This document shows positions 1 to 64,000 of a stretch of DNA of 64,000 bases, one piece after another. Source of the stretch: Alloyangia pacifica. Lineage in GTDB: Bacteria > Pseudomonadota > Alphaproteobacteria > Rhodobacterales > Rhodobacteraceae. The position numbers were made by a program, and so were the translations under genes. The stretch is taken from assembly GCF_020524285.1 (NCBI RefSeq), contig NZ_JAIVKX010000002.1, positions 186,001-250,000 on the forward strand. The letters are read 5' to 3'. Each line of letters opens with the position of its first letter. Position 1 is the first letter of the stretch. Below the pieces are notes generated by a model. It saw only the letters and a list, made by a program, of their open reading frames with translations. It did not search any database and had not been told where the DNA came from.

Positions 1-470
1 AGCGCGCCGAGCGCGAGGGTGCCTCCAAGCGCTGGCTGTCGAAGGATGCCACCGAGCTCTTCCGTGCCTACAGCTGGCCGGGCAACGTGCGGCAGTTGGA
101 AAACGCCGTGCGCCGCCTGTCGCTGACCAGCCGCGCCGAGGAGATCAGCCGCGCCGAGGTCGAGGCGGTGCTGGGCAACCAGCCCGACACCGGCCCGATC
201 CTGCGCGGCGGCGACAGCGAGAAGCTCAGTACCTCGGTGGCGCGTCACCTGCGGCGTTATTTCGACCTGCATGGCAACATGCTGCCGGCGCCGGGGCTCT
301 ACACCCGCATCCTCAAGGAGGTCGAAGCGCCGCTGATCGAGATCGCGCTGGAAGCGACCGGCGGGAATCAGGCGAAATGTGCGGATCTTCTCGGCATCAA
401 CCGCAATACCTTGCGTAAGAAGATCACGGATCTGGATATTCGCGTGACACGGCGTCGCAAACTGATGTAA
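1..470 (+). CDS. ntrC: Nitrogen regulation protein NtrC, C-terminal part (5' end outside window)
   Basis: This is the last 156 or so codons of an NtrC-type response regulator; the receiver and most of the AAA+ domain lie upstream of the window. The frame opens at base 3. What is visible is the end of the ATPase domain with the signature [10 protein letters not shown], then a linker, then a Fis-type helix-turn-helix ([20 protein letters not shown]) at the very end. It is followed 112 bp later by ntrY and then ntrX, the usual Rhodobacteraceae order. The product would be a DNA-binding activator of nitrogen-assimilation genes. The visible part cannot show whether the sigma-54 contact loop is present. 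NtrX alone could share these motifs, but ntrX is present separately downstream, so NtrC is the better name. Confidence 0.9.
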
Positions 471-496
471 AAGCGTCACAGGCATGTGGCCGCATT

Positions 497-520
497 GCGC
501 CGCCCTCGGGGCGGCGCTTT
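497..520 (+). terminator. Hairpin between ntrC and ntrY
   Basis: A perfect 9-bp inverted repeat (GCGCCGCCC / GGGCGGCGC) with a 3-base loop is followed by only TTTC. It lies 27 bp after the ntrC stop. It is probably a weak intrinsic terminator or a processing hairpin that lowers read-through into ntrYX; the short U-run leaves efficiency uncertain. Confidence 0.55.
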
Positions 521-582
521 CATGAGAAGCCACAGCTTTTGGCGACGCTGCCTCGAGCAGCCAATCAGTGTGAGGTGAATCT

Positions 583-2868
583 GTGGCCACCCGGGCACGG
601 AGCACGACTTGGGCGCGCATGAACAGGCTGCGCCGACAACGGCGCGTTCAGAACGTGGCGACGCTGGGGCTGGTCCTGCTGGGACCGGTGCTCGCGGTGC
701 TGACGTTCCTCGTGCTGGGCCCCCTCGGCAGCGGCGAGCGTGCAACGCAGCTGAGCCTGCGGCTCGTGCTGCTGGCCGACATGATCTACGTGCTGCTGAT
801 CGCCACGCTGGTGCTGGCGCGGCTGGTGCGGATGATCTCGGAGCGGCGGGCGCAATCGGCCGGCTCGCGCCTGCACCTGCGCCTCACCGGGCTCTTCGCG
901 CTGATGGCGCTGCTGCCCACGGTCACCGTCGCGGTCTTTGCCGTGCTCACCATCAACATCGGTCTCGAAACCTGGTTCTCCAGCCGCGTGCAGAACGTGG
1001 TCGGCGCCTCGATGGCCGCCGCCGAGGCCTATGAGGAAGAGCAGCGCGTCGGGCTGATCGAGGACGTGCAGGCGCTGGCGCGCTTCATCGACGGTGCGCG
1101 CCGGGCCAATTTCGCGCTCGACGACGGCGATGTTCGGCAGGTTCTGGGGCAGGGGCAGGCGCAGATCCAGCGCGGGCTCCGCGAGGCCTACGTGATCGAC
1201 GGCGGAGGCGAGATCCGCGCCCGCGGCGAGCGGTCCTACCTGTTCTACTACGAGGAGCCGACCCGCGAGCAGTTCACCCGCGCCCGCGCCGAAGGGCTGG
1301 TGCTGATCCCTGACTGGGACAATCACGAGCTGCGCGCGCTGGTGCCGCTCTCGGCCTTCGCCGACCGGTTTCTCTATGTCAGCCGCGTTGTCGACGGCAA
1401 TCTTCTGAACCTGCTCGACGAGACGCAGGAGACCGCGCGCTTCTACCAGCAGCAGGAGACCGAGCGCGGACGCCGGCTCTTCGACTTCGCGCTGGTCTAT
1501 CTTGGTTTCGCGCTGCTGCTGATCCTCGCGGCGGTCTGGCTGGGGCTTTGGTTCGCCGAGCGCATGGCGAAGCCGGTGGGGCGGCTCACCGGCGCGGCGC
1601 AAAGGGTCGGCGCGGGCGATCTCGACGTGCAGGTGATCGAGGGCGAGGGCGACGACGAGATCGCCATGCTCGGCCGCTACTTTAACCAGATGACCCGCCA
1701 ACTGAAGGGCCAGCGCGAGACGCTGCTGGAGAACACCCGTCAGATCGAGCGCCGCCAGCGGCTGTTCGACTCCGTGCTGTCGTCGATCACCTCCGGCGTG
1801 GTCGGGCTTGATGCCGAGGGCAAGGTGACCTTCGTCAACCGCCCCGCTGAGCGGCTGCTCGGCTGGCGCGAGCCGCGCGCCGACGTGCCGCTGACCGTGG
1901 CGGTGCCCGAGTTCGGCCCGCTCTACGAGCGGCTGCGCGACACCGGGCTCGAGACCGCACAGGAAGAGGTCAAGGTCAGCCGCGAGGGGCGGCTCGAGCA
2001 CCTGCTGGTGCGGCTCTCGGTGCGGCGGCGGCAGGATGGGGCGCTCGAGGGCTACGTGGTGGCCTTCGACGACGTGACCGATCTGGTCAGCGCGCAACGG
2101 ATGGCCGCCTGGGGCGACGTGGCGCGGCGCATCGCGCATGAGATCAAGAACCCGCTGACCCCGATCCGGCTTTCGGCCGAGCGCATCACCCGCAAGTTCT
2201 CGCGCCAGCTCGAGGCGCCGGATGCCGAGAAGCTGGGGCAGATGACCGAGGTCATCGTGCGCCAGACCGAGGATCTGCGCCGCATCGTCGACGAGTTCAG
2301 CAAGTTCGCCCGCATGCCCGAGCCCGAGCGCAAGCCCGAGGACGTGGTGGTGCTGCTGCGCGGCGCGGTGCTGCTGCAGGAGACCGGCCAGCCGGCAATC
2401 CGCTTCGTCAGCGACCTGCCGGCCCACGCCATGCCCGCCGAGCTCGACGCCACCATGGTCGGGCAGGCGCTGACCAACCTGATCAAGAACGCCGGCGAGG
2501 CGATCGAGAGCCTCGGCGAGCAGGGCGCCCCGGAGGGCCATTCCCCCGAGATCCGCGTCAGCCTGACTGAAGAGGACGGGCGCGCGGTGATCCGCATCAT
2601 GGACAATGGCATCGGGCTGCCCGAGGACCGGGCGCGGCTGTTCGAACCCTACGTGACGACCCGCGACAAGGGCACCGGCCTCGGCCTGCCCATCGTCAAG
2701 AAGATCATCGAGGAGCACGGCGGAACGCTGGCGCTCGAGGATGCGCCGCTGTTTGGCGGCGCCACCCATGCCGGGGCCATGGCGGTGATCCGCCTGCCGC
2801 TCGGCACAACCGGCGACAGGCCGGAGACTTCGGATAAAAGCATTTCGGAACTGGAGAGGCAGACATGA
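583..2868 (+). CDS. ntrY: Nitrogen regulation sensor histidine kinase NtrY
   Basis: Membrane histidine kinase of 761 residues that phosphorylates NtrX. Hydrophobic segments lie near residues 24-47, 58-85 and 104-125, and again at about 305-325 just before a HAMP region (AKPVGRLTGAAQRVGAGDL). A PAS-like region follows, then the HisKA motif AHEIKNPLTPIRL with the phospho-accepting His at about 519. The ATPase domain has NLIKNAGEAI (N box), DNGIGLPE (G1) and GTGLGLPIVKKI (G2). The GTG start at 583 has GAGGTG five bases upstream; an ATG at 619 is the alternative. The stop overlaps the ntrX start by four bases (ATGA), so the kinase and its regulator are translationally coupled. Confidence 0.93.
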   Translation: MATRARSTTWARMNRLRRQRRVQNVATLGLVLLGPVLAVLTFLVLGPLGSGERATQLSLRLVLLADMIYVLLIATLVLARLVRMISERRAQSAGSRLHLRLTGLFALMALLPTVTVAVFAVLTINIGLETWFSSRVQNVVGASMAAAEAYEEEQRVGLIEDVQALARFIDGARRANFALDDGDVRQVLGQGQAQIQRGLREAYVIDGGGEIRARGERSYLFYYEEPTREQFTRARAEGLVLIPDWDNHELRALVPLSAFADRFLYVSRVVDGNLLNLLDETQETARFYQQQETERGRRLFDFALVYLGFALLLILAAVWLGLWFAERMAKPVGRLTGAAQRVGAGDLDVQVIEGEGDDEIAMLGRYFNQMTRQLKGQRETLLENTRQIERRQRLFDSVLSSITSGVVGLDAEGKVTFVNRPAERLLGWREPRADVPLTVAVPEFGPLYERLRDTGLETAQEEVKVSREGRLEHLLVRLSVRRRQDGALEGYVVAFDDVTDLVSAQRMAAWGDVARRIAHEIKNPLTPIRLSAERITRKFSRQLEAPDAEKLGQMTEVIVRQTEDLRRIVDEFSKFARMPEPERKPEDVVVLLRGAVLLQETGQPAIRFVSDLPAHAMPAELDATMVGQALTNLIKNAGEAIESLGEQGAPEGHSPEIRVSLTEEDGRAVIRIMDNGIGLPEDRARLFEPYVTTRDKGTGLGLPIVKKIIEEHGGTLALEDAPLFGGATHAGAMAVIRLPLGTTGDRPETSDKSISELERQT

Positions 2869-4283
2869 GCGACATCCTGATCGTCGACGACGAGCGCGAC
2901 ATCCGCGAGCTGATCGGGGACATTCTCGAGGATGAGGGCTACACGACCCGGTTGGCGGGCAACTCTTCCGAGGCGATGAACGAGGTCAACTCCGAGCCGC
3001 CCGCGCTGATGATCCTCGACATCTGGCTGAAGGACAGCAAGATGGACGGGATCGACATCCTCAAGACCGTCAAGCGCGACAATCCCGACATCCCGATCAT
3101 CATCATCTCGGGCCATGGCAATATCGAGATTGCCGTCGCGGCGATCAAGCAGGGCGCCTATGACTTCATCGAGAAGCCCTTCAACATCGACCAGCTGCTG
3201 GTGGTGATCCGCCGCGCGATGGAAACCTCGCGTCTGCGCCGGGAGAACAGCCAGCTGCGCCGCCGCGAGACCGAGGTCGCGCAGATGATCGGCGAGAGCG
3301 CCATGTTCCGCGGCCTCGTCAGCCAGATCGACAAGGTCACCAAGTCGAACGGCCGGGTGATGCTCACCGGCCCGGCGGGCTCGGGCAAGGAGGTGGCGGC
3401 GCGCTACATCCACGCCAATTCCGGCCGCGCCGCGGCGCCCTTTGTCACCGTCAACTGCGCCGGCGTCGCGCCGGACAACATGGAGCAGATGCTCTTCGGC
3501 CGCGAAAGCGCCGACCGCGGCATCGAGCCCGGGCTGCTGGAGCAGGCGCATGGCGGTGTGGTGTATTTCGACGAGGTGGCCGACATGCCGCTCGGCACCC
3601 AGTCGAAGATCCTACGCGTGCTGGTCGACCAGAGCTTCAGCCGCGTCGGCGGCTCCGACAAGGTGCGCGTCGACCTGCGGGTGATCTCCTCGACCAACCG
3701 CGACCTCGAGGCCGAGATCGCCGCCGGCACCTTCCGGCAGGAGCTCTATCACCGGCTCAACGTGGTGCCGATCGCTGTGCCCTCGCTCGAGGACCGGCGC
3801 GAGGACATCCCGCTGCTGGCGCGGCACTTCATCGAAAGCTTCAACCGCAGCCAGGGCCTTCCGCTGCGCGATCTCTCCGACGATGCCGTTGCGCTGCTGC
3901 AGACGATGATCTGGCCGGGCAACGTGCGGCAACTGAAGAACCTGATCGAGCGGGTGCTGATCCTCGGCGACGGCACCGGCCCGATCGAGGCGCGCGAGCT
4001 GCCGCAGGACGGCCCGGCGGGCGAGGACGAAGAGGGCCGCGTGGTGCTCTCGGGCACGCTGGCGACCCTGCCGCTGCGTGAAGCGCGCGAGGCTTTCGAG
4101 CGCGAGTACCTGCTCACCCAGATCAACCGGTTCGGCGGGAACATCTCGCGCACCGCGGCCTTCGTCGGCATGGAGCGCTCGGCGCTGCACCGCAAGCTGA
4201 AGTCTCTGGGCGTGGTCACCGGGGCGAAATCCGGCGGGCGCATCGCCTATGTCGAGGAAGACCAGGTGACCCCGGCGTCCTGA
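2865..4283 (+). CDS. ntrX: Nitrogen assimilation response regulator NtrX
   Basis: Response regulator of 472 residues. The receiver has acidic residues D8/D9, phospho-acceptor D52 (MILDIW) and the conserved Lys in EKPF. The AAA+ domain has Walker A (GPAGSGKE) and Walker B (VVYFDEVADM), with [10 protein letters not shown] near 349. A Fis-type helix-turn-helix closes the protein. The GAFTGA loop that contacts sigma-54 is not present: the segment after MLFGRES runs directly into DRGIEPGLLEQAHGG. Activation by the classical sigma-54 mechanism is therefore unlikely. It overlaps ntrY by four bases. NtrYX in alphaproteobacteria is tied to nitrogen metabolism, redox and envelope control; its targets here are unknown. 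Confidence 0.93.
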   Translation: MSDILIVDDERDIRELIGDILEDEGYTTRLAGNSSEAMNEVNSEPPALMILDIWLKDSKMDGIDILKTVKRDNPDIPIIIISGHGNIEIAVAAIKQGAYDFIEKPFNIDQLLVVIRRAMETSRLRRENSQLRRRETEVAQMIGESAMFRGLVSQIDKVTKSNGRVMLTGPAGSGKEVAARYIHANSGRAAAPFVTVNCAGVAPDNMEQMLFGRESADRGIEPGLLEQAHGGVVYFDEVADMPLGTQSKILRVLVDQSFSRVGGSDKVRVDLRVISSTNRDLEAEIAAGTFRQELYHRLNVVPIAVPSLEDRREDIPLLARHFIESFNRSQGLPLRDLSDDAVALLQTMIWPGNVRQLKNLIERVLILGDGTGPIEARELPQDGPAGEDEEGRVVLSGTLATLPLREAREAFEREYLLTQINRFGGNISRTAAFVGMERSALHRKLKSLGVVTGAKSGGRIAYVEEDQVTPAS

Positions 4284-4455
4284 GAGGGGCGCCGCACAAG
4301 GGATTAAAATCCGGGACAGTTCCGGCCCAGGGCCGGACTGGGGCAGGGCGGGTGCGCCGCCATGGGCGCCCGCGCATTGACCGTCCGCATCCGGCGTGTC
4401 ATGCCGGGCGCACTCCGGTCCAACGGACCCCGGGCGAACAGATTGGGCAGACGAC

Positions 4456-5832
4456 ATGAAGGTCATCATTTGCGGCGCGGGCCAGGTCGGCTGGCAGATC
4501 GCCCGCCACCTTTCGGGCGAGCGCAACGACGTCACCGTGGTGGACAGCAATCCCGACCTGGTGCGGCGGGCGACAGACACGCTCGACGTGCAGGGGATCG
4601 CGGGCTTCGCCTCCTATCCCGACGTGCTCGACAAGGCCGGGGCGCGCGATGCCGACATGATCATCGCTGCCACCTATTCGGACGAGGTCAACATGGTCAC
4701 CTGCCAGGTGGCCCATTCGATCTTTGCCATTCCCCGCAAGATCGCCCGCCTGCGCTCGCAGAGCTACCTGACGGCGATCTACTCCGACCTCTACCGCCGC
4801 GACCACCTGCCGATCGACGTGGTGATCTCGCCCGAGAAGGAGGTCGCCGAGGCCGCGCTGCAACGCCTCTCGGCCCCCGCCGCCTTCGACACCGAACGTT
4901 TCCTCGAGGGCGGGGCACAGCTGCTGGGCCTGACCATCGACGAGCATTGCCCGATCATCAACACGCCGCTGCGGCAGCTCTCGGACCTGTTCTCGACGCT
5001 GCGCTCGGTGGTGGTGGGCATCCGCCGCGAGGGCACGCTCTTCGCGCCCGAGCCGCGTGACCAGATCTTTGCCGGCGACGCCTGCTACGTGCTGGTGCAC
5101 GCCGATGACATCCAGCGCACGCTGGAGATCTTCGGCAAGGCGCTGCGCAAGCAGGAGCGCATCGTCGTGCTCGGCGGCGGCAACGTCGGCCTCGCGGTGG
5201 CGCGCGCGCTGGAAAGCCGCGCCGAGCGCATCCGCGCCAAGGTGATCGAGAAGGACCGCGGCGCCGCCGAGCGCGCCGCAGACGCGCTGGAGCGCACCAT
5301 CGTGCTGCATGGCGACGCGCTCGACACGGCGCTGCTGCGCGAGGCGGGCATCGGCCGCGCCGATGCGGTGCTCTGCGTGACCGACGACGAAAAGACCAAC
5401 CTGCTGGCCGCCGTGCGTGCCAAGGCCGAGGGCTGCCCCATGGCCATCGCGCTGATCAACGATCCCACGCTGGTGCCGCTGATGAAGCCGATGGGCGTCG
5501 ACGCCCACATCAACCCGCGCGCCACCACCGTCAGCTCGATCCTGCGCCACATCCGCCACGGCCGGGTGCGCTCGGTCTACTCGATCGGCGACGCCGAGGC
5601 CGAGGTGATCGAGGCCGAGGTGCTCTCGACCTCGTCCATTGCCGGGCGGGTGATCCGCGAGATCGACTTTCCCGAGGGCGTGCTCGTCGGCGCGGTGATG
5701 AAGGACGGCGAGGTGGTCAAGATCCGCGGCGATCTGCGCATCGAGGAGGGCGACCGCATCGTCATGTTCGCGCTGGCCAAGGACGTGCCGGAGGTCGAAC
5801 GGCTCCTGCAGGTCTCCATCGATTTCTTCTGA
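4456..5832 (+). CDS. trkA: Trk potassium transporter peripheral subunit TrkA
   Basis: Cytoplasmic, nucleotide-binding gating subunit of the Trk K+ uptake system, 458 residues, the usual family length. It consists of two RCK_N/RCK_C pairs. The first Rossmann motif is IICGAGQVGWQIA at the N-terminus; the second is VLGGGNVGLAVA near residue 237. The ATG at 4456 is preferred over an upstream in-frame ATG at 4396 because the protein then begins directly with the Rossmann strand (MKVIICGAG). trkH follows after three bases, so the two form an operon. TrkA downstream of ntrYX is the common order in Rhodobacteraceae and related alphaproteobacteria. Confidence 0.95.
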   Translation: MKVIICGAGQVGWQIARHLSGERNDVTVVDSNPDLVRRATDTLDVQGIAGFASYPDVLDKAGARDADMIIAATYSDEVNMVTCQVAHSIFAIPRKIARLRSQSYLTAIYSDLYRRDHLPIDVVISPEKEVAEAALQRLSAPAAFDTERFLEGGAQLLGLTIDEHCPIINTPLRQLSDLFSTLRSVVVGIRREGTLFAPEPRDQIFAGDACYVLVHADDIQRTLEIFGKALRKQERIVVLGGGNVGLAVARALESRAERIRAKVIEKDRGAAERAADALERTIVLHGDALDTALLREAGIGRADAVLCVTDDEKTNLLAAVRAKAEGCPMAIALINDPTLVPLMKPMGVDAHINPRATTVSSILRHIRHGRVRSVYSIGDAEAEVIEAEVLSTSSIAGRVIREIDFPEGVLVGAVMKDGEVVKIRGDLRIEEGDRIVMFALAKDVPEVERLLQVSIDFF

Positions 5833-5835
5833 TCC

Positions 5836-7350
5836 ATGATCGCGCTCAGCCGCACGCCCCTTCTGATCCTGCTGGCGGGCATCGCCAGCGCCTCGATGAT
5901 CGCGCCCGCCGCGGTGGCGCTGGCGCACGAGGAGTTCCACGACGCGCGCAGCTTCTTCTACGCGGCGGTGGTCGGGCTGGTGCTCACCACGCTGATCGGC
6001 ATCGCCCAGGCGACCCGGCCGCATTACCGCTCGGCGCCGCGCCAGCTTCTGGCGCTGCTCGCGACCTTCCTGCTGCTGCCCGCCATGCTCGCCGTGCCCT
6101 TTCACGAGGCGGTGCGGACCACCAGTTTCCTCAATGCCTACGTCGAGATGGTCTCGAGCCTCACCACCACCGGCGCCACGCTTTTCGCCCCCGAGCGGCT
6201 TTCGGCCGCCGAGCACCTGTGGCGGGCGCAGGTCGGCTGGATGGGCGGGCTGCTGATCTGGGTCAGCTCGGCGGCACTGCTGGCGCCGCTGACCCTTGGC
6301 GGCTTCGAGGTCACCGCCTCGGGCGAGCCGGGGCAGAGCGTGGACGCGGGCGCGGCGCGGCGCGACGTGACGGACCCGGCGCTGCGGCTGGCCGCCTCGG
6401 CGCGGGTACTGGCGCCGATCTACGTCGGTCTGACCATGGCGCTCTGGATCATGCTGCTGATGTCCGGCGACCAGCCGCTGGTGGCGCTAAGCCACGCCAT
6501 GTCGACGCTCTCGACCTCGGGGATTTCTCCCATCGGCGGCCCGCAGGGCGCGCAGAGCGGCATGGCGGGCGAGATGATCATCTTCCTGTTCCTGTTCTTC
6601 GCCCTGTCGCGGCTGACCTTCTCGGGCGACACCAAGGGGCTCACGGGCTCGAAGCTGCGCAACGACCCGGAGTTCCGCATGGGGCTGCTGATCGTCTTCC
6701 TGCTGCCCGCGGCGCTGTTCCTGCGGCACTGGATCGCCTCGTTCGACATTGGCGCCGAGACCAACCTTGCCGCCGGGCTGCGCTCGCTCTGGGGCGGGCT
6801 GTTCACCGCGCTGTCCTTCCTGTCGACCACCGGCTTCCAGAGCGCCGACTGGGGCGCGGTGCGGGGCTGGTCGGGGCTGCAGACGCCGGGCGTGATTCTC
6901 ATGGGGCTGGCGATCATGGGCGGCGGCGTGGCGACCACGGCGGGCGGGGTGAAACTGCTGCGCATCTACGCGCTCTACCTCGCCGGCGTGCGCGAAATGG
7001 AACGTTTGGTGCACCCGCATTCGCTCGGCCGCTCCGGGGTCATGGCGCGGCGCATCCGCCGGCAGGGCGCCTTTGTTGCCTGGGTGTTCTTCATGCTCTT
7101 CGCCATGACCATCGCGGTCTTCTCGCTGCTCTTCGCCCTCTCGGGGCTGGATTTCGAGAACGCCATGGTCACCACGGTCGCGGCGCTGACCAACTGCGGC
7201 CCGCTGATCCGCGCCGCCGCCGAGCAGCCGATTCCGCTCAGCGAGATGGGGGACGCCGCCAAGGGGCTCTTCGTGGCCGCCATGGTGCTCGGGCGCCTGG
7301 AAGTGCTGGGCATCATCGTGCTGCTCACACCGGACATCTGGCGCGATTGA
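5836..7350 (+). CDS. trkH: Trk potassium uptake membrane subunit TrkH
   Basis: Polytopic inner-membrane K+ translocating subunit of 504 residues. Four pore repeats are visible through their filter-like motifs: SSLTTTGATLF, STLSTSGISPIGG, SFLSTTGFQSADW and AALTNCGPLI. Long hydrophobic stretches flank each of them. It starts three bases after trkA and no separate promoter is needed. The last gene of this pair is followed by an ATATTTTT intergenic motif and then hfq. TrkG is a possible alternative name, but the TrkA neighbour makes TrkH the sensible choice. Confidence 0.93.
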   Translation: MIALSRTPLLILLAGIASASMIAPAAVALAHEEFHDARSFFYAAVVGLVLTTLIGIAQATRPHYRSAPRQLLALLATFLLLPAMLAVPFHEAVRTTSFLNAYVEMVSSLTTTGATLFAPERLSAAEHLWRAQVGWMGGLLIWVSSAALLAPLTLGGFEVTASGEPGQSVDAGAARRDVTDPALRLAASARVLAPIYVGLTMALWIMLLMSGDQPLVALSHAMSTLSTSGISPIGGPQGAQSGMAGEMIIFLFLFFALSRLTFSGDTKGLTGSKLRNDPEFRMGLLIVFLLPAALFLRHWIASFDIGAETNLAAGLRSLWGGLFTALSFLSTTGFQSADWGAVRGWSGLQTPGVILMGLAIMGGGVATTAGGVKLLRIYALYLAGVREMERLVHPHSLGRSGVMARRIRRQGAFVAWVFFMLFAMTIAVFSLLFALSGLDFENAMVTTVAALTNCGPLIRAAAEQPIPLSEMGDAAKGLFVAAMVLGRLEVLGIIVLLTPDIWRD

Positions 7351-7395
7351 CCCCTGTTTCAGGCCCGATCCGCCGGCCTGTGCGGGGGATGCCGC

Positions 7396-7420
7396 GGGGG
7401 TGATATTTTTGCTCTGGAAG
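7396..7420 (+). repeat. Dispersed intergenic ATATTTTT motif, copy 1
   Basis: The core GGGGGTGATATTTTTGC followed by TCTGGAAG resembles four other intergenic copies in this window (29975-30003, 36507-36572, 57601-57630, 63517-63545). This copy is the most degraded in its AGAAGAAG part. It sits 45 bp after the trkH stop and upstream of hfq. Confidence 0.5.
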
Positions 7421-7500
7421 TTCCGCCACTTGCAATACATACTCGCCCGGAACGAGGGAGCGCCTGAGAACGGCACCAGCAAGAAAAAAAGGCTAAATTA

Positions 7501-7740
7501 ATGGCTTCGGACAGACAAAATCTACAGGACGCATTTCTTAACCATGTTCGGAAAACCAAGGTTCCGGTTACGGTTTTCCTGATCAACGGTGTTAAATTGC
7601 AGGGTGTCATCACCTGGTTTGACAATTTTTGCGTTCTCCTCCGCCGCGACGGTCAGTCGCAGCTCGTGTACAAACACGCGATCTCGACCATCATGCCGTC
7701 GCAGCCGATCAACCTTTACGACGGCGACGATAACGCTTGA
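7501..7740 (+). CDS. hfq: RNA chaperone Hfq
   Basis: Sm-like hexameric RNA chaperone of 79 residues that helps small RNAs pair with mRNAs and affects mRNA stability. The Sm1 region ([41 protein letters not shown]) and the Sm2 region ([14 protein letters not shown]) are intact. The short acidic tail is typical of alphaproteobacterial Hfq. The hfq stop and the hflX start overlap (TTGA), so hflX is likely expressed from the same transcript, as in many proteobacteria. Confidence 0.97.
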
Positions 7741-9011
7741 ACGAACATGATCCGCATGTGACCCGCGCCTGGGTCCTGCACCCCGATATCAAATCAGACC
7801 GTGATCGCCGCGATGCGGAGATGGCGCTTGAAGAAGGTGTGGCCCTGGCCGCCGCTCTCCCCGATCTCGAGGTCGTGGGGAACGAGGTCGTGCCGCTACG
7901 CGACCCACACCCCGGCACGCTTTTCGGCTCCGGCAAGATCGCCGAGCTGAAGGAGCGGCTGAAGGAGGCCGAGGTCGAGCTTGTGCTCGTCGACGGCCCC
8001 GTCACGCCGGTGCAGCAACGCAACCTCGAAAAAGAGTGGAAGGTGAAGCTGCTCGACCGGACCGGGCTGATCCTCGAGATCTTCTCGGACCGCGCCGCCA
8101 CCCGCGAGGGTGTCCTGCAGGTCGAGATGGCGGCGCTGAGCTACCAGCGCACCCGCCTGGTGCGGGCCTGGACCCACCTCGAACGGCAAAGGGGCGGGCT
8201 CGGCTTCGTCGGCGGCCCTGGCGAAACACAGATCGAGGCCGACCGCCGCGCCATCGACGAGCAGCTTGTGCGTCTGCGCCGGCAGCTCGACAAGGTGGTG
8301 AAGACCCGCGCCCTGCACCGCAAGGCGCGCGCCAAGGTGCCCTATCCGATCGTGGCATTGGTAGGCTACACCAACGCCGGAAAATCGACGATCTTTAACC
8401 GGCTGACCGGCGCCGACGTGATGGCCAAGGACATGCTCTTCGCCACGCTCGACCCGACCATGCGCGCGGTGAAGCTGCCGACCGGGATCGACGTGATCCT
8501 GTCGGACACGGTGGGCTTTATCTCCGACCTGCCGACCGAGCTGGTCGCGGCCTTCCGCGCCACGCTCGAAGAGGTGCTGGCCGCCGACATCGTGCTGCAC
8601 GTGCGGGACATCTCGCATCCGGGCACCATGGAGCAGGCCGAGGACGTCTACGCCATCCTGCGCTCGCTCGGGGTGAGCGAGGAGGTCTCGCAGATCGAGG
8701 TCTGGAACAAGATCGACCGGCTCGAGCCGGAGGACCGCGACGCGGCGATTGCCCGCGCCTCGCGCGACGAGGGCATCTTCGCGGTCTCGGCGATGACCGG
8801 CGAGGGACTCGACGGGCTGCTCGAGGCGGTGACCGAGAAGCTGCAGGGCGCCTCGGTGGACGAGGACGTGCGGCTCGGCTTCGACGAGGGGCGGCGCCGG
8901 GCGTGGCTGTTCCAGAAGGGGCTCGTGCAGTCCGAGGAGCAGGACGAAGACGGCTACCTTCTGCACCTGCGCTGGACCGCCAAGGACCGCGCGCAGTTCG
9001 AGACGGTGTAA
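7737..9011 (+). CDS. hflX: GTPase HflX (ribosome-rescue/splitting GTPase)
   Basis: GTPase of 424 residues that binds the 50S subunit and splits stalled ribosomes. The N-terminal HflX domain contains the glycine-rich segment [15 protein letters not shown]. The G domain has G1 [10 protein letters not shown]3 [10 protein letters not shown] and G4 NKID. The start is chosen as the TTG at 7737, which overlaps the hfq stop; an in-frame GTG at 7758 (giving [11 protein letters not shown]) is a reasonable alternative. No independent promoter is obvious, consistent with an hfq-hflX operon. Confidence 0.94.
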
Positions 9012-9037
9012 GGCAGCTCTCCTCGAAGAGAGGTGGC

Positions 9038-9058
9038 ACGTCCTTCGAGGGACGTTTT
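9038..9058 (+). terminator. Intrinsic terminator after hflX
   Basis: A 6-bp stem ACGTCC/GGACGT with a 6-base loop is followed by TTTT. It lies in the 49-bp gap between hflX and the convergent phosphotransferase gene. The stem is short, so efficiency is uncertain. Confidence 0.6.
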
Positions 9059-9060
9059 CC

Positions 9061-9999
9061 CTAGAACAGAGGTTTGTCGGCGGCGAGGATCATCTTCGCC
9101 GCCTGCAACCGCGCGCGCTGGCGCGTGGAGGGTTCCGCGGGGGTGCGCGCCCAGCTTCCGAGCGCATAGGCGCGCTGCGCAAAGAGCCGGGCGACGGGGG
9201 CGGTGATCTCGTCGCCGTAGCCGCGCGCGAGAGCGGCGGCAAAGCGCGGGGCGTCGGGTTCGGGCGCCGACGCCAGCGCGTCGATCAGCAGCGCCACGAG
9301 GTCGCGGTAGGGGGCGTCGGGCTGGTCGTTCTCGAAATCCAGCCCCCAGAGCGCGCCCTCGGCGCAGACGAGATTGGCGAGGTGCAGGTCGCGGTGGGTG
9401 ACGGCGCGGGTTGCCGCCTGTCCGCGGGCCTCGGGAAAGAGCACTTCTAGATCTGCGAGGGCGCGGGAGAATTTCTCGTGCTCGGGAAAGCCCGCCTCGC
9501 CTTTGCGTGCCTTCTGAAGCTGCGCCGCCAGCCAGTCGAGCTGTCCGCGCGGGCGCAGCTTGCGGCTCTGCAGCGTCGGGCGGTGCAGGGCGGCGAGCCA
9601 GCTGCCCGCCGCCTCGAGCGGCACGTCGCGTTTTTCGGCGGGAAGGTTGGGCCAGAGTTCCGCAAGGCTCGGGCCGGGTGCATAGGCCATGCCCAGGACA
9701 TGCCGCGCCGGGTCGAAGAACAGCACCTCGGGCGCGCGCCAGGGGCCGGCCTGCATCTGCGCTGCGACCCTGCGCTGCTGCGCGGCCTGCGCCTGCGCGC
9801 GCTCGGCGAAGGCGGGAGCGAAGACCTTGACCACCAGGTGCTCGTCGGGATGGGCGGCGCAGAAGACCTGCGCGCGCATCGGCCGGTCGAGGTTCTTCAG
9901 GCAGCCGAGCCCGTAGGCGCGGCCGGGGCGCTGCTCGGCCAGAACCTCCCGCGCCAGCGCCAGCGCCTCGGGGCGGGTCAGGCGCGCGGGGTCGCTCAC
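9061..9999 (-). CDS. Aminoglycoside phosphotransferase-fold protein
   Basis: Cytoplasmic kinase-fold protein of 312 residues in the APH/choline kinase superfamily. The Brenner motif THRDLHLANLV carries the catalytic Asp, and LDFENDQ near 220 supplies the metal-binding Asp. An N-terminal lobe Lys is seen in HLVVKVF. The substrate is unknown; sequence alone does not indicate antibiotic resistance. Its start overlaps the stop of the penicillin acylase-family gene by four bases (ATGA), so it is the second gene of a minus-strand operon. A sugar, choline-like or small-metabolite kinase role is equally possible. Confidence 0.8.
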   Translation of the reverse strand: MSDPARLTRPEALALAREVLAEQRPGRAYGLGCLKNLDRPMRAQVFCAAHPDEHLVVKVFAPAFAERAQAQAAQQRRVAAQMQAGPWRAPEVLFFDPARHVLGMAYAPGPSLAELWPNLPAEKRDVPLEAAGSWLAALHRPTLQSRKLRPRGQLDWLAAQLQKARKGEAGFPEHEKFSRALADLEVLFPEARGQAATRAVTHRDLHLANLVCAEGALWGLDFENDQPDAPYRDLVALLIDALASAPEPDAPRFAAALARGYGDEITAPVARLFAQRAYALGSWARTPAEPSTRQRARLQAAKMILAADKPLF

Positions 10000-12461
10000 G
10001 GTTTCACCAGGTGTGTCACCCCGACCGAGGCGGCGCGGGCGAGCCCCTCGTCGAGCGACATCGGGATGTATTCGCCGCGCCGCCAGAGCGTGCCCATGTC
10101 GTCGTAGTGGCGCGACAGCAGGTGGCCCGACTCGCCGGTGGCGATGATGAAGACCGAGCTGTCGGGGTCGGCGAAATCATAGACCCCGCGGTAGGTCGCG
10201 CCGTGCACATTGGCGAAGGGGTCGTGGCCCGACCCGGCGGTGACGCCGCGCTGCAGGGTGAAATCGCCACCCGAGGTGGGCTGGCGAATGTTCACGAAAT
10301 AGTTGAGCAGCGGCACGTCGCCCAGCACCGTGTGCTTGTGCGTCGCCTGGTGCGCATCGCCCCAGCGCAGGCTCTCGAGCTGCGTGCCGTAGCGCTCGCC
10401 GATCCACACCAGCGCGTCGTCCAGCGCCATGCGGGCGATGTCGGTGCAGGTCTCCTTGGGCGCCGAGCGCAGCACGTCGCACCACTTTCCGGCGCCGTCG
10501 ATGTCGCGGAAGACGCGCTCGATGAACAGCGGGTCGACATGGGTGTACTCGTCGGCGAGCGGGCCGATCTCGTCGCGGATCAGCCGGTCCTGCAGGGCGC
10601 GCAGCCAGGCGGCGTAGATCAGTGGCTCGGGCATGTGTTCGTTCATCTCGCCGTTCCACTCGGCCAGCAGGTCGAGCGCGCGCTCGCGCTGGCGCAGCGG
10701 CGTGCCTTCGGGCGCGGCCTCGCCGGTGAACCACAGGTCGCGGCCGATCAGCGGCAGCAGCGTGCGGGCGGCGGGCGAGACGGTATCGAGCTGCGCCTCG
10801 ATGAAGCTGTCGCGGGTGTGCACCTCGCGGCCCTGCATCAGCGTCTGCCAGCGCATCACCCGCTGGCTGTCGCCCCAGTTGAAGCTGACGTGCCGGGGGA
10901 AGGGCCGGTCGATCACCTTGTTGTTGGTATTGCCGAGGATGCCGCCCGCGGGATCCTTGAAAAGAGGGTTGTCGCTGTCCGGCAGCATCCCCTGCCAGCG
11001 GTTGGCGGCGATCCAGCCCGGGCTCGGCATGCGGCCCTGGGTCTGGCTCTGCGGATCGCGCTTGGGCATGGCGCCGATCAGCTTCATCGCGATGTGCTCA
11101 TCGTCGATCAGCGTCAACATCTGCGACGGTGCGACGAAGGCCTTGCTGGCCTCCAGCGCCGCATCGACGCTCTGCGCCGTCATCAGGCCGATGGCCGCGC
11201 TCATCGAGGTGTCGCGGTCGCCGAGCGCGGTCCAGGCGAGCGAGACCACGTCGCCCTGCGGGGTGATCCGGTCGAGGTCGAAGGCCTTGCGCGGCAGCAC
11301 CGGGCCGTTGTCGGTCCAGCGCAGCGTCAGCGTCACCGGCGGCGCCCCCTTTATAGTGACGATGGAGCGGCGCGTGCGGAAGGTCTTGTAGCCGTCGGGG
11401 GTGCGGTAGCGCTCGGGGTTCTCGGGGTCCAACTCCTCGATATAGAGGTCCTGGTCGTCGAGGTAGGAGGAGGTCAGCCCCCAGGCGACGTGCTCGGAGC
11501 GGCCCAGCATCACCGCGGGCACGCCGGGAATGGTGCCGCCGATCACGCCGCCGGTCGAGAGCTGCAGCCGTGCCAGATACCAGGTCGACGGCGCGGTGAA
11601 GCCGAGGTGCGGATCGTTGGCCAGCAGCGTGCCGCTGCCTGCCGAGCGGTCCGGGGCCGCGGCCCAGGCGTTGGAGGCCCCGGCCAGCCCGCGCGGCGCG
11701 ACGGGCATCATGTCGGGGGCGGGGCGGCTGGCCTCGGCGAAGCGGGGCAGCGGCTTGTCGGGGAAGAGCGCGGCGTATTCCGGCAGTTCGGCGATGCCGG
11801 GGCCGGGGATGTCGGGCAGGATGTCGCGGATCATCTCGGGGTCGGGCAGGGCAAGCGAGGTACGGGCGCGCAGGATCTCGTCGCGGAACTGTCCCGAGAG
11901 CTGCAGCGCCATCAACTTGACCACGGCCAGCGAGTCCGCCGGTTGCCAGGGCGCGATCGGGGCGTTGAACAGGAAGAACTCCGGCGCGCCGCGGCCGAGG
12001 CTGTCGGAGTTGATCTCCTCGATCCGCGCGTTGACCCCGGCGGCATAGGCCTCGAGCGCATCGCGGGTCTCGTCGTCCTGCGCCTCCACCGACATGCGGG
12101 CATGGGTGTAGAGATCGAGCCGGCGCATCAGCGTGTCGGTCTCGACGGTGCGGCGGCCGAAGAGTTCGGACAGGCGGCCCTGCGCGGTGCGGCGCAGCAG
12201 GGTCATCTGCCACAGCCGGTCCTGCGCATGGGCGTAGCCGAGGCCGAAATAAACGTCGCGGTCCACCGGCGCGAAGATATGCGGTACCCCGGCGTTGTCG
12301 CGCACGATCTCGATGTCGCCGGCGGTGCCGGTGACCTCCAGCGTCTTGTCGTAATCGGGCAGGGAGCGCGAGGCCAGGTAGTAGGCCAGGCCGACGCCGA
12401 AGATGCCCAGCAGGATCGTCACGCTGACGAGCCTGAGAAGCCACCGGAAGAGTGTTGCCAT
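9996..12461 (-). CDS. Penicillin acylase-family N-terminal nucleophile hydrolase
   Basis: Precursor of 821 residues in the Ntn-hydrolase penicillin amidase family. A hydrophobic N-terminal segment (about residues 10-30) indicates export or membrane anchoring. The alpha chain follows; autocatalytic cleavage would expose Ser263 in GLAGASNAWAAA, with the conserved Asn next to it. LLANDPHLGF just after it is typical of the beta chain. Family members hydrolyse beta-lactams, acyl-homoserine lactones or other amides; the natural substrate here cannot be read from the sequence. It is transcribed away from the oxidoreductase at 12577 and is coupled to the phosphotransferase downstream. Confidence 0.88.
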   Translation of the reverse strand: MATLFRWLLRLVSVTILLGIFGVGLAYYLASRSLPDYDKTLEVTGTAGDIEIVRDNAGVPHIFAPVDRDVYFGLGYAHAQDRLWQMTLLRRTAQGRLSELFGRRTVETDTLMRRLDLYTHARMSVEAQDDETRDALEAYAAGVNARIEEINSDSLGRGAPEFFLFNAPIAPWQPADSLAVVKLMALQLSGQFRDEILRARTSLALPDPEMIRDILPDIPGPGIAELPEYAALFPDKPLPRFAEASRPAPDMMPVAPRGLAGASNAWAAAPDRSAGSGTLLANDPHLGFTAPSTWYLARLQLSTGGVIGGTIPGVPAVMLGRSEHVAWGLTSSYLDDQDLYIEELDPENPERYRTPDGYKTFRTRRSIVTIKGAPPVTLTLRWTDNGPVLPRKAFDLDRITPQGDVVSLAWTALGDRDTSMSAAIGLMTAQSVDAALEASKAFVAPSQMLTLIDDEHIAMKLIGAMPKRDPQSQTQGRMPSPGWIAANRWQGMLPDSDNPLFKDPAGGILGNTNNKVIDRPFPRHVSFNWGDSQRVMRWQTLMQGREVHTRDSFIEAQLDTVSPAARTLLPLIGRDLWFTGEAAPEGTPLRQRERALDLLAEWNGEMNEHMPEPLIYAAWLRALQDRLIRDEIGPLADEYTHVDPLFIERVFRDIDGAGKWCDVLRSAPKETCTDIARMALDDALVWIGERYGTQLESLRWGDAHQATHKHTVLGDVPLLNYFVNIRQPTSGGDFTLQRGVTAGSGHDPFANVHGATYRGVYDFADPDSSVFIIATGESGHLLSRHYDDMGTLWRRGEYIPMSLDEGLARAASVGVTHLVKP

Positions 12462-12576
12462 GATCTGCCCCGAGTTTGCCCGCTTTCGTCGGGCTTACCC
12501 AAGACCCGCCCCCTTGCCAAGGGCCGGGCGAGGCGCGACAACTCCCGCAACGATAAACGTAACAGGAGGTTGATCC

Positions 12577-13449
12577 ATGGCGAAATGCGCATTTCTGGGG
12601 CTTGGCGTGATGGGCTACCCCATGGCCGGTCACATGACCAAGGCCGGGCACGAGGTGACCGTCTACAACCGCACCGCCGCGAAGGCCGAGGCCTGGGTGG
12701 GCGAGTTCGGCGGCAAGATGGCGGCAACCCCACGCGAGGCGGCCGAGGGGGCCGAGTTCATCATGGCCTGCGTCGGCAATGACGATGACCTGCGCGCGGT
12801 CTGTCTCGGCGAAGATGGGGCCTTTGCCGGAATGGGCGAGGGCGCGGTCTTCGTCGATCACACGACGGTGTCCTCGATGGTCACCCGCGAGCTCTGGGAG
12901 GTGGCCAAGGACAATGGCTTCGGCTTCGTCGACGCGCCGGTCTCGGGTGGTCAGGCGGGGGCCGAGAACGGCCAGCTCGTTGTCATGTGCGGCGGCGATC
13001 AGGGCGACTACGACATGGCCGAGCCGGTGATCGACGCCTATGCCAAGCTCTGCAAGCGCCTCGGCGACAGCGGCGCGGGCCAGCTGTGCAAGATGGTCAA
13101 CCAGATCTGCATCGCCGGGTTGGTGCAGGGTCTTTCGGAAGGGCTGGCCTTTGCCGAGAAGGCGGGCATCGACGGGCGCGCGGTGGTCGAGGTGATCGGC
13201 GGCGGCGCAGCGGGCTCGTGGCAGATGGTGAACCGCTACGAGACCATGCTCGACGACAAGTTCGAGCACGGTTTCGCGGTGGACTGGATGCGCAAGGATC
13301 TGGGCATCTGCCTTGCCACCGGCAACGAGATCGGCGCCTCGCTGCCGGTGACGGCGCTGGTCGACCAGTTCTACAAGGACGTCCAGAACATGGGCGGGGG
13401 CCGCTGGGACACCTCCGCCCTGATCAAGCGGTTGAAGGCCTTCGACTAA
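12577..13449 (+). CDS. NAD(P)-dependent beta-hydroxyacid dehydrogenase (GarR/3-hydroxyisobutyrate dehydrogenase family)
   Basis: Soluble dehydrogenase of 290 residues. The N-terminal Rossmann motif is GLGVMGYPMAGHM, with NR after strand 2 (VYNR), suggesting NADP preference. The substrate motif DAPVSGGQAGAENG lies near 119, and catalytic Lys172 is in GQLCKMVNQ. It is preceded by a strong AGGAGG ribosome binding site. The stop lies three bases from the stop of the convergent HpcH/HpaI aldolase gene. Since such aldolases can yield tartronate semialdehyde, a tartronate semialdehyde reductase role is plausible; 3-hydroxyisobutyrate or another 3-hydroxyacid is the alternative. Confidence 0.86.
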   Translation: MAKCAFLGLGVMGYPMAGHMTKAGHEVTVYNRTAAKAEAWVGEFGGKMAATPREAAEGAEFIMACVGNDDDLRAVCLGEDGAFAGMGEGAVFVDHTTVSSMVTRELWEVAKDNGFGFVDAPVSGGQAGAENGQLVVMCGGDQGDYDMAEPVIDAYAKLCKRLGDSGAGQLCKMVNQICIAGLVQGLSEGLAFAEKAGIDGRAVVEVIGGGAAGSWQMVNRYETMLDDKFEHGFAVDWMRKDLGICLATGNEIGASLPVTALVDQFYKDVQNMGGGRWDTSALIKRLKAFD

Positions 13450-13452
13450 GGC

Positions 13453-14271
13453 TCAGTAGCTCGCGAGCGGGGGGGCCTCAGCAGCCTCCTCGCCAAGCTC
13501 TTCGGCGGCCTGCGCCTTCGCGGCGCGGGCGGCCCCGAGCAGCAGGCCGACGTCATTCGGCCCGACGATGAAGCGGTAGCCCGCCTCGCGCAGCTCGCCG
13601 TAGCCGCGGCCGGGACCGGCAACGCCGGTGATCGTGCCGAGCAGCAGCCCGCCGTCGAGCGCCGCCTTTTCCGCCTCGGCGATCTTGGCGCGCACGTCGG
13701 GGTGCTCGGTCTGCTCGAGCAGTCCCATGGAGGCGGCGAAGTCGTTGGGGCCGACGAAAGCCATGTCGATGCCGTCCACCGCCGCGATCCCGGCGACCTC
13801 GGCCACCGTATCCACGTGCTCGACCTGCGCCATCAGCAGCAGCTCGTCATGCGCCGTGGCGCCGTAGCCGGGCAGGGTGCCCCAGTTGGTCGCCCGCACG
13901 ATGGGCGCGGCGTAGCCCCGGCGTCCGCGCGGCGCGTAGAGGCAGTAGGAGGCGATCTCGCGCGCCATCTCGGCGGTATGCACCATCGGCACCATGATCG
14001 AGCGGGCGCCCCGGTCGAGCGCCCGCTTCAGCGTCGCCTCGGAGGCGTCGGGCACGCGGATCACCGCCTCGCCGCCCGCGCCCTCGACCGCGCGCAGCAG
14101 GTTCAGCCCGGCCTCGAGCCCCGCGGCGCCATGCTCGCAGTCGATCACCACCACGTCCCAGCCGCTGTAGACCAGCAGCTCGGCCACCTCGGGCGAGCCC
14201 AGCTCGAACCACGCGGCGGTCACTGTCTCCCCGGCCTTGAGCCGCGCCTTGAGCCTGTTTCTTCCGGTCAT
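13453..14271 (-). CDS. HpcH/HpaI-family aldolase (GarL-like)
   Basis: Metal-dependent class II pyruvate aldolase of 272 residues. Catalytic features are DCEHGA (His near 45), Arg in IRVPD, metal-binding Glu in MAQVEH and metal-binding Asp in GIDMAFVGPNDFAAS. The start ATG at 14271 is chosen because AAGGAGG lies just upstream; longer forms from upstream starts have no ribosome binding site. Possible substrates are 2-keto-3-deoxy-sugar acids or 4-hydroxy-2-oxo acids. It converges on a beta-hydroxyacid dehydrogenase. A GntR-type palindrome sits upstream of this gene. Confidence 0.88.
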   Translation of the reverse strand: MTGRNRLKARLKAGETVTAAWFELGSPEVAELLVYSGWDVVVIDCEHGAAGLEAGLNLLRAVEGAGGEAVIRVPDASEATLKRALDRGARSIMVPMVHTAEMAREIASYCLYAPRGRRGYAAPIVRATNWGTLPGYGATAHDELLLMAQVEHVDTVAEVAGIAAVDGIDMAFVGPNDFAASMGLLEQTEHPDVRAKIAEAEKAALDGGLLLGTITGVAGPGRGYGELREAGYRFIVGPNDVGLLLGAARAAKAQAAEELGEEAAEAPPLASY

Positions 14272-14376
14272 GAAGTCCTCCTTCTCTCTGCCCCGGTCGC
14301 TCTGTCCCGGTCTCGGGCTCGGAACCGTTTCCGGGCTGGCCATGCCCGAGTTGAATACCGCGTGGGACGCGAGGTC

Positions 14377-14394
14377 AATATAAATGGTATACCA
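14377..14394 (-). promoter_or_regulatory. GntR-like operator and -10 element of the aldolase gene
   Basis: TGGTATACCA (14385-14394) is a perfect 10-bp palindrome of the GntR/FadR type (GTATAC core). Next to it on the minus strand is a TATATT -10-like element (14382-14377). The palindrome falls between the -10 and the place of the -35, a layout suited to repression. No GntR gene lies in the window. Confidence 0.5.
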
Positions 14395-14565
14395 AATTTC
14401 CGCAGCGCTGCCTGCAAAAGAGGCAGGGCCGTCCGGCGTGCGGTGCGGCGCGAGATGACGCTGGGGCCGAGCGGCGCGCGGAGGGAGGCGCGGGGCATGC
14501 CGGAGAGCCGCGCGCACTGTGGGGGCAGCCCTGTGGATGAATTCATGCACGCGTCACATTCCATA

Positions 14566-14595
14566 TTGTCATTGGGGGCGCGATGCCCCTATGCT
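14566..14595 (+). promoter_or_regulatory. Candidate sigma-70 promoter of rne
   Basis: TTGTCA (14566-14571) and TATGCT (14590-14595) are separated by 18 bases. This is a fair match to the housekeeping consensus and is the best in the intergenic stretch. Transcription from it would give a leader of about 350 nt before rne. Confidence 0.4.
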
Positions 14596-14949
14596 ACCTG
14601 TCAGGCAAGTGCGTTCCCGCCACACGAGCGGCCCGCAATGCCAAAGAGTTTCGCTGCTTCGGAGCCGTCCGCCACAGGACCCCGGGCAGACCGATCTGGC
14701 CGCAAGGCCAAGCACATTGCCCGGACCGCCCAAGGCGACGGGCCGCAACAAGGCACCGCGGGGCGTTTCGTCGCGACGGTGTCGGAGAAGAAACGCGATG
14801 AAGCGCGCGACGCAGATCAGGCACCCGGGCGAAGACAGATTGTCTTCCCGTGCCTGCGCGCCGCTCACCGCCCAGACAAGCCACGCCACATCACCTCGCA
14901 GCCCGGCTCCGCCCGGGCTTCTGGCGCATGTGTCGTGCACACGGAAAAC

Positions 14950-17868
14950 ATGGCAAAGAAAATGCTCATCGATGCCACCCACGCGGAAGAGACCCGCGTT
15001 GTGGTGGTCGACGGAAACAAGGTCGAGGAATTCGACTTTGAATCGGAAAACAAGCGCCAGCTAGCAGGCAATATCTACTTGGCGAAAGTCACGCGGGTCG
15101 AACCCTCGCTGCAGGCGGCCTTCGTGGATTATGGCGGAAACCGCCACGGCTTCCTCGCCTTCTCGGAAATCCATCCCGACTATTACCAGATCCCCGTCGC
15201 CGACCGTCAGGCGCTGATGGAGGAAGAGGCCGCGCTCGCTGCCGAAGAGGATGACGACGACAAGGAAAAGTCGCGCTCGAAGTCCTCGCGGTCCCGCACG
15301 CGCCGCTCACGCTCGCGCAGCAAGGCCGAGAAGTCGACCAGCGAAGACAAGCTGGTGACCGGCGAAGTTTCGGATGACGCCTCCTCGGAAGTCTCCGAGG
15401 GCATCTCTGGCATGGAAACCATCGACCTCGGGGACGACGTCCTCGACGCGCGCGACGACGAAGGTCTGTCGCCGATGGAAACCGTGGCCGAAACCCCGGT
15501 CGAAGAGCCCACCGATGCGACCGAAGAGGCCGCTGCCCCCGAGCAGAAGGCCCCCGAGGACTCCCCGGAGGCCGACGATCAGGACGATCACCCCGACGAG
15601 CTCGACGCGGCCAAGTCCGACGACAGCATCGAGTCGGTGGCCGATGACGACACCGAGGAAGACATCCGCCCGGCGCGCAAGCCGCGGGCCCGGAAGTACA
15701 AGATCCAGGAAGTCATCAAGGTCCGCCAGATCCTGCTCGTGCAGGTCGTCAAGGAAGAGCGCGGCAACAAGGGCGCCGCGCTGACCACCTATCTCTCGCT
15801 CGCCGGTCGCTACTGCGTGCTGATGCCGAACACCGCCCGTGGCGGTGGCATCTCGCGCAAGATCACCAATGCCGCCGACCGCTCGAAGCTGAAGGAAATC
15901 GCGCAGACCATCGACGTGCCGAAGGGCGCGGGTCTGATCATCCGGACCGCGGGTGCCAAGCGCACCAAGACCGAGATCAAGCGCGACTACGAATACCTGC
16001 AGCGCCTCTGGGAGCAGATCCGCGAGCTGACGCTGCAATCGGTGGCGCCCGCGAAGATTTACGAAGAGGGCGACCTCATCAAGCGCTCGATCCGCGACCT
16101 CTACAACCGCGAGATCGACGAGGTGCACGTGGAAGGCGAGCGCGGCTACCGCATCGCCAAGGACTTCATGAAGATGATCATGCCGTCCCACGCGAAGAAC
16201 GTGAAACACTACCTCGACCCGATGCCGCTCTTCGCGCGCTACCAGGTCGAGAGCTACCTCGGTGGCATGTTCAACCCGACCGTGCAGCTCAAGTCCGGCG
16301 GGTACATCGTGATCGGCGTCACCGAGGCGCTGGTGGCAATCGACGTGAACTCCGGTCGCGCGACCAAGGAAGGCTCGATCGAGGAAACCGCGCTGAAAAC
16401 CAACCTGGAGGCCGCCGAGGAGGTGGCACGCCAGCTGCGTCTGCGCGACCTCGCCGGGCTGATCGTCATCGACTTCATCGACATGGAAGAGCGCAAGAAC
16501 AACGCCGCCGTCGAGAAAAAGCTGAAGGACAAGCTGAAGACCGACCGCGCCCGCATCCAGGTGGGCCGCATCTCGGGCTTCGGCCTTCTGGAGATGTCGC
16601 GCCAGCGCCTGCGCCCGGGCATGATCGAGGCGACCACACAGCCCTGCGCGGCCTGCCACGGCACCGGTCTGATCCGCTCGGATGACAACATGGCGCTGAA
16701 CATCCTGCGCCAGATCGAGGAAGAGGGCGTGCGCCGCCGCTCCCGCGAGGTGCTGGTGAAATGCCCCGTCGGCATCGCCAACTACCTGATGAACCAGAAG
16801 CGCGAGCACGTCGCCCAGATCGAGGCGCGCTACGGCATGGCCGTGCGCATCGAGGGCGACCTGCATCTGGTGAGCCCGGACTTCTCGATGGAGAAGTTCA
16901 AGACCGCCACGCGCAACGTGCCCGAAGTGGTCGCGCCGGTGGTTTCGGCCACCGCCTCGCTGATGGACCAGGTCGACGAGGACTATGCCGCGGATGAGGA
17001 CGAGGACGAAGCTCTGATCGCGGCGGAGGCCGAGGCCGAAGCCAAGGCGGGCTCGGAGACCGAGAGCGACGCTGGCAATGGCTCGGGTAACGGCTCGGGC
17101 GACGAGGATGGCGAGGGCAAGCCCAAGAAACGCCGCCGCCGCCGTCGCCGTTCGCGCTCGAAGAACCGGGAAGGCCAGAACGGCGAGAACGAGGACGAGA
17201 ACGGCACTGATGACGAGGGCAATGGCGATGCCAAGCCCGAGTCCGAGGTGACTCCCGCGGCCGAGACCGCAGCGCCGGCGGCCGAAGATGCCCCCGCAGA
17301 GGCGGCCGAAACGGCCAGTGAGGCGCCTGCGGAAGCCCCCGAAGCCCCAGCCGCCGAGGAGGCGCCCGCCGAGAAGCCGAAGCGCACCCGCCGCTCGCGC
17401 AGCCGCAAGAAGGCTGAGCCCGAGGTCACCGAGGCGGCAGCCGAAGAGGTTCCGGCAGCCGAAGCGCCGGCAGAGGCCGAGGCCCAGCCCGAGACCGCTG
17501 CGGTCGAAGCGCCCGCCGAAGCCGCTGAAGCTCTGGTCGCGCCCGAGGCTCCTGCTGCTGAGGCCCCCGCAGACGCCCCGGCGGAAGAGCCGGTCGCCGA
17601 AGTGGCGGACGCCCCTGCAGAGGTGACCGAGGCCCCGGCTGAAGAACCGGTCGCGGAAGCTCCGGCAGAGGTCGCCGAGACGCCTGCGGAACCCCCGGTT
17701 GCCGAAGAACCCGCCGCCGAGGCGCCGGTCGCCGAAGAGCAGCCCGCCGAGGAGACCCCGGCCGCGGAAACTCCCGCCGAGCCGGAGCCCGAGCGCACGC
17801 CGGAGCCGGTTGCCGCGGAAGCGGACGAGGCGCCGAAGCCCAAGCGCCGCGGCTGGTGGAGCCGCTGA
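14950..17868 (+). CDS. rne: Ribonuclease E
   Basis: Endoribonuclease of 972 residues that nucleates the RNA degradosome and processes rRNA and tRNA. The start MAKKMLIDATHAEETRVVVV is the classic family N-terminus. The S1 domain begins near 37 and is interrupted by an acidic, Ser/Arg-rich insertion at roughly 92-245. Catalytic Mg-binding Asp residues lie in AIDVNSGR (about 465) and VIDFIDMEERK (about 508). The Zn-link is CAACHGTG (about 566). From about 680 the protein is disordered: acidic, then an Arg-rich block (KKRRRRRRRSRSKNR), then Ala/Glu/Pro repeats, ending in KPKRRGWWSR. The tail is the likely scaffold for partner proteins and RNA. Confidence 0.95.
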   Translation: MAKKMLIDATHAEETRVVVVDGNKVEEFDFESENKRQLAGNIYLAKVTRVEPSLQAAFVDYGGNRHGFLAFSEIHPDYYQIPVADRQALMEEEAALAAEEDDDDKEKSRSKSSRSRTRRSRSRSKAEKSTSEDKLVTGEVSDDASSEVSEGISGMETIDLGDDVLDARDDEGLSPMETVAETPVEEPTDATEEAAAPEQKAPEDSPEADDQDDHPDELDAAKSDDSIESVADDDTEEDIRPARKPRARKYKIQEVIKVRQILLVQVVKEERGNKGAALTTYLSLAGRYCVLMPNTARGGGISRKITNAADRSKLKEIAQTIDVPKGAGLIIRTAGAKRTKTEIKRDYEYLQRLWEQIRELTLQSVAPAKIYEEGDLIKRSIRDLYNREIDEVHVEGERGYRIAKDFMKMIMPSHAKNVKHYLDPMPLFARYQVESYLGGMFNPTVQLKSGGYIVIGVTEALVAIDVNSGRATKEGSIEETALKTNLEAAEEVARQLRLRDLAGLIVIDFIDMEERKNNAAVEKKLKDKLKTDRARIQVGRISGFGLLEMSRQRLRPGMIEATTQPCAACHGTGLIRSDDNMALNILRQIEEEGVRRRSREVLVKCPVGIANYLMNQKREHVAQIEARYGMAVRIEGDLHLVSPDFSMEKFKTATRNVPEVVAPVVSATASLMDQVDEDYAADEDEDEALIAAEAEAEAKAGSETESDAGNGSGNGSGDEDGEGKPKKRRRRRRRSRSKNREGQNGENEDENGTDDEGNGDAKPESEVTPAAETAAPAAEDAPAEAAETASEAPAEAPEAPAAEEAPAEKPKRTRRSRSRKKAEPEVTEAAAEEVPAAEAPAEAEAQPETAAVEAPAEAAEALVAPEAPAAEAPADAPAEEPVAEVADAPAEVTEAPAEEPVAEAPAEVAETPAEPPVAEEPAAEAPVAEEQPAEETPAAETPAEPEPERTPEPVAAEADEAPKPKRRGWWSR

Positions 17869-17894
17869 GGCCCCGCTGACTGACCCATGAGGAA

Positions 17895-17929
17895 ACGCCC
17901 CGGCCAAGCGCCGGGGCGTTTTCTGTTTC
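17895..17929 (+). terminator. Intrinsic terminator after rne
   Basis: A perfect 10-bp stem (ACGCCCCGGC / GCCGGGGCGT) with a 5-base loop is followed by TTTTCTGTTT. It lies 26 bp past the rne stop and is a strong Rho-independent terminator. Confidence 0.88.
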
Positions 17930-18075
17930 GGCCCTGCGTCCGGGCGCAGGCTCTCGAAGTGGGCCCGAGCGGGCGCCGGGCAGGAGCGTGGCGCGGACAC
18001 ATCATTTCAGCCGGGGAACGCAGACGTGAGGCGCCGCCGGGTGACGGGGCCCCCGGGATCGCCTATTCGAAAGGC

Positions 18076-18828
18076 ATGTTCGGAATCGAGATCATCGACG
18101 CAAGCCTGCTCCCCGCCATGATTGTGGCGCTTTTCGGAGGCGTGATCTCCTTCCTCAGCCCCTGTGTGCTGCCCATCGTGCCGCCCTATCTGGCCTTCAT
18201 GTCGGGCGTCTCGCTGCAGGAGATGCAGGCCGGGGGCAGCGCCCGCTGGCGGGCTTTCATCGCAGCGCTCTTCTTCGTGCTGGGGCTCTCGACCGTCTTC
18301 ATCCTTCTGGGCTTCACCGCCTCCTGGCTCGGCAGCTTCTTCTTGCAGAACCAGATCCTGCTGGCGCGCATCTCGGGCGTGGTGGTCATCGTCTTCGGCC
18401 TGCACTTCCTGCACGTCTTCCGCATCCCCTTCCTCGACCGCGAGGCGCGGCTTGATGCGGGCGAGGCGGGCGGCTCGGCCTTTGGCGCCTACCTGCTGGG
18501 GCTGGCCTTCGCCTTCGGCTGGACGCCCTGCATCGGCCCGCAGCTCGGCGCGATCCTGTCGCTCGCCGCGACCGAGGCGTCGGTCGCCCGCGGCACGCTG
18601 CTGCTCGGCGTCTACGCGCTGGGTCTGGGGCTGCCCTTCCTGCTGGCGGCGGTCTTCCTCAGCCGCGCCATGGGGCTGATGAACCGCCTCAAGCGGCACA
18701 TGAAGACCATCGAGCGGATCATGGGCGTGCTGCTGGTCGTGGTTGGCCTTGCGCTTCTGACCGGCGCCTTCTCGGCCTTCTCCTTCTGGCTGCTGGAAAC
18801 CTTCCCGGCGCTCGGCCAACTCGGCTGA
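18076..18828 (+). CDS. ccdA: Cytochrome c biogenesis protein CcdA
   Basis: Inner-membrane thiol transporter of 250 residues that passes electrons from cytoplasmic thioredoxin to periplasmic thiol-reducing proteins used in cytochrome c maturation. About six membrane spans are visible. The two redox cysteines are in SFLSPCVLPIVPP (about residue 34) and FGWTPCIGPQLG (about 155). The start at 18076 (MFGIEII) is taken because the first span follows directly; a much longer form would have a non-membrane, low-complexity N-terminus that overlaps the rne terminator. It stands alone, 95 bp before the next gene. Confidence 0.92.
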   Translation: MFGIEIIDASLLPAMIVALFGGVISFLSPCVLPIVPPYLAFMSGVSLQEMQAGGSARWRAFIAALFFVLGLSTVFILLGFTASWLGSFFLQNQILLARISGVVVIVFGLHFLHVFRIPFLDREARLDAGEAGGSAFGAYLLGLAFAFGWTPCIGPQLGAILSLAATEASVARGTLLLGVYALGLGLPFLLAAVFLSRAMGLMNRLKRHMKTIERIMGVLLVVVGLALLTGAFSAFSFWLLETFPALGQLG

Positions 18829-18923
18829 TCCGGCGACCACACCCGCGCTTTCTCGTATCGCCAGCATCTTGCCCTTCGCGCCCGCCGGGGGCATCGTCCG
18901 GGCAGGGGAACAGGGGCCGTGGT

Positions 18924-20168
18924 ATGAGTGACAGCGACAGGGTGGCGCGCAGGCGGGTGTTCTACATCCCCGGCTACGATCCCATTCACCCGCGCCGCTA
19001 CCGCGAGCTCTACCGCAAGGAGGGCGCGGCGCAGGGGGCGATTTCCGGCTATGACCTGAGCCTGAGCCCGAAGACCGGCGGCGGCGCCTACGGCTGGCAT
19101 GTCGCGGCGCAGATGGACGGCGCGCAGGTCGCGGCGGAAGTCGAGGTGCTGGTCTGGTCCGATATCGTGCGCGGCAGCATGTCGGGCTCGATCCCGGCAA
19201 CCTACCTGCAACTGGTGCGCACGGCCTGGGAGTATATCTCCACCGGCGCGCTGCTTCGGCTGATGCGCCTGCGCAAGGGGCCGGTGATCGCGGCGCTCTA
19301 CCCGGTCGCCATGCTGCTGCTGCAACTGGTGCTGGCCGTATGCGCGGGCTGGGCGGTTTATGCGCTGGCTGGCTTGCTGGAGCCATGGCTGGGCGTTGCG
19401 GCACGGCTGCTCGGCGGCGCGCTGGGGCTGGTCGCGCTCTGGGCCATCCTGCGCTGGTTCCAGCGCAAGGACGGCAAGCTCTTCGCCTACTACCTGATGC
19501 ACGACTATGCCTATTCCGCCCAGCACAAGGGCGCCAACCCGCCGGAGCTCGAGGCGCGCATGGCGCAGTTCGGCGCGGCCATCGCGGCGGCGCTGCGCGA
19601 CGACGTTGACGAGGTGCTGGTGGTCGGCCACAGCTCGGGGGCGCATCTGGCGGTGTCGATCCTCGCCGATCTGATCCGGTCGGGCAGGGTGCCCGAAGAC
19701 GGACCGAAACTGGCGTTCCTCAGCCTCGGGCAGGTGGTGCCCATGGTCTCCTTCCTGCGCGGGGCCTGGCGGCTGCGCGCGGATCTCGCCTATCTCGCGA
19801 CCCGCGACGAGCTGACCTGGGTCGACGTGACCGCGCCCGGTGATGGCTGCGCCTTCGCCCTCTGCGATCCGGTGGCCGTCTCGGGGGTGGCGCCGGAGGG
19901 AAAGCGCTGGCCGCTGGTCTTTTCGGCGCAGTTCACCCGCTCGCTCAGCCCCGCCCGTTGGAGGGAGCTCCGCTGGCGCTTCTTCCGGCTGCACTTCCAG
20001 TACCTCTGCGCCTTTGACGCGCCGCTGGACTACGACTATTTCCGCATCACCGCCGGGCCGCTGACGCTGTCTGCGCGCTACGCGCAGCGCCCGCCCTCGG
20101 CGAGCCGGCTCGAGGCGCCGGTCAATCGCTTCACCTCGACGACCCCCGCGCCGGAGCGCGCCGCATGA
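18924..20168 (+). CDS. Membrane-associated alpha/beta hydrolase-like protein
   Basis: Protein of 414 residues with a lipase/esterase-like nucleophile elbow VVGHSSGAHLA (Ser near 236) and an N-terminal strand VFYIPGYDP that resembles the first strand and oxyanion loop of alpha/beta hydrolases. Two hydrophobic segments (about 112-140 and 148-172) precede the nucleophile and could insert in the membrane. No family name can be given with confidence. Its stop overlaps the start of the cytochrome P450 gene by four bases (ATGA), so the two are translationally coupled and may act on the same, probably lipophilic, substrate. Confidence 0.72.
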   Translation: MSDSDRVARRRVFYIPGYDPIHPRRYRELYRKEGAAQGAISGYDLSLSPKTGGGAYGWHVAAQMDGAQVAAEVEVLVWSDIVRGSMSGSIPATYLQLVRTAWEYISTGALLRLMRLRKGPVIAALYPVAMLLLQLVLAVCAGWAVYALAGLLEPWLGVAARLLGGALGLVALWAILRWFQRKDGKLFAYYLMHDYAYSAQHKGANPPELEARMAQFGAAIAAALRDDVDEVLVVGHSSGAHLAVSILADLIRSGRVPEDGPKLAFLSLGQVVPMVSFLRGAWRLRADLAYLATRDELTWVDVTAPGDGCAFALCDPVAVSGVAPEGKRWPLVFSAQFTRSLSPARWRELRWRFFRLHFQYLCAFDAPLDYDYFRITAGPLTLSARYAQRPPSASRLEAPVNRFTSTTPAPERAA

Positions 20169-21523
20169 TCCCTCCGAAGCCGAATTCCCGCCCCGACAAG
20201 GTTTCGCTGCTGCGCTACCTGAAGCTCTTCCGGGCGGACCTGCTCTCAGCCCAGCCCGTGCGGCTCTACCGGGCGTGGATGGCCGAGTTCCGTACGCCGT
20301 TTTTCCGCTCCTACATGATCAACCAGCCGGAGCTTGTGAAGACCGTGCTGAAAGACCGCCCCATGGATTTCCCCAAATCCGGGCGCATCGCCGAGGGGCT
20401 GCGCCCGCTGCTCGGCAATTCGGTCTTCGTGACCAATGGCGAAACCTGGCAGCGGCAGCGGCGGATCATCGACCCGGCCTTCGAGGGCGGGAGGCTGAAG
20501 GAAACCTACCCGGCCATGTGGGACGCCGCGCAGGCGGCGCTCACGCGGCTGAAGGCGGAGGCGAGCGCGGGCGCCGAGGTGGAGATCGAGGAGCACACCA
20601 GCCATGCCGCCGCCGACGTGATCTTCCGCACGCTCTTCTCTCTGCCGATCGAGCACGACGTGGCGCAGGCGGTGTTCCACGAGTTTCGCGCCTACCAGCG
20701 CACGCAGCCGATCCTCAATCTCGCCGCCTTCCTGCCGCTGCCGCGCTGGATGCCGCGGTTTCATCGGCGGTCGACAAAGGCAGCGGCGACACGGATCCGT
20801 GCGCTGATCACCGAGCTGACAGCCGCGCGGCAGTCCGAGATCGTGGCGGGCCGGGCGCCGGACGATTTGGCGACCAAGATCATGACCAGAGCGGATCCGC
20901 AGACCGGCGAGACTTTCTCGACAGAGGAGATGGTCGACCAGGTGGCGATCTTCTTCTTGGCGGGGCACGAGACTTCGGCCTCGGCGCTGGCCTGGGCGCT
21001 CTGGCTGGTGGCGGCGCATCCCGAGTGGCAGGCGCGGCTTGCCGACGAGGCGGAGGCGCTCGGCGATACCCCCGATTTTGCCGATATCGCGAAGCTTCGC
21101 CTCTCGCGCGACGTCTTCCGCGAGGCGCTGCGGCTCTATCCGCCGGTGCCGATGATGGTGCGCGAGGCCAGCTGTCCCGAGCGATTCCGCGAGCGCGACG
21201 TGCCAAAGGGCGCGCAGGTGGTGCTCAGCCCCTGGCACCAGCACCGGCACGAGCGGCTCTGGGACAATCCCGACGGCTTCGACCCGGCGCGCTGGGGGAC
21301 GGAGAACGGCAGGCACTGCGCGCGCGAGGCCTACATGCCCTTCTCGGCGGGGCCGCGCGTCTGCACCGGCGCGGGCTTTGCCATGGTCGAGGGGGTGCTG
21401 CTGCTCTCGCTGATCCTGCGCGACCTGAAGCTGGAGGTCGTGCCGGCACGCACCCCGGAGCCCGTGGCCTTCCTCACGGTGCGGGCGCGCGACGGCATAT
21501 GGCTGCGCATCTCGCCCCGCTAG
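20165..21523 (+). CDS. Cytochrome P450
   Basis: Heme monooxygenase of 452 residues without a membrane anchor. The I-helix oxygen-binding motif FLAGHETSASA is near 266, the K-helix ExxR is in REALRLYPP, and the heme-ligand loop FSAGPRVCTGAG has Cys400. Length and motifs are complete. No ferredoxin or reductase gene is adjacent, so electron partners must be encoded elsewhere. The start overlaps the upstream hydrolase gene by four bases. Substrate is unknown; fatty acids, terpenoids or carotenoids are guesses. Downstream lies an unrelated glycolytic gene with its own upstream region. Confidence 0.93.
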   Translation: MIPPKPNSRPDKVSLLRYLKLFRADLLSAQPVRLYRAWMAEFRTPFFRSYMINQPELVKTVLKDRPMDFPKSGRIAEGLRPLLGNSVFVTNGETWQRQRRIIDPAFEGGRLKETYPAMWDAAQAALTRLKAEASAGAEVEIEEHTSHAAADVIFRTLFSLPIEHDVAQAVFHEFRAYQRTQPILNLAAFLPLPRWMPRFHRRSTKAAATRIRALITELTAARQSEIVAGRAPDDLATKIMTRADPQTGETFSTEEMVDQVAIFFLAGHETSASALAWALWLVAAHPEWQARLADEAEALGDTPDFADIAKLRLSRDVFREALRLYPPVPMMVREASCPERFRERDVPKGAQVVLSPWHQHRHERLWDNPDGFDPARWGTENGRHCAREAYMPFSAGPRVCTGAGFAMVEGVLLLSLILRDLKLEVVPARTPEPVAFLTVRARDGIWLRISPR

Positions 21524-21544
21524 CGCTAAAGGTAGCGATAAAGG
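21521..21544 (+). repeat. 12-bp tandem direct repeat upstream of the aldolase gene
   Basis: TAGCGCTAAAGG and TAGCGATAAAGG follow each other without a gap, the first starting at the P450 stop codon. The first contains the palindrome TAGCGCTA, reminiscent of LacI-family operators. It is 80-105 bp upstream of the fructose-bisphosphate aldolase start and may be regulatory. Confidence 0.45.
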
Positions 21545-21625
21545 CACGCTTCGATCTATCCAATGCCGGCGGCTTGGGCTAAGCCTTTGGTAAACCGATT
21601 TTAACGATCTTACAGAGGATCCTCC

Positions 21626-22531
21626 ATGGCACAGGACAAGGCCGTTTTTGCAAAGCAAAAAGACCAGATGGCGAACGGCAAGGGCTTCATCGCCGCGCTC
21701 GACCAGTCCGGCGGCTCGACCCCCAAGGCGCTGCTGCAGTACGGCGTCGAGGAAAGCGAATACAACGGCGAAGCCGAGATGTTCGGCGAGATCCATAAGA
21801 TGCGCACCCGCATCATCACCGCCCCCGACTTCACCAATGACAAGGTGCTCGGCGCGATCCTCTTCGAGCGCACCATGCGCGGCGAGATCGACGGGCTGCC
21901 CACCGCCCAGTACCTGTGGGAAAAGCGCGGCGTGGTGCCCTTCCTGAAGATCGACAAGGGTCTGGCGGATCAGGAAAACGGCGTGCAGGTGATGAAGCCG
22001 ATGCCGGGCCTCGAAGACCTGCTCAACGACGCGGCGCAGAACTTCGGCATCTTCGGCACCAAGGAACGCTCGGTGATCCACGAGGCGAATGCCGAAGGCA
22101 TCGAAGCCGTGGTGGCACAGCAGTTCGAAGTGGGCCGCGCGGTGATCGCCGCGGGCATGGTGCCGATCCTCGAGCCGGAGGTGAACATCCATTCCGAGAC
22201 CAAGGAAGAGGCCGAGGCGCTGCTCGAGGCGTCGCTGGCCAAGCACCTCGACACGCTGGCCGAGGGCGAGGATGTGATGATCAAGCTGACCATCCCGAGC
22301 AAGCCGGGCCTCTACGACGGTCTCGCCGATCACCCGCGCGTGGTGCGCGTGGTCGCGCTCTCGGGTGGCTATTCCACCGACGAGGCCTGCGAGCGCCTGT
22401 CGAAGAACTCCAAGATGATCGCCTCCTTCAGCCGCGCGCTGGCCGAGGGCCTGTCGAAGAAACAGTCCGACGGTGACTTCAACGCGCTGCTCGGCAGCAA
22501 CATCGAGAAGATCTACCAGGCGTCGCTCTGA
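21626..22531 (+). CDS. fda: Fructose-bisphosphate aldolase, class I
   Basis: Class I (Schiff-base) aldolase of 301 residues that cleaves fructose 1,6-bisphosphate in glycolysis and runs in reverse in gluconeogenesis. The N-terminal motif GKGFIAALDQSGGSTPKAL, the block VPFLKIDKGLADQENGVQ, the block EPEVNIHSETK and MIKLTIPSKPGLY (with a candidate active-site Lys) are shared with the bacterial type known from Staphylococcus. It is a single gene with a clear ribosome binding site (GAGGATCCTCC). A strong terminator follows. Confidence 0.94.
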   Translation: MAQDKAVFAKQKDQMANGKGFIAALDQSGGSTPKALLQYGVEESEYNGEAEMFGEIHKMRTRIITAPDFTNDKVLGAILFERTMRGEIDGLPTAQYLWEKRGVVPFLKIDKGLADQENGVQVMKPMPGLEDLLNDAAQNFGIFGTKERSVIHEANAEGIEAVVAQQFEVGRAVIAAGMVPILEPEVNIHSETKEEAEALLEASLAKHLDTLAEGEDVMIKLTIPSKPGLYDGLADHPRVVRVVALSGGYSTDEACERLSKNSKMIASFSRALAEGLSKKQSDGDFNALLGSNIEKIYQASL

Positions 22532-22569
22532 TCCGCGCCTGACAGCTTGCGGCCCCGCGGGGCCCTGCG

Positions 22570-22606
22570 CGCCCGGTCTCTGTTCCAGAGGCCGGGCGTT
22601 TCTTCG
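22570..22606 (+). terminator. Intrinsic terminator after fda
   Basis: A 13-bp stem (CGCCCGGTCTCTG / CAGAGGCCGGGCG, one G-T pair) with a 3-base loop is followed by TTTCTTC. It lies 39 bp after the fda stop. Confidence 0.85.
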
Positions 22607-22693
22607 TGATCCGGCGTGAGTCCGCCGCCGCCGGGATTAGGGAACGCGGCCGCGGACCCGGGCGTTGACGGATCAGAAGCAAAGGAGGACCCT

Positions 22694-22921
22694 ATGTCTG
22701 AGCGCAAGAGATCGCAGGACGGGCGCAGCGAAACCGCCGAGCTGCTGGAAGGTGTGCCGGTCACGCCGGGCGCAACCGCGCAGGAAGGCCGCAAGGGCGG
22801 CGAGATCGCCCGCAAGGTTGGCACTCGCGACGAGGAGAAGCGGGTGGACGAAACCTCTGCCGGGGCGACCCGCCCGCTGGCGCAGGACCAGGACGGCAGC
22901 GGCGACAAGGAAAAGGTCTGA
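22694..22921 (+). CDS. Small charged, probably disordered protein of unknown function
   Basis: A 75-residue protein beginning MSERKRSQDGRSETAEL with an AAAGGAGG ribosome binding site eight bases upstream. It is rich in Glu, Asp, Lys, Arg, Gly and Ala, has no hydrophobic core, cysteine or membrane segment, and is likely disordered. A longer in-frame form from 22616 lacks a ribosome binding site. It lies 23 bp before a host-attachment-family gene and probably shares its transcript. No family is recognised; a stress or nucleic-acid-associated role would be speculation. Confidence 0.65.
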   Translation: MSERKRSQDGRSETAELLEGVPVTPGATAQEGRKGGEIARKVGTRDEEKRVDETSAGATRPLAQDQDGSGDKEKV

Positions 22922-22944
22922 GCAAGCGCGAAGGAGGAAAGACG

Positions 22945-23400
22945 ATGGCGATTCTCACCAATGGCACTTGGGTTCTGGTTGCGGACGGCGAAAAAGCGCT
23001 GTTCCTGCGCAATGACGTGGACGAGCAGGACCCCGACCTGAACGTCGTGCGCATCGAGACCCAGGAGAACCCGTCCGACCGCGAACAATCGGCCAACCGG
23101 CCGGGCCGGATGCACGATGGCGGGCCGGGTCAGAAGTCGGCCGTGGAGGACACGGACTGGCACGAACTGGCCAAGGAACGCTTTGCCGACGAGCTGGCGG
23201 AGATCCTCTACAAGCAGGCCCACAAGGGCCGGTTCGAGCGCATCGTTCTGGTCGCGCCGCCGGCCACGCTGGGCGAACTGCGCGGTAAGCTCCATAAGGA
23301 GGTTGCGGACAAGGTGGTGGCCGAGCTGGACAAGACGCTGACCAATCACCCGCTCGACAAGATCGAGAAACTGCTGCGTGACGAACTCGCCCCGGCCTGA
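22945..23400 (+). CDS. Host attachment family protein
   Basis: Protein of 151 residues resembling the 'required for attachment to host cells' family first described in plant-associated bacteria. Visible family features are the opening TWVLVADGEKALFL, the acidic middle with a DTDWHELAKERFA segment, and the later block RIVLVAPPATLGELRGKL. No signal peptide is present, so it is probably cytoplasmic. The fold is related to archaeal/eukaryotic release-factor-like (baeRF) domains by general knowledge; the biochemical role is unclear. Ribosome binding site AAGGAGGAAAG precedes the start. Confidence 0.82.
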   Translation: MAILTNGTWVLVADGEKALFLRNDVDEQDPDLNVVRIETQENPSDREQSANRPGRMHDGGPGQKSAVEDTDWHELAKERFADELAEILYKQAHKGRFERIVLVAPPATLGELRGKLHKEVADKVVAELDKTLTNHPLDKIEKLLRDELAPA

Positions 23401-23421
23401 TCCGGGCGCCGCATTCAAGCC

Positions 23422-23455
23422 AAAACGCCGCTCTCACAGAGCGGCGTTTTTCTTT
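23422..23455 (+). terminator. Bidirectional terminator between convergent genes
   Basis: A perfect 9-bp stem (CGCCGCTCT / AGAGCGGCG), loop CAC, is flanked by AAAA on the left and TTTTTCTTTTT on the right. It can end transcription both from the host-attachment-family gene and from the LOG-family gene on the other strand. Confidence 0.9.
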
Positions 23456-23494
23456 TTATAATAGATCTTTGATGCGTGCTCTTAACGTTCTTCC

Positions 23495-24046
23495 TCAGGT
23501 CAGCTCCCGCGCCAGGATATCCATCACCCCCTCGGGGCTCTCGGCGCTGTGCAAGAAGTCGAGCAGCGAGGCCTCGGCGAACCCCTGCGCCACCACGTGC
23601 TCGAGCAGCGCCTTGAGGGGGGTCCAGAACCCCTCGGTGTCGAGCAGCACGATCGGCTTGGCGTGCAGGCCGAGCTGGCGCCAGGTCAGCGCCTCGAAAA
23701 ACTCGTCGAGGCTGCCTGCGCCGCCGGGCATCAGCACCACCGCGTCGGCGTTCATCAGCATGACCTTCTTGCGCTCGTGCATGGTCTCGGTGATCACGAA
23801 GCGGGTGAGGTCGGTCTTGCCCACCTCGCGCGACAGAAGATGCGTCGGGATCACGCCGAAGGTTTCGCCACCCGCCTCCTGCGCCGCCCGCGCGACCTCG
23901 CCCATCAGCCCCACGTCGCCAGCGCCATAGACAAGACGCCAGCCTTGCTGTGCAATGGAAGTGCCGAGCTTTTTTGCATCGGCAGCGTAGCTGGATGCCG
24001 TTCCGTGGCGCGAGCCGCAATAAATGCAGACAGATTTGGCGGTCAT
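23495..24046 (-). CDS. LOG-family Rossmann-fold nucleotide hydrolase
   Basis: Protein of 183 residues in the TIGR00730/LOG family (lonely-guy type, cytokinin riboside 5'-monophosphate phosphoribohydrolase). The N-terminal strand is SVCIYCGSRHG; RLVYGAGDVGLMGEVA and the catalytic motif MPGGAGSLDEFFE near 107 are intact, with Ser where the consensus has Thr (PGGxGTxxE). Bacterial members hydrolyse nucleoside monophosphates to base and ribose 5-phosphate. It is divergent from the LysM gene and ends at a shared terminator. Confidence 0.9.
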   Translation of the reverse strand: MTAKSVCIYCGSRHGTASSYAADAKKLGTSIAQQGWRLVYGAGDVGLMGEVARAAQEAGGETFGVIPTHLLSREVGKTDLTRFVITETMHERKKVMLMNADAVVLMPGGAGSLDEFFEALTWRQLGLHAKPIVLLDTEGFWTPLKALLEHVVAQGFAEASLLDFLHSAESPEGVMDILARELT

Positions 24047-24071
24047 GTGGATAATCCAGTAAAATGCTGTT

Positions 24072-24100
24072 TTGACGGGTGATAACGGGATTGTTATAGG
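24072..24100 (+). promoter_or_regulatory. Sigma-70-type promoter of the LysM-protein gene
   Basis: TTGACG (24072-24077), a 17-base spacer and TATAGG (24095-24100) make one of the best housekeeping promoter matches in the window. The spacer contains ATAAC-N6-GTTAT, an inverted repeat that could bind a regulator. It directs transcription into the LysM gene. Confidence 0.65.
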
Positions 24101-24154
24101 TTCTCAACCGCGCTCATGTGGACGGGTCGAGCGCCGTGTGTGGGATTTATTGAA

Positions 24155-25432
24155 ATGAACAACAAGCTCTGGGTTTGGATCGGACTGGGCGCGGCGGCTA
24201 TTTTGGGCGCGCTTTACGTCAGTGGCGTGATCGGGCCGCAGACCGCTGGGCTGAGCCTCCCGGCGGTGACCGAGGTCACCGAGGAGCCTGCCACGGCAGA
24301 GCCGCCCAAGGTCAGCGCATCAGCGCCTGCCTCAGAGCCATCTTCCGAAACTGCCGAGAGCGGCGCCGACCCCGCCGCGCCTCAGGGAGCGGCTAAAGAG
24401 GTCGCGGGGACCGAGGCCGACGCCGATGAAGACGCCGCTAGCGCGTCCGGGACAGAGATCGCCCTCGCACTGCCCGAAGACGGCGCGCCCGCGGTCGAGG
24501 CCGAAGTGGCCCCGAATACGGACTCCGAGGATGCGGCAGCGACCGAGGACCCGGTTACACCGAGCTTCGATCTCGTGCGCGCCGAGCCCGGCGGCCTCGT
24601 TACCGTCGCGGGCCGCGCTGAGCCCGGCAGCGAGGTCGTGCTGTTGCTCGACGGCGCCGAGGAGCTGACCAGCCGGGTTGGCAGCGACGGGCGGTTCGCC
24701 GCCTTCTTCGATCTGCCCGCCTCGGATGTGCCGCAGGTGCTGCGCCTGCGGATGACCGCGGACGGCGAACAGATCGAGTCCCAGCAGGAGGTGATCCTCA
24801 CCCCGCCGGTCACGCCGCGCGTTGCGGGAGAGCAGGGCGAGGCGGACGCGGAAACCGAGCTTGCCTCGGCCGGGACCGGCGAGGCCCCCGAGGCCGCGGC
24901 ACCCACCGTGCTGCTGTCGGATGCCGGCGGCGTCGAAGTGATGCAGGGCGCGCAGCCGCTGGCGCCGGGCGGCGTGGCGATCGACGCGATCACCTATGAC
25001 GACACGGGCGGGGTCGAGCTTTCGGGCCGCGGCAATGGCGAGGCCTTCCTGCGCGTCTACCTCGACAACAGCGAGATCACCACGCTGCAGGTGGCCGCCG
25101 ACGGGCGCTGGCAGGTTGCACTGCCGCAGGTCGACGCGGGCACCTACACGCTGCGGGTGGACCAGATCGACGCGGGCGGCAAGGTCTCGGCCCGGGCCGA
25201 GAGCCCGTTCCGCCGCGAGCCGCCGGAGAAGCTTGCCGCCGCCGCCGCGGAGCTGCCGGGCGCCGAGGAGGTCAGCGCGGTGACCGTGCAGCCGGGCAAC
25301 ACGCTCTGGGCCATCGCGCGCGAGCGCTACGGCGACGGCATGGCCTACGTGCGGCTGTTTGAGGCCAACAAGACGCAGATCCGCGACCCCGACCTGATCT
25401 ACCCCGGCCAGATCTTCGATTTCCCCGAATGA
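24155..25432 (+). CDS. LysM and Ig-like domain envelope protein
   Basis: Protein of 425 residues with one N-terminal membrane segment (about 5-25, LWVWIGLGAAAILGALYV) and a long Ala/Glu/Pro-rich acidic linker. Two beta-sandwich-like repeats follow, at roughly 140-215 (GRAEPGSEVVLLLDG) and 290-365 (GRGNGEAFLRVYLDN). A C-terminal LysM domain (VQPGNTLWAIARERYGDG to YPGQIFDFPE) ends the protein. This predicts a periplasmic, membrane-anchored peptidoglycan-binding protein, common in Rhodobacterales. The ATG at 24155 is used; an in-frame ATG at 24116 is possible and neither has a good ribosome binding site. Confidence 0.83.
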   Translation: MNNKLWVWIGLGAAAILGALYVSGVIGPQTAGLSLPAVTEVTEEPATAEPPKVSASAPASEPSSETAESGADPAAPQGAAKEVAGTEADADEDAASASGTEIALALPEDGAPAVEAEVAPNTDSEDAAATEDPVTPSFDLVRAEPGGLVTVAGRAEPGSEVVLLLDGAEELTSRVGSDGRFAAFFDLPASDVPQVLRLRMTADGEQIESQQEVILTPPVTPRVAGEQGEADAETELASAGTGEAPEAAAPTVLLSDAGGVEVMQGAQPLAPGGVAIDAITYDDTGGVELSGRGNGEAFLRVYLDNSEITTLQVAADGRWQVALPQVDAGTYTLRVDQIDAGGKVSARAESPFRREPPEKLAAAAAELPGAEEVSAVTVQPGNTLWAIARERYGDGMAYVRLFEANKTQIRDPDLIYPGQIFDFPE

Positions 25433-25649
25433 GCCTGCGGGCCGCAATGAGCCTCGGGTGCGACTAAGCCTTCGGGCCGCTACCGCAGCGGGCGGCTCCG
25501 GGCACGCATGCCCCTGACCTGAGGCCGGGAGCGGCGCTGCACCGGCGGGTGCAAAGGGGCGTGCACAGGGGCCTGTGCGGTTCGGTCCTCTGGCCTTTGG
25601 AACTTCATCGGGATAAAGGCATGGGCCGCCAAGCGAAGAGAGCCGAGCC

Positions 25650-27461
25650 ATGCCCCCCGACGCCGACCAGATTGCCATCGACGATGCCGAGCGCCGTTCC
25701 GGCCTCCGCACCATCCGCCGTGTCGCTCCCTACCTCTGGCCCGAAGGCGAGCCGTGGGTGAAGCGCCGCGTGGTGATCTCGCTGTTGATGCTGGTCGCCG
25801 CCAAGCTGATCGCCGTGGGCACGCCGATGCTCTACAAGCAGGCGGTGGACAAGCTGGGGGGCGAGGTCTCGACGCTGCTTCTGGGTGCGGTCGGGCTGAC
25901 GCTGGCCTACGGCATGGCGCGCATTCTCAACGCGGCGTTCCAGCAGGCGCGGGACGGGGTCTTCGCCAAGGTCGGCCAGCGCGCGCTGCGCAAGCTGGCG
26001 CTGGAGACCTTCACCCACATCCACAAGCTCTCGCTGCGCTATCACATCACCCGCAAGACCGGCGGGCTGAGCCGGATCATCGAGCGCGGGGTGAAGGGCG
26101 TCGAGTTCCTGCTGCGCTTCATGCTGTTCTCGGTCGGCCCGCTGATCCTCGAACTGCTGCTCGTCGGCATCGTGCTCTTCTGGCTCTTCGACATCTGGTA
26201 CCTGGCGGTGGTGGCGGTGACCATCGCGCTCTACGTCTGGTTCACCTTCGCGGTGACCGAATGGCGCGTGCGCCTGCGCCGCCGGATGAACGCGCAGGAC
26301 ACCGATGCCAACCAGAAGGCGATCGACAGCCTGCTGAACTTCGAGACGGTGAAGTATTTCAACGCCGAGGGCCGCGAGGCAGCGCGTTACGACGACGCCA
26401 TGCGCGGCTACGAGGATGCCGCGGTGAAGACGGCGACCTCGCTGGCGATGCTGAACTTCGGCCAGGCGCTGATCATCAACCTCGGGCTGGTTGCGGTCAT
26501 GGTCATGGCGGCCATCGGCGTGCAGAACGGCAGCCTGACCGTGGGCGATTTCGTCATGGTCAACGCCTACATGATCCAGATCACCATGCCGCTCAACTTC
26601 CTCGGCACGGTCTACCGCGAGATCCGCCAGAGCCTCGTCGACATGGGCCAGATGTTCGACCTGCTGGACCAGCCCGCCGAGGTCTCGGACAAGCGCGGCG
26701 CGCCGGCGCTGGCCGTTGGCGGCGGCGCGGTGCAGTTCGACAGGGTGCGCTTCGGCTACGATGCCGAGCGGGAAATTCTCAAGGGCATCTCGCTGACCGT
26801 CGGCGCGGGCGAAAGCGTGGCTCTGGTCGGGCCGTCGGGCTCGGGCAAGTCGACCATCGGGCGGCTGCTGTTCCGCTTCTACGACGTCTCGGGCGGGGCG
26901 ATCCGCATCGACGGGCAGGACCTGCGCGACGTGACGCAGGACAGCCTGCACGCCTCCATCGGCGTGGTGCCGCAGGACACCGTGCTGTTCAACGACACGA
27001 TCCGCTACAACATCGCCTACGGCAAGGACGCGGCCACCGAGGCCGAGGTCATCGCCGCGGCGAAGTCGGCGCAGATCCACGACTTCATCAGCTCGCTGCC
27101 CGAGGGCTATGACACGATGGTCGGCGAGCGCGGGCTGAAGCTGTCGGGCGGCGAGAAGCAGCGTGTCGGCATCGCCCGGACGCTGCTCAAGGATCCGCCG
27201 ATCCTGCTGCTCGACGAGGCGACCTCGGCGCTCGACACCGAGACCGAGGCGTCGATCCAGAGCGCGCTGCGGCGGGCGGGCGAGGGGCGCACGGTGCTCA
27301 CCATCGCCCACCGCCTGTCGACCATCGCCGATGCCGACCGCATCGTCGTGCTGGAAAAGGGCGAGGTGGTCGAGGAGGGCACCCACGAGGCGCTGCTCGC
27401 CCGGGCCGGACGTTACGCGCAGCTCTGGGCTCTGCAGCAGGCCGAGGAGCGCGCGGCCTGA
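25650..27461 (+). CDS. Atm1-type ABC exporter (fused permease and ATPase)
   Basis: Half-transporter of 603 residues of the mitochondrial Atm1/ABCB7 class, which exports glutathione-linked sulfur compounds or metal conjugates. A six-helix permease spans about residues 30-320, with the Atm1-type segment SLLNFETVKYFNAEG. The ATPase domain has Walker A GPSGSGKST, signature LSGGEKQRVGIA, Walker B ILLLDEATSALD and H-loop AHRLST. It would work as a homodimer in the inner membrane. The gene stands alone; its upstream 217 bp contain two GC-rich hairpins (about 25539-25552 and 25563-25578) without a T-run. Confidence 0.92.
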   Translation: MPPDADQIAIDDAERRSGLRTIRRVAPYLWPEGEPWVKRRVVISLLMLVAAKLIAVGTPMLYKQAVDKLGGEVSTLLLGAVGLTLAYGMARILNAAFQQARDGVFAKVGQRALRKLALETFTHIHKLSLRYHITRKTGGLSRIIERGVKGVEFLLRFMLFSVGPLILELLLVGIVLFWLFDIWYLAVVAVTIALYVWFTFAVTEWRVRLRRRMNAQDTDANQKAIDSLLNFETVKYFNAEGREAARYDDAMRGYEDAAVKTATSLAMLNFGQALIINLGLVAVMVMAAIGVQNGSLTVGDFVMVNAYMIQITMPLNFLGTVYREIRQSLVDMGQMFDLLDQPAEVSDKRGAPALAVGGGAVQFDRVRFGYDAEREILKGISLTVGAGESVALVGPSGSGKSTIGRLLFRFYDVSGGAIRIDGQDLRDVTQDSLHASIGVVPQDTVLFNDTIRYNIAYGKDAATEAEVIAAAKSAQIHDFISSLPEGYDTMVGERGLKLSGGEKQRVGIARTLLKDPPILLLDEATSALDTETEASIQSALRRAGEGRTVLTIAHRLSTIADADRIVVLEKGEVVEEGTHEALLARAGRYAQLWALQQAEERAA

Positions 27462-27698
27462 GGGCAACGGGCTTTCAAGACATAGGGAATATGGGGCGCA
27501 GGCGGCAGGCCTGCGCCCTTTTGCCGTTCCCGGCGCAGGTATCGAGGCGCGGCGGGGCTTGGCGGCTGCGCTGTGCCGGGCCTATCCTTTGCGCGACAGA
27601 GACGGGCGCCGAAGGCACGGCTGCGGATCGACTATCGGCTTGGCGAATAGTGGCTGGTGGGTTTTGGTTAGGATTTTTTACCACGCTTGTTGCCTATC

Positions 27699-27712
27699 GG
27701 AAACTTGTTTCC
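27699..27712. promoter_or_regulatory. Palindrome upstream of malate synthase
   Basis: GGAAACTTGTTTCC is a 6-2-6 inverted repeat in the 290-bp region upstream of glcB, 40-53 bp before the start codon. Its position suits an operator for control of glyoxylate or glycolate use; the regulator is unknown. Confidence 0.4.
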
Positions 27713-27751
27713 TAAACGTGACGCAATCAAGATTCCGAAGGAGGTGTCCCC

Positions 27752-29905
27752 ATGACTGCCAGCACGACCACCCGCATCGATCGCCACGGCCTGCAGATCG
27801 ACCCGGTGCTCTGCACATTCGTCGAGGAAAAGGCCCTGCCGGGCTCCGGCGTCGAGGCGGATGCCTTCTGGGCGGCGCTGTCGCAGCTGGCGCATGAGTT
27901 CGGCCCGCGCAACGCGGCGCTGCTCGCCAAACGCGATGCGCTGCAGGAGAAGATCGACGCCTGGCACAAGGCCAACCCCGGCGTGCCCGACCTGCCGAGC
28001 TACACCGCCTTCCTCGAGGACATCGGCTACCTGCTCCCCGAGGGGCCGGACTTCGACATCGAGACCGAGAACACCGACCCCGAGTTCGCCTCGGTGCCCG
28101 GGCCGCAGCTGGTGGTGCCGATCACCAACGCCCGCTACGCGCTGAACGCCGCCAACGCGCGCTGGGGCTCGCTCTACGATGCCTTCTACGGCACCGACGC
28201 CATGGGTTCGACCCCGCCGAAGGGCGGCTTCGACGCCGCGCGCGGCAAGGAAGTGGTGGCCAAGGCCAAGGCCTTCCTCGACGAGAACTTCCCGGTGGCG
28301 GGCGGCAGCCATGCCGAGGCGGCGGGCTACGCCGTCGAGGGCGGCGCTCTGCTCGTCGGCGGCAAGCCCCTGGCCAAGCCCGAGCAGTTCTCCGGCTACC
28401 GCGGCGACGCGTCGTCGCCCGAGGCGGTGCTGCTGGTCAACAACGCGCTGCACGTCGAACTGGTCATCGACCGCACGCATTTCATCGGCAAGGACGATGC
28501 CTCCGGCCTCGCGGACGTGCTGATGGAATCCGCGATCTCGGCGATCATGGACTGCGAGGACTCGGTCGCCTGCGTCGACGGCGAGGACAAGGCGCTGGCC
28601 TATACCAACTGGCTCGGCCTGATGAAGGGCGACCTGGCCGACACATTCGAGAAAGGCGGCAAGCAGGTCACCCGTACGCTCAACGCCGACCGCAGCTACA
28701 CCGCGCCCGACGGCTCGGAGCTGGTGCTGAAGGGGCGGGCGCTCATGCTGGTGCGCAACGTCGGCCACCTGATGACCAACCCGGCGATCCTGCTGAAGGA
28801 CGGCTCGGAGATCTTCGAGGGCCTGATGGACGCGATGATCACCACGCTCATCGCCAAGCACGACCTGGCCAAGGACAGCGGTCCGCGCAACTCGACCCAA
28901 GGTTCGGTCTACGTGGTGAAGCCGAAGATGCACGGCCCGGAAGAGGTGGGTTTCGCCGACGAGATCTTTAGCTTCGTCGAGAAGGCGCTCGGCCTGCCGC
29001 AATACACCGTAAAGCTCGGCATCATGGACGAGGAACGCCGCACCTCGGCCAACCTCAAGGAATGCATCCGCGCCGCCAAGAATCGCGTCGCCTTCATCAA
29101 TACCGGGTTCCTCGACCGCACCGGCGACGAGATGCACACGGCGATGGAAGCGGGCCCGATGCTGCGCAAGGGCGACATCAAGGGCACCAAGTGGATCGCC
29201 TCCTACGAGGATCGCAACGTCGACATCGGCCTTGCCTGCGGGCTGCGCGGCAAGGCGCAGATCGGCAAGGGCATGTGGGCCATGCCCGACCTGATGGAGG
29301 CGATGCTCGAGGCGAAGATCGGCCACCCCAAGGCGGGGGCCAACTGCGCCTGGGTGCCGTCGCCCACCGCCGCGACGCTGCACGCGCTGCACTACCACAT
29401 GGTCGACGTGCTGGCGCGCCAGGCGGAGATCGCCGAAGGCGGGCCGCGTGGCACGCTCGAGGATCTGCTGACCATTCCCGTCGCCGCCGGCGCCAACTGG
29501 TCCGAAGAGGAAATCCGCGAGGAGATCGAGAACAACGCCCAGGGCATCCTCGGCTACGTGGTGCGCTGGGTCGACCAGGGGGTCGGCTGCTCGAAGGTGC
29601 CGGACATCCACGACGTCGGCCTGATGGAAGACCGCGCGACTTGCCGTATCTCCTCGCAGCATCTGGCCAACTGGCTCCACCATGGGGTTGTCTCCGCCGA
29701 GGAAGTGCGCGGCGTGATGGAGAAGATGGCCGCCGTGGTGGATCGCCAGAACGCCGGGGATTCCGCTTACATCCCGATGGCGCCGGGCTTTGACACCGTG
29801 GCCTACAAGGCCGCCTGCGATCTGGTGTTCGAGGGCCGGGTGCAGCCCTCGGGCTATACCGAGCCGGTGCTGCACAAGCGGCGGCTGCAACTGAAGGCGG
29901 GCTGA
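27752..29905 (+). CDS. glcB: Malate synthase G
   Basis: Enzyme of 717 residues, the length of the monomeric G form, which condenses glyoxylate with acetyl-CoA to malate. Recognisable blocks include [16 protein letters not shown], the metal-site region [16 protein letters not shown], the glyoxylate-site region [16 protein letters not shown] and the C-terminal block [16 protein letters not shown] strong AAGGAGG ribosome binding site precedes the ATG. A GlcG-family gene follows 142 bp downstream, as in glycolate-utilisation loci. It supports growth on acetate, glycolate or other two-carbon sources. Confidence 0.96.
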
Positions 29906-29946
29906 TCGCGACATCCGGGACGCCGACGCGTTTGAGGCGCGCCGGA

Positions 29947-30003
29947 GCGAGGGGGCCGTCTGCCCCCTCGCACGCCCCCGAGGATATTTTCATCTAGACG
30001 AAG
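29947..30003 (+). repeat. Dispersed composite intergenic element, copy 2
   Basis: A perfect 10-bp hairpin (GCGAGGGGGC / GCCCCCTCGC, loop CGTCT, 29947-29971) is followed by CCCCCGAGGATATTTTC and TAGACGAAG. This hairpin plus ATATTTT plus GAAG arrangement recurs in reverse at 63517-63577. It sits downstream of glcB and may also act as a terminator. Confidence 0.6.
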
Positions 30004-30047
30004 GGGCGGGCGCGGCGCGTCTGCCGGGAGACAGGGAGAGAGAGACG

Positions 30048-30476
30048 ATGGCTGGAATTTCGCTGAGCCGGGCGCGGACGATCATCCGCAAGGCGCTGGA
30101 CGCCGGGAAAGAGGCGGGCATGGCGCCGCTGTCGGTGGTGGTGCTCGACGCGGGCGGCCATGTGCAGGCCTTCGAGCGGCAGGACGGCGCCTCGCCGGGC
30201 CGTTTCGAGATCGCCTTCGGCAAGGCCTATGGCGCGGTGATGCTGGGCATGCCCGGCTCGGCGCAGATGGCGCGGGCCGAGGCGCAGGCCTATTTCATCG
30301 CCGCTGCCAACGGCGCCTTCGGCGGCAAGCTGATCCCGGTGCCGGGCGGGGTGCTGGTCAAGGATGCCAAGGGCCGCACGCTGGGCGCGGTGGGAGTCAC
30401 CGGCGACAGTTCGGACAATGATGCCGCTGCCGCAAAAGCGGGCATCGAGGCGGTGGGGCTCACGGCGGTCATCTGA
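30048..30476 (+). CDS. GlcG/HbpS-family protein
   Basis: Small cytoplasmic protein of 142 residues in the DUF336 family (GlcG, heme-degrading HbpS). Typical blocks are LSVVVLDAGGHVQAFERQDGA, the GKAYGAVM helix, PVPGGVLV and the closing GAVGVTGDSSDNDAAAA. The family role is unsettled: HbpS binds heme, while GlcG genes accompany glycolate oxidase. Its place after glcB fits the glycolate association. The start has GGGAGAGAGAG upstream. Confidence 0.87.
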   Translation: MAGISLSRARTIIRKALDAGKEAGMAPLSVVVLDAGGHVQAFERQDGASPGRFEIAFGKAYGAVMLGMPGSAQMARAEAQAYFIAAANGAFGGKLIPVPGGVLVKDAKGRTLGAVGVTGDSSDNDAAAAKAGIEAVGLTAVI

Positions 30477-30541
30477 GCCACCTTTCTAAGTGCCTCTCCG
30501 TGCCTTATGTTTGACCCAAACAGGCAAGGAGAGGCATGCAA

Positions 30542-31327
30542 ATGACCCGCCCCGTCGTCGGCATCATCGGAAACCAGCATCTGCTCAACGAGCATTATCC
30601 CGCCCATGCGGGCGGGGTGATGAACACCGAGGCCGTGGCCTGCGTCTCGCGCTGCCTGCCGCTGCTGATCGCGGCGGACCCGCGCTATGTCTCGGTCGAG
30701 GAGTTGATGGAAACCTGCGACGGCTTCCTGCTCACCGGCGGGCGGCCCAACGTGCACCCCGAGGAATACGGCGAGGAGGCGACCGAGGCGCATGGCGCCT
30801 TCGACCGCGCCCGCGATGCCATCGTGCTGCCGCTGGTGCGCGCCTGCGTCGAGCGCGGCCAGCCGTTCCTCGGCATCTGCCGCGGCTTCCAGGAGGTCAA
30901 CGTCGCCATGGGCGGCACGCTCTATCCGGAGATCCGCGACCTGCCGGGGCGGATGAACCACCGCATGCCCCCCGATGGCACGCTCGAGGAGCGCTTTGCC
31001 CTGCGCCACAAGGTGACGCTGAGCGAGGGCGGGCGGTTCCACAAGCTTTTCGGTGCCACCGAGGTGATGACCAACACGCTGCACGGGCAGGGCATCAAGC
31101 GCCCCGGCGAGTGCATCGAGATCGAGGGGATGGCGCCCGACGGCACGCCCGAGGCGCTCTACGTCAGGGGCGCGCCGGGTTTCACCATGGCGGTGCAATG
31201 GCACCCCGAGTGGGATGCCGCCAACGACCCGGTCTCTCGGCCGCTGTTCACCGCCTTCGGCGACGCGGTGCGGGACTGGGCGAGCCGGTCCGAGGGGCAT
31301 CACGCCCCCCGGGTGGCCTCTGCCTGA
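30542..31327 (+). CDS. Peptidase C26 (gamma-glutamyl-gamma-aminobutyrate hydrolase-like)
   Basis: Class I glutamine amidotransferase-like hydrolase of 261 residues related to PuuD. The substrate motif LLTGGRPNVHPEEYG is near 66, the nucleophile Cys is in LGICRGFQEVNVAMGG (about 113), and the catalytic His/Glu pair is in AVQWHPEWD (about 220). It would hydrolyse gamma-glutamyl amides in polyamine or amino-acid catabolism. The ATG at 30542 gives a better distance to AAGGAGAGG than the ATG at 30536, two codons earlier. No puu-type partners are adjacent. Confidence 0.87.
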   Translation: MTRPVVGIIGNQHLLNEHYPAHAGGVMNTEAVACVSRCLPLLIAADPRYVSVEELMETCDGFLLTGGRPNVHPEEYGEEATEAHGAFDRARDAIVLPLVRACVERGQPFLGICRGFQEVNVAMGGTLYPEIRDLPGRMNHRMPPDGTLEERFALRHKVTLSEGGRFHKLFGATEVMTNTLHGQGIKRPGECIEIEGMAPDGTPEALYVRGAPGFTMAVQWHPEWDAANDPVSRPLFTAFGDAVRDWASRSEGHHAPRVASA

Positions 31328-31342
31328 AGGCGCGGGCGAGTA

Positions 31343-32551
31343 TCAGGTAACGCGCTTGCGGCGCTGGTACTTGGGCTGATCCCAGAGCGCGCCGCGCAGG
31401 ATACGGGCGAGGATCTCCACCGCCTCGCGCACCTCGTCCTCGCCGATGTAGAGCGGGGTGATGCCAAAGCGCATGATGTCTGGCGCGCGGAAATCGCCGA
31501 TCACCCCGAGGTCGATCAGCGCCTGCATCGCCGCGTAGCCATGCTCGAAGCGGAAGCTCACCTGGCTGCCGCGCCTGTCGTTCTCGCGCGGGGTGGCGAG
31601 CTTGAGGCCCGGGCAATGGGTCTCGACCTCCTCGATCATCAGCCCGGTCAGCGCCAGCGAGCGCTTGCGCACCTCCGCCATCTCCACCCGGTCCCAAATA
31701 TCCAGCGCCGCGTCGAGCGCCGCCATCTGCATCACCGGCGGCGTGCCGACGCGCATCCGCTCGATGCCGGGCGCCGGGCGGTAGCTGCGCTCGAAGGCGA
31801 AGGGCGTGTCGTGGCCGAGCCAGCCCGAGAGCGCCGGTTCGGCATGTTCGGCGTGGCGCGGGGCGACGTAGATGAAGGCAGGCGCACCGGGGCCGGCGTT
31901 GAGGTACTTGTAAGTGCAGCCGACGGCGAAATCCGCCTTGCCGCCCGCCACGTCCACCGGCACCGCGCCGGCAGAATGCGCCAGGTCCCAGATCGCCAGT
32001 GCGCCCATCTCGTGCGCCTTGGCGGTGAGCGCGGCGACGTCGTGGCGGCGGCCGGTGCGGTAGTCGACCTCGGTCACCAGCAGCACGGCGACGTCCTCGG
32101 TGATCTCCTCCTCCAGCCGGTGCGGCTCGGCGAGGCGCAGCTCGTAGTCGTCGCCCAGAAGCTCGATCAGCCCCTCGGCCATGTAGAGATCGGAGGGGAA
32201 GTTGCCGGTGTCCGACAGGATCACCTTGCGCCCCGGGTTCAGCGCCACGGCGGCGGCCAGCGCCTGGAAGACCTTGATCGACAGCGTGTCGCCGACCACC
32301 GTGTGGCCCGTCTCGGCGCCGATCAGACGGCCGATGCGGTCGCCGAGGCGCGTCGGCATCTCCATCCAGTTGCAGGCGTTCCAGCCGGTGATGAGATGCG
32401 CGCCCCATTCCTCGGTCAGCATGGTCTCGATGCGCCCCGGCGTCGCCTTGGGCAGCGGCCCCAGCGAATTGCCGTCGAGGTAGATCATGCCGAGCGGAAG
32501 GTGGAACTGCTGCTTGGTCCAGTCGAAGATGGAGCCTGTGGGGGTGGTCAA
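31343..32551 (-). CDS. kynU: Kynureninase
   Basis: PLP enzyme of 402 residues that cleaves kynurenine to anthranilate and alanine in tryptophan breakdown. Conserved blocks are the N-terminal FHLPLGMIYLDGNSLGPLP, SDTGNFPSDLY, WDLAHSAGA and the PLP lysine in GCTYKYLNAGPGAPAF. The start is a TTG at 32551 with GGAGG six bases upstream; ATG-initiated longer forms would add an Arg-rich stretch unlike the family. Tryptophan dioxygenase (kynA) and formamidase (kynB) are not nearby. Confidence 0.92.
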   Translation of the reverse strand: MTTPTGSIFDWTKQQFHLPLGMIYLDGNSLGPLPKATPGRIETMLTEEWGAHLITGWNACNWMEMPTRLGDRIGRLIGAETGHTVVGDTLSIKVFQALAAAVALNPGRKVILSDTGNFPSDLYMAEGLIELLGDDYELRLAEPHRLEEEITEDVAVLLVTEVDYRTGRRHDVAALTAKAHEMGALAIWDLAHSAGAVPVDVAGGKADFAVGCTYKYLNAGPGAPAFIYVAPRHAEHAEPALSGWLGHDTPFAFERSYRPAPGIERMRVGTPPVMQMAALDAALDIWDRVEMAEVRKRSLALTGLMIEEVETHCPGLKLATPRENDRRGSQVSFRFEHGYAAMQALIDLGVIGDFRAPDIMRFGITPLYIGEDEVREAVEILARILRGALWDQPKYQRRKRVT

Positions 32552-32789
32552 GATGCGCCTCCTGCGATGTGGGCCAGCCTCCGGCGCGGGCCGGCGCTGC
32601 CGGGTGTCCGCACGGTGCCTCCTGCGGCCGCCGTCATATTGGCGGCGAAAGTGGCGGGGATTTTCGGCAGAGGCAAGATCGCGCTGCGGCATATCGCCCG
32701 CGCGACGTGGCGGAAGGGCCGCGCTACACAGGAAAAAACCCTACCGCCGCCGCGCGTTGGCGCCGACCTGCACAGCGAGGAGAGACCCG

Positions 32790-33242
32790 ATGCCGAAGAC
32801 CCTCGATCTGCCGCCGCTCTGGCTGCTCGCCTGCCTGTGCCTGGCCTGGGCGCAGAAGACCGCGCTGCCGCTGGGGCTCGGCTTCGGCCCGGTCTGGGCG
32901 GACCTGCTGGGCGGCCTGTTGGTCGGGGGCGGCGTGCTGCTGTCGCTTCTGGCGCTGCTGGAAATGCGGCGCGCGCGCACCACCTTCATGCCGCATGCGG
33001 AGCCGGACCGGCTGGTGACCTCGGGTGTCTTTCGCCTGTCACGCAATCCCATCTACCTCGGGGACGTGATGATTCTGGCCGGATTCATCCTGTTCTGGGA
33101 TGCGGTGCCGTCGCTCGTGTTGCTGCCGATCTACGTCTGGCTGCTCGAAAAGCGCTTCATCGCGCCCGAGGAGGCGCGGCTGCGGCGAAAGTTTGTTGCC
33201 GACTTCCGCAGATATGAGACACAAACAAGAAGGTGGCTTTGA
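32790..33242 (+). CDS. ICMT/PEMT-type small membrane methyltransferase-like protein
   Basis: Integral membrane protein of 150 residues with about four hydrophobic spans. The motif SGVFRLSRNPIYLGD (about 75-89) and the C-terminal EEARLRRKFVADFRRY match the isoprenylcysteine carboxyl methyltransferase / phospholipid methyltransferase-like family. S-adenosylmethionine use is known for the superfamily; the bacterial substrate is unknown. The start ATG at 32790 has GAGGAGAG upstream and places the first span at the N-terminus. It is divergent from kynU. Confidence 0.82.
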   Translation: MPKTLDLPPLWLLACLCLAWAQKTALPLGLGFGPVWADLLGGLLVGGGVLLSLLALLEMRRARTTFMPHAEPDRLVTSGVFRLSRNPIYLGDVMILAGFILFWDAVPSLVLLPIYVWLLEKRFIAPEEARLRRKFVADFRRYETQTRRWL

Positions 33243-33378
33243 ATTTCTTTCGTCATGTGATTAACCGGGTCGTTCCGGTTGTGAGCATGCCGCCGCGCAG
33301 GTAGACCATGCGTCAACCGAACAGCAAACAAGAGACCATGAAGGGTCGGACACTCGGCCTAAAAGGGGGACGAATTAC

Positions 33379-34953
33379 GTGAAGATCGGAACGCCGACAG
33401 AGATTTTCGAGGGAGAGGCGCGCGTCGCCATGACCCCGGACTCGGCGCTGCAACTGCAGAAGCTGGGTTACGATTGCCTGATACAGTCAGGCGCCGGCGC
33501 GAAGGCAGGCTTTGCCGACGCGGCCTATGAGGCCGCTGGCGTGACCGTGGTGGCAGATGCCGCAGCGCTCTGGGCGCAGGCGGATATCGTCGCCAAGGTG
33601 CGCCCGCCGAGCGAAGAGGAAGTGGCGTATCTGACGCCCGACAAACTGCTGATCTCCTTCTTCTACCCGGCCTCGAACGAAGCGCTGATGCAGCAGGCCG
33701 CCGATCTCGGCGCCTCGGTCATCGCGATGGACATGGTGCCGCGGATCTCCCGCGCGCAGAAGATGGACGCGCTGTCCTCCATGGCCAACATCGCCGGCTA
33801 CCGCGCGGTGATCGAGGCGGGCAACAACTTCGGCCGCTTCTTCACCGGCCAGGTGACCGCCGCCGGCAAGGTGCCGCCCGCCAAGGTGCTGATCGTCGGC
33901 GCCGGTGTGGCCGGTCTTGCGGCCATCGGCACCTCGACCTCGCTGGGCGCCATCACCTATGCCTTCGACGTGCGTCCCGAAGTGGCCGAGCAGGTCGAGA
34001 GCATGGGCGCCGAGTTCGTCTACCTCGACTTCGAGGAAGAGCAGGCCGACGGCGCTTCCTCGGGCGGCTACGCCTCGGTTTCCAGCCCCGAGTTCCGCGA
34101 AGCCCAGCTCGCCAAGTTCCGTGAACTTGCGCCCGAGATGGACATCGTCATCACCACCGCCCTCATTCCGAACCGGGAAGCCCCCGAACTCTGGACCGAG
34201 GACATGGTCAAGGCGATGAAGCCCGGCTCGGTGATCATCGACCTCGCGGCCGAGCGCGGCGGCAACTGCAAGCTGACTGTCAAGGACGAGAAGATCGTCA
34301 CCGACAACGGCGTGACCATCGTCGGCTATACCGACTTCCCCTCGCGCATGGCGACGCAGAGCTCTTCGCTCTACGCCACCAACGTGCGTCACATGATGGC
34401 AGACCTGACGCCCGAGAAGGACGGCACGGTCAACCACAACATGGACGACGACGTGATCCGCGGCGCGACCATCGCGTATGAAAAGGCGATCACCTTCCCG
34501 CCGCCGCCGCCGAAAACCAAGGCGATCGCGGCCCAGAAGCCGAAGGAAAAGGCGCCTGAGCTGACGCCGGAAGAGAAGCGCGCGCAGGAAGTGGCCGCCT
34601 TCAAGGCGCAGACGAAACAGCAGGTCACGCTGCTGACCGTCGGTGCCGTGCTGCTGCTCGGCGTGGGCCTCGTGGCGCCCGCCAGCTTCATGCAGCACTT
34701 CATCGTCTTCGTGCTCTCGGTCTTCGTCGGCTTCCAGGTGATCTGGAACGTCTCGCATTCCCTGCACACCCCGCTGATGGCCGTCACCAACGCCATCTCC
34801 TCGATCATCATCCTTGGCGCGCTGATGCAAATCGGCTCGGGCAACTGGCTGGTGATCATCCTTGCCGCGCTTTCGGTTTTCATGGCCGGGATCAACATCT
34901 TCGGCGGCTTCCTCGTGACACGGCGCATGCTCGCCATGTTCCAGAAATCGTAA
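33379..34953 (+). CDS. pntA: Proton-translocating NAD(P) transhydrogenase, alpha subunit
   Basis: Subunit of 524 residues. Domain I binds NAD(H): the N-terminal alanine dehydrogenase-like region runs to about 370, with the Rossmann motif [15 protein letters not shown] near 172 and the RQD-loop region [17 protein letters not shown] proline/lysine-rich linker leads to four C-terminal membrane spans (about 412-520). It starts with GTG at 33379. pntB follows after 15 bp. The enzyme couples the proton gradient to NADPH formation in the inner membrane. Confidence 0.95.
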
Positions 34954-34968
34954 GGAGAGGTGGGGACT

Positions 34969-36402
34969 ATGGAATTCGGATTCACGACGGCGGCCTATGT
35001 GGTCGCGGCCGTTCTGTTCATCCTGTCGCTGGGTGGCCTCTCGGGGCAGGAAAGCGCCAAGCGCGCCGTGTGGTACGGCATCGTCGGCATGGGCCTCGCG
35101 GTCTTTGCCACGCTGATCGGCCCGGGCTCGGGCCTGTGGCTACTGTCGGTCATCCTGATCGCGGCGGGCGGCATCATCGGCACCTATGTGGCCAAGAAGG
35201 TCGAGATGACCGAGATGCCCCAGCTGGTCGCAGCGATGCACTCGCTGGTCGGCCTCGCGGCGGTCTTCGTCGGCTTCAATGCGCATCTCACCATGCGCAC
35301 GGTCGAAAAGGCCCATGCCGCCGGTGAGGCGGTGCACGGTGCCTTTGCCGAACTGGTGGCCCACAAGACCCCGGTCGAGCTGAGCATCCTGCAGGTCGAG
35401 CTGTTCCTCGGCATCTTCATCGGCGCGGTGACCTTCACCGGCTCGGTGATCGCCTACGGCAAGCTGGCCGGCAAGGTGACCTCCAAGGCCGAGAAGCTGC
35501 CGGGCGGGCACATCCTGAACGCCTCCGCGGCGGCGCTCTCGGTGATCTGCCTGATCTGGTACATGAACACCGGCGGGCTCTTCCCGGTGCTGATCATGAC
35601 GCTCTGCGCGCTGTTCATCGGCTACCACCTGATCATGGGCATCGGCGGCGCCGACATGCCTGTGGTGGTCTCGATGCTGAACAGCTACTCGGGCTGGGCC
35701 GCGGCGGCCATCGGCTTCTCGCTCTCGAACGATCTGCTGATCGTCGTCGGCGCGCTGGTGGGTTCCTCGGGTGCGATCCTGTCGTACATCATGTGCAAGG
35801 CGATGAACCGCTCGTTCGTTTCGGTGATCCTCGGCGGCTTCGGCGGCACCTCGGGTCCGGCCATGGAGGTCGAGGGCGAGCAGGTGGCGATCGACGTCGA
35901 CGGCGTGGCCTCGGCGCTCGAGGAAGCCGACAGCGTCATCATCGTGCCGGGCTACGGCATGGCGGTGGCGCAGGCGCAGCAGAACGTCGCGGAACTGACC
36001 CGCAAGCTGCGCGCCAAGGGCAAGGAAGTGCGTTTCGCCATCCACCCCGTGGCGGGCCGTCTGCCGGGCCACATGAACGTGCTGCTGGCCGAGGCGAAGG
36101 TGCCTTACGACATCGTTCTGGAAATGGACGAGATCAACGAGGACTTCCCCGAGACCGACGTGGTCATCGTCATCGGCTCGAACGACATCGTGAACCCCGC
36201 GGCGCAGGAAGACCCCAACTCGCCCATCGCCGGCATGCCGGTGCTGGAAGTGTGGAAAGCCAAGCAGGTCTTCGTCAGCAAGCGCGGCCAGGGCACCGGC
36301 TACTCGGGCATCGAGAACCCGCTGTTCTACAAGGACAACACGCGGATGTACTACGGTGACGCGAAACAGTCGATCGGCGAGCTGCTGAACAAGATCGGCT
36401 GA
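34969..36402 (+). CDS. pntB: Proton-translocating NAD(P) transhydrogenase, beta subunit
   Basis: Subunit of 477 residues. The N-terminal two thirds is membrane domain II with about nine spans, containing [17 protein letters not shown] and the proton-channel region. C-terminal domain III binds NADP(H) through [12 protein letters not shown] (about 325) and [20 protein letters not shown]. The ATG at 34969 has AAGGAGAGG upstream and follows pntA closely. A strong terminator ends the operon. Confidence 0.95.
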
Positions 36403-36423
36403 GCCTGAACGACGAGAAGACAG

Positions 36424-36453
36424 GGGCCCCGCCAGCGATGGCGGGGCCCTTTT
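36424..36453 (+). terminator. Intrinsic terminator after pntAB
   Basis: A perfect 10-bp stem (GGGCCCCGCC / GGCGGGGCCC) with a 6-base loop is followed by TTTT, 22 bp after the pntB stop. Confidence 0.88.
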
Positions 36454-36506
36454 GCTGTGCCGCCACGCCCCCGTCCCGGGCGCGCCCCGGACGGTGAGGG
36501 CAGAGT

Positions 36507-36572
36507 GCGTATTTGGGAAGAGAAGAAGCCGCGTGGGTATCCCTCTGGCTCTTCTTCTCTTTCCAAATACGC
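36507..36572. repeat. Inverted pair of the dispersed intergenic motif, copy 3
   Basis: The left arm is 22 bp (36507-36528: GCGTATTTGG, then GAAGAGAAGAAG). The right arm (36551-36572) is its reverse complement with one mismatch. The 22-base spacer allows a long hairpin. Each arm resembles the GTATTT...AGAAGAAG element at 63517-63545. Confidence 0.7.
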
Positions 36573-36796
36573 ATGGCGGCGCGGTGCCGCCCGCGCGGCT
36601 TCGGGGCAGGGCGGCGGCCCGCGGGACCTGCCTGTCGGAAGAAATCGGCGGTTTGTGCCTGCAAAGGCGCGGAGCCAGCCATACAGGCGCGTTTCCGCCT
36701 TGCATGGACCCTCCGGGACGCATAGAAGACCGCAAATTCGAATTTCGCGGTGGGCCGGAGTCCGTGCCCCCGTATCACGACCACAAGGGAATTGGC

Positions 36797-38128
36797 ATGC
36801 AGGTCAACGAGACGCTGAACGAAGGTCTGAAGCGCGCCTACGAACTCATCCTCACCGCGGAAGAGCTCGATGCGAAGGTGAACGAAAAGCTCGTCGAGGC
36901 GCAGCCGGAAATCGAGATGAAGGGCTTCCGCAAGGGCAAGGTTCCGATGCCGCTGCTCAAGAAGCAGTTCGGCCAGCGCGTGCTGGGCGAAAGCATGCAG
37001 GAAGCCATCGACGGTGCGATGAACGAGCACTTCGAGAAGACCGGCGATCGTCCGGCGCTCCAGCCGCAGGTCAAGATGACCAACGACGACTGGAAAGAGG
37101 GTGACGACGTCACCGTCGAGATGAGCTACGAGAAGCTGCCGGAAGTCCCGGAAATCGACGCGTCGAAACTGTCGCTCGAGAAGCTCGTGGTGAAGGCCGA
37201 TGACGCCGCCGTCGACGAGGCGCTGGCGCAGCTCGCCGAGAACGCGCAGGACTTCAAGGACCGCCGCAAGGGCTCCAAGGCGAAAGACGGCGACCAGGTG
37301 GTCATCGACTTCGTCGGCAAGGTCGACGGTGAGGCCTTCGAAGGCGGCTCCGCCGAGGATTACCCGCTGGTTCTGGGCTCCAACTCCTTCATCCCCGGCT
37401 TCGAAGAGCAGCTGGTCGGCGTGAAGGTCGAGGAAGAGAAGGCCGTCGAGGTCAGCTTCCCCGAAGAGTACGGTGCCGAGCACCTCGCCGGCAAGGCCGC
37501 CGTCTTCGACGTGACCGTCAAGGCCGTCAAGGAGCCGGTTGCCGCAGAGATCGACGACGAGCTGGCCAAGAAGTTCGGTGCCGAGGACCTCGAAGGCCTG
37601 AAAGGCCAGATCCGCGAGCGTCTCGAAGCCGAATACGCCGGTGCCTCGCGCCAAGTGCTGAAGCGCGCCATGCTCGACGCCCTGGATGAGCAGGTGTCCT
37701 TCGACCTGCCGCCGAGCCTGGTTGAGGCGGAAGCCAAGCAGATCGCGCACCAGCTCTACCACGAAGAGCACCCGGACGATCACGGCCACGACCACGGCGA
37801 GATCGAGCCCACCGACGAGCACAACAAGCTCGCCGAGCGCCGCGTGCGCCTTGGCCTGCTGCTCGCCGAGATCGGCCAGAAAGCCGAGATCGAGGTGACC
37901 GACCAGGAAATGACCCAGGCGATCATGATGCAGGCGCGTCAGTACCCGGGCCAGGAACGTGCCTTCTTCGACTTCGTGCGCCAGAACGCCCAGATGCAGC
38001 AGCAGCTGCGCGCGCCGATCTTCGAAGACAAGGTCATCGACCACATCGCCGAAGGCGCGACCGTGTCCGAGAAAGAGGTCTCCAAGGACGACCTCATGAA
38101 AGCCGTCGAAGCGCTCGACGAAGAGTAA
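36797..38128 (+). CDS. tig: Trigger factor
   Basis: Ribosome-associated chaperone and peptidyl-prolyl isomerase of 443 residues. The ribosome-binding domain has the signature region [17 protein letters not shown] (about 40-56). The FKBP-type domain (about 155-245) has [15 protein letters not shown] and [14 protein letters not shown]. The C-terminal chaperone arms follow. A His/Asp-rich insertion ([11 protein letters not shown], about 325) could bind metal and is not in all homologues. The ATG at 36797 matches the family N-terminus ([13 protein letters not shown]). It is monocistronic. Confidence 0.96.
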
Positions 38129-38151
38129 TTCCGCGCGATATCGCCGGACCC

Positions 38152-38179
38152 AAGGGCCGCCCTCCGGGGCGGCCCTTTT
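38152..38179 (+). terminator. Intrinsic terminator after tig
   Basis: A perfect 9-bp stem (GGGCCGCCC / GGGCGGCCC) with loop TCCG is extended by AA/TT and followed by TTTT, 25 bp after the stop. Confidence 0.88.
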
Positions 38180-38283
38180 GCATGTGCGGCATGGCACGCC
38201 CTGTCAAGGCTGCAGCTGCGGCGGGGAATTTTCTTGCCGTGTCGCGCGCTTGCGTGTGATCCTGACGGCAGGGAGGGTGCCCG

Positions 38284-38967
38284 ATGGAGCCATCAGAGCC
38301 CGGAAACGGTTGCCGCAAGGTGCTGGATGCGGCAGAGATCGGCGCGCTGGCGCATCTCTACCGCGGCGAGGTCTACCGCTCGACCATCTGGCGCACCCGG
38401 CTCGACACCACGACGAACTGGGCGGTGGTGACGCTGGGCATCGCGCTCTCGATCTCCTACAGCTCGCCCGCGGCCTCGCCGCTGCCGCTGATCCTCGTCG
38501 GCATCCTGATCCTGTTCTTCCTGATGCTCGAGGCGCGGCGCTACCGCTACTTCAACGTCTGGCGCGCGCGCTGCCGCTGGATGGAGACGCATTTCTTCGC
38601 CCCCATGCTGCACGACGGCGATCTGCACATGGAGGAGGGCTGGCAGGAGGTGCTGGCGCAGGACTACTGGCGGCCGCGCTACCACGTCTCGGTCTGGGTG
38701 GCGATCGGCCGGCGCATCCGGCGCAACTACGTGTGGATCCTGCTGATCCAGAGCGTCGCCTATATCGGCAAGCTGCTGGTCCACCCCGAGCCGCTGAGCT
38801 CGGCGGCGGAGTTCGTCGCGCGGGCGGCGGTGGGGCCGATCCATGGTCTCGTGGTGCTGGGGGCGGGGCTGCTCTACTGCCTGGTCTGGGGCGCCGCGGC
38901 GCTCTGGAGCTGGCAAGACGACCGGCGGCGCGCGCGGCGGCGCCGGGACCGGACGAGCATGGGTTAG
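38284..38967 (+). CDS. DUF2270 membrane protein
   Basis: Protein of 227 residues resembling the DUF2270 family. The N-terminal cytoplasmic part (YRGEVYRSTIWRTRLDTTTNW) is followed by two close spans (about 46-82, ending in MLEARRYRYFNVWRAR), a soluble middle, and two more spans in the C-terminal half (about 150-165 and 185-212). An Arg-rich tail ends it. The family has no known function. It stands alone between tig and the convergent S6-S18-L9 operon. Confidence 0.82.
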   Translation: MEPSEPGNGCRKVLDAAEIGALAHLYRGEVYRSTIWRTRLDTTTNWAVVTLGIALSISYSSPAASPLPLILVGILILFFLMLEARRYRYFNVWRARCRWMETHFFAPMLHDGDLHMEEGWQEVLAQDYWRPRYHVSVWVAIGRRIRRNYVWILLIQSVAYIGKLLVHPEPLSSAAEFVARAAVGPIHGLVVLGAGLLYCLVWGAAALWSWQDDRRRARRRRDRTSMG

Positions 38968-39000
38968 GCGCGACACCCGACGGTCACCCACTCAAAGAAA

Positions 39001-39029
39001 AACCGCGCCGGAAGGCTCCGGCGCGGTTT
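39001..39029. terminator. Bidirectional terminator between DUF2270 gene and rplI
   Basis: A perfect 12-bp stem (AACCGCGCCGGA / TCCGGCGCGGTT) with loop AGGC is preceded by AAAGAAA and followed by TTTC. It can serve both the DUF2270 gene and the minus-strand ribosomal protein operon. Confidence 0.88.
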
Positions 39030-39054
39030 CGACTGTGCGGTGATCCGAGTGGGA

Positions 39055-39672
39055 TCAGGCGTTGTCTTCGGTCTCTTCGGCTTCGGCGGCTGCCGGAGCT
39101 TCGTCCTCGTCCGATGCGGCGCTGCCGATATCGTCGAAGAGTTCCGAGATCTCGAATTCGGCCTGGGCCTCTTCCTCGGCTGCCAGTTCCTGGATCGACT
39201 TGCCCGACGCCTGCAGCTCTGCCTCTTCGGGCGAACGTGCGACGTTGAGGTTGATGGTGACCATCACCTCGGGGTGCAGGTGAACTTCCACCTCGTGCAG
39301 GCCGAGCTCTTTGATCGGCTGACGGATGATGACCTGCTTGCGGTCGATCGAGAAGCCTTCGGCGGTGGCGACATCTGCGGCGTCACGGGTGGTGACGGAG
39401 CCGTAGAGGTTGCCGCCATCGGAGGCCTGGCGAATCACGACGAACTGCTGGCCGCCAAGCTTCTCGCCGAGGGCTTCGGCTTCTTGCTTGGACTCGAGGT
39501 TGCGGGCCTCGAGCTGGGCTTTCTGTGCTTCGAAGGAGGCGATGTTCTCTTTCGAGGCGGTCAGCGCCTTGCCCTGCAGCAGCAGGTAGTTGCGGGCATA
39601 GCCGGGTTTGACGTCGACGACATCGCCCATCTGGCCGAGCTTGGCCACGCGCTCCAGAAGAATGACTTGCAT
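39055..39672 (-). CDS. rplI: 50S ribosomal protein L9
   Basis: Large-subunit protein of 205 residues. The N-terminal domain [19 protein letters not shown] with the [13 protein letters not shown] signature is standard. The C-terminal domain is followed by an acidic Ala/Glu tail (about 165-205) that is longer than in E. coli L9 (149 residues) and common in Rhodobacteraceae. It is the last gene of rpsF-rpsR-rplI. Confidence 0.96.
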
Positions 39673-39684
39673 GGGTCTCTCTCC

Positions 39685-39912
39685 TTATTTCACGACGTAG
39701 GGCAGCAGGGCGAGGAAGCGGGCGCGCTTGATGGCACGGGCCAGTTCACGCTGCTTCTTTGCCGACACTGCGGTGATGCGGGACGGGACGATCTTGCCGC
39801 GCTCGGAGATGTAGCGCTGCAGCAGACGGGTGTCTTTGTAGTCGATCTTGGGTGCATTGTCGCCCGAGAAGGGGCAGACCTTGCGGCGGCGGAAAAACGG
39901 TTTTGCAGCCAT
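39685..39912 (-). CDS. rpsR: 30S ribosomal protein S18
   Basis: Small-subunit protein of 75 residues with the conserved core [19 protein letters not shown] and [20 protein letters not shown]. It binds next to S6 in the 30S platform. It lies 23 bp after rpsF and 12 bp before rplI. Confidence 0.97.
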
Positions 39913-39935
39913 GGTTTTAGCTCCTCTCGTTCAGA

Positions 39936-40298
39936 TCAGTTGCGGGGACGGCGGTCGCCGCGGCCCTCGCGCTCATCGCGCTTCTGCATCTGCACCGAGG
40001 GGCCCTCGGCGTGCTCTTCGACCTTGATCGTCAGAACGCGCATGACGTCGTCATGCAGGCGCATCAGGCGCTCCATTTCCTGGACCGCGGTCGCCGGGGC
40101 GTCGGTCTTCAGGAAGGCGTAGTGGCCCTTGCGGTTCTTGTTGATCTTGTAGGCCATGGTCTTCACGCCCCAGTACTCGGATTCGACGACCTTGCCGCCG
40201 TTGTCCGAGAGGACGGTGCCGAAATGTTCGACGAGACCTTCAGCCTGCGCGTTGGAGAGGTCCTGACGCGCAATGAAAACATGCTCATAAAGCGGCAT
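39936..40298 (-). CDS. rpsF: 30S ribosomal protein S6
   Basis: Small-subunit protein of 120 residues starting MPLYEHVFIARQDLS. The conserved blocks GGKVVESEYWGVKTMAYKIN and RKGHYAFLKTDAP are present, and the tail is basic. The start at 40298 matches family N-termini; an in-frame longer form adds 21 unrelated residues. It is the first gene of the operon, with a candidate promoter about 105 bp upstream and a leader hairpin. Confidence 0.97.
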   Translation of the reverse strand: MPLYEHVFIARQDLSNAQAEGLVEHFGTVLSDNGGKVVESEYWGVKTMAYKINKNRKGHYAFLKTDAPATAVQEMERLMRLHDDVMRVLTIKVEEHAEGPSVQMQKRDEREGRGDRRPRN

Positions 40299-40331
40299 GT
40301 GTGCTCCATTTCTATCCGGGCGCATTTCATA

Positions 40332-40359
40332 GGGCAGGCGATCCACTCCGCTCCTGCCC
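40332..40359 (-). promoter_or_regulatory. Leader hairpin of the S6-S18-L9 operon
   Basis: A 7-bp stem (GGGCAGG / CCTGCCC) encloses a 14-base loop in the predicted 5' leader of rpsF. S6:S18 autoregulatory leaders are known in many bacteria; this hairpin is in the right place, but I could not identify the conserved CCG internal-loop motif with certainty. Confidence 0.35.
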
Positions 40360-40403
40360 ACGAGAGTCTGCGCGGTTCACATCATCTCGCGGAGGGATGG
40401 TGC

Positions 40404-40431
40404 TCTATACACGCTCGGGCGCGGGATACAA
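40404..40431 (-). promoter_or_regulatory. Candidate promoter of rpsF-rpsR-rplI
   Basis: On the minus strand TTGTAT (40431-40426), 16 bases and TATAGA (40409-40404) resemble a housekeeping promoter. It would give a leader of about 100 nt. Confidence 0.5.
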
Positions 40432-40602
40432 GCCTCGATCCGGCGGGAAAGGTGATTAACGGTTCCTCAAGAAACGCTCTCCATAACCTCGCGGAAGGTC
40501 GGCAGGGAAACCGCGGTGAATCGCCGGTTTGCCCCATTGCCGTCGAGATTGGGGACCACACACGTCAGCAGGACGGCGTGAGCAGGTGAGGAGGCAGGCG
40601 CG

Positions 40603-40830
40603 ATGTCGATGGGCGGGTTTCGCAGTTCCCGGAATTCCGGGGACGAGGTGACGGGCATTCTGCTGCGGATCTGCGGCCAGATGCTGGGCTTTGGACTTGC
40701 GCTCTCGGCCTTCGCGCTCTGGCTGATGCCCGGCGCCGCGGAGGGGCTGTCGCTGGGGCGGCTGATGGCCTCGCTCGGCCTGCTGCTCACCGGGGTGAGC
40801 GCCGTGCTGCTCTGCGAGGATCGCCGCTAG
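40603..40830 (+). CDS. Small putative membrane protein
   Basis: A 75-residue protein with a polar N-terminus and two hydrophobic segments (about 24-43, MLGFGLALSAFALWLM, and 52-69, RLMASLGLLLTGVSAVLL), ending in the charged CEDRR. A GAGGAGG ribosome binding site lies about nine bases before the ATG. A second in-frame ATG lies two codons later. No family is recognised. Codon use fits the neighbours, and it probably is a real small inner-membrane protein. Confidence 0.6.
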   Translation: MSMGGFRSSRNSGDEVTGILLRICGQMLGFGLALSAFALWLMPGAAEGLSLGRLMASLGLLLTGVSAVLLCEDRR

Positions 40831-41141
40831 GGCGACGGTGCGCGACCCTACCGCGCGAGCGGGCGCGTCGGCAGAGCCAGAGGAAAAGCATAGGCTTGAG
40901 GGGCTGCGGGCTTTCAGGGCATCTTCACTGTCGGAGCCTCGGGTTCTGAAGGAAGTGGCGCGGGCAGGTCGCCACCGGCCTCTCGATAGCCCGCGCGTCT
41001 TCGGTCTTGTAACTGTGCGCATGTGCGCGCCTGCAAGTGTTCGATTTTCAACAGACCCTGTGGAGGCAGGCCGAATTGCCGCGGCGCGGCAAATCACGAC
41101 ATGTTCGGGCATCGAAACGCAACCCCCCGGAGATATCCGAC
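40831..41141. other. Intergenic region upstream of yceI
   Basis: No gene is supported in these 311 bases. Open frames here lack ribosome binding sites and family similarity. A GCGC-rich inverted stretch (CTTG...GTGCGCATGTGCGC...CAAG, about 41008-41037) lies about 105 bp before yceI and may be a hairpin or an operator. Confidence 0.5.
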
Positions 41142-41714
41142 ATGAAATCCCTTCTTCTCGCCGGCGCTGTTGCGCTTGCTCCGATCGCAGCCTTTGCCGC
41201 GCCCGAAACCTATGTCTTCGACGCGAGCCACACGCAGATCGTGTTTTCCTACAACCACCTCGGCTTCTCGACCGGCTACGGCATGTTCGGCGGCTTCGAA
41301 GGTGAAATCCAGTACGACGCCGAAGACCCGGCAGCCTCCAGCGTCACCACCTCCTGGGACGTGACCACCATGCTCACCGGCTGGGAAGCCCGCTACGACC
41401 ACTTCATGAGCGGTGACTTCTTCGGCGCGTCGGACGACAAGACCGTCGCCTTCACCTCGAAGTCGATCGAAGTGACCGGCGACGACACCGGCCTGATCAC
41501 CGGCGACCTGACGCTGAACGGCGTGACCAAGGAAGTCGTGCTCGACGCGGTCCTGACCCAGGCCGGCGAGCACCCGATGGAAGGCAAGCCCTGGCTCGGC
41601 TTCCACGCCACCACCACGCTGATCCGTTCGGACTACAACCTCGGCATGTTCGCGCCCTACGTCAGCGACGAAGTCGAGGTCGAGATCTCGATCGAGGCGA
41701 TGAAGGCCGAGTGA
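41142..41714 (+). CDS. YceI-family periplasmic protein
   Basis: Exported protein of 190 residues. A Sec signal peptide (MKSLLLAGAVALAPIAAFA) ends before APETY. The lipocalin-like YceI domain has YVFDASHTQIVFSYNHLGFS at its start, FKGxL-like blocks in the middle (LTGDLTLNGVTKEVVLDAVL) and IRSDYNLGMFAPYVSDEVEV at the end. The family binds isoprenoid-like lipids; the function in this organism is unknown. The ATG at 41142 gives the signal peptide directly. Confidence 0.92.
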   Translation: MKSLLLAGAVALAPIAAFAAPETYVFDASHTQIVFSYNHLGFSTGYGMFGGFEGEIQYDAEDPAASSVTTSWDVTTMLTGWEARYDHFMSGDFFGASDDKTVAFTSKSIEVTGDDTGLITGDLTLNGVTKEVVLDAVLTQAGEHPMEGKPWLGFHATTTLIRSDYNLGMFAPYVSDEVEVEISIEAMKAE

Positions 41715-41788
41715 TCCGGCCTGGCCCTGTTCCTGCGGGGACGGGGCGTCTTTGGTAACGAGTGACGCGTCAAGAGATGTACCAGTGC

Positions 41789-41823
41789 CCCCCGGAGCCC
41801 ATGGCTTCGGGGGTTGTTTTTTT
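41789..41823 (+). terminator. Intrinsic terminator after yceI
   Basis: A 10-bp stem (CCCCCGGAGC / GCTTCGGGGG, one G-T pair) with a 5-base loop is followed by TTGTTTTTTT. It lies 74 bp after the yceI stop. Confidence 0.85.
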
Positions 41824-41982
41824 GGCGGGGAGCGCACTGCGGCGGGCGCCCGCGTGGCGCCGGGCGCGAGAACCGCCCGAGCTGATGCGCGCCTGCGAAG
41901 GCTTTCTTGCCGTGGTGATGCCGCTCCGGGGCCACGCGAAGACGCCGTGCGAATACGATGAGCGGGGTCTGCCGCCGTGGCG

Positions 41983-42768
41983 CTACTCGGCGGCGCGGAC
42001 CGTGCCTGCGGTGGTCATCTGCAGCAGCCGTCCCGGTCCCTGCGCCCGCGCGCCCGCCAGCCGCGCCATGTGCCAAGCGAGCACCGTGTTGCTGGCCAGA
42101 ACGGGCAGGCCGATGGTCTCTTCCAGCGCCGCGATCACCGGCAGGGTGCGCAGGTTCGTGCAGGACAGGAAGAGCGCGTCCACAGGCTCCGGGCTCTCGG
42201 CGACCAGCTGCTGCCCGGCTACAAGGACAGAACCCGCCGAGATGCGGACCACCCGCGCTTCCTCCTCGATCAGGAAGCTGCCGAAGGTCGGGGTCTCGAT
42301 GCCCGCCGCCGCCAGCACCGCGCGCAGCCGGTCCGAGACCGGCGCGATGTAGGGCGAGAGCAGGGCGAGGCGGCGCAGGCCAAGCGCGGCACAGGCGGCG
42401 ATCAGCGCCGAGACCGGCTCGGTCACATGCGGGGCAGGGACCGCCTTGCGAATGCGCGCCGCGACCTCCGCCGCGCCGATCTGCGCGGTGCCCGAGGTGC
42501 AGCCATAGCCGACCGCGGCCAGCCGCGCGCCCCCCGGAAAGAGCGCCGCGGAGGCGGTCATGTAACCCTCCATCGCCGCCAGCGTGTCCGGCGTGACCTC
42601 GGCGCCCGAGGGGATGCGGCTGACCAGCAGCTCCAGCTCGGGCGGCAGCAGGCGGTGCAGGTCCGGCTCGATGGTCTCGTCCGATTGCAGCACGATCAGC
42701 CCGACCTGCGTCGGGCGCTGCGGCTCCAGGTCGTGCGGGAAGTGAACTCCGTTGTCCTGGCGCGTCAT
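41983..42768 (-). CDS. Asp/Glu racemase superfamily protein (maleate isomerase / arylmalonate decarboxylase-like)
   Basis: Cytoplasmic protein of 261 residues with two half-domains, each carrying a Cys at the expected active site: AVGYGCTSGTAQIG (about 98) and ALFLSCTNLRTLP (about 204). This pair of motifs is typical of maleate cis-trans isomerase, arylmalonate decarboxylase and the ectoine-utilisation protein EutA. Its start overlaps the upstream M24-family gene by four bases, so the two act together. The start is the ATG at 42768; the same frame runs on upstream but there only shadows the M24 gene. Confidence 0.84.
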   Translation of the reverse strand: MTRQDNGVHFPHDLEPQRPTQVGLIVLQSDETIEPDLHRLLPPELELLVSRIPSGAEVTPDTLAAMEGYMTASAALFPGGARLAAVGYGCTSGTAQIGAAEVAARIRKAVPAPHVTEPVSALIAACAALGLRRLALLSPYIAPVSDRLRAVLAAAGIETPTFGSFLIEEEARVVRISAGSVLVAGQQLVAESPEPVDALFLSCTNLRTLPVIAALEETIGLPVLASNTVLAWHMARLAGARAQGPGRLLQMTTAGTVRAAE

Positions 42769-43922
42769 GTCGGCAGCTCCGGCAGGTGGGTGGCGGGGGT
42801 TGTCAGCCACTCGGCGCCGCTCTCGCGGATCACGAGGTCTTCCTCGTGCACCAGCATCCGTCCGGCGCCGAGCGCGATCCCCGGCTCCAGCGTCAGCACC
42901 ATGCCCGGCTCGAGCAGCGTGTCGTCGGCGGGGATCAGCGAGGGCGGCTCGGTAAGTTGCATGCCGAGCCCATGGCCGAGCCGTCCGACCTCGGAGCCGC
43001 CGCAGATCGGCGCCATGGCGTGGAAGACATCGGCGGCCCGCGCGCCGGGCCTGGCGGCGGCAAAGCCCGCCTGCACCGCTTCGAGCAGCCGGGCGTGGGC
43101 GTCCAGCACCTCGGCTCCGGCGCGGCCGAGCGAGACATTCCGGTCGAAATCGCAGAAATAGCCGTCCAGCATCAGCCCGGTGTCGAGCATGAGCACGTCG
43201 CCCTCGCGCAGCGGGGCATCGGTTGCAGGGGAGATCACGTCGCCATAGCCACCGGGGCCGGCGGCGCCGGCGAGGTAGGGTACCCAATCCGCGCCCTCGT
43301 CGAGCGCCAGCATCTGGAAGCGGCGGAAGACCTGCGCCAGCGGCACGCCGGGGCGGGCGATCTCGGGCAGCCGGGCAAAGGCGCGGGTGCCGACGTCGCA
43401 GGCGGCGCGGATGCGGTCGATCTCGCCCTCGGATTTCACCATGCGCAGCGCCCGCAGGACGCCGCCGTCGGGGCCGAAGAGCCGGTCGTGCAGCCGGTGC
43501 TTCAGCGCCTCCCAGCTCGAGAGCGGCATGCGCAAGTGGGTCTCGTCGCCGCTCGGCACGCCGACCCATTCGCCGGGCGGCACCGCCTCGGCCAGCGCCT
43601 CGGCGAGCAGGGTGATGCCGTCGTCCTCGTAGTCCGGAGAGCGCCAGGTGCGGATATCGCGGATCCAGCACTGCGCCATGAGATGCGCGCCGATCGAGGG
43701 GATCACCGCCACCGGGTCGCCCTCGGCGGGCACCACGAGGAACCAGGGCCGTGTCGGGCTCTCCCAGAAGCGGGTGAGGAAGCCGGTGAAATAGCGGATC
43801 TCGGGCTCTGTGGTCAGCAGCAGCGCCGAGATGCCGGACATGGCCATGCGGGCCTGCGCCCGGGCCAGCCGGGCGCGGTACTCCGAGGGGCCGAAGCCAC
43901 GGGAAGGCGCGCGCATGTCCAT
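42765..43922 (-). CDS. M24-family (Xaa-Pro peptidase/creatinase-fold) hydrolase
   Basis: Pita-bread-fold metalloenzyme of 385 residues. The N-terminal creatinase-like domain has ISALLLTTEPEIRYFTGF. The C-terminal domain keeps the metal ligands: Asp in LMLDTGL, Asp in YFCDFDRN, His in GHGLGMQ, Glu in LTLEPGI and Glu in HEEDLVI. The second His of the peptidase motif (HExP) is replaced by Thr (LTEPP), so it may act on amide or amidine compounds rather than prolyl peptides. Coupling to the racemase-like gene supports a small-molecule catabolic role. Confidence 0.85.
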   Translation of the reverse strand: MDMRAPSRGFGPSEYRARLARAQARMAMSGISALLLTTEPEIRYFTGFLTRFWESPTRPWFLVVPAEGDPVAVIPSIGAHLMAQCWIRDIRTWRSPDYEDDGITLLAEALAEAVPPGEWVGVPSGDETHLRMPLSSWEALKHRLHDRLFGPDGGVLRALRMVKSEGEIDRIRAACDVGTRAFARLPEIARPGVPLAQVFRRFQMLALDEGADWVPYLAGAAGPGGYGDVISPATDAPLREGDVLMLDTGLMLDGYFCDFDRNVSLGRAGAEVLDAHARLLEAVQAGFAAARPGARAADVFHAMAPICGGSEVGRLGHGLGMQLTEPPSLIPADDTLLEPGMVLTLEPGIALGAGRMLVHEEDLVIRESGAEWLTTPATHLPELPT

Positions 43923-43970
43923 GGCGCAGCGTGGCTTTGCCGGGGCCGCCCGGTCAAGCGCGAAGCGCGG

Positions 43971-44633
43971 TCAGCCCTGCTGTGCCCGGAAATCGGCGAG
44001 GCTCTTGCCCGGTTCGTCCACGAACAGCCCGGGCAGGGGGGTGACGTCGGTCACCTGGTCGATGCGCAGGGTCTCGAAGCCGCGCGTGGTCTCGTTCCAG
44101 GTGATGCAGGTCCAGATGCGGCCCCAGTAGTCCATGTGCAGCGGCCGCAGGTCCTGCGGCGCGGCGCGGTCCTTCAGCGTCACCCGGAGCTTCTGCCGGG
44201 CGCGGATGGCGGCACGGAAATCGGGCATGAAGCGAAAGCCCTCGGCGGCCTCGCGGAACGGGTAGGTGGCAAAGCCGAAGGCGCCGCCGGGCGTGCCGTC
44301 CTCGGGCAGCAGCGCGTCGATCCGGGCCGAGAGCGCCTCGGCGGCCTCGGCGAGATCGGGCAGGCCGCCCTGTCCCACGGCGGCGAGGCCGAGATGCAGT
44401 GCCTCCAGTTCCAGCTCGCTGAGATTCAGCGGCGGCAGGGTGAAGGCGGCGCGGGCGGTGTAGCCGCGGCCGCGCTCGCCCTCGACCGGCACGCCGGAGG
44501 CGGCGAGCGTGTCCATGTCGCGGTAGATGGTGCGCACCGAGACGCCCAGTTCCTCGGCCAGCGCCTCGGCGGTGTGCAGCGATCCGTCCTTGAGACGGGT
44601 CATCAGGGCGTAGAGCCGGTCTGACTTCTTCAT
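43971..44633 (-). CDS. YafY-type transcriptional regulator (HTH_11 plus WYL)
   Basis: Regulator of 220 residues. The N-terminal winged helix ([37 protein letters not shown]) is the HTH_11 type. The WYL domain lies at about 130-200 ([20 protein letters not shown]). It ends with the usual C-terminal extension. Two tandem palindromic sites lie 59-93 bp upstream and suggest autoregulation. The ligand is unknown. Confidence 0.9.
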
Positions 44634-44691
44634 CGGCGGCCTTCCGGGCAGGGGCGATTCGCGGAACGGGCAGGGCCTGCGAGCGCCCCAA

Positions 44692-44726
44692 CTGACAGTT
44701 TATTGGCACCTGACAGAATACTGGCA
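44692..44726. promoter_or_regulatory. Tandem operator candidate for the WYL regulator
   Basis: Two 17-bp direct repeats, CTGACAGTTTATTGGCA (44692-44708) and CTGACAGAATACTGGCA (44710-44726), have an 18-bp period. Each is itself an imperfect palindrome, TGACAG-N4-YTGGCA. They lie between the WYL regulator gene and tatA. Confidence 0.6.
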
Positions 44727-44880
44727 AAAAGAGGAAAGAAAACCCCGTCCAGCGGGCCGGCTGGCCGGCTTTGCGCCTTCCGCGTCGCCGGCAGGGATCC
44801 TAAAACCCGGGTACAGATTTCGACGTGCCGCTTCGGGGACACCCGGCAAGGGTTGGAGCGGCCAAAGGGAGACTAAGGAC

Positions 44881-45096
44881 ATGCTCAACAATATCGGCCT
44901 TCCGGGCCTTCTTCTGATCGCCGTCGTGGTGCTGGTTCTGTTCGGCCGCGGCAAGATTTCCAGCCTCATGGGCGAAGTCGGCAAGGGCATCACCGCCTTC
45001 AAGAAGGGCGTGAGCGAAGGCGGCAAGGAGCTTGAGGACGAAAAGGCGGAAGAGGCCAAGGACGTGACGCCCGAGAGCGAGAAAGACAAGGTCTGA
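44881..45096 (+). CDS. tatA: Twin-arginine translocase subunit TatA
   Basis: Pore-forming subunit of the Tat exporter, 71 residues. One N-terminal span ([15 protein letters not shown]) is followed by the FGRGKI hinge, an amphipathic helix and an acidic tail. tatB begins four bases after its stop. The operon order tatA-tatB-tatC is standard. Confidence 0.95.
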
Positions 45097-45100
45097 TCCC

Positions 45101-45583
45101 ATGTTCGATCTTGGCTGGTCGGAACTCATGGTCATCGGGATCGTGGCGCTCATTGTCGTGGGCCCCAAGGATCTGCCGGTGCTGTTCCGCAATGTGGGTC
45201 GCTTCATGGGCAAGGCGCGCGGCATGGCGCGCGAGTTCAGCCGCGCGATGAACGACGCGGCGGACGAGGCGGGCGTGCGCGACGTGGCCAAGACGCTCAA
45301 GACGGCGACCAACCCGGTGAACTCGGCCATGGACGGGGTGCGCGATGCCGCCAAGTCGATGACCGACCCCACGCCCCCGAAGAAGACCGAGGGGCTGAAG
45401 GAAGATCCCGGCGCGCTCGACGCAGAGCGGGCCGCGAACAAGCAGAAGATCGAGGCCGGCGCCGCCCGTGCTGCTGCCGAGCGCCAGAAGCGCGAGGCGG
45501 AGGCCGCGGCCAAGAAGGCCGAGGACGCCGCGAAGAAGGCCGAAGAGCTGGAAGCGGCGCTGAAGAAAGACGGTGAGGCATGA
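45101..45583 (+). CDS. tatB: Twin-arginine translocase subunit TatB
   Basis: Receptor subunit of the Tat exporter, 160 residues. The N-terminus [21 protein letters not shown] carries the conserved Glu in the membrane span, then GPKDLP and a long amphipathic helix. The C-terminal region is Lys/Glu/Ala-rich and predicted coiled-coil. The stop overlaps tatC by four bases. Confidence 0.95.
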
Positions 45584-46509
45584 GCCAGGTGGACCATGAC
45601 GATATCGACGACAGCTCGGCGCCGCTGATCGAGCACCTGGCGGAGCTGCGTACGCGGCTCATCCGGGCCGTGGCGGCCTTCATCGTGGGCATCGTGCTGG
45701 CCTTCACCGTGGCCGAGCCGATCCTGCAGTTCCTGCTCGGCCCGATCGAGGAGACGCTGCGCGCGCTTGGCGATCCGTCGCCCACCATGCAGTACACCTC
45801 GCCGCAGGAATACCTGTTCACCCTGTTCCGCATCTCGATGGTCTTCGGCTTCGGCCTGGCCTTCCCGGTGATCTCGTTCCAGCTCTGGCGCTTCGTCGCG
45901 CCGGGGCTCTACAAGTCCGAGAAGAACGCCTTCCTGCCGTTCATGATCGCCTCGCCGATCATGTTCCTGCTGGGCGCGAGCTTTGCGCATTTCGTGGTGA
46001 CGCCGCTGGCGATGCAGTTCTTCCTCGGCTTCGCCGACGTCAGCTCGATCTTCGCCGACCTGCTGCAGCGGGCCACCGACGGCATGCCGTCGGACCTGCC
46101 GGTGGACACGGCGGTGGTGCCGGAAACCACCGAGGGCATGAAGATCACCTTCTTCGGCAAGGTGAACGAGAGCCTCGACATCACGCTCAAGTTCATCGTC
46201 GCCTTCGGCCTGTGCTTCCAGTTGCCGGTGCTGCTGACGCTGATGGGCAAGGCCGGGCTGGTCTCAGCCGCGGGTCTTGGCTCGGTCCGCAAATACGCGG
46301 TGGTGGCGATCCTGGTGCTGGCCGCGCTGGTCACGCCCCCGGATGTGACCACGCAGGCGATCCTCTTCGTCGTGGTCTACGGCCTCTACGAAGTGTCGAT
46401 CTTCCTGGTGCGCATCGTCGAGCGCAAGCGCGAGAAGGAACTGCGCGCCCAGGGCCTGTGGTTCGACGATGAAGACGAAGACGAGGGTCAGGAGGACCGC
46501 ACCCCGTGA
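45580..46509 (+). CDS. tatC: Twin-arginine translocase subunit TatC
   Basis: Six-span receptor subunit of 309 residues that recognises twin-arginine signal peptides. Family blocks include [15 protein letters not shown] near the N-terminus and [22 protein letters not shown] loop before span 4 ([21 protein letters not shown]) is longer than in E. coli TatC (258 residues in total). The C-terminus is acidic. The stop overlaps the next gene by four bases (GTGA). Confidence 0.95.
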
Positions 46510-47348
46510 CGAGTAAAGCGTTGAAACGCATCGCGGAGGCGCTGGAGCGAATGGCTCCGGCGCCTCTTGCCGCCCCGGAGTTCGGCGCGGCGGATGCCTT
46601 TGTCTGGCACACCGAACCGGACCGGCTGGAGCCGGTGCCGCAGGTGAACCGGATCGACCTGAAGCTGCTGGTGGGCATCGACCGTTCGCGCGACACGCTG
46701 CTGTCGAACACCCTGCAGTTCGCCCGTGGTCTGCCTGCCAACAACGCCCTTCTCTGGGGCGCCAGGGGCATGGGAAAATCAAGCATTGTCAAGGCGGTAC
46801 ACGCCGAGGTTCGGGCGCGGGGCGAGGGGCTGAAGCTGGTCGAGCTGCAGCGCGAGGACCTGCCGTCCGTGGGCCGGCTGCTCAACCTGCTGCGCGGGGC
46901 GCCGCACCGCTTCGTGCTGTTCTGCGACGACCTGTCGTTCAGCCACGACGACCAGCACTACAAGAGCCTCAAGGCGGTGCTCGACGGCGGCATCGAGGGG
47001 CGGCCGGAGAACGTGCTCTTCTACGCCACCTCGAACCGCCGGCACCTGATGCCGCGCGACATGATCGAGAACGAGCGCAGCACCTCGATCAACCCCTCCG
47101 AGGCGGTCGAGGAGAAGGTCTCGCTGTCGGACCGTTTCGGGCTCTGGCTCGGCTTCCACCCGTGCTCGCAGGACGAGTATCTTGCGATGATCCACGGATA
47201 CTGCACCGAGCATGGCGTCGAGATCGACGACGAGACGCTGCGCGCCGAGGCGATCGAATGGCAGGCCACGCGCGGTGCGCGCTCGGGCCGGGTGGCCTGG
47301 CAGTATTTCATCGACCTCGCGGGCCGCAAGGGGGTGAAGGTCGGCTGA
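46506..47348 (+). CDS. DUF815 AAA-type ATPase
   Basis: ATP-binding protein of 280 residues in the DUF815 family. Walker A is LLWGARGMGKSS (about 80-91), Walker B FVLFCDDLSF (about 137), and a sensor-like segment NVLFYATSNRRHL follows near 168. It starts with GTG overlapping the tatC stop, so it is translationally coupled to the Tat operon. Family function is unknown. A terminator follows 36 bp later. Confidence 0.88.
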   Translation: MTSKALKRIAEALERMAPAPLAAPEFGAADAFVWHTEPDRLEPVPQVNRIDLKLLVGIDRSRDTLLSNTLQFARGLPANNALLWGARGMGKSSIVKAVHAEVRARGEGLKLVELQREDLPSVGRLLNLLRGAPHRFVLFCDDLSFSHDDQHYKSLKAVLDGGIEGRPENVLFYATSNRRHLMPRDMIENERSTSINPSEAVEEKVSLSDRFGLWLGFHPCSQDEYLAMIHGYCTEHGVEIDDETLRAEAIEWQATRGARSGRVAWQYFIDLAGRKGVKVG

Positions 47349-47384
47349 GGCCGGCTGAGATCGGCACTGACGTGGAACGGATCG

Positions 47385-47412
47385 AAGGGCCGGGGCTTTG
47401 CCTCGGCCTTTT
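47385..47412 (+). terminator. Intrinsic terminator after the tat operon
   Basis: A 12-bp stem (AAGGGCCGGGGC / GCCTCGGCCTTT, two G-T pairs) with loop TTT ends in TTTT. Confidence 0.8.
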
Positions 47413-47613
47413 GCGTTGCAGCGCGGGACATCGACTTTGTGGAACCGAGGCCAGCGGCCGCCCGGGGCGGTCTGCCGCCGGACGGCGGCGCTGCGCTCCT
47501 TGTGCCGACCGGAACGGAGGCAGGGACTCCCGCTTTCATGGGCATGTGTCAAATCCGAGGTTGCAGCCGGGCACCCCTTCGGGCGAGATGCGGAAAACTG
47601 AGGGGGAACAGGC

Positions 47614-48297
47614 ATGTCACAGCCGATAGAGCTGGTGCTGTTCGATTTCGACGGCGTCGTGGTCGACAGCGAGATCATCTCGCTGCGCATGCTGGTGGCG
47701 GAACTCGCGCAGCAGGGCATCGAGGTCGATATCCCCTATGTCGCCCGGCATTTCCTCGGCCGCAGCTATCCCACGGTGATCGCGCAGATCCGCGAGGAAT
47801 TCGGCATCACGCTCCCCGAGGGCTTCGAGGCCGACTACCGCGCCCGGCTCATTGCCGCCTTCGAGGCCGAGGGGCTACAGGTCATGCCGCATCTGCGTGA
47901 GGTGCTCGGTACGCTGTCGGTGCCCTATTGCCTCGCCACCAGTTCGAGCCCGGCGCGGGTGGCCTCGAGCCTCGCGATGACCGGGCTGACGGCGGCTTTC
48001 GAGGGGCGGATCACCACGGCCTCGGAGGTCAAACGCGGCAAGCCCGCGCCCGACCTGCCGCTGCGCGCCGCCGAGAAGGCCGGTGTGGCCCCGGAGCGCT
48101 GCCTGCTGATCGAGGACTCGCTGGCCGGCATCGGCGCGGGGCTGGCGGCGGGTATGGCGGTCTGGCAGTTCACCGGCGGAAGCCACCTCGCGGGCGGGGC
48201 GCTGCCCCGGGACCCGCAGAGGCTGCCGCACCGTCAATTTGCAAGTTTTGCGGATCTCCCGCATCTTGCCCCTGACCTCTTCATCACAGGCACGTGA
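47614..48297 (+). CDS. HAD-family sugar phosphatase-like hydrolase
   Basis: Hydrolase of 227 residues of the HAD-IA (beta-phosphoglucomutase-like) type. Motif I is LFDFDGVVVDSE with the nucleophile Asp near 11, motif II ATSSSP, motif III lysine in KRGKPAPD and motif IV LLIEDSLAGI. An alpha-helical cap follows motif I. It overlaps the SorC-type regulator region, so it opens the polyol operon. Likely it dephosphorylates a sugar or polyol phosphate that arises in this pathway. Confidence 0.88.
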   Translation: MSQPIELVLFDFDGVVVDSEIISLRMLVAELAQQGIEVDIPYVARHFLGRSYPTVIAQIREEFGITLPEGFEADYRARLIAAFEAEGLQVMPHLREVLGTLSVPYCLATSSSPARVASSLAMTGLTAAFEGRITTASEVKRGKPAPDLPLRAAEKAGVAPERCLLIEDSLAGIGAGLAAGMAVWQFTGGSHLAGGALPRDPQRLPHRQFASFADLPHLAPDLFITGT

Positions 48298-48299
48298 CC

Positions 48300-49262
48300 A
48301 TGGCCCTGCGCACCCTCGATGACGGCGATACCTCTCCGGACGATCTCGCGGCGCGGGCCGCCTGGCTCTATTACGTCGGCGGGATGCGGCAGGACCAGAT
48401 CGCCGAGGAGCTCGGGATCTCGCGCCAACGCGCGCAGCGGCTGGTGGCCCGCGCCGTGGCCGAGGGGCTGGTCAAGGTCCGTATCGATCACCCCATCGCC
48501 GAGTGTCTCGAGCTCGAACGCCGGCTGCGCCAGCGCTTCGGGCTGATCCGGGCGCGGGTCGCGCCGCGGGCGGATTCGGGGCAGGACGCTCTGCGCGCCA
48601 TCGCACCCTTCGCCGCCGCCGAGATGGAACGCCTCTTCGCGCAGGAGACGCCGCAGCTCATCGCGCTCGGCACCGGGCGGACGCTGCGCGCGATGATCGA
48701 CCAGATGCAGACGATCAACGCCGGGCATCACCGCATGGTCTCGCTGATCGGCAACGTGGCACCGGACGGCTCGGCCTCTTTCTACGAGGTCATCATGCGC
48801 ATCGCCGACAAGACCGGCGCGCCGCACTACCCGATGTCGGTGCCGGTGATGGCGCGCGATGCCGAGGAATTCGCCACCTACCGCAGCCTGCCGCATGTGG
48901 TCAGCTCGCGCGCGCTGGCCAAGGAGGCGGATGTGACGGTGGTGGGAATCGGCCAGATGGCCGACGATGCGCCGCTTTTCGTCGACGGGTTCATCACCGC
49001 CGAGGAGCTTGCAAGCCTGCGCACGGCGGGGGCCGCGGGCGAGCTGGGTGGCCATGTTTTCGACGCCGAGGGGCGCTACCTCGAGCATCCTGTCAATGAA
49101 TTCATGGTCGGCGTGCGCGTGCCGCAGAACGACAACCCGGTGATCTGCGTTGCTGGAGGTGTCAGTAAGATCAAGGCGTTGCGTGCCGCTCTTAAAGGGC
49201 GTCTGGTGCAGGGCCTGATCACCGATGAATTAACTGCGGCCGAAATCCTCAGCACTTCCTAA
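48300..49262 (+). CDS. smoC: SorC/DeoR-type sugar-binding transcriptional regulator of polyol use
   Basis: Regulator of 320 residues. An N-terminal helix-turn-helix (MRQDQIAEELGISRQRAQRLV) is followed by a SorC-type sugar-phosphate-binding domain with IALGTGRTLRAMIDQM (about 120) and a late VGIGQMADDAP block. The ATG at 48300 is preferred for spacing to ACAGG; a GTG at 48294 that overlaps the upstream stop is the alternative. Directly upstream of the smoEFGK transporter, it is the probable local regulator; the symbol is by analogy with Rhodobacter smoC. Confidence 0.82.
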   Translation: MALRTLDDGDTSPDDLAARAAWLYYVGGMRQDQIAEELGISRQRAQRLVARAVAEGLVKVRIDHPIAECLELERRLRQRFGLIRARVAPRADSGQDALRAIAPFAAAEMERLFAQETPQLIALGTGRTLRAMIDQMQTINAGHHRMVSLIGNVAPDGSASFYEVIMRIADKTGAPHYPMSVPVMARDAEEFATYRSLPHVVSSRALAKEADVTVVGIGQMADDAPLFVDGFITAEELASLRTAGAAGELGGHVFDAEGRYLEHPVNEFMVGVRVPQNDNPVICVAGGVSKIKALRAALKGRLVQGLITDELTAAEILSTS

Positions 49263-49304
49263 AGCCTTTGCGCTCAGAATGGGCTTGACTCGACTCGTCG
49301 CTTT

Positions 49305-49343
49305 GAGTGAGCATTTGCCCACAGCACGGGCAGTTGCTCACTC
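49305..49343. promoter_or_regulatory. Long inverted repeat upstream of smoE, candidate regulator site
   Basis: GAGTGAGCA (49305-49313) and TGCTCACTC (49335-49343) form a perfect 9-bp inverted repeat, with an inner GCCC/GGGC pair (49317-49320, 49328-49331). TTGACT at 49285-49290 upstream could be a -35 element. Placed between smoC and smoE, it fits the long operators of SorC-family regulators. Confidence 0.6.
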
Positions 49344-49393
49344 AGGGGAGAGCGGGCGCCAGACCCAGTGTCGGAATTCAGGGAGGATTTCTC

Positions 49394-50710
49394 ATGTCAG
49401 TTACCATCCGCGCGCTCATGGGCGCGTGCGCCCTGGGTGCCCTCGGCACCGCGGCGCTTGCCGAAACCACCATCACCGTCGCGACGGTGAACAATGGCGA
49501 CATGATCCGCATGCAGGGTCTGATGGACGCCTTCAACGAGACGCATCCCGACATCAAGGTCGAGTGGGTGACGCTGGAAGAGAACGTGCTGCGCCAGCGC
49601 GTGACCCAGGACGTGGCCACCAAGGGCGGCCAGTTCGATGTGATGACCATCGGCACCTACGAGGTTCCGATCTGGGGTGAGCGCGGCTGGCTGGTCAGCC
49701 TCGACGACATGCCCGAGAGCTACGACGTGGACGACCTGCTGCCGGCGATCCGGGGCGGCCTGACGGTGGACGGCTCGCTTTACGCCGCGCCGTTCTACGG
49801 CGAGAGCTCGATGGTCATGTACCGCAAGGATCTGATGGAGGCCGCCGGGCTCGAGATGCCCGAGGCGCCGACCTGGGACTTCATCAAGGACGCCGCCGCG
49901 GCGATGACCGACAAGGACAATGAAGTCTACGGCATCTGCCTGCGCGGCAAGGCCGGCTGGGGCGAGAACATGGCCTTCCTGACCGCCATGGCCAACTCCT
50001 ACGGCGCGCGCTGGTTCGACATGGATTGGAAACCGCAGTTCGACAGCGAGGCCTGGAACGCCGCGCTGACCGACTACCTCGAGCTCATGAACAACTACGG
50101 CCCGCCGGGCGCGTCGTCGAACGGCTTCAACGAGAACCTGGCGCTGTTCCAGTCGGGCAAATGTGGCATGTGGATCGACGCCACCGTGGCGGCGTCCTTC
50201 GTGACCAACGCCGAGGAATCCTCGGTCGCCGACCAGGTCGGCTTTGCGCTGGCGCCGGACAACGGGCTTGGCAAGCGCGGCAACTGGCTCTGGGCCTGGA
50301 ACCTCGGCATTCCCGCCGGCACCCAGAAGGAAGACGCGGCCAAGGCGTTTGTCGAATGGGCCACCTCCAAGGAGTACCTCGAACTGGTCGCCTCGAAAGA
50401 GGGCTGGGCAAACGTGCCGCCGGGCACCCGCACCTCGCTCTACGAGAACCCCGAGTACCTCGAGGCCGCTCCCTTCGCGCAGATGACGCTGGAATCGATC
50501 AACGCCGCGGATCCGCAGAACCCGACGGTCGACGAGGTGCCCTACGTGGGGGTCCAGTTCGTCGCCATCCCCGAGTTCCAGGGGCTCGGCACCGCGGTCG
50601 GCCAGCAGTTCTCTGCCGCGCTTGCCGGGCAGGTGACCGCCGAGCAGGCGCTGCAATCGGCGCAGATGCTCACCGAGCGTGAGATGATGAAGGCCGGCTA
50701 CATCAAGTAG
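49394..50710 (+). CDS. smoE: Polyol ABC transporter substrate-binding protein
   Basis: Periplasmic binding protein of 438 residues (extracellular family 1). A Sec signal peptide (MSVTIRALMGACALGALGTAALA) is followed by the mature start ETTITVATVNNGDM. The YRKDLMEAAGL block and the C-terminal VGQQFSAALAGQVTAEQAL are typical of the family. GGAGGATTT precedes the ATG at 49394. It captures sorbitol, mannitol or related polyols for the smoFG permease. A stem-loop follows before smoF. Confidence 0.92.
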   Translation: MSVTIRALMGACALGALGTAALAETTITVATVNNGDMIRMQGLMDAFNETHPDIKVEWVTLEENVLRQRVTQDVATKGGQFDVMTIGTYEVPIWGERGWLVSLDDMPESYDVDDLLPAIRGGLTVDGSLYAAPFYGESSMVMYRKDLMEAAGLEMPEAPTWDFIKDAAAAMTDKDNEVYGICLRGKAGWGENMAFLTAMANSYGARWFDMDWKPQFDSEAWNAALTDYLELMNNYGPPGASSNGFNENLALFQSGKCGMWIDATVAASFVTNAEESSVADQVGFALAPDNGLGKRGNWLWAWNLGIPAGTQKEDAAKAFVEWATSKEYLELVASKEGWANVPPGTRTSLYENPEYLEAAPFAQMTLESINAADPQNPTVDEVPYVGVQFVAIPEFQGLGTAVGQQFSAALAGQVTAEQALQSAQMLTEREMMKAGYIK

Positions 50711-51073
50711 GCCAGCCTCGGGCAAAAGCCACGGACCGGCGGGCCCTCCGGGGATTGAAGGGGCCCGCCACCTCCAGGTCCGATGGCACTCCCGGCCCGG
50801 CCGGTCCCGGCAGCGCGGCGCAAGATCGCGCACCGGGGCAACGCGCAACCCGACCTCACCCGGGCGCGCCGGCCTGTCCGGGCCACCTGCTTCCGGGGCG
50901 ATGCCCGCGGGCCCACCCCGCGCGGGTGCCCCGGAAGCCCTCAGCCCCGGCAGTTTTCAGCCCGCTCGCCCCGAGACGCCCACACATCCCACGTTGCGCG
51001 TCCAGGCTCCGCGCCACCTTTCCAAGATACCCGCAAGACACCCCAAGACCTTACACGACCAGGGAGACCGGCC
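50711..51073. other. Intergenic region between smoE and smoF
   Basis: These 363 bases lie inside an operon. They hold a stem-loop at 50738-50769 and a GC-rich stretch with no supported gene. The long gap may let smoE transcripts accumulate over smoF, as with other binding-protein genes. A separate promoter before smoF cannot be excluded. Confidence 0.55.
50738..50769 (+). promoter_or_regulatory. Intercistronic stem-loop after smoE
   Basis: A perfect 9-bp stem (GGCGGGCCC / GGGCCCGCC) with a 14-base loop starts 28 bp after the smoE stop. It has no T-run and more likely protects the upstream mRNA than ends transcription completely. Confidence 0.6.
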
Positions 51074-51946
51074 ATGGCCACCAAAGCATCCCGCGCCGCC
51101 GCCCGGCTCATGATCTCGCCCGCGGTCCTGCTGCTGCTCGGCTGGATGATCGTGCCGCTGTCGATGACGCTCTACTTCTCGTTCCTGCGCTACAACCTGC
51201 TGATGCCGGGCATGGAAGAGTTCACCGGCTGGACCAACTACCGCTTCTTCCTGACCGATCCCGCCTTCACCGCGGCGCTGTGGAACACGCTGCTGCTGGT
51301 CGGGGGGGTGCTGCTGATCACCACCGTCGGCGGGACGCTGCTGGCGCTGCTGATGGACCAGCCGTTCTGGGGGCAGGGCATCGTGCGCATCCTGGTGATC
51401 GCGCCCTTCTTCGTCATGCCCACCGTCTCGGCGCTGGTCTGGAAGAACATGTTCATGAACCCGGTGAACGGGCTCTTCGCCCACCTTGCGAAGTTCTTCG
51501 GCCTGCAGCCCTATGACTTCCTCGCGCAGGCGCCCCTAGGGTCGATCATCTTCATTGTCAGCTGGCAATGGCTGCCCTTCGCCACGCTGATCCTGCTGAC
51601 CGCGCTGCAATCGCTGGACCAGGAACAGCTCGAGGCCGCCGAGATGGACGGCGCCGGGCCGCTGTCGCGTTTCTTCTACATCATGGTGCCGCACCTGGCG
51701 CGCGCCATCACCGTGGTCATCCTGATCCAGACCATCTTCCTGCTGTCGGTCTTCGCCGAGATCCTGGTGACCACCAACGGCGGTCCGGGCGTGGCGTCCA
51801 CCAACCTGACGTACCTCATCTACATGCAGTCTCTGCTGCAGTTCGACGTGGGCGGCGGCTCGGCCGGGGGCGTGGTGGCGATCATCCTCGCCAATATCGT
51901 GGCGATCTTCCTGATGCGGATGATCGGCAAGAACCTGGAGGCCTGA
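51074..51946 (+). CDS. smoF: Polyol ABC transporter permease SmoF
   Basis: Inner-membrane permease of 290 residues, MalF-like, with six predicted spans. The EAA loop EAAEMDGAGPLSRFF near 195 docks the ATPase. The ATG at 51074 has AGGGAGA upstream and places the first span at about 17-37. Works with SmoG and SmoK. Confidence 0.92.
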   Translation: MATKASRAAARLMISPAVLLLLGWMIVPLSMTLYFSFLRYNLLMPGMEEFTGWTNYRFFLTDPAFTAALWNTLLLVGGVLLITTVGGTLLALLMDQPFWGQGIVRILVIAPFFVMPTVSALVWKNMFMNPVNGLFAHLAKFFGLQPYDFLAQAPLGSIIFIVSWQWLPFATLILLTALQSLDQEQLEAAEMDGAGPLSRFFYIMVPHLARAITVVILIQTIFLLSVFAEILVTTNGGPGVASTNLTYLIYMQSLLQFDVGGGSAGGVVAIILANIVAIFLMRMIGKNLEA

Positions 51947-51949
51947 GCG

Positions 51950-52030
51950 ATGTCTGCAAGGCAAAACCTCGCCGCGGGCGCGTCCGCCAAGGCCCCGCGA
52001 ATTTTCGAAAAACTGAGTGGGAGGGGCTGA
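51950..52030 (+). CDS. Possible 26-residue leader ORF between smoF and smoG
   Basis: An ATG three bases after the smoF stop opens a 26-codon frame that ends one base before the smoG ATG. It fills the gap exactly and contains the smoG ribosome binding site (GGGAGGGG) near its end. It may couple translation or be coincidental; no family similarity is seen. Confidence 0.25.
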   Translation: MSARQNLAAGASAKAPRIFEKLSGRG

Positions 52031-52031
52031 G

Positions 52032-52862
52032 ATGGCACGCAAAGTGACGACCCGGCGCAAGGCCGTGGTGACCGTGCTGGCCTGGCTCGTGGGGCTCGCG
52101 ATCTTCTTCCCGATCCTGTGGATCGTCATCCTCTCGTTCAAGTCCGAGGGCGACGCGATCAAGACGCCCTTCGAAGTGATCTTCTCGAGCTGGACCTTCG
52201 AGAGCTATGCCACGGTGCAGGAGCGGTCGAACTACTTCCGCCACTTCTTGAACTCGGTGGTGATCTCGCTGGGCTCCACGGTGATCGGTCTTGTGATCGC
52301 CATCCCGGCGGCCTGGGCCATGGCCTTCGTGCCCGGCAGGCGCACGAAAGACGTGCTGATGTGGATGCTCAGCACCAAGATGCTGCCGCCGGTCGGCGTG
52401 CTGGTGCCGATCTACCTGATCTTCCGCAATCTCGGGCTGCTCGACACGCGCCTCGGCCTGGTCATCGTGCTGACGCTGATCAACCTGCCGATCATCGTGT
52501 GGATGCTCTACACCTACTTCAAGGAGATCCCCGGCGAGATCCTCGAGGCCGCGCGCATGGACGGTGCCTCGCTGAAGAACGAGCTGATCCACGTGCTGAC
52601 GCCGATGGCGGTGCCGGGGATCGCCTCGACCCTGCTGCTCAACATCATCCTGGCGTGGAACGAGGCGTTCTGGACGCTGAACCTGACGGCAGCCAAGGCG
52701 GCGCCGCTCACCGCCTTCATCGCCAGCTACTCGTCGCCGGAGGGCCTGTTCTACGCCAAGCTCTCGGCGGCCTCGACCATGGCCATCGCGCCGATCCTCA
52801 TCATGGGCTGGTTCAGCCAGAAGCAACTTGTCCGCGGCCTGACCTTCGGCGCGGTGAAATAA
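52032..52862 (+). CDS. smoG: Polyol ABC transporter permease SmoG
   Basis: Inner-membrane permease of 276 residues, MalG-like, with six predicted spans. The EAA loop [14 protein letters not shown] is near 178. Start ATG at 52032 follows GGGAGGGG closely. smoK begins 14 bp after its stop. Confidence 0.92.
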
Positions 52863-52876
52863 GGAAGGAACCAGAC

Positions 52877-53877
<1,001 letters not shown>

Positions 53878-53881
<4 letters not shown>

Positions 53882-54654
53882 CCACTCGTCTGCAGGGCAA
53901 ATGCGCCCTGATCACCGGGGCGGCGCGCGGCATCGGCGCGGGCTTTGCCGAAGCCTACCTGCGCGAAGGGGCGAAAGTGGCGATTGCCGACATCGACCTC
54001 GCGCGGGCCGAGGCCACGGCCGAGGCGCTCGGCGCCGGGGCGATCGCGGTGCACATGGACGTCACCGACCAGACCAGCATCGACAGCGCGGTGGCCGAGA
54101 TCGTCGCCCGCCTTGGTCGCATCGACATCCTGATCAACAACGCCGCGCTCTTCACCGCCGCGCCGCTGACCGAGATCTCCCGCGAGGATTACGCGCGGGT
54201 CTTCGACATCAACGTCGCGGGGGTGCTCTTTACGATGCAGGCCGTCGCCGGGCACATGATCGAACGCGGTGGCGGCGGGAAGATCATCAATATGGCGAGC
54301 CAGGCGGGCCGCCGCGGCGAGCCGCTGGTGGCGGTCTACTGCGCCTCCAAGGCCGCGGTGATCAGCCTGACGCAATCGGCGGCGCTGAACCTCATCGAAC
54401 ACGGCATCAACGTCAACGCCATCGCTCCCGGTGTGGTGGATGGCGAGCATTGGGACGGGGTCGATGCCTTTTTCGCCAAATATGAAAACAAACCGCTCGG
54501 CCAAAAGAAACGCGAGGTCGGCGAGGCCGTGCCCTATGGCCGCATGGGCCGGGCCGAGGACCTCACCGGCATGGCCGTCTTCCTCGCCTCGGACGAGGCC
54601 GAATACATCGTCGCCCAGACCTACAACGTGGACGGCGGACAATGGATGAGCTGA
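53878..54654 (+). CDS. smoS: Sorbitol dehydrogenase (SDR family)
   Basis: Short-chain dehydrogenase of 258 residues that oxidises D-sorbitol to D-fructose (and galactitol in the Rhodobacter enzyme). The cofactor motif is [13 protein letters not shown], with [10 protein letters not shown] after strand 2 favouring NAD. Catalytic Ser is in NMASQAG, Tyr and Lys in YCASKAA. Segments such as [16 protein letters not shown] and [12 protein letters not shown] closely resemble the characterised Rhodobacter sphaeroides SmoS from memory. It is coupled to smoK and precedes mtlK. Confidence 0.94.
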
Positions 54655-54665
54655 CGGAGGCCCCC

Positions 54666-56132
54666 ATGAAACTCCACACAGACGCGCTCGGCGCGCTCGA
54701 CCCCCGCATTTCCGGCCCCGCCTACGACCGCTCCGGGCTGACGCCGGGCATCGTGCACGTCGGCCTCGGCAACTTTCACCGCGCGCACCAGGCGGTCTAC
54801 CTCGACGATCTCTTCGCCAAGGGGCTCGACCACGACTGGGCGATCTGCGGCGCGGGCGTGCGCGCGCCCGATGGCAAGATGCGCGAGGCGCTGGCGACGC
54901 AGGATTACCTCTCGACGGTGATCGAGCTCGATCCGTCCGGTCCGCGCCCGCGGATCATCGGGGCCATGGTGGATTTCTGCCCGGTCGATCCCGAGAACGG
55001 CCCGCTGATCGACCGCATGGCCGACCCGGCAACCCGCATCGTCTCGCTGACCGTGACCGAGGGCGGTTACTACGTCGATGCCACCACCGGCACCTTCGAT
55101 CCCACGCATCCCGATATCCTTGCCGATGGCGCCGCGCCCGAGACACCGAAGACCGTCTTTGGCGCCATCGTCGCCGCGCTCAAGGCGCGCAGGGCGGCGG
55201 GGTTGCCGCCCTTCACCGTGATGAGCTGCGACAATATCCCCGGCAACGGCGAGGTGACCCGCGACGCGGTGGCGGGCACGGCGCGGCTGTCGGCCCCCGA
55301 CTTCGCGGCATGGATCGAGACCAACGTTGCCTTCCCCAATTCCATGGTCGACCGCATCACCCCGGCCACGGGCGAGGGCGAGCGGTCGCTGGCCCGCGAG
55401 TTCGGCCTCGACGACCCGGTGCCGGTGACCTGCGAGCCGTTCCGGCAATGGGTGCTCGAGGACAACTTCCCGCAAGGCCGCCCGCGGCTCGAGGAGGTGG
55501 GCGTCACCTTCACCGAGCACGTGCACGACTACGAGCGGATGAAGATCCGCATCCTCAACGGCGGCCATGCGATCATCGCCTATGCCGGCGCGCTGCTCGG
55601 CTGCGAGTTCGCCGATGACGCCATGGCGCATCCGCTGGTCAGCGCCTACCTGCGCAAGGTCGAGACCGAGGAAATCCTGCCCCATGTCGACCCGGTGCCC
55701 GAGTTCACGCCGCCGGCCTACCTCGAGCTGATCGCCGGGCGCTTTGCCAACCCGGCGGTGAAGGACACGATCCGCAGGCTCTGCCTCGACGGCTCGAACC
55801 GGCAGCCAAAGTTCATCGTGCCCTCGATCGCCGACGGGCTGCGCAAGGGCACGCCCACGGAGGGGCTGGCGCTGGAAAGCGCGCTCTGGTGCCGCTACTG
55901 CGCCGGAACCTTCGAGGACGGCACAGAGATCGCGCCGAACGATCCCAACTGGGAGGCCCTCACGGCCCTCGCGGCGCAGGCGCGCGAGACCCCTGCGGTC
56001 TGGCTGACACAGCGGGCGGTCTACGGCGAGATTCAAGGGGATGCGCGCTTTGAAGAGAGTTTCGCGCGCTGGCTCGATATGCTCTGGTCCGAAGGCGCGC
56101 AGCGCAGCATCGAAACCTATCTGAACGGCTGA
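54666..56132 (+). CDS. mtlK: Mannitol 2-dehydrogenase (polyol dehydrogenase)
   Basis: Long-chain polyol dehydrogenase of 488 residues that oxidises D-mannitol to fructose and D-arabitol to xylulose. The N-terminal cofactor domain opens with GIVHVGLGNFHRAHQAVY, and the C-terminal domain has the family signature KIRILNGGHAIIAY with the catalytic Lys. The ATG at 54666 is preferred over one at 54642 that would overlap smoS. xylB follows after four bases. Confidence 0.94.
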   Translation: MKLHTDALGALDPRISGPAYDRSGLTPGIVHVGLGNFHRAHQAVYLDDLFAKGLDHDWAICGAGVRAPDGKMREALATQDYLSTVIELDPSGPRPRIIGAMVDFCPVDPENGPLIDRMADPATRIVSLTVTEGGYYVDATTGTFDPTHPDILADGAAPETPKTVFGAIVAALKARRAAGLPPFTVMSCDNIPGNGEVTRDAVAGTARLSAPDFAAWIETNVAFPNSMVDRITPATGEGERSLAREFGLDDPVPVTCEPFRQWVLEDNFPQGRPRLEEVGVTFTEHVHDYERMKIRILNGGHAIIAYAGALLGCEFADDAMAHPLVSAYLRKVETEEILPHVDPVPEFTPPAYLELIAGRFANPAVKDTIRRLCLDGSNRQPKFIVPSIADGLRKGTPTEGLALESALWCRYCAGTFEDGTEIAPNDPNWEALTALAAQARETPAVWLTQRAVYGEIQGDARFEESFARWLDMLWSEGAQRSIETYLNG

Positions 56133-56136
56133 TCTC

Positions 56137-57585
56137 ATGTCCTACCTCGGCATCGACCTCGGAACCTCCGGCCTGCGGGCGCTGCTCTGCGACGAGGCCG
56201 GGGTGCCCATTGCCAGCGCCGAGCGCCACTACGAGGCGCGCCACCCGCACCCGGGCTGGTCCGAACAGGATCCCTCGGACTGGATCGCCGCGCTCGAGGG
56301 CGCGGTGGGCGAGCTGCGCGCGCAGCCGGCCTGGGCCGGGCTGCGCGGCATCGGTATCGCCGGACACATGCACGGCGCGGTGCTGCTGGGGCCGGATGAC
56401 GCGGTGCTCCGGCCCTGCATCCTGTGGAACGACACCCGCGCCTTCGCCGAGGCGGCGGCGCTCGACGCGATCCCGGCGTTCCGGGAGCTCTCGGGCAATA
56501 TCGTCTTTCCCGGCTTCACCGCGCCGAAGCTCGAATGGGTCCGTGCGCAGGAACCCGAGACCTTCGCCCAGGTGGCGAAGGTGCTGCTCCCGGCGGCCTA
56601 TCTCAATCTCTACCTGACCGGCGATCACGTGGCCGACATGTCCGACAGCGCCGGCAGCGCCTGGCTCGACACCGGCGCCCGCGACTGGTCCGAGGCGCTG
56701 CTCGAGGCGGGACACATGGCGCGCGCCCAGATGCCCCGGCTGGTCGAGGGCTGCGCCGCGGCGGGCCCGCTGCGCCCGGCGCTGGCGCAGGCCTGGGGGC
56801 TCGCGCAGCAGGTCACCGTGGCGGGCGGCGCGGGCGACAATGCCGCCGCGGCCTGCGGCACCGGGGCCTTGGACGAGGGGCAGGGCTTCGTCTCGCTCGG
56901 CACCTCGGGCGTGCTGCTGGCGGCGCGCAGCGGTTATCACCCGCTGCCGGACAGCGCGCTGCACACCTTCTGCCACGCGGTGCCGGGGCGCTGGTACCAG
57001 ATGGGGGTGATGCTCTCCTGCACCGACAGCCTGAACTGGCTCGCCCGCATCGCCGGGATGCGCCCGGCCGAGCTGACCGCGCCGCTCGGCGAGGCGCTGA
57101 TGCCGCCGGGCCGGGTGCGTTTCCTGCCGTATCTGTCGGGCGAGCGCACGCCGCACAATGATGCCGCGATCCGCGGCGCCTTCACCGGGCTCGGGGCGGA
57201 AACCGGGCGCGACGATATGACCCGCGCGGTGCTCGAGGGCGTCGCCTTCGGGCTGCGCGACAGCGCCGAGGCGCTGCGCGGCGCCAAGGCAGAGCTCGGT
57301 CACCTGCTGGCCATCGGCGGCGGCAGCCGCTCGCGCTACTGGCTGCGGCTCATCGCGACGGTTCTGGACACGCCGCTGCACCTGCCGGCCTCGGGCGAAT
57401 TCGGCGCGGCGCTCGGCGCCGCCCGGCTGGGCCAGCTCGCCGCCACCGGGGCCGCCCCCGAAGAGGTGATCACCCCGCCCGCCACCGCCGAGGTGATCGA
57501 GCCCGTCGCCGAGCTGGTGGAAGCCTATGACGCGGCCTACCGCCGCTTCGGCCCGGCCTACCGCGCGATCCGCGAGATCCAGTGA
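56137..57585 (+). CDS. xylB: Xylulokinase
   Basis: FGGY-family kinase of 482 residues that phosphorylates D-xylulose to xylulose 5-phosphate. The N-terminal domain has YLGIDLGTSGLRALL and SEQDPSDW, and MHGAVLLG is the substrate-site block. The C-terminal ATP domain has SLGTSGVLLA and AIGGGSRSRYWLRLIA. It is the last gene of the polyol operon and uses xylulose from arabitol; it could also act on fructose-related ketoses less efficiently. Confidence 0.93.
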   Translation: MSYLGIDLGTSGLRALLCDEAGVPIASAERHYEARHPHPGWSEQDPSDWIAALEGAVGELRAQPAWAGLRGIGIAGHMHGAVLLGPDDAVLRPCILWNDTRAFAEAAALDAIPAFRELSGNIVFPGFTAPKLEWVRAQEPETFAQVAKVLLPAAYLNLYLTGDHVADMSDSAGSAWLDTGARDWSEALLEAGHMARAQMPRLVEGCAAAGPLRPALAQAWGLAQQVTVAGGAGDNAAAACGTGALDEGQGFVSLGTSGVLLAARSGYHPLPDSALHTFCHAVPGRWYQMGVMLSCTDSLNWLARIAGMRPAELTAPLGEALMPPGRVRFLPYLSGERTPHNDAAIRGAFTGLGAETGRDDMTRAVLEGVAFGLRDSAEALRGAKAELGHLLAIGGGSRSRYWLRLIATVLDTPLHLPASGEFGAALGAARLGQLAATGAAPEEVITPPATAEVIEPVAELVEAYDAAYRRFGPAYRAIREIQ

Positions 57586-57600
57586 CGCCGCGACCTAGCC

Positions 57601-57630
57601 CTTTCTTCTAGGCAAAAATATCCCCGCCGG
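57601..57630 (-). repeat. Dispersed intergenic motif, copy 4
   Basis: On the minus strand the sequence reads CCGGCGGGGATATTTTTGCC then TAGAAGAAAG. It lies 15 bp after xylB and before the end of the convergent L,D-transpeptidase gene. This is the copy closest to the apparent consensus. Confidence 0.65.
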
Positions 57631-57684
57631 AGGCGCAAGGGGCCAGACGGCGGGGACAGGCATTTTGCAGCCAGGCGCGCGGCC

Positions 57685-58242
57685 TCAGATCACCCGCACC
57701 TGCGTGCCGACCGGGCAGAGCTGGAACAGCTCGGCGATCTTTTCATTGTAGAGCCCGATGCAGCCATCCGACGAGGGGCGGCCGATCTTGCGCGTGTCAT
57801 GGGTGCCGTGGATGATGTAGGCGGGCCAGCTGAGATACATGGCGTGGGTGCCGAGCGGGTTTTCGGGGCCGGGGCCGATGGGTTTCCAGTCCGGGTAGCG
57901 CTCAAGCTGCGAGGCGGTCGGGGTCCAGGACGGGCCGACTTTCTTGCGCACGACCGAGGTGTAGCCGCGCTTGGTCAGCTCGTCGGTCAGCGGCACGGAG
58001 GTCGGGTAGGCGCGGTAGTCGGTGTCATCGGCGTTCCAGTAATGCAGGGTGCGCGAGGCGGTGTCGGCCACCAGCGTCGCCTTGCCGAGGGTGTCGAAAT
58101 GGTCGCGCCAGTCCTGCCGCACCCAGCTCGAGGCGTTGCGGCGCGGCACGCTTTGCGCATGCAGAAGCGCGGGGGTGGCCAGCAGCGAGGCGGCGGCGAG
58201 GGAGCCGCGCAGCGCGGCACGGCGGGTCAGCAAGATGCTCAT
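57685..58242 (-). CDS. L,D-transpeptidase with Tat-like signal
   Basis: Exported YkuD-family enzyme of 185 residues that would form or exchange 3-3 peptidoglycan cross-links or attach proteins. The signal LTRRAALRGSLAAASLLATP has a twin-arginine motif, so export by the Tat system is likely. The catalytic region has YIIHGTHD and SSDGCIGLYN with nucleophile Cys161; the residue after the Cys-Ile is Gly where Arg is usual. The ATG at 58242 has AGGAGACCC upstream. An 11-bp-period TTAA repeat lies 59-75 bp upstream. Confidence 0.9.
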   Translation of the reverse strand: MSILLTRRAALRGSLAAASLLATPALLHAQSVPRRNASSWVRQDWRDHFDTLGKATLVADTASRTLHYWNADDTDYRAYPTSVPLTDELTKRGYTSVVRKKVGPSWTPTASQLERYPDWKPIGPGPENPLGTHAMYLSWPAYIIHGTHDTRKIGRPSSDGCIGLYNEKIAELFQLCPVGTQVRVI

Positions 58243-58300
58243 AAGGGTCTCCTGTCTTGCGGGGGTACGCCCCGTCCTTGGCGCTTGTGACCGGCTCTCG

Positions 58301-58317
58301 CTTAACCGGAGCTTAAG
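58301..58317. promoter_or_regulatory. TTAA direct-repeat box upstream of the first L,D-transpeptidase gene
   Basis: CTTAAC-CGGAG-CTTAAG is a direct repeat with an 11-bp period, the geometry of OmpR-family regulators. It fits both the PmrA/QseB form (CTTAA-N6-CTTAA) and the CtrA form (TTAA-N7-TTAA). The same structure occurs at 59712-59728. Confidence 0.6.
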
Positions 58318-58397
58318 CATTCCCCCCTAGGCTCCAACCTCACGCGATTGCGATCATGCGCGGTCCCGTTTGCTCTGCCTGATCGGCGGGCTCAGGC

Positions 58398-58475
58398 TTT
58401 GGGAAGGGTCTTGGGAGCCTGTCTTGGGAGTCAGTCCTGGGAGTCGGTCCTGGAAGCCGGTCTTGGGATCCGGTC
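58398..58475. repeat. 13-bp tandem repeat array (minisatellite), six units
   Basis: Units such as TTGGGAGTCAGTC, CTGGGAGTCGGTC and TTGGGATCCGGTC repeat with an exact 13-bp period; the consensus is YTGGGAGYCNGTC. A seventh unit decays after 58476. The period is not a multiple of three and the array is non-coding. Confidence 0.8.
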
Positions 58476-58556
58476 CTGGGGAGCGATCGCTGGGGGAGCG
58501 GGCGTGGGGAACAGTCTCGCCAGCTGGCTTGTCATCTTGGCGGGGATGGCTTGTAG

Positions 58557-58583
58557 AAAAAACGCGCGCCCGTTTGGGCGCGC
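58557..58583 (-). terminator. Intrinsic terminator after the second L,D-transpeptidase gene
   Basis: On the minus strand a perfect 8-bp stem (GCGCGCCC / GGGCGCGC) with loop AAAC is followed by GTTTTTT. It lies about 130 bp after the transpeptidase stop. Confidence 0.82.
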
Positions 58584-58645
58584 GCTCGGATGCGCCGGTT
58601 AGGTCGATCAGGTCGACCTGTCAAACCGACCGGGGGAAACCCGTG

Positions 58646-58723
58646 GGCCTAGGCGATGACGGCCTCAGGCGGTGTCCGAGTCAGGAAATTTCGGACTCAG
58701 GCGATGCCGGACTCAGGCATTGT
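58646..58723. repeat. Degenerate 15-16-bp tandem repeat array, about five units
   Basis: Units are GGCCTAGGCGATGAC, GGCCTCAGGCGGTGTC, CGAGTCAGGAAATTT, CGGACTCAGGCGATGC and CGGACTCAGGCATTGT. The last unit covers the stop codon of the minus-strand transpeptidase gene. Confidence 0.65.
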
Positions 58724-59477
58724 CATCCGCAGTGCCGTAGGCGGCATCGGCGCTCAGCGGCAGCGTCTCGGCCGGCGGCACCGTGCCCTCGCCGGAGCGC
58801 GACGCCGGCAGGACCACGACCTTCGTCCCGCGGGGCGTGTTCTCGTAGAGGTGCAGCGAGTCCTGGTTGAACATGCGGATGCAGCCCGAAGAGGTGGCAT
58901 GACCGACGGTCCAGGGCGAGGGCGTGCCGTGGATGCGGTAGAGCGTGTCGCGCCCACCCTTGTAGAGGTAGAGCGCTCGCGCGCCGAGCGGGTTCTCCAG
59001 CCCGCCGGGCAGGCCGCTGGCCAGCGGCTTGTAGGTTTCCGGCTCGCGGCGGATCATGTTCGCCGTCGGCGTCCAGCTCGGCCAGTGGCGCTTCAGCGCG
59101 ATATTGGCGTTGCCGGAAAAGGCCAGCCCCTCGGCGCCCACGGCGACCGAGTAGCGCATCGCCTTGTTGCCTTCCTGCACCTGGTAGAGCCAGCGCGCAC
59201 CGGGATCGACGATGATCGTGCCCGGCTTCTCGTCGCTCCAGTAGTCGACCACCTGCCGCTTCTTCTCCTCGGTCAAGTACTTGTCCTCGATTGCCGGGAT
59301 GGTGATGTCGCCGTCCTGCACCTCGGCGTACATCATCCGGGTTTCGTCGGAGATCGCACCGGGCGTGTTGGTCGGCACGCTGGTCGTGGCGCAGGCCGAA
59401 AGCAGGCCGACCAGGGTCAGCGAAAGGGCGGCGAGGGGAAGGCGGCCTGCAAGGCGACCTGAGAGGGAGACTGTCAT
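58713..59477 (-). CDS. L,D-transpeptidase lipoprotein
   Basis: YkuD-family enzyme of 254 residues. A signal peptide ends in the lipobox LLSAC with lipidated Cys29, so it is a membrane-anchored lipoprotein exported by Sec. The catalytic region has YRIHGTPSPW and SSGCIRMFNQD with nucleophile Cys199. It is related to the 57685-58242 enzyme in the catalytic core (both have a PSWTPTA segment) but differs in export route. A Ser/Ala/Asp-rich tail follows the domain. It is divergent from the response regulator gene. Confidence 0.92.
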   Translation of the reverse strand: MTVSLSGRLAGRLPLAALSLTLVGLLSACATTSVPTNTPGAISDETRMMYAEVQDGDITIPAIEDKYLTEEKKRQVVDYWSDEKPGTIIVDPGARWLYQVQEGNKAMRYSVAVGAEGLAFSGNANIALKRHWPSWTPTANMIRREPETYKPLASGLPGGLENPLGARALYLYKGGRDTLYRIHGTPSPWTVGHATSSGCIRMFNQDSLHLYENTPRGTKVVVLPASRSGEGTVPPAETLPLSADAAYGTADDNA

Positions 59478-59711
59478 CTGGCGGTTCCGTAGCTCTTGAT
59501 TTGGGGGCGCAGGGCGGCTGCGCGCCGGACTGCGTGTGGCGCGGCTTGGGGCCGTGCGTCACGTCGATGGGACGGAAGTAGCGTGATTTCGGCGGTTGTC
59601 CGCTGGCAAGCGTCAGCATGTGGCAGGCGGGCCACAGCTCTGCGGGGGATGCGCGCCCTGCGGCGCGGGGAGAGCTTTCTGGGACACATCGGAGGCAACT
59701 AGGAATTGGTG

Positions 59712-59728
59712 CTTAAGTAAGTCTTAAG
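59712..59728. promoter_or_regulatory. TTAA direct-repeat box upstream of the response regulator gene
   Basis: CTTAAG-TAAGT-CTTAAG, 11-bp period, starts 52 bp before the response regulator ATG. It matches the PmrA/QseB box and also the CtrA TTAA-N7-TTAA consensus. Autoregulation by the adjacent regulator is the simplest reading. Confidence 0.65.
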
Positions 59729-59763
59729 GTTTACCAGAGACCCCGCCCGCGCAAGGAGGATTC

Positions 59764-60426
59764 ATGCGCATCTTGATCGTCGAGGATGACCCTGTGCTTT
59801 CCGAGGGACTCTCGGTCGGCCTCGGCCTGTCCGGCTTCACCGCCGATTCCGTCGCCACGCTCGGCGATGCGCGGGCGGCGCTGGCGGATTCGGCTTTTGC
59901 CGGGGTGGTGCTCGACGTGATGCTGCCCGACGGCTCGGGGCTGGAGCTCCTGTCGGAGATCCGCCGGGGCGGATCGGAGCTGCCGGTGCTGCTGCTCACC
60001 GCCCGCGACCAGGTGCGCGACCGGATCGCCGGGCTCGATGCCGGCGCCGACGACTACCTCGGCAAGCCCTTCGACCTGCACGAGTTGGCGGCGCGGATGC
60101 GGGCGATCCTGCGCCGCGCCGAAGGGAGGGCGGCCGCGGTGCTGCGCTGGAACGGGCTGGAGCTCGACCCCGCGCGGATGTGCGGCACGCTCCATGGCGC
60201 GCCGCTCAGCTTCTCCCGCCGCGAGTTCGCCGTGCTGCACGCGCTGATGGAGCGCCCGGGGCAGATCCTCTCGAAACCCGCACTGGAAGAACGGCTCTAC
60301 GGCTGGCAGGAGGAGATCGAGAGCAACACGGTCGAGGTCCACGTCCACCACCTGCGCGCCAAGCTCGGGCGTGGGTTCATCGAAACGGTACGCGGCCTCG
60401 GCTACCGCGTCGCGGCCGAGGGCTGA
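59764..60426 (+). CDS. OmpR-family response regulator (QseB/PmrA-like)
   Basis: Response regulator of 220 residues. The receiver has acidic residues in VEDDP, phospho-acceptor D51 (VVLDVMLPDG), Thr in LLTARD and Lys in LGKPFD. The winged-helix output domain (about 125-218) has SFSRREFAVLHALM and EVHVHHLRAKLG. GCAAGGAGG is the ribosome binding site. The kinase gene starts four bases after its stop. Target sites may be the CTTAA repeats at 59712 and 58301. Confidence 0.93.
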   Translation: MRILIVEDDPVLSEGLSVGLGLSGFTADSVATLGDARAALADSAFAGVVLDVMLPDGSGLELLSEIRRGGSELPVLLLTARDQVRDRIAGLDAGADDYLGKPFDLHELAARMRAILRRAEGRAAAVLRWNGLELDPARMCGTLHGAPLSFSRREFAVLHALMERPGQILSKPALEERLYGWQEEIESNTVEVHVHHLRAKLGRGFIETVRGLGYRVAAEG

Positions 60427-60430
60427 GCCG

Positions 60431-61759
60431 ATGTCGCTGCGCCTGCGCCTGTTCCTGATCCTCGCGCTGGCGACCGGCGCGATCTGGTTCTCGGCGGTGA
60501 TCTGGATCGAACATTCGACCCGCGCGCAGGTGACCCGCGTGCTCGACGCCCGGCTGGCCGAGGCGGCGCGCATGGTGTCCTCGCTGCTCTCGGACCGGCG
60601 CATCGCCATGGCCGGCGACGGCGCGCCGGTGGCGATCCCGCTCGACCCGCATGGCGATTACGCGCATCAGCTCTCGTGCCAGATCTGGTCGCTGCAGGGC
60701 ACGCTCGTGGGCCAGTCCGAGGGCGCGCCGCAGGCGCAGCTCACCGGCGATCATGGCACGGGCTACTCGGAAAGCACGGTGGATGGCGAGACATGGCGCG
60801 TCTACACGGTCGAGAACGCCGCGCTTGGCGTGCGGGTCATGGTGGGCGACAGCCTCGGGGTGCGCGACCGGCTGGTCTCGGGCGTGATCGAAGGGCTGCT
60901 GCTGCCCATGGCGCTGATCCTGCCGCTGCTCGCGGCGGCGCTCTGGGTGAGCCTCGGGCGCGGGCTGGCGCCGATGCACCGGCTGGCCGAGGCATTGCGC
61001 CTGCGCAGCCCCTCCGATCTTGCGCCGCTGCCCGCGGGGCCGGTGCCCGCCGAGATGCGCCCGATGCGCGCTGCGCTCGACGACCTCTTTGCTCGGCTCG
61101 GAAAGGCGCGCGAGGCGGAGCGCGATTTCACTGCCTTTGCGGCGCATGAGCTGAAGACGCCGCTCGCCGGGCTGCGCACCCAGGCGCAGATCGCCCGCAT
61201 CGCGCCGGACGAGGCCACGAGGCGCCGCGCGCTGCACAATATCGAACGTTCGGTGGATCGCACCGACCGGCTGGTGCGGCAGCTGCTGGAGCTCTCGGCG
61301 ATCGAGCGCGAGGGCGCCGCGCCGGAGCGGGTGGACCTCGCGCTGCTCGGTGCCGAGGTCTGCGCCGATCTCGCGCCGCTGGCCGAGGCGCGGGGCGTTG
61401 CGCTGGTGTCCGAGATCGCCGCGGGCGCCGCGCGGTCGCTGCCCGCCAGCGCCTTCCTGCTCCACGCCGCCCTGCGCAACCTCGTGGAGAACGCGCTGCA
61501 GGCCTCGCCCGAGGGCGGCACTGTGCGGATATGGCAAAGCGGCGCCGTGCTGACGGTCGAGGACGAGGGGCCGGGTATTCCCGAGGCCTTGCGCGCCCGC
61601 GCCTGCGAGCGGTTCGTGCGCGGCACGCAGGGCGGCGACGGCAGCGGGCTGGGTCTCGCCATCGCGCGGGTCGCCATGGAGCGCCTTGGCGGGCGGCTGG
61701 AACTGCCGGCGAGCGCCGGGCAGGGGCAGCGTGCCGAAGTGCACCTTCCGGGCGCCTGA
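60431..61759 (+). CDS. Sensor histidine kinase (QseC-like)
   Basis: Membrane kinase of 442 residues, partner of the preceding regulator. A first span lies at about 5-25, a periplasmic sensor region at about 30-150, and a second span at about 160-180 is followed by a HAMP-like segment. HisKA has FAAHELKTPLAGLR with His239. The ATPase domain has NLVENALQASPE, DEGPGIPEALR and GSGLGLAIARV. The ATG at 60431 is chosen over an upstream in-frame start that overlaps the regulator gene by 56 bases. The ligand is unknown. Confidence 0.92.
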   Translation: MSLRLRLFLILALATGAIWFSAVIWIEHSTRAQVTRVLDARLAEAARMVSSLLSDRRIAMAGDGAPVAIPLDPHGDYAHQLSCQIWSLQGTLVGQSEGAPQAQLTGDHGTGYSESTVDGETWRVYTVENAALGVRVMVGDSLGVRDRLVSGVIEGLLLPMALILPLLAAALWVSLGRGLAPMHRLAEALRLRSPSDLAPLPAGPVPAEMRPMRAALDDLFARLGKAREAERDFTAFAAHELKTPLAGLRTQAQIARIAPDEATRRRALHNIERSVDRTDRLVRQLLELSAIEREGAAPERVDLALLGAEVCADLAPLAEARGVALVSEIAAGAARSLPASAFLLHAALRNLVENALQASPEGGTVRIWQSGAVLTVEDEGPGIPEALRARACERFVRGTQGGDGSGLGLAIARVAMERLGGRLELPASAGQGQRAEVHLPGA

Positions 61760-61786
61760 CACCTGTGTAGCCCCGGCGCAAACCCG

Positions 61787-61805
61787 GCGCACACCGCGTG
61801 TGCGC
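61787..61805 (+). other. Hairpin after the two-component operon
   Basis: A perfect 8-bp stem (GCGCACAC / GTGTGCGC) with loop CGC lies 27 bp after the kinase stop. There is no T-run, so it may be a transcript-end or processing structure rather than an intrinsic terminator. Confidence 0.45.
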
Positions 61806-61868
61806 GGTGGGGGGCTGTCGCGCCGCCGCCTGGCGCCCTAGATTGCGCGCCAAGGCAAGGAGAGTGCA

Positions 61869-62897
61869 ATGGAACTCGGACTTTACACATTCGGCGATGT
61901 GGGCACGAACCCGGTCACCGGCGAGACAGTGGACGCGGCACAGCGGCTGCGGAACCTGATGGAGGAGATCGAGCTGGCCGACCAGGTCGGGCTCGACGTC
62001 TTCGGCCTCGGCGAGCACCACCGCCCGAACTACGCGATCTCGTCGCCTGCCACGGTGCTGGCCGGCGCGGCGCGCAGCACGAAGAATATCAAGCTCAGCT
62101 CGGCGGTGACGGTGCTCAGTTCGGACGATCCGATCCGCGTGTACCAGCAGTTCGCGACGCTCGACAATCTGACCGGCGGGCGCGCCGAGATCATGGTGGG
62201 CCGCGGCAGTTTCATCGAGAGCTTCCCGCTCTTCGGCTACGATCTCGACGACTACAACGAGCTCTTCGAAGAGAAGCTGCAGATGCTGCTCGCGATCAAC
62301 GCGCAGGAGCGGCTGAACTGGCCGGGCAGCACGCATACGCCCAAGGTCGAAGGGCTCGGGGTCTACCCGCGTCCCGCGCAGGACAAGCTGCCGATATGGG
62401 TCGCCGCGGGCGGCACGCCGCAGAGCATGGTGCGTGCCGGTGCGCTCGGGGCGCCGCTGGCGCTGGCGATCATCGGCGGCCAGCCGCGCCGCTTCGCGCC
62501 GCTGGCCGATCTCTACCGCAAGGCCGCCGCGCAGACCGGCCACGCCGAGCAGGCGCGGGTCTCGCTCAACGTGCATGGCTTCGTCGGCGAGGATGGCAAG
62601 AAGGCCGCCGATCTGTTCTTCCCGGCGCAAAAGCAGGTGATGGACCAGCTCGGCCGCGAACGCGGCTGGCCGCCGCAGAGCCGGGCGCAATACGACGAGA
62701 GCATGAGCCCCGAGGGCGCGATGTTCGTCGGCAGCCCGGCGCAGCTGGTCGACAAGATCCTCGGGCTGCGCGAGGATCTCGGCTTCGACCGGGTGACCAT
62801 CCAGATGGCCATCGGGGTGATCGAACATTCCGAGATGCTGAAGGCGATCGAGGTGCTGGGCACCAAGGTCGCGCCCGAGCTGCGCAAGGCAGGCTGA
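61869..62897 (+). CDS. LLM-class flavin-dependent oxidoreductase
   Basis: Bacterial luciferase-like monooxygenase of 342 residues with a TIM-barrel fold. The N-terminal strand MELGLYTFGDVG, the segment GLGEHHRPNYAISSPATVLA and the RAEIMVGRGSFIESFPLFG block are typical of FMN-using LLM enzymes. The substrate is not predictable. It has AAGGAGA upstream and is apparently a single-gene unit. Confidence 0.9.
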   Translation: MELGLYTFGDVGTNPVTGETVDAAQRLRNLMEEIELADQVGLDVFGLGEHHRPNYAISSPATVLAGAARSTKNIKLSSAVTVLSSDDPIRVYQQFATLDNLTGGRAEIMVGRGSFIESFPLFGYDLDDYNELFEEKLQMLLAINAQERLNWPGSTHTPKVEGLGVYPRPAQDKLPIWVAAGGTPQSMVRAGALGAPLALAIIGGQPRRFAPLADLYRKAAAQTGHAEQARVSLNVHGFVGEDGKKAADLFFPAQKQVMDQLGRERGWPPQSRAQYDESMSPEGAMFVGSPAQLVDKILGLREDLGFDRVTIQMAIGVIEHSEMLKAIEVLGTKVAPELRKAG

Positions 62898-63076
62898 CGG
62901 CTGAATACCGGCGCCGGGGCAGGGTGACTTGCCCCCGGCGCAAGGGCGCCTTGCCTTTCGCCTGTCCCCGCCGCGCTTGATTTGCGGCACCGGAGCCTCT
63001 AGGTATCCGCGCCGAGAGGACGACCTCCCCCATATCGGGACAGCAGACGGGACGGCCCGATGCCAAGGAGCGTATC

Positions 63077-63508
63077 ATGCGCAGCCGGTCCGACCGTATC
63101 CGTCACGCCCTCAGCTTCGAGCTGCTGGGCCTTGCCCTCATCACCCCGCTTGGCGCCTGGGCCTTCGATCGCGAGATGCACGAGATTGGCCTCGTTGCGC
63201 TGGTCTGCGCCACGGTGGCGACGGGCTGGAACTACCTCTACAACCTGCTGTTCGACCTGTGGATGTCGCGCCGCTACGGCCACACCCGCAAGAGCCTGCG
63301 CCTGCGGGTGATCCACGCCGCGCTCTTCGAGCTTGGCCTGTTGCTGGGCCTGGCGCCCTATATCGCCTGGGAGCTGGGGGTGAGCCTCGGCCATGCGCTG
63401 GTGATGGACATGGGCTTCGCGGGCTTCTACCTGGTCTATGCCTTCGTCTTCAACTGGGCCTACGACCTGATCTTCCCGGTGCCGGCCTCGCGGCCCGCGC
63501 GCGGCTGA
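63077..63508 (+). CDS. PACE-family efflux transporter
   Basis: Inner-membrane protein of 143 residues with four predicted spans in two repeated halves (BTP domain repeats). Typical residues are RIRHALSFELLGL at the start, WNYLYNLLFDLW at the end of the first half, and RVIHAALFELGL with FNWAYDLIFP in the second. Members export biocides such as chlorhexidine and polyamines in other proteobacteria; this is a family-based inference. AAGGAG precedes the ATG. Confidence 0.9.
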   Translation: MRSRSDRIRHALSFELLGLALITPLGAWAFDREMHEIGLVALVCATVATGWNYLYNLLFDLWMSRRYGHTRKSLRLRVIHAALFELGLLLGLAPYIAWELGVSLGHALVMDMGFAGFYLVYAFVFNWAYDLIFPVPASRPARG

Positions 63509-63516
63509 TCCCGCGC

Positions 63517-63577
63517 CTTCTTCTCTTTCAAAATACGCCGGGGGAGCCGCGCGAAGCGCGGCGGGGGCGGAGCCCCC
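63517..63577 (-). repeat. Dispersed composite intergenic element, copy 5
   Basis: Read on the minus strand, a GGGGGC-TCC-GCCCCC hairpin (63577-63563) and a GCCGCGC-TTC-GCGCGGC hairpin (63562-63546) are followed by CCCCCGGCGTATTTTG and AAAGAGAAGAAGG. The layout matches copy 2 at 29947-30003. It sits just after the efflux gene. Confidence 0.65.
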
Positions 63578-63752
63578 TCTCGTCTGATGTGCCCGGCTGC
63601 GTTGGGCGGGCGCGGGGCGGGCGTGGGGCGCTCTGTTGTCTGATCTGCGGATGTGCCGGGACGGGAGGGCAGAAAGCCCTTGAGTTGACCAGCCAGAGCA
63701 TGCCGCGCGAGGGGGGCGTCGGCTCTCTGGCGCATCGCTGCCACGTCTCATC

Positions 63753-63896
63753 TCAGAGCGCGCAGCCGCCCTCGGTCTCGGCGCAGGCGGACGCCGGCAC
63801 GGGGGCCGGTTGCTGCTGCGCGCGGGCGCCCTGATAGGCGCCGAAGACGACAAGGGCCACCAGGGCCCCAAGCTGGATAAGGGTTGTACGGTTCAT
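63753..63896 (-). CDS. Small exported peptide of unknown function (47 residues)
   Basis: A 47-codon gene starting MNRTTLIQLGALVALVVFG, with one hydrophobic segment that could be a signal peptide ending at ARA or a membrane anchor. The mature part is short, Ala/Pro-rich and contains two Cys residues (SACAE, GGCAL). GAGGCAGAAG lies just before the ATG. It is too short for family assignment but has the coding character of the neighbours. Confidence 0.5.
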   Translation of the reverse strand: MNRTTLIQLGALVALVVFGAYQGARAQQQPAPVPASACAETEGGCAL

Positions 63897-64000
63897 CTTC
63901 TGCCTCGCCCGGGTTGCCTGGGGTCGTTGCCCTGCACCCTGTGTTGCGCCCTCACATGGGGAGCTTGCAGGCAGAATACATCAGTCGGCGGGCGGGCCGG

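Follow-up and report, generated by a model that had tools for sequence, protein, structure and literature searches.

The window, the whole 64,000-nucleotide stretch analysed here, holds a minus-strand gene for a YafY-type regulator and a divergent tatA gene, and between them lie two near-palindromic sequences, CTGACAGTTTATTGGCA at 44692-44708 and CTGACAGAATACTGGCA at 44710-44726, separated by a single base. The tandem site ends 59 bp from the start of the regulator gene and 154 bp from the ATG of tatA. Each copy is an imperfect palindrome of the form TGACA-N6-TGGCA (general form TGNCA-N6-TGNCA), offset from the other by 18 bp; the copy at 44711-44726 matches its own reverse complement at 12 of 16 positions and the copy at 44693-44708 at 10 of 16. 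The arms in the window are degenerate, carrying TGGCA where the consensus of relatives has TGTCA. The letters of the window thus confirm the first-pass annotation in its placing of two near-palindromes, one base apart, upstream of a YafY-type gene. Of the two patterns it had written for them, TGACAG-N4-YTGGCA is right and CTGACAG-N5-YTGGCA is not, since the spacer reads N4. The features are as follows.

43971-44633, minus strand: YafY-type regulator, 220 aa, with HTH_11 and WYL domains
44693-44708, no strand assigned: candidate operator, copy 2, the nearer to the regulator gene, TGACAGTTTATTGGCA; minus-strand reading TGCCAATAAACTGTCA
44699-44727, minus strand: putative regulator promoter, TTGCCA-N17-AATAAA, 9/12 to the sigma-70 consensus
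44711-44726, no strand assigned: candidate operator, copy 1, the farther from the regulator gene, TGACAGAATACTGGCA; minus-strand reading TGCCAGTATTCTGTCA
44881-45096, plus strand: tatA, divergent neighbour, considered as a target and judged less likely

The regulator carries both domains expected of its family, an N-terminal helix-turn-helix (HTH_11, 59.1 bits against a Pfam cut-off of 25) and a WYL domain (PF13280, 25.0 bits against 21.8), and is matched weakly, below the cut-off, by the PafC HTH model. Its AlphaFold model (pLDDT 78.6, pTM 0.51) retrieved 29 PDB chains with Foldseek at E <= 0.001, namely PafBC (top), DriD, BrxR and CapW, with low whole-chain TM-scores of 0.27-0.40. The Trp-Tyr-Leu triad is absent from the window protein, in which the corresponding stretch is probably W174-T-C, so membership of the WYL family rests on the domain and not on the triad letters. 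As to the ligand-binding arginines of WYL domains, R190 shows no variation across 36 chosen sequences, but the arginine expected three residues further on is a glutamine in the window protein and differs from one relative to another. The WCX extension, described in the SiwR report as found in most WYL regulators (PMC10693628), is absent from this 220-residue protein, whose model ends one helix past the WYL strands; the extension is not obligatory.

On the same strand, a gene for an M24 peptidase with a Creatinase_N domain (42765-43922, minus strand) starts 48 bp past the regulator stop and may be co-transcribed with it; tblastn matched this gene at the same place in 5 of the 30 best homologue loci described below. 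We considered a link to ectoine and make no such claim, because the M24 gene reached 63 of 613 bits against DoeA/EutD and the next open reading frame 151 of 318 bits against EutA, both far below the NCBIfam cut-offs.

Recurrence of the motif upstream of YafY-type genes

One motif of this kind is no rarity in the window: the 64 kb contain two matches to TGNCA-N6-TGNCA where 0.62 are expected, and 16 of 100 shuffles yield as many. The pattern of the first-pass annotation, with one mismatch allowed, gives 8 matches against 5.3 expected. When the window was simulated 60 times with a first-order Markov model, the 18-bp tandem form never appeared. Because a single motif is unremarkable and window statistics are insufficient, the case rests on conservation in relatives.

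We searched the regulator against 101 genomes, obtaining matches in 63, and examined the first 50 places for the motif. Every one of the 30 best loci (L001-L030; 50-100% identity; the window among them) has TGNCA-N6-TGNCA upstream of the regulator, and none of these loci holds a further match outside the regulator upstream. Among the next 20 places (35-55% identity, up to 800 bp upstream) the motif is present in 15 and absent from the stretch examined in 5, bearing out the recurrence before orthologous genes to which the first-pass annotation had looked. One locus (L048) has a variant with a 5-bp spacer, and no motif was found in the stretch examined at L036 (only 185 bp of upstream sequence), L040, L043 or L045, the last of which has a motif at -970 in a longer stretch (the same place as L089). 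The paralogue in the window's own genome (L031, 33% identity) has no motif anywhere in its 3,660-bp locus. A search of the class found the motif within 1 kb upstream in 25 of 29 loci (21 of the 24 new places), the other 4 lacking it in the stretch examined. A search of the phylum gave 22 of 27 loci with the motif, among them 7 of 11 from beyond the class, and 5 without it in the stretch examined. Stray matches outside the upstream stretch in the wider loci (for example L074, L082, L096, L135, L151, L152 and L157) mean that the background of the motif is not zero. The resulting consensus is TGACA-N6-TGTCA, in which the first five bases of each arm are conserved and the centre is variable; a literature search at the level of titles and some passages found no description of it.

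A profile made from DNA sequence only (R1), using 53 of 57 sites and omitting three duplicates and one overlapping site at L042, pointed to the same class of genes. Over 100 family genomes (E <= 0.1), R1 matched 40 genomes at 46 distinct places, and 60 genomes had no match under filters that lose weak matches. At 45 of the 46 places a YafY-type gene or gene fragment follows the match, its start, as placed by alignment, being 18 to 501 bp away; 42 of these 45 were assigned from loci examined or the window, G051:C45 as L024, G047 as L035 and G040 by coordinates. Counting only places with no sequence in the profile, 30 of 31 are at a YafY-type gene or fragment, and some of these sites have the same sequence as ones in the training set. 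The remaining place is a held-out match (L162, G334:C9:134345) where a transporter-like gene begins, with no YafY gene in the 3-kb stretch examined; it is either a chance match or a remote target. In the genus, the best R1 match is the regulator's own site in 13 of 13 genomes, which also fed the profile. In the window's own genome (E <= 10, 150 of 643 candidates scored) copy 1 is the sole match and copy 2 was missed, so that this result is no proof against other targets.

Two further R1 matches were seen in genus genomes. One, at G001:C33:69601, has an E-value of 1.18; the other, at G010:C2:1330158-1330181, lies 8 bp before a second YafY homologue (32% identical, G010:C2:1330190), where cross-talk between paralogues is possible.

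The doubled arrangement recurs at a fixed distance. Of the 30 best loci, 14 carry a second site at an offset of precisely +18 and 16 do not, and any other offset from +8 to +35 occurs in two loci at most; more 18-bp tandems are present at L073, L104, L111, L131, L132 and L166. Half-sites within one site start 11 bp apart, about one helical turn, as for a dimer. The 18-bp period given in the first-pass annotation therefore stands, but its placing of the two dimers on nearly the same face does not: 18 bp corresponds to 1.71 turns at 10.5 bp, which puts neighbouring dimers about 100 degrees apart and rules out the same-face arrangement by arithmetic. Among arm variants, five loci (L008, L018, L019, L021 and L025) have a TGTCA left arm, giving direct rather than inverted arms with spacing unchanged, and ten (L042, L082, L085, L118, L136, L137, L138, L143, L164 and L167) have a third half-site, TGNCA, 11 bp ahead of the palindrome, an array unlike the 18-bp tandem.

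The site need not be close to the regulator start. At L025-L028 it lies 390-435 bp upstream, ahead of a small co-directional open reading frame followed by the regulator, indicating that it heads the transcription unit and is not tied to the start codon. Many wider loci also have a small co-directional frame between site and regulator. A Pfam scan covered nine such frames (7 of 15 from wider loci, plus 2 from the best loci): three passed the Glyoxalase cut-off (L077, L084 and L090), three had ABM matches below threshold (L025, L080 and L123) and three had no useful Pfam match (L028, L075 and L091). Several other intervening frames look VOC-like by eye alone. These comparisons suggest that VOC- or ABM-like frames (L075, L077, L080, L084, L090, L091, L093 and others) form a recurrent two-gene unit with the YafY gene.

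A putative operator and its mode of action

With a probability of roughly 80%, we take the palindromes to be a putative operator at which the neighbouring YafY-type WYL regulator acts on its own gene, most likely in autorepression. The first-pass annotation had proposed tandem operators for a WYL regulator, and the homologue loci and profile places described above support that proposal. The regulator protein itself very probably binds the site. Its recognition-helix stretch is invariant at V31, S32, R34, T35, Y37, R38 and D39 in the 36 homologues, our selection from among the loci, an invariance that fits a common motif. In SiwR, the change of two HTH arginines (R38A-R42A) is reported to abolish promoter binding (PMC10693628), and DriD arginines are described as contacting conserved guanines of each half-site (PMC12340889); by analogy, R34 and R38 are candidates for this DNA-contact role.

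A regulator dimer would read TGNCA-N6-TGNCA through the HTH recognition helix, with two dimers side by side, 18 bp apart, in the window. The bound regulator would occlude its own promoter, giving negative autoregulation, and a ligand at the WYL domain would relieve or change the repression. Autorepression is the likeliest mode because the best promoter-like match before the regulator runs across the site, its TTGCCA hexamer falling within copy 1 and its AATAAA hexamer within the spacer of copy 2. The promoter matches on the regulator side and the tatA side are partly forced, since TGACA resembles TTGACA, and the likeness of the half-site to a -35 hexamer weakens the promoter argument. We accordingly lean towards repression rather than activation with some reserve.

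Activation is the less probable mode, though a real contender: a ligand-bound regulator might recruit or retune RNA polymerase at its own promoter. The relatives SiwR, PafBC and DriD are described as activators that act from comparable promoter positions, SiwR and PafBC from the -26 region (PMC10693628) and DriD straddling the -35 element (PMC12340889, a preprint), and the site here is placed correspondingly relative to the predicted hexamers. Against this, a full TTGACA stands at the predicted -35 in 12 of the 30 best loci, compared with the poor -35 matches reported at DriD-activated promoters (PMC12340889), and the promoter prediction here is weak. Inspection by eye downstream of the arms revealed no match to the PafBC-like promoter form, TGTCAGTG-N8-TANNNT.

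Control of tatA (tatABC), an effect the first-pass annotation had raised, is improbable. At each of the 30 best loci tatA lies divergently beside the regulator and the site, and a consensus scan found a promoter-like match towards it, CTGACA-N16-CAGAAT, that overlaps the site. Yet in 19 genomes without an adjacent regulator match, the motif is in none of the tatA upstreams (about 400 bp), and in a twentieth genome (G041), where tatA lies beside a regulator fragment, the motif is present, indicating that it travels with the regulator. Where a regulator homologue is not next to tatA, the motif still accompanies it, as at L039, L044, L046 and L047, which have the site 447-457 bp upstream, and in the window the 154 bp between site and tatA contain a conserved block. 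The case for tatA is weakened accordingly, and it is the less likely target.

We give still less weight to the idea that another factor controlling YafY genes binds the palindromes, or that they form a leader RNA element. Binding by the YafY protein is itself deduced, and symmetric arms could pair in RNA; but the profile matches accompany YafY-type genes at 45 of 46 places while other neighbours vary, so an independent factor would have to track them all, and it is the sequence of the first five bases of each arm that is conserved while the centre changes.

Breadth of the proposed operator code among WYL regulators

The proposed autoregulatory site can be set beside several known systems. SiwR of Mycobacterium smegmatis, as described in PMC10693628, is likewise a homodimeric HTH WYL regulator with a 19 bp imperfect palindrome overlapping the promoter beside its gene (compared here by description, not by letters), and some siwR neighbourhoods include glyoxalase-like genes; SiwR differs in being actinobacterial and in responding to genotoxic or oxidative stress by activating a divergent dinB-like operon. 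DriD of Caulobacter crescentus (PMC12340889) is an alphaproteobacterial WYL dimer that binds a pseudo-palindrome, and it is among the fold matches of our regulator model. Unlike the reading preferred here, it is described as an activator, switched on by ssDNA, with chains of about 325 residues compared with 220, and its consensus, ATACGAC-N7-GTCGTAT, is not matched by the window site. BrxR, another fold match, is reported to be a WYL repressor acting at inverted repeats near its own promoter, but with 11-bp repeats, a 5-bp spacer, about 290 residues and a role in defence islands (PMC9122601). PafBC, the top Foldseek match, also consists of WYL regulators, and differs in being a heterodimeric DNA-damage activator with a non-palindromic binding motif (PMC6789036).

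The system is thus of a familiar type and the putative operator is new to it; the breadth of the operator's code exceeds what the first-pass annotation had proposed. On balance, and by a narrow margin, the sequence comparisons favour one operator code, (C)TGACA-N6-TGTCA(G), for a large YafY-type subfamily across Alphaproteobacteria and part of the other Pseudomonadota. In that subfamily the site would usually stand ahead of a lone regulator gene or of a pair made up of a small VOC/ABM-like gene and the regulator, and the tatA-linked lineage would lack the partner gene between site and regulator and often have the operator doubled at 18 bp. With a code common to the subfamily, YafY paralogues within one genome could cross-regulate.

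WYL regulators of the YafY type are widespread, and most have yet to be characterised. An operator code in sequence form would allow their regulons to be predicted, would supply a probe for screening both binding and ligands, and would link many of the regulators with small genes, glyoxalase- or ABM-like, of unassigned role.
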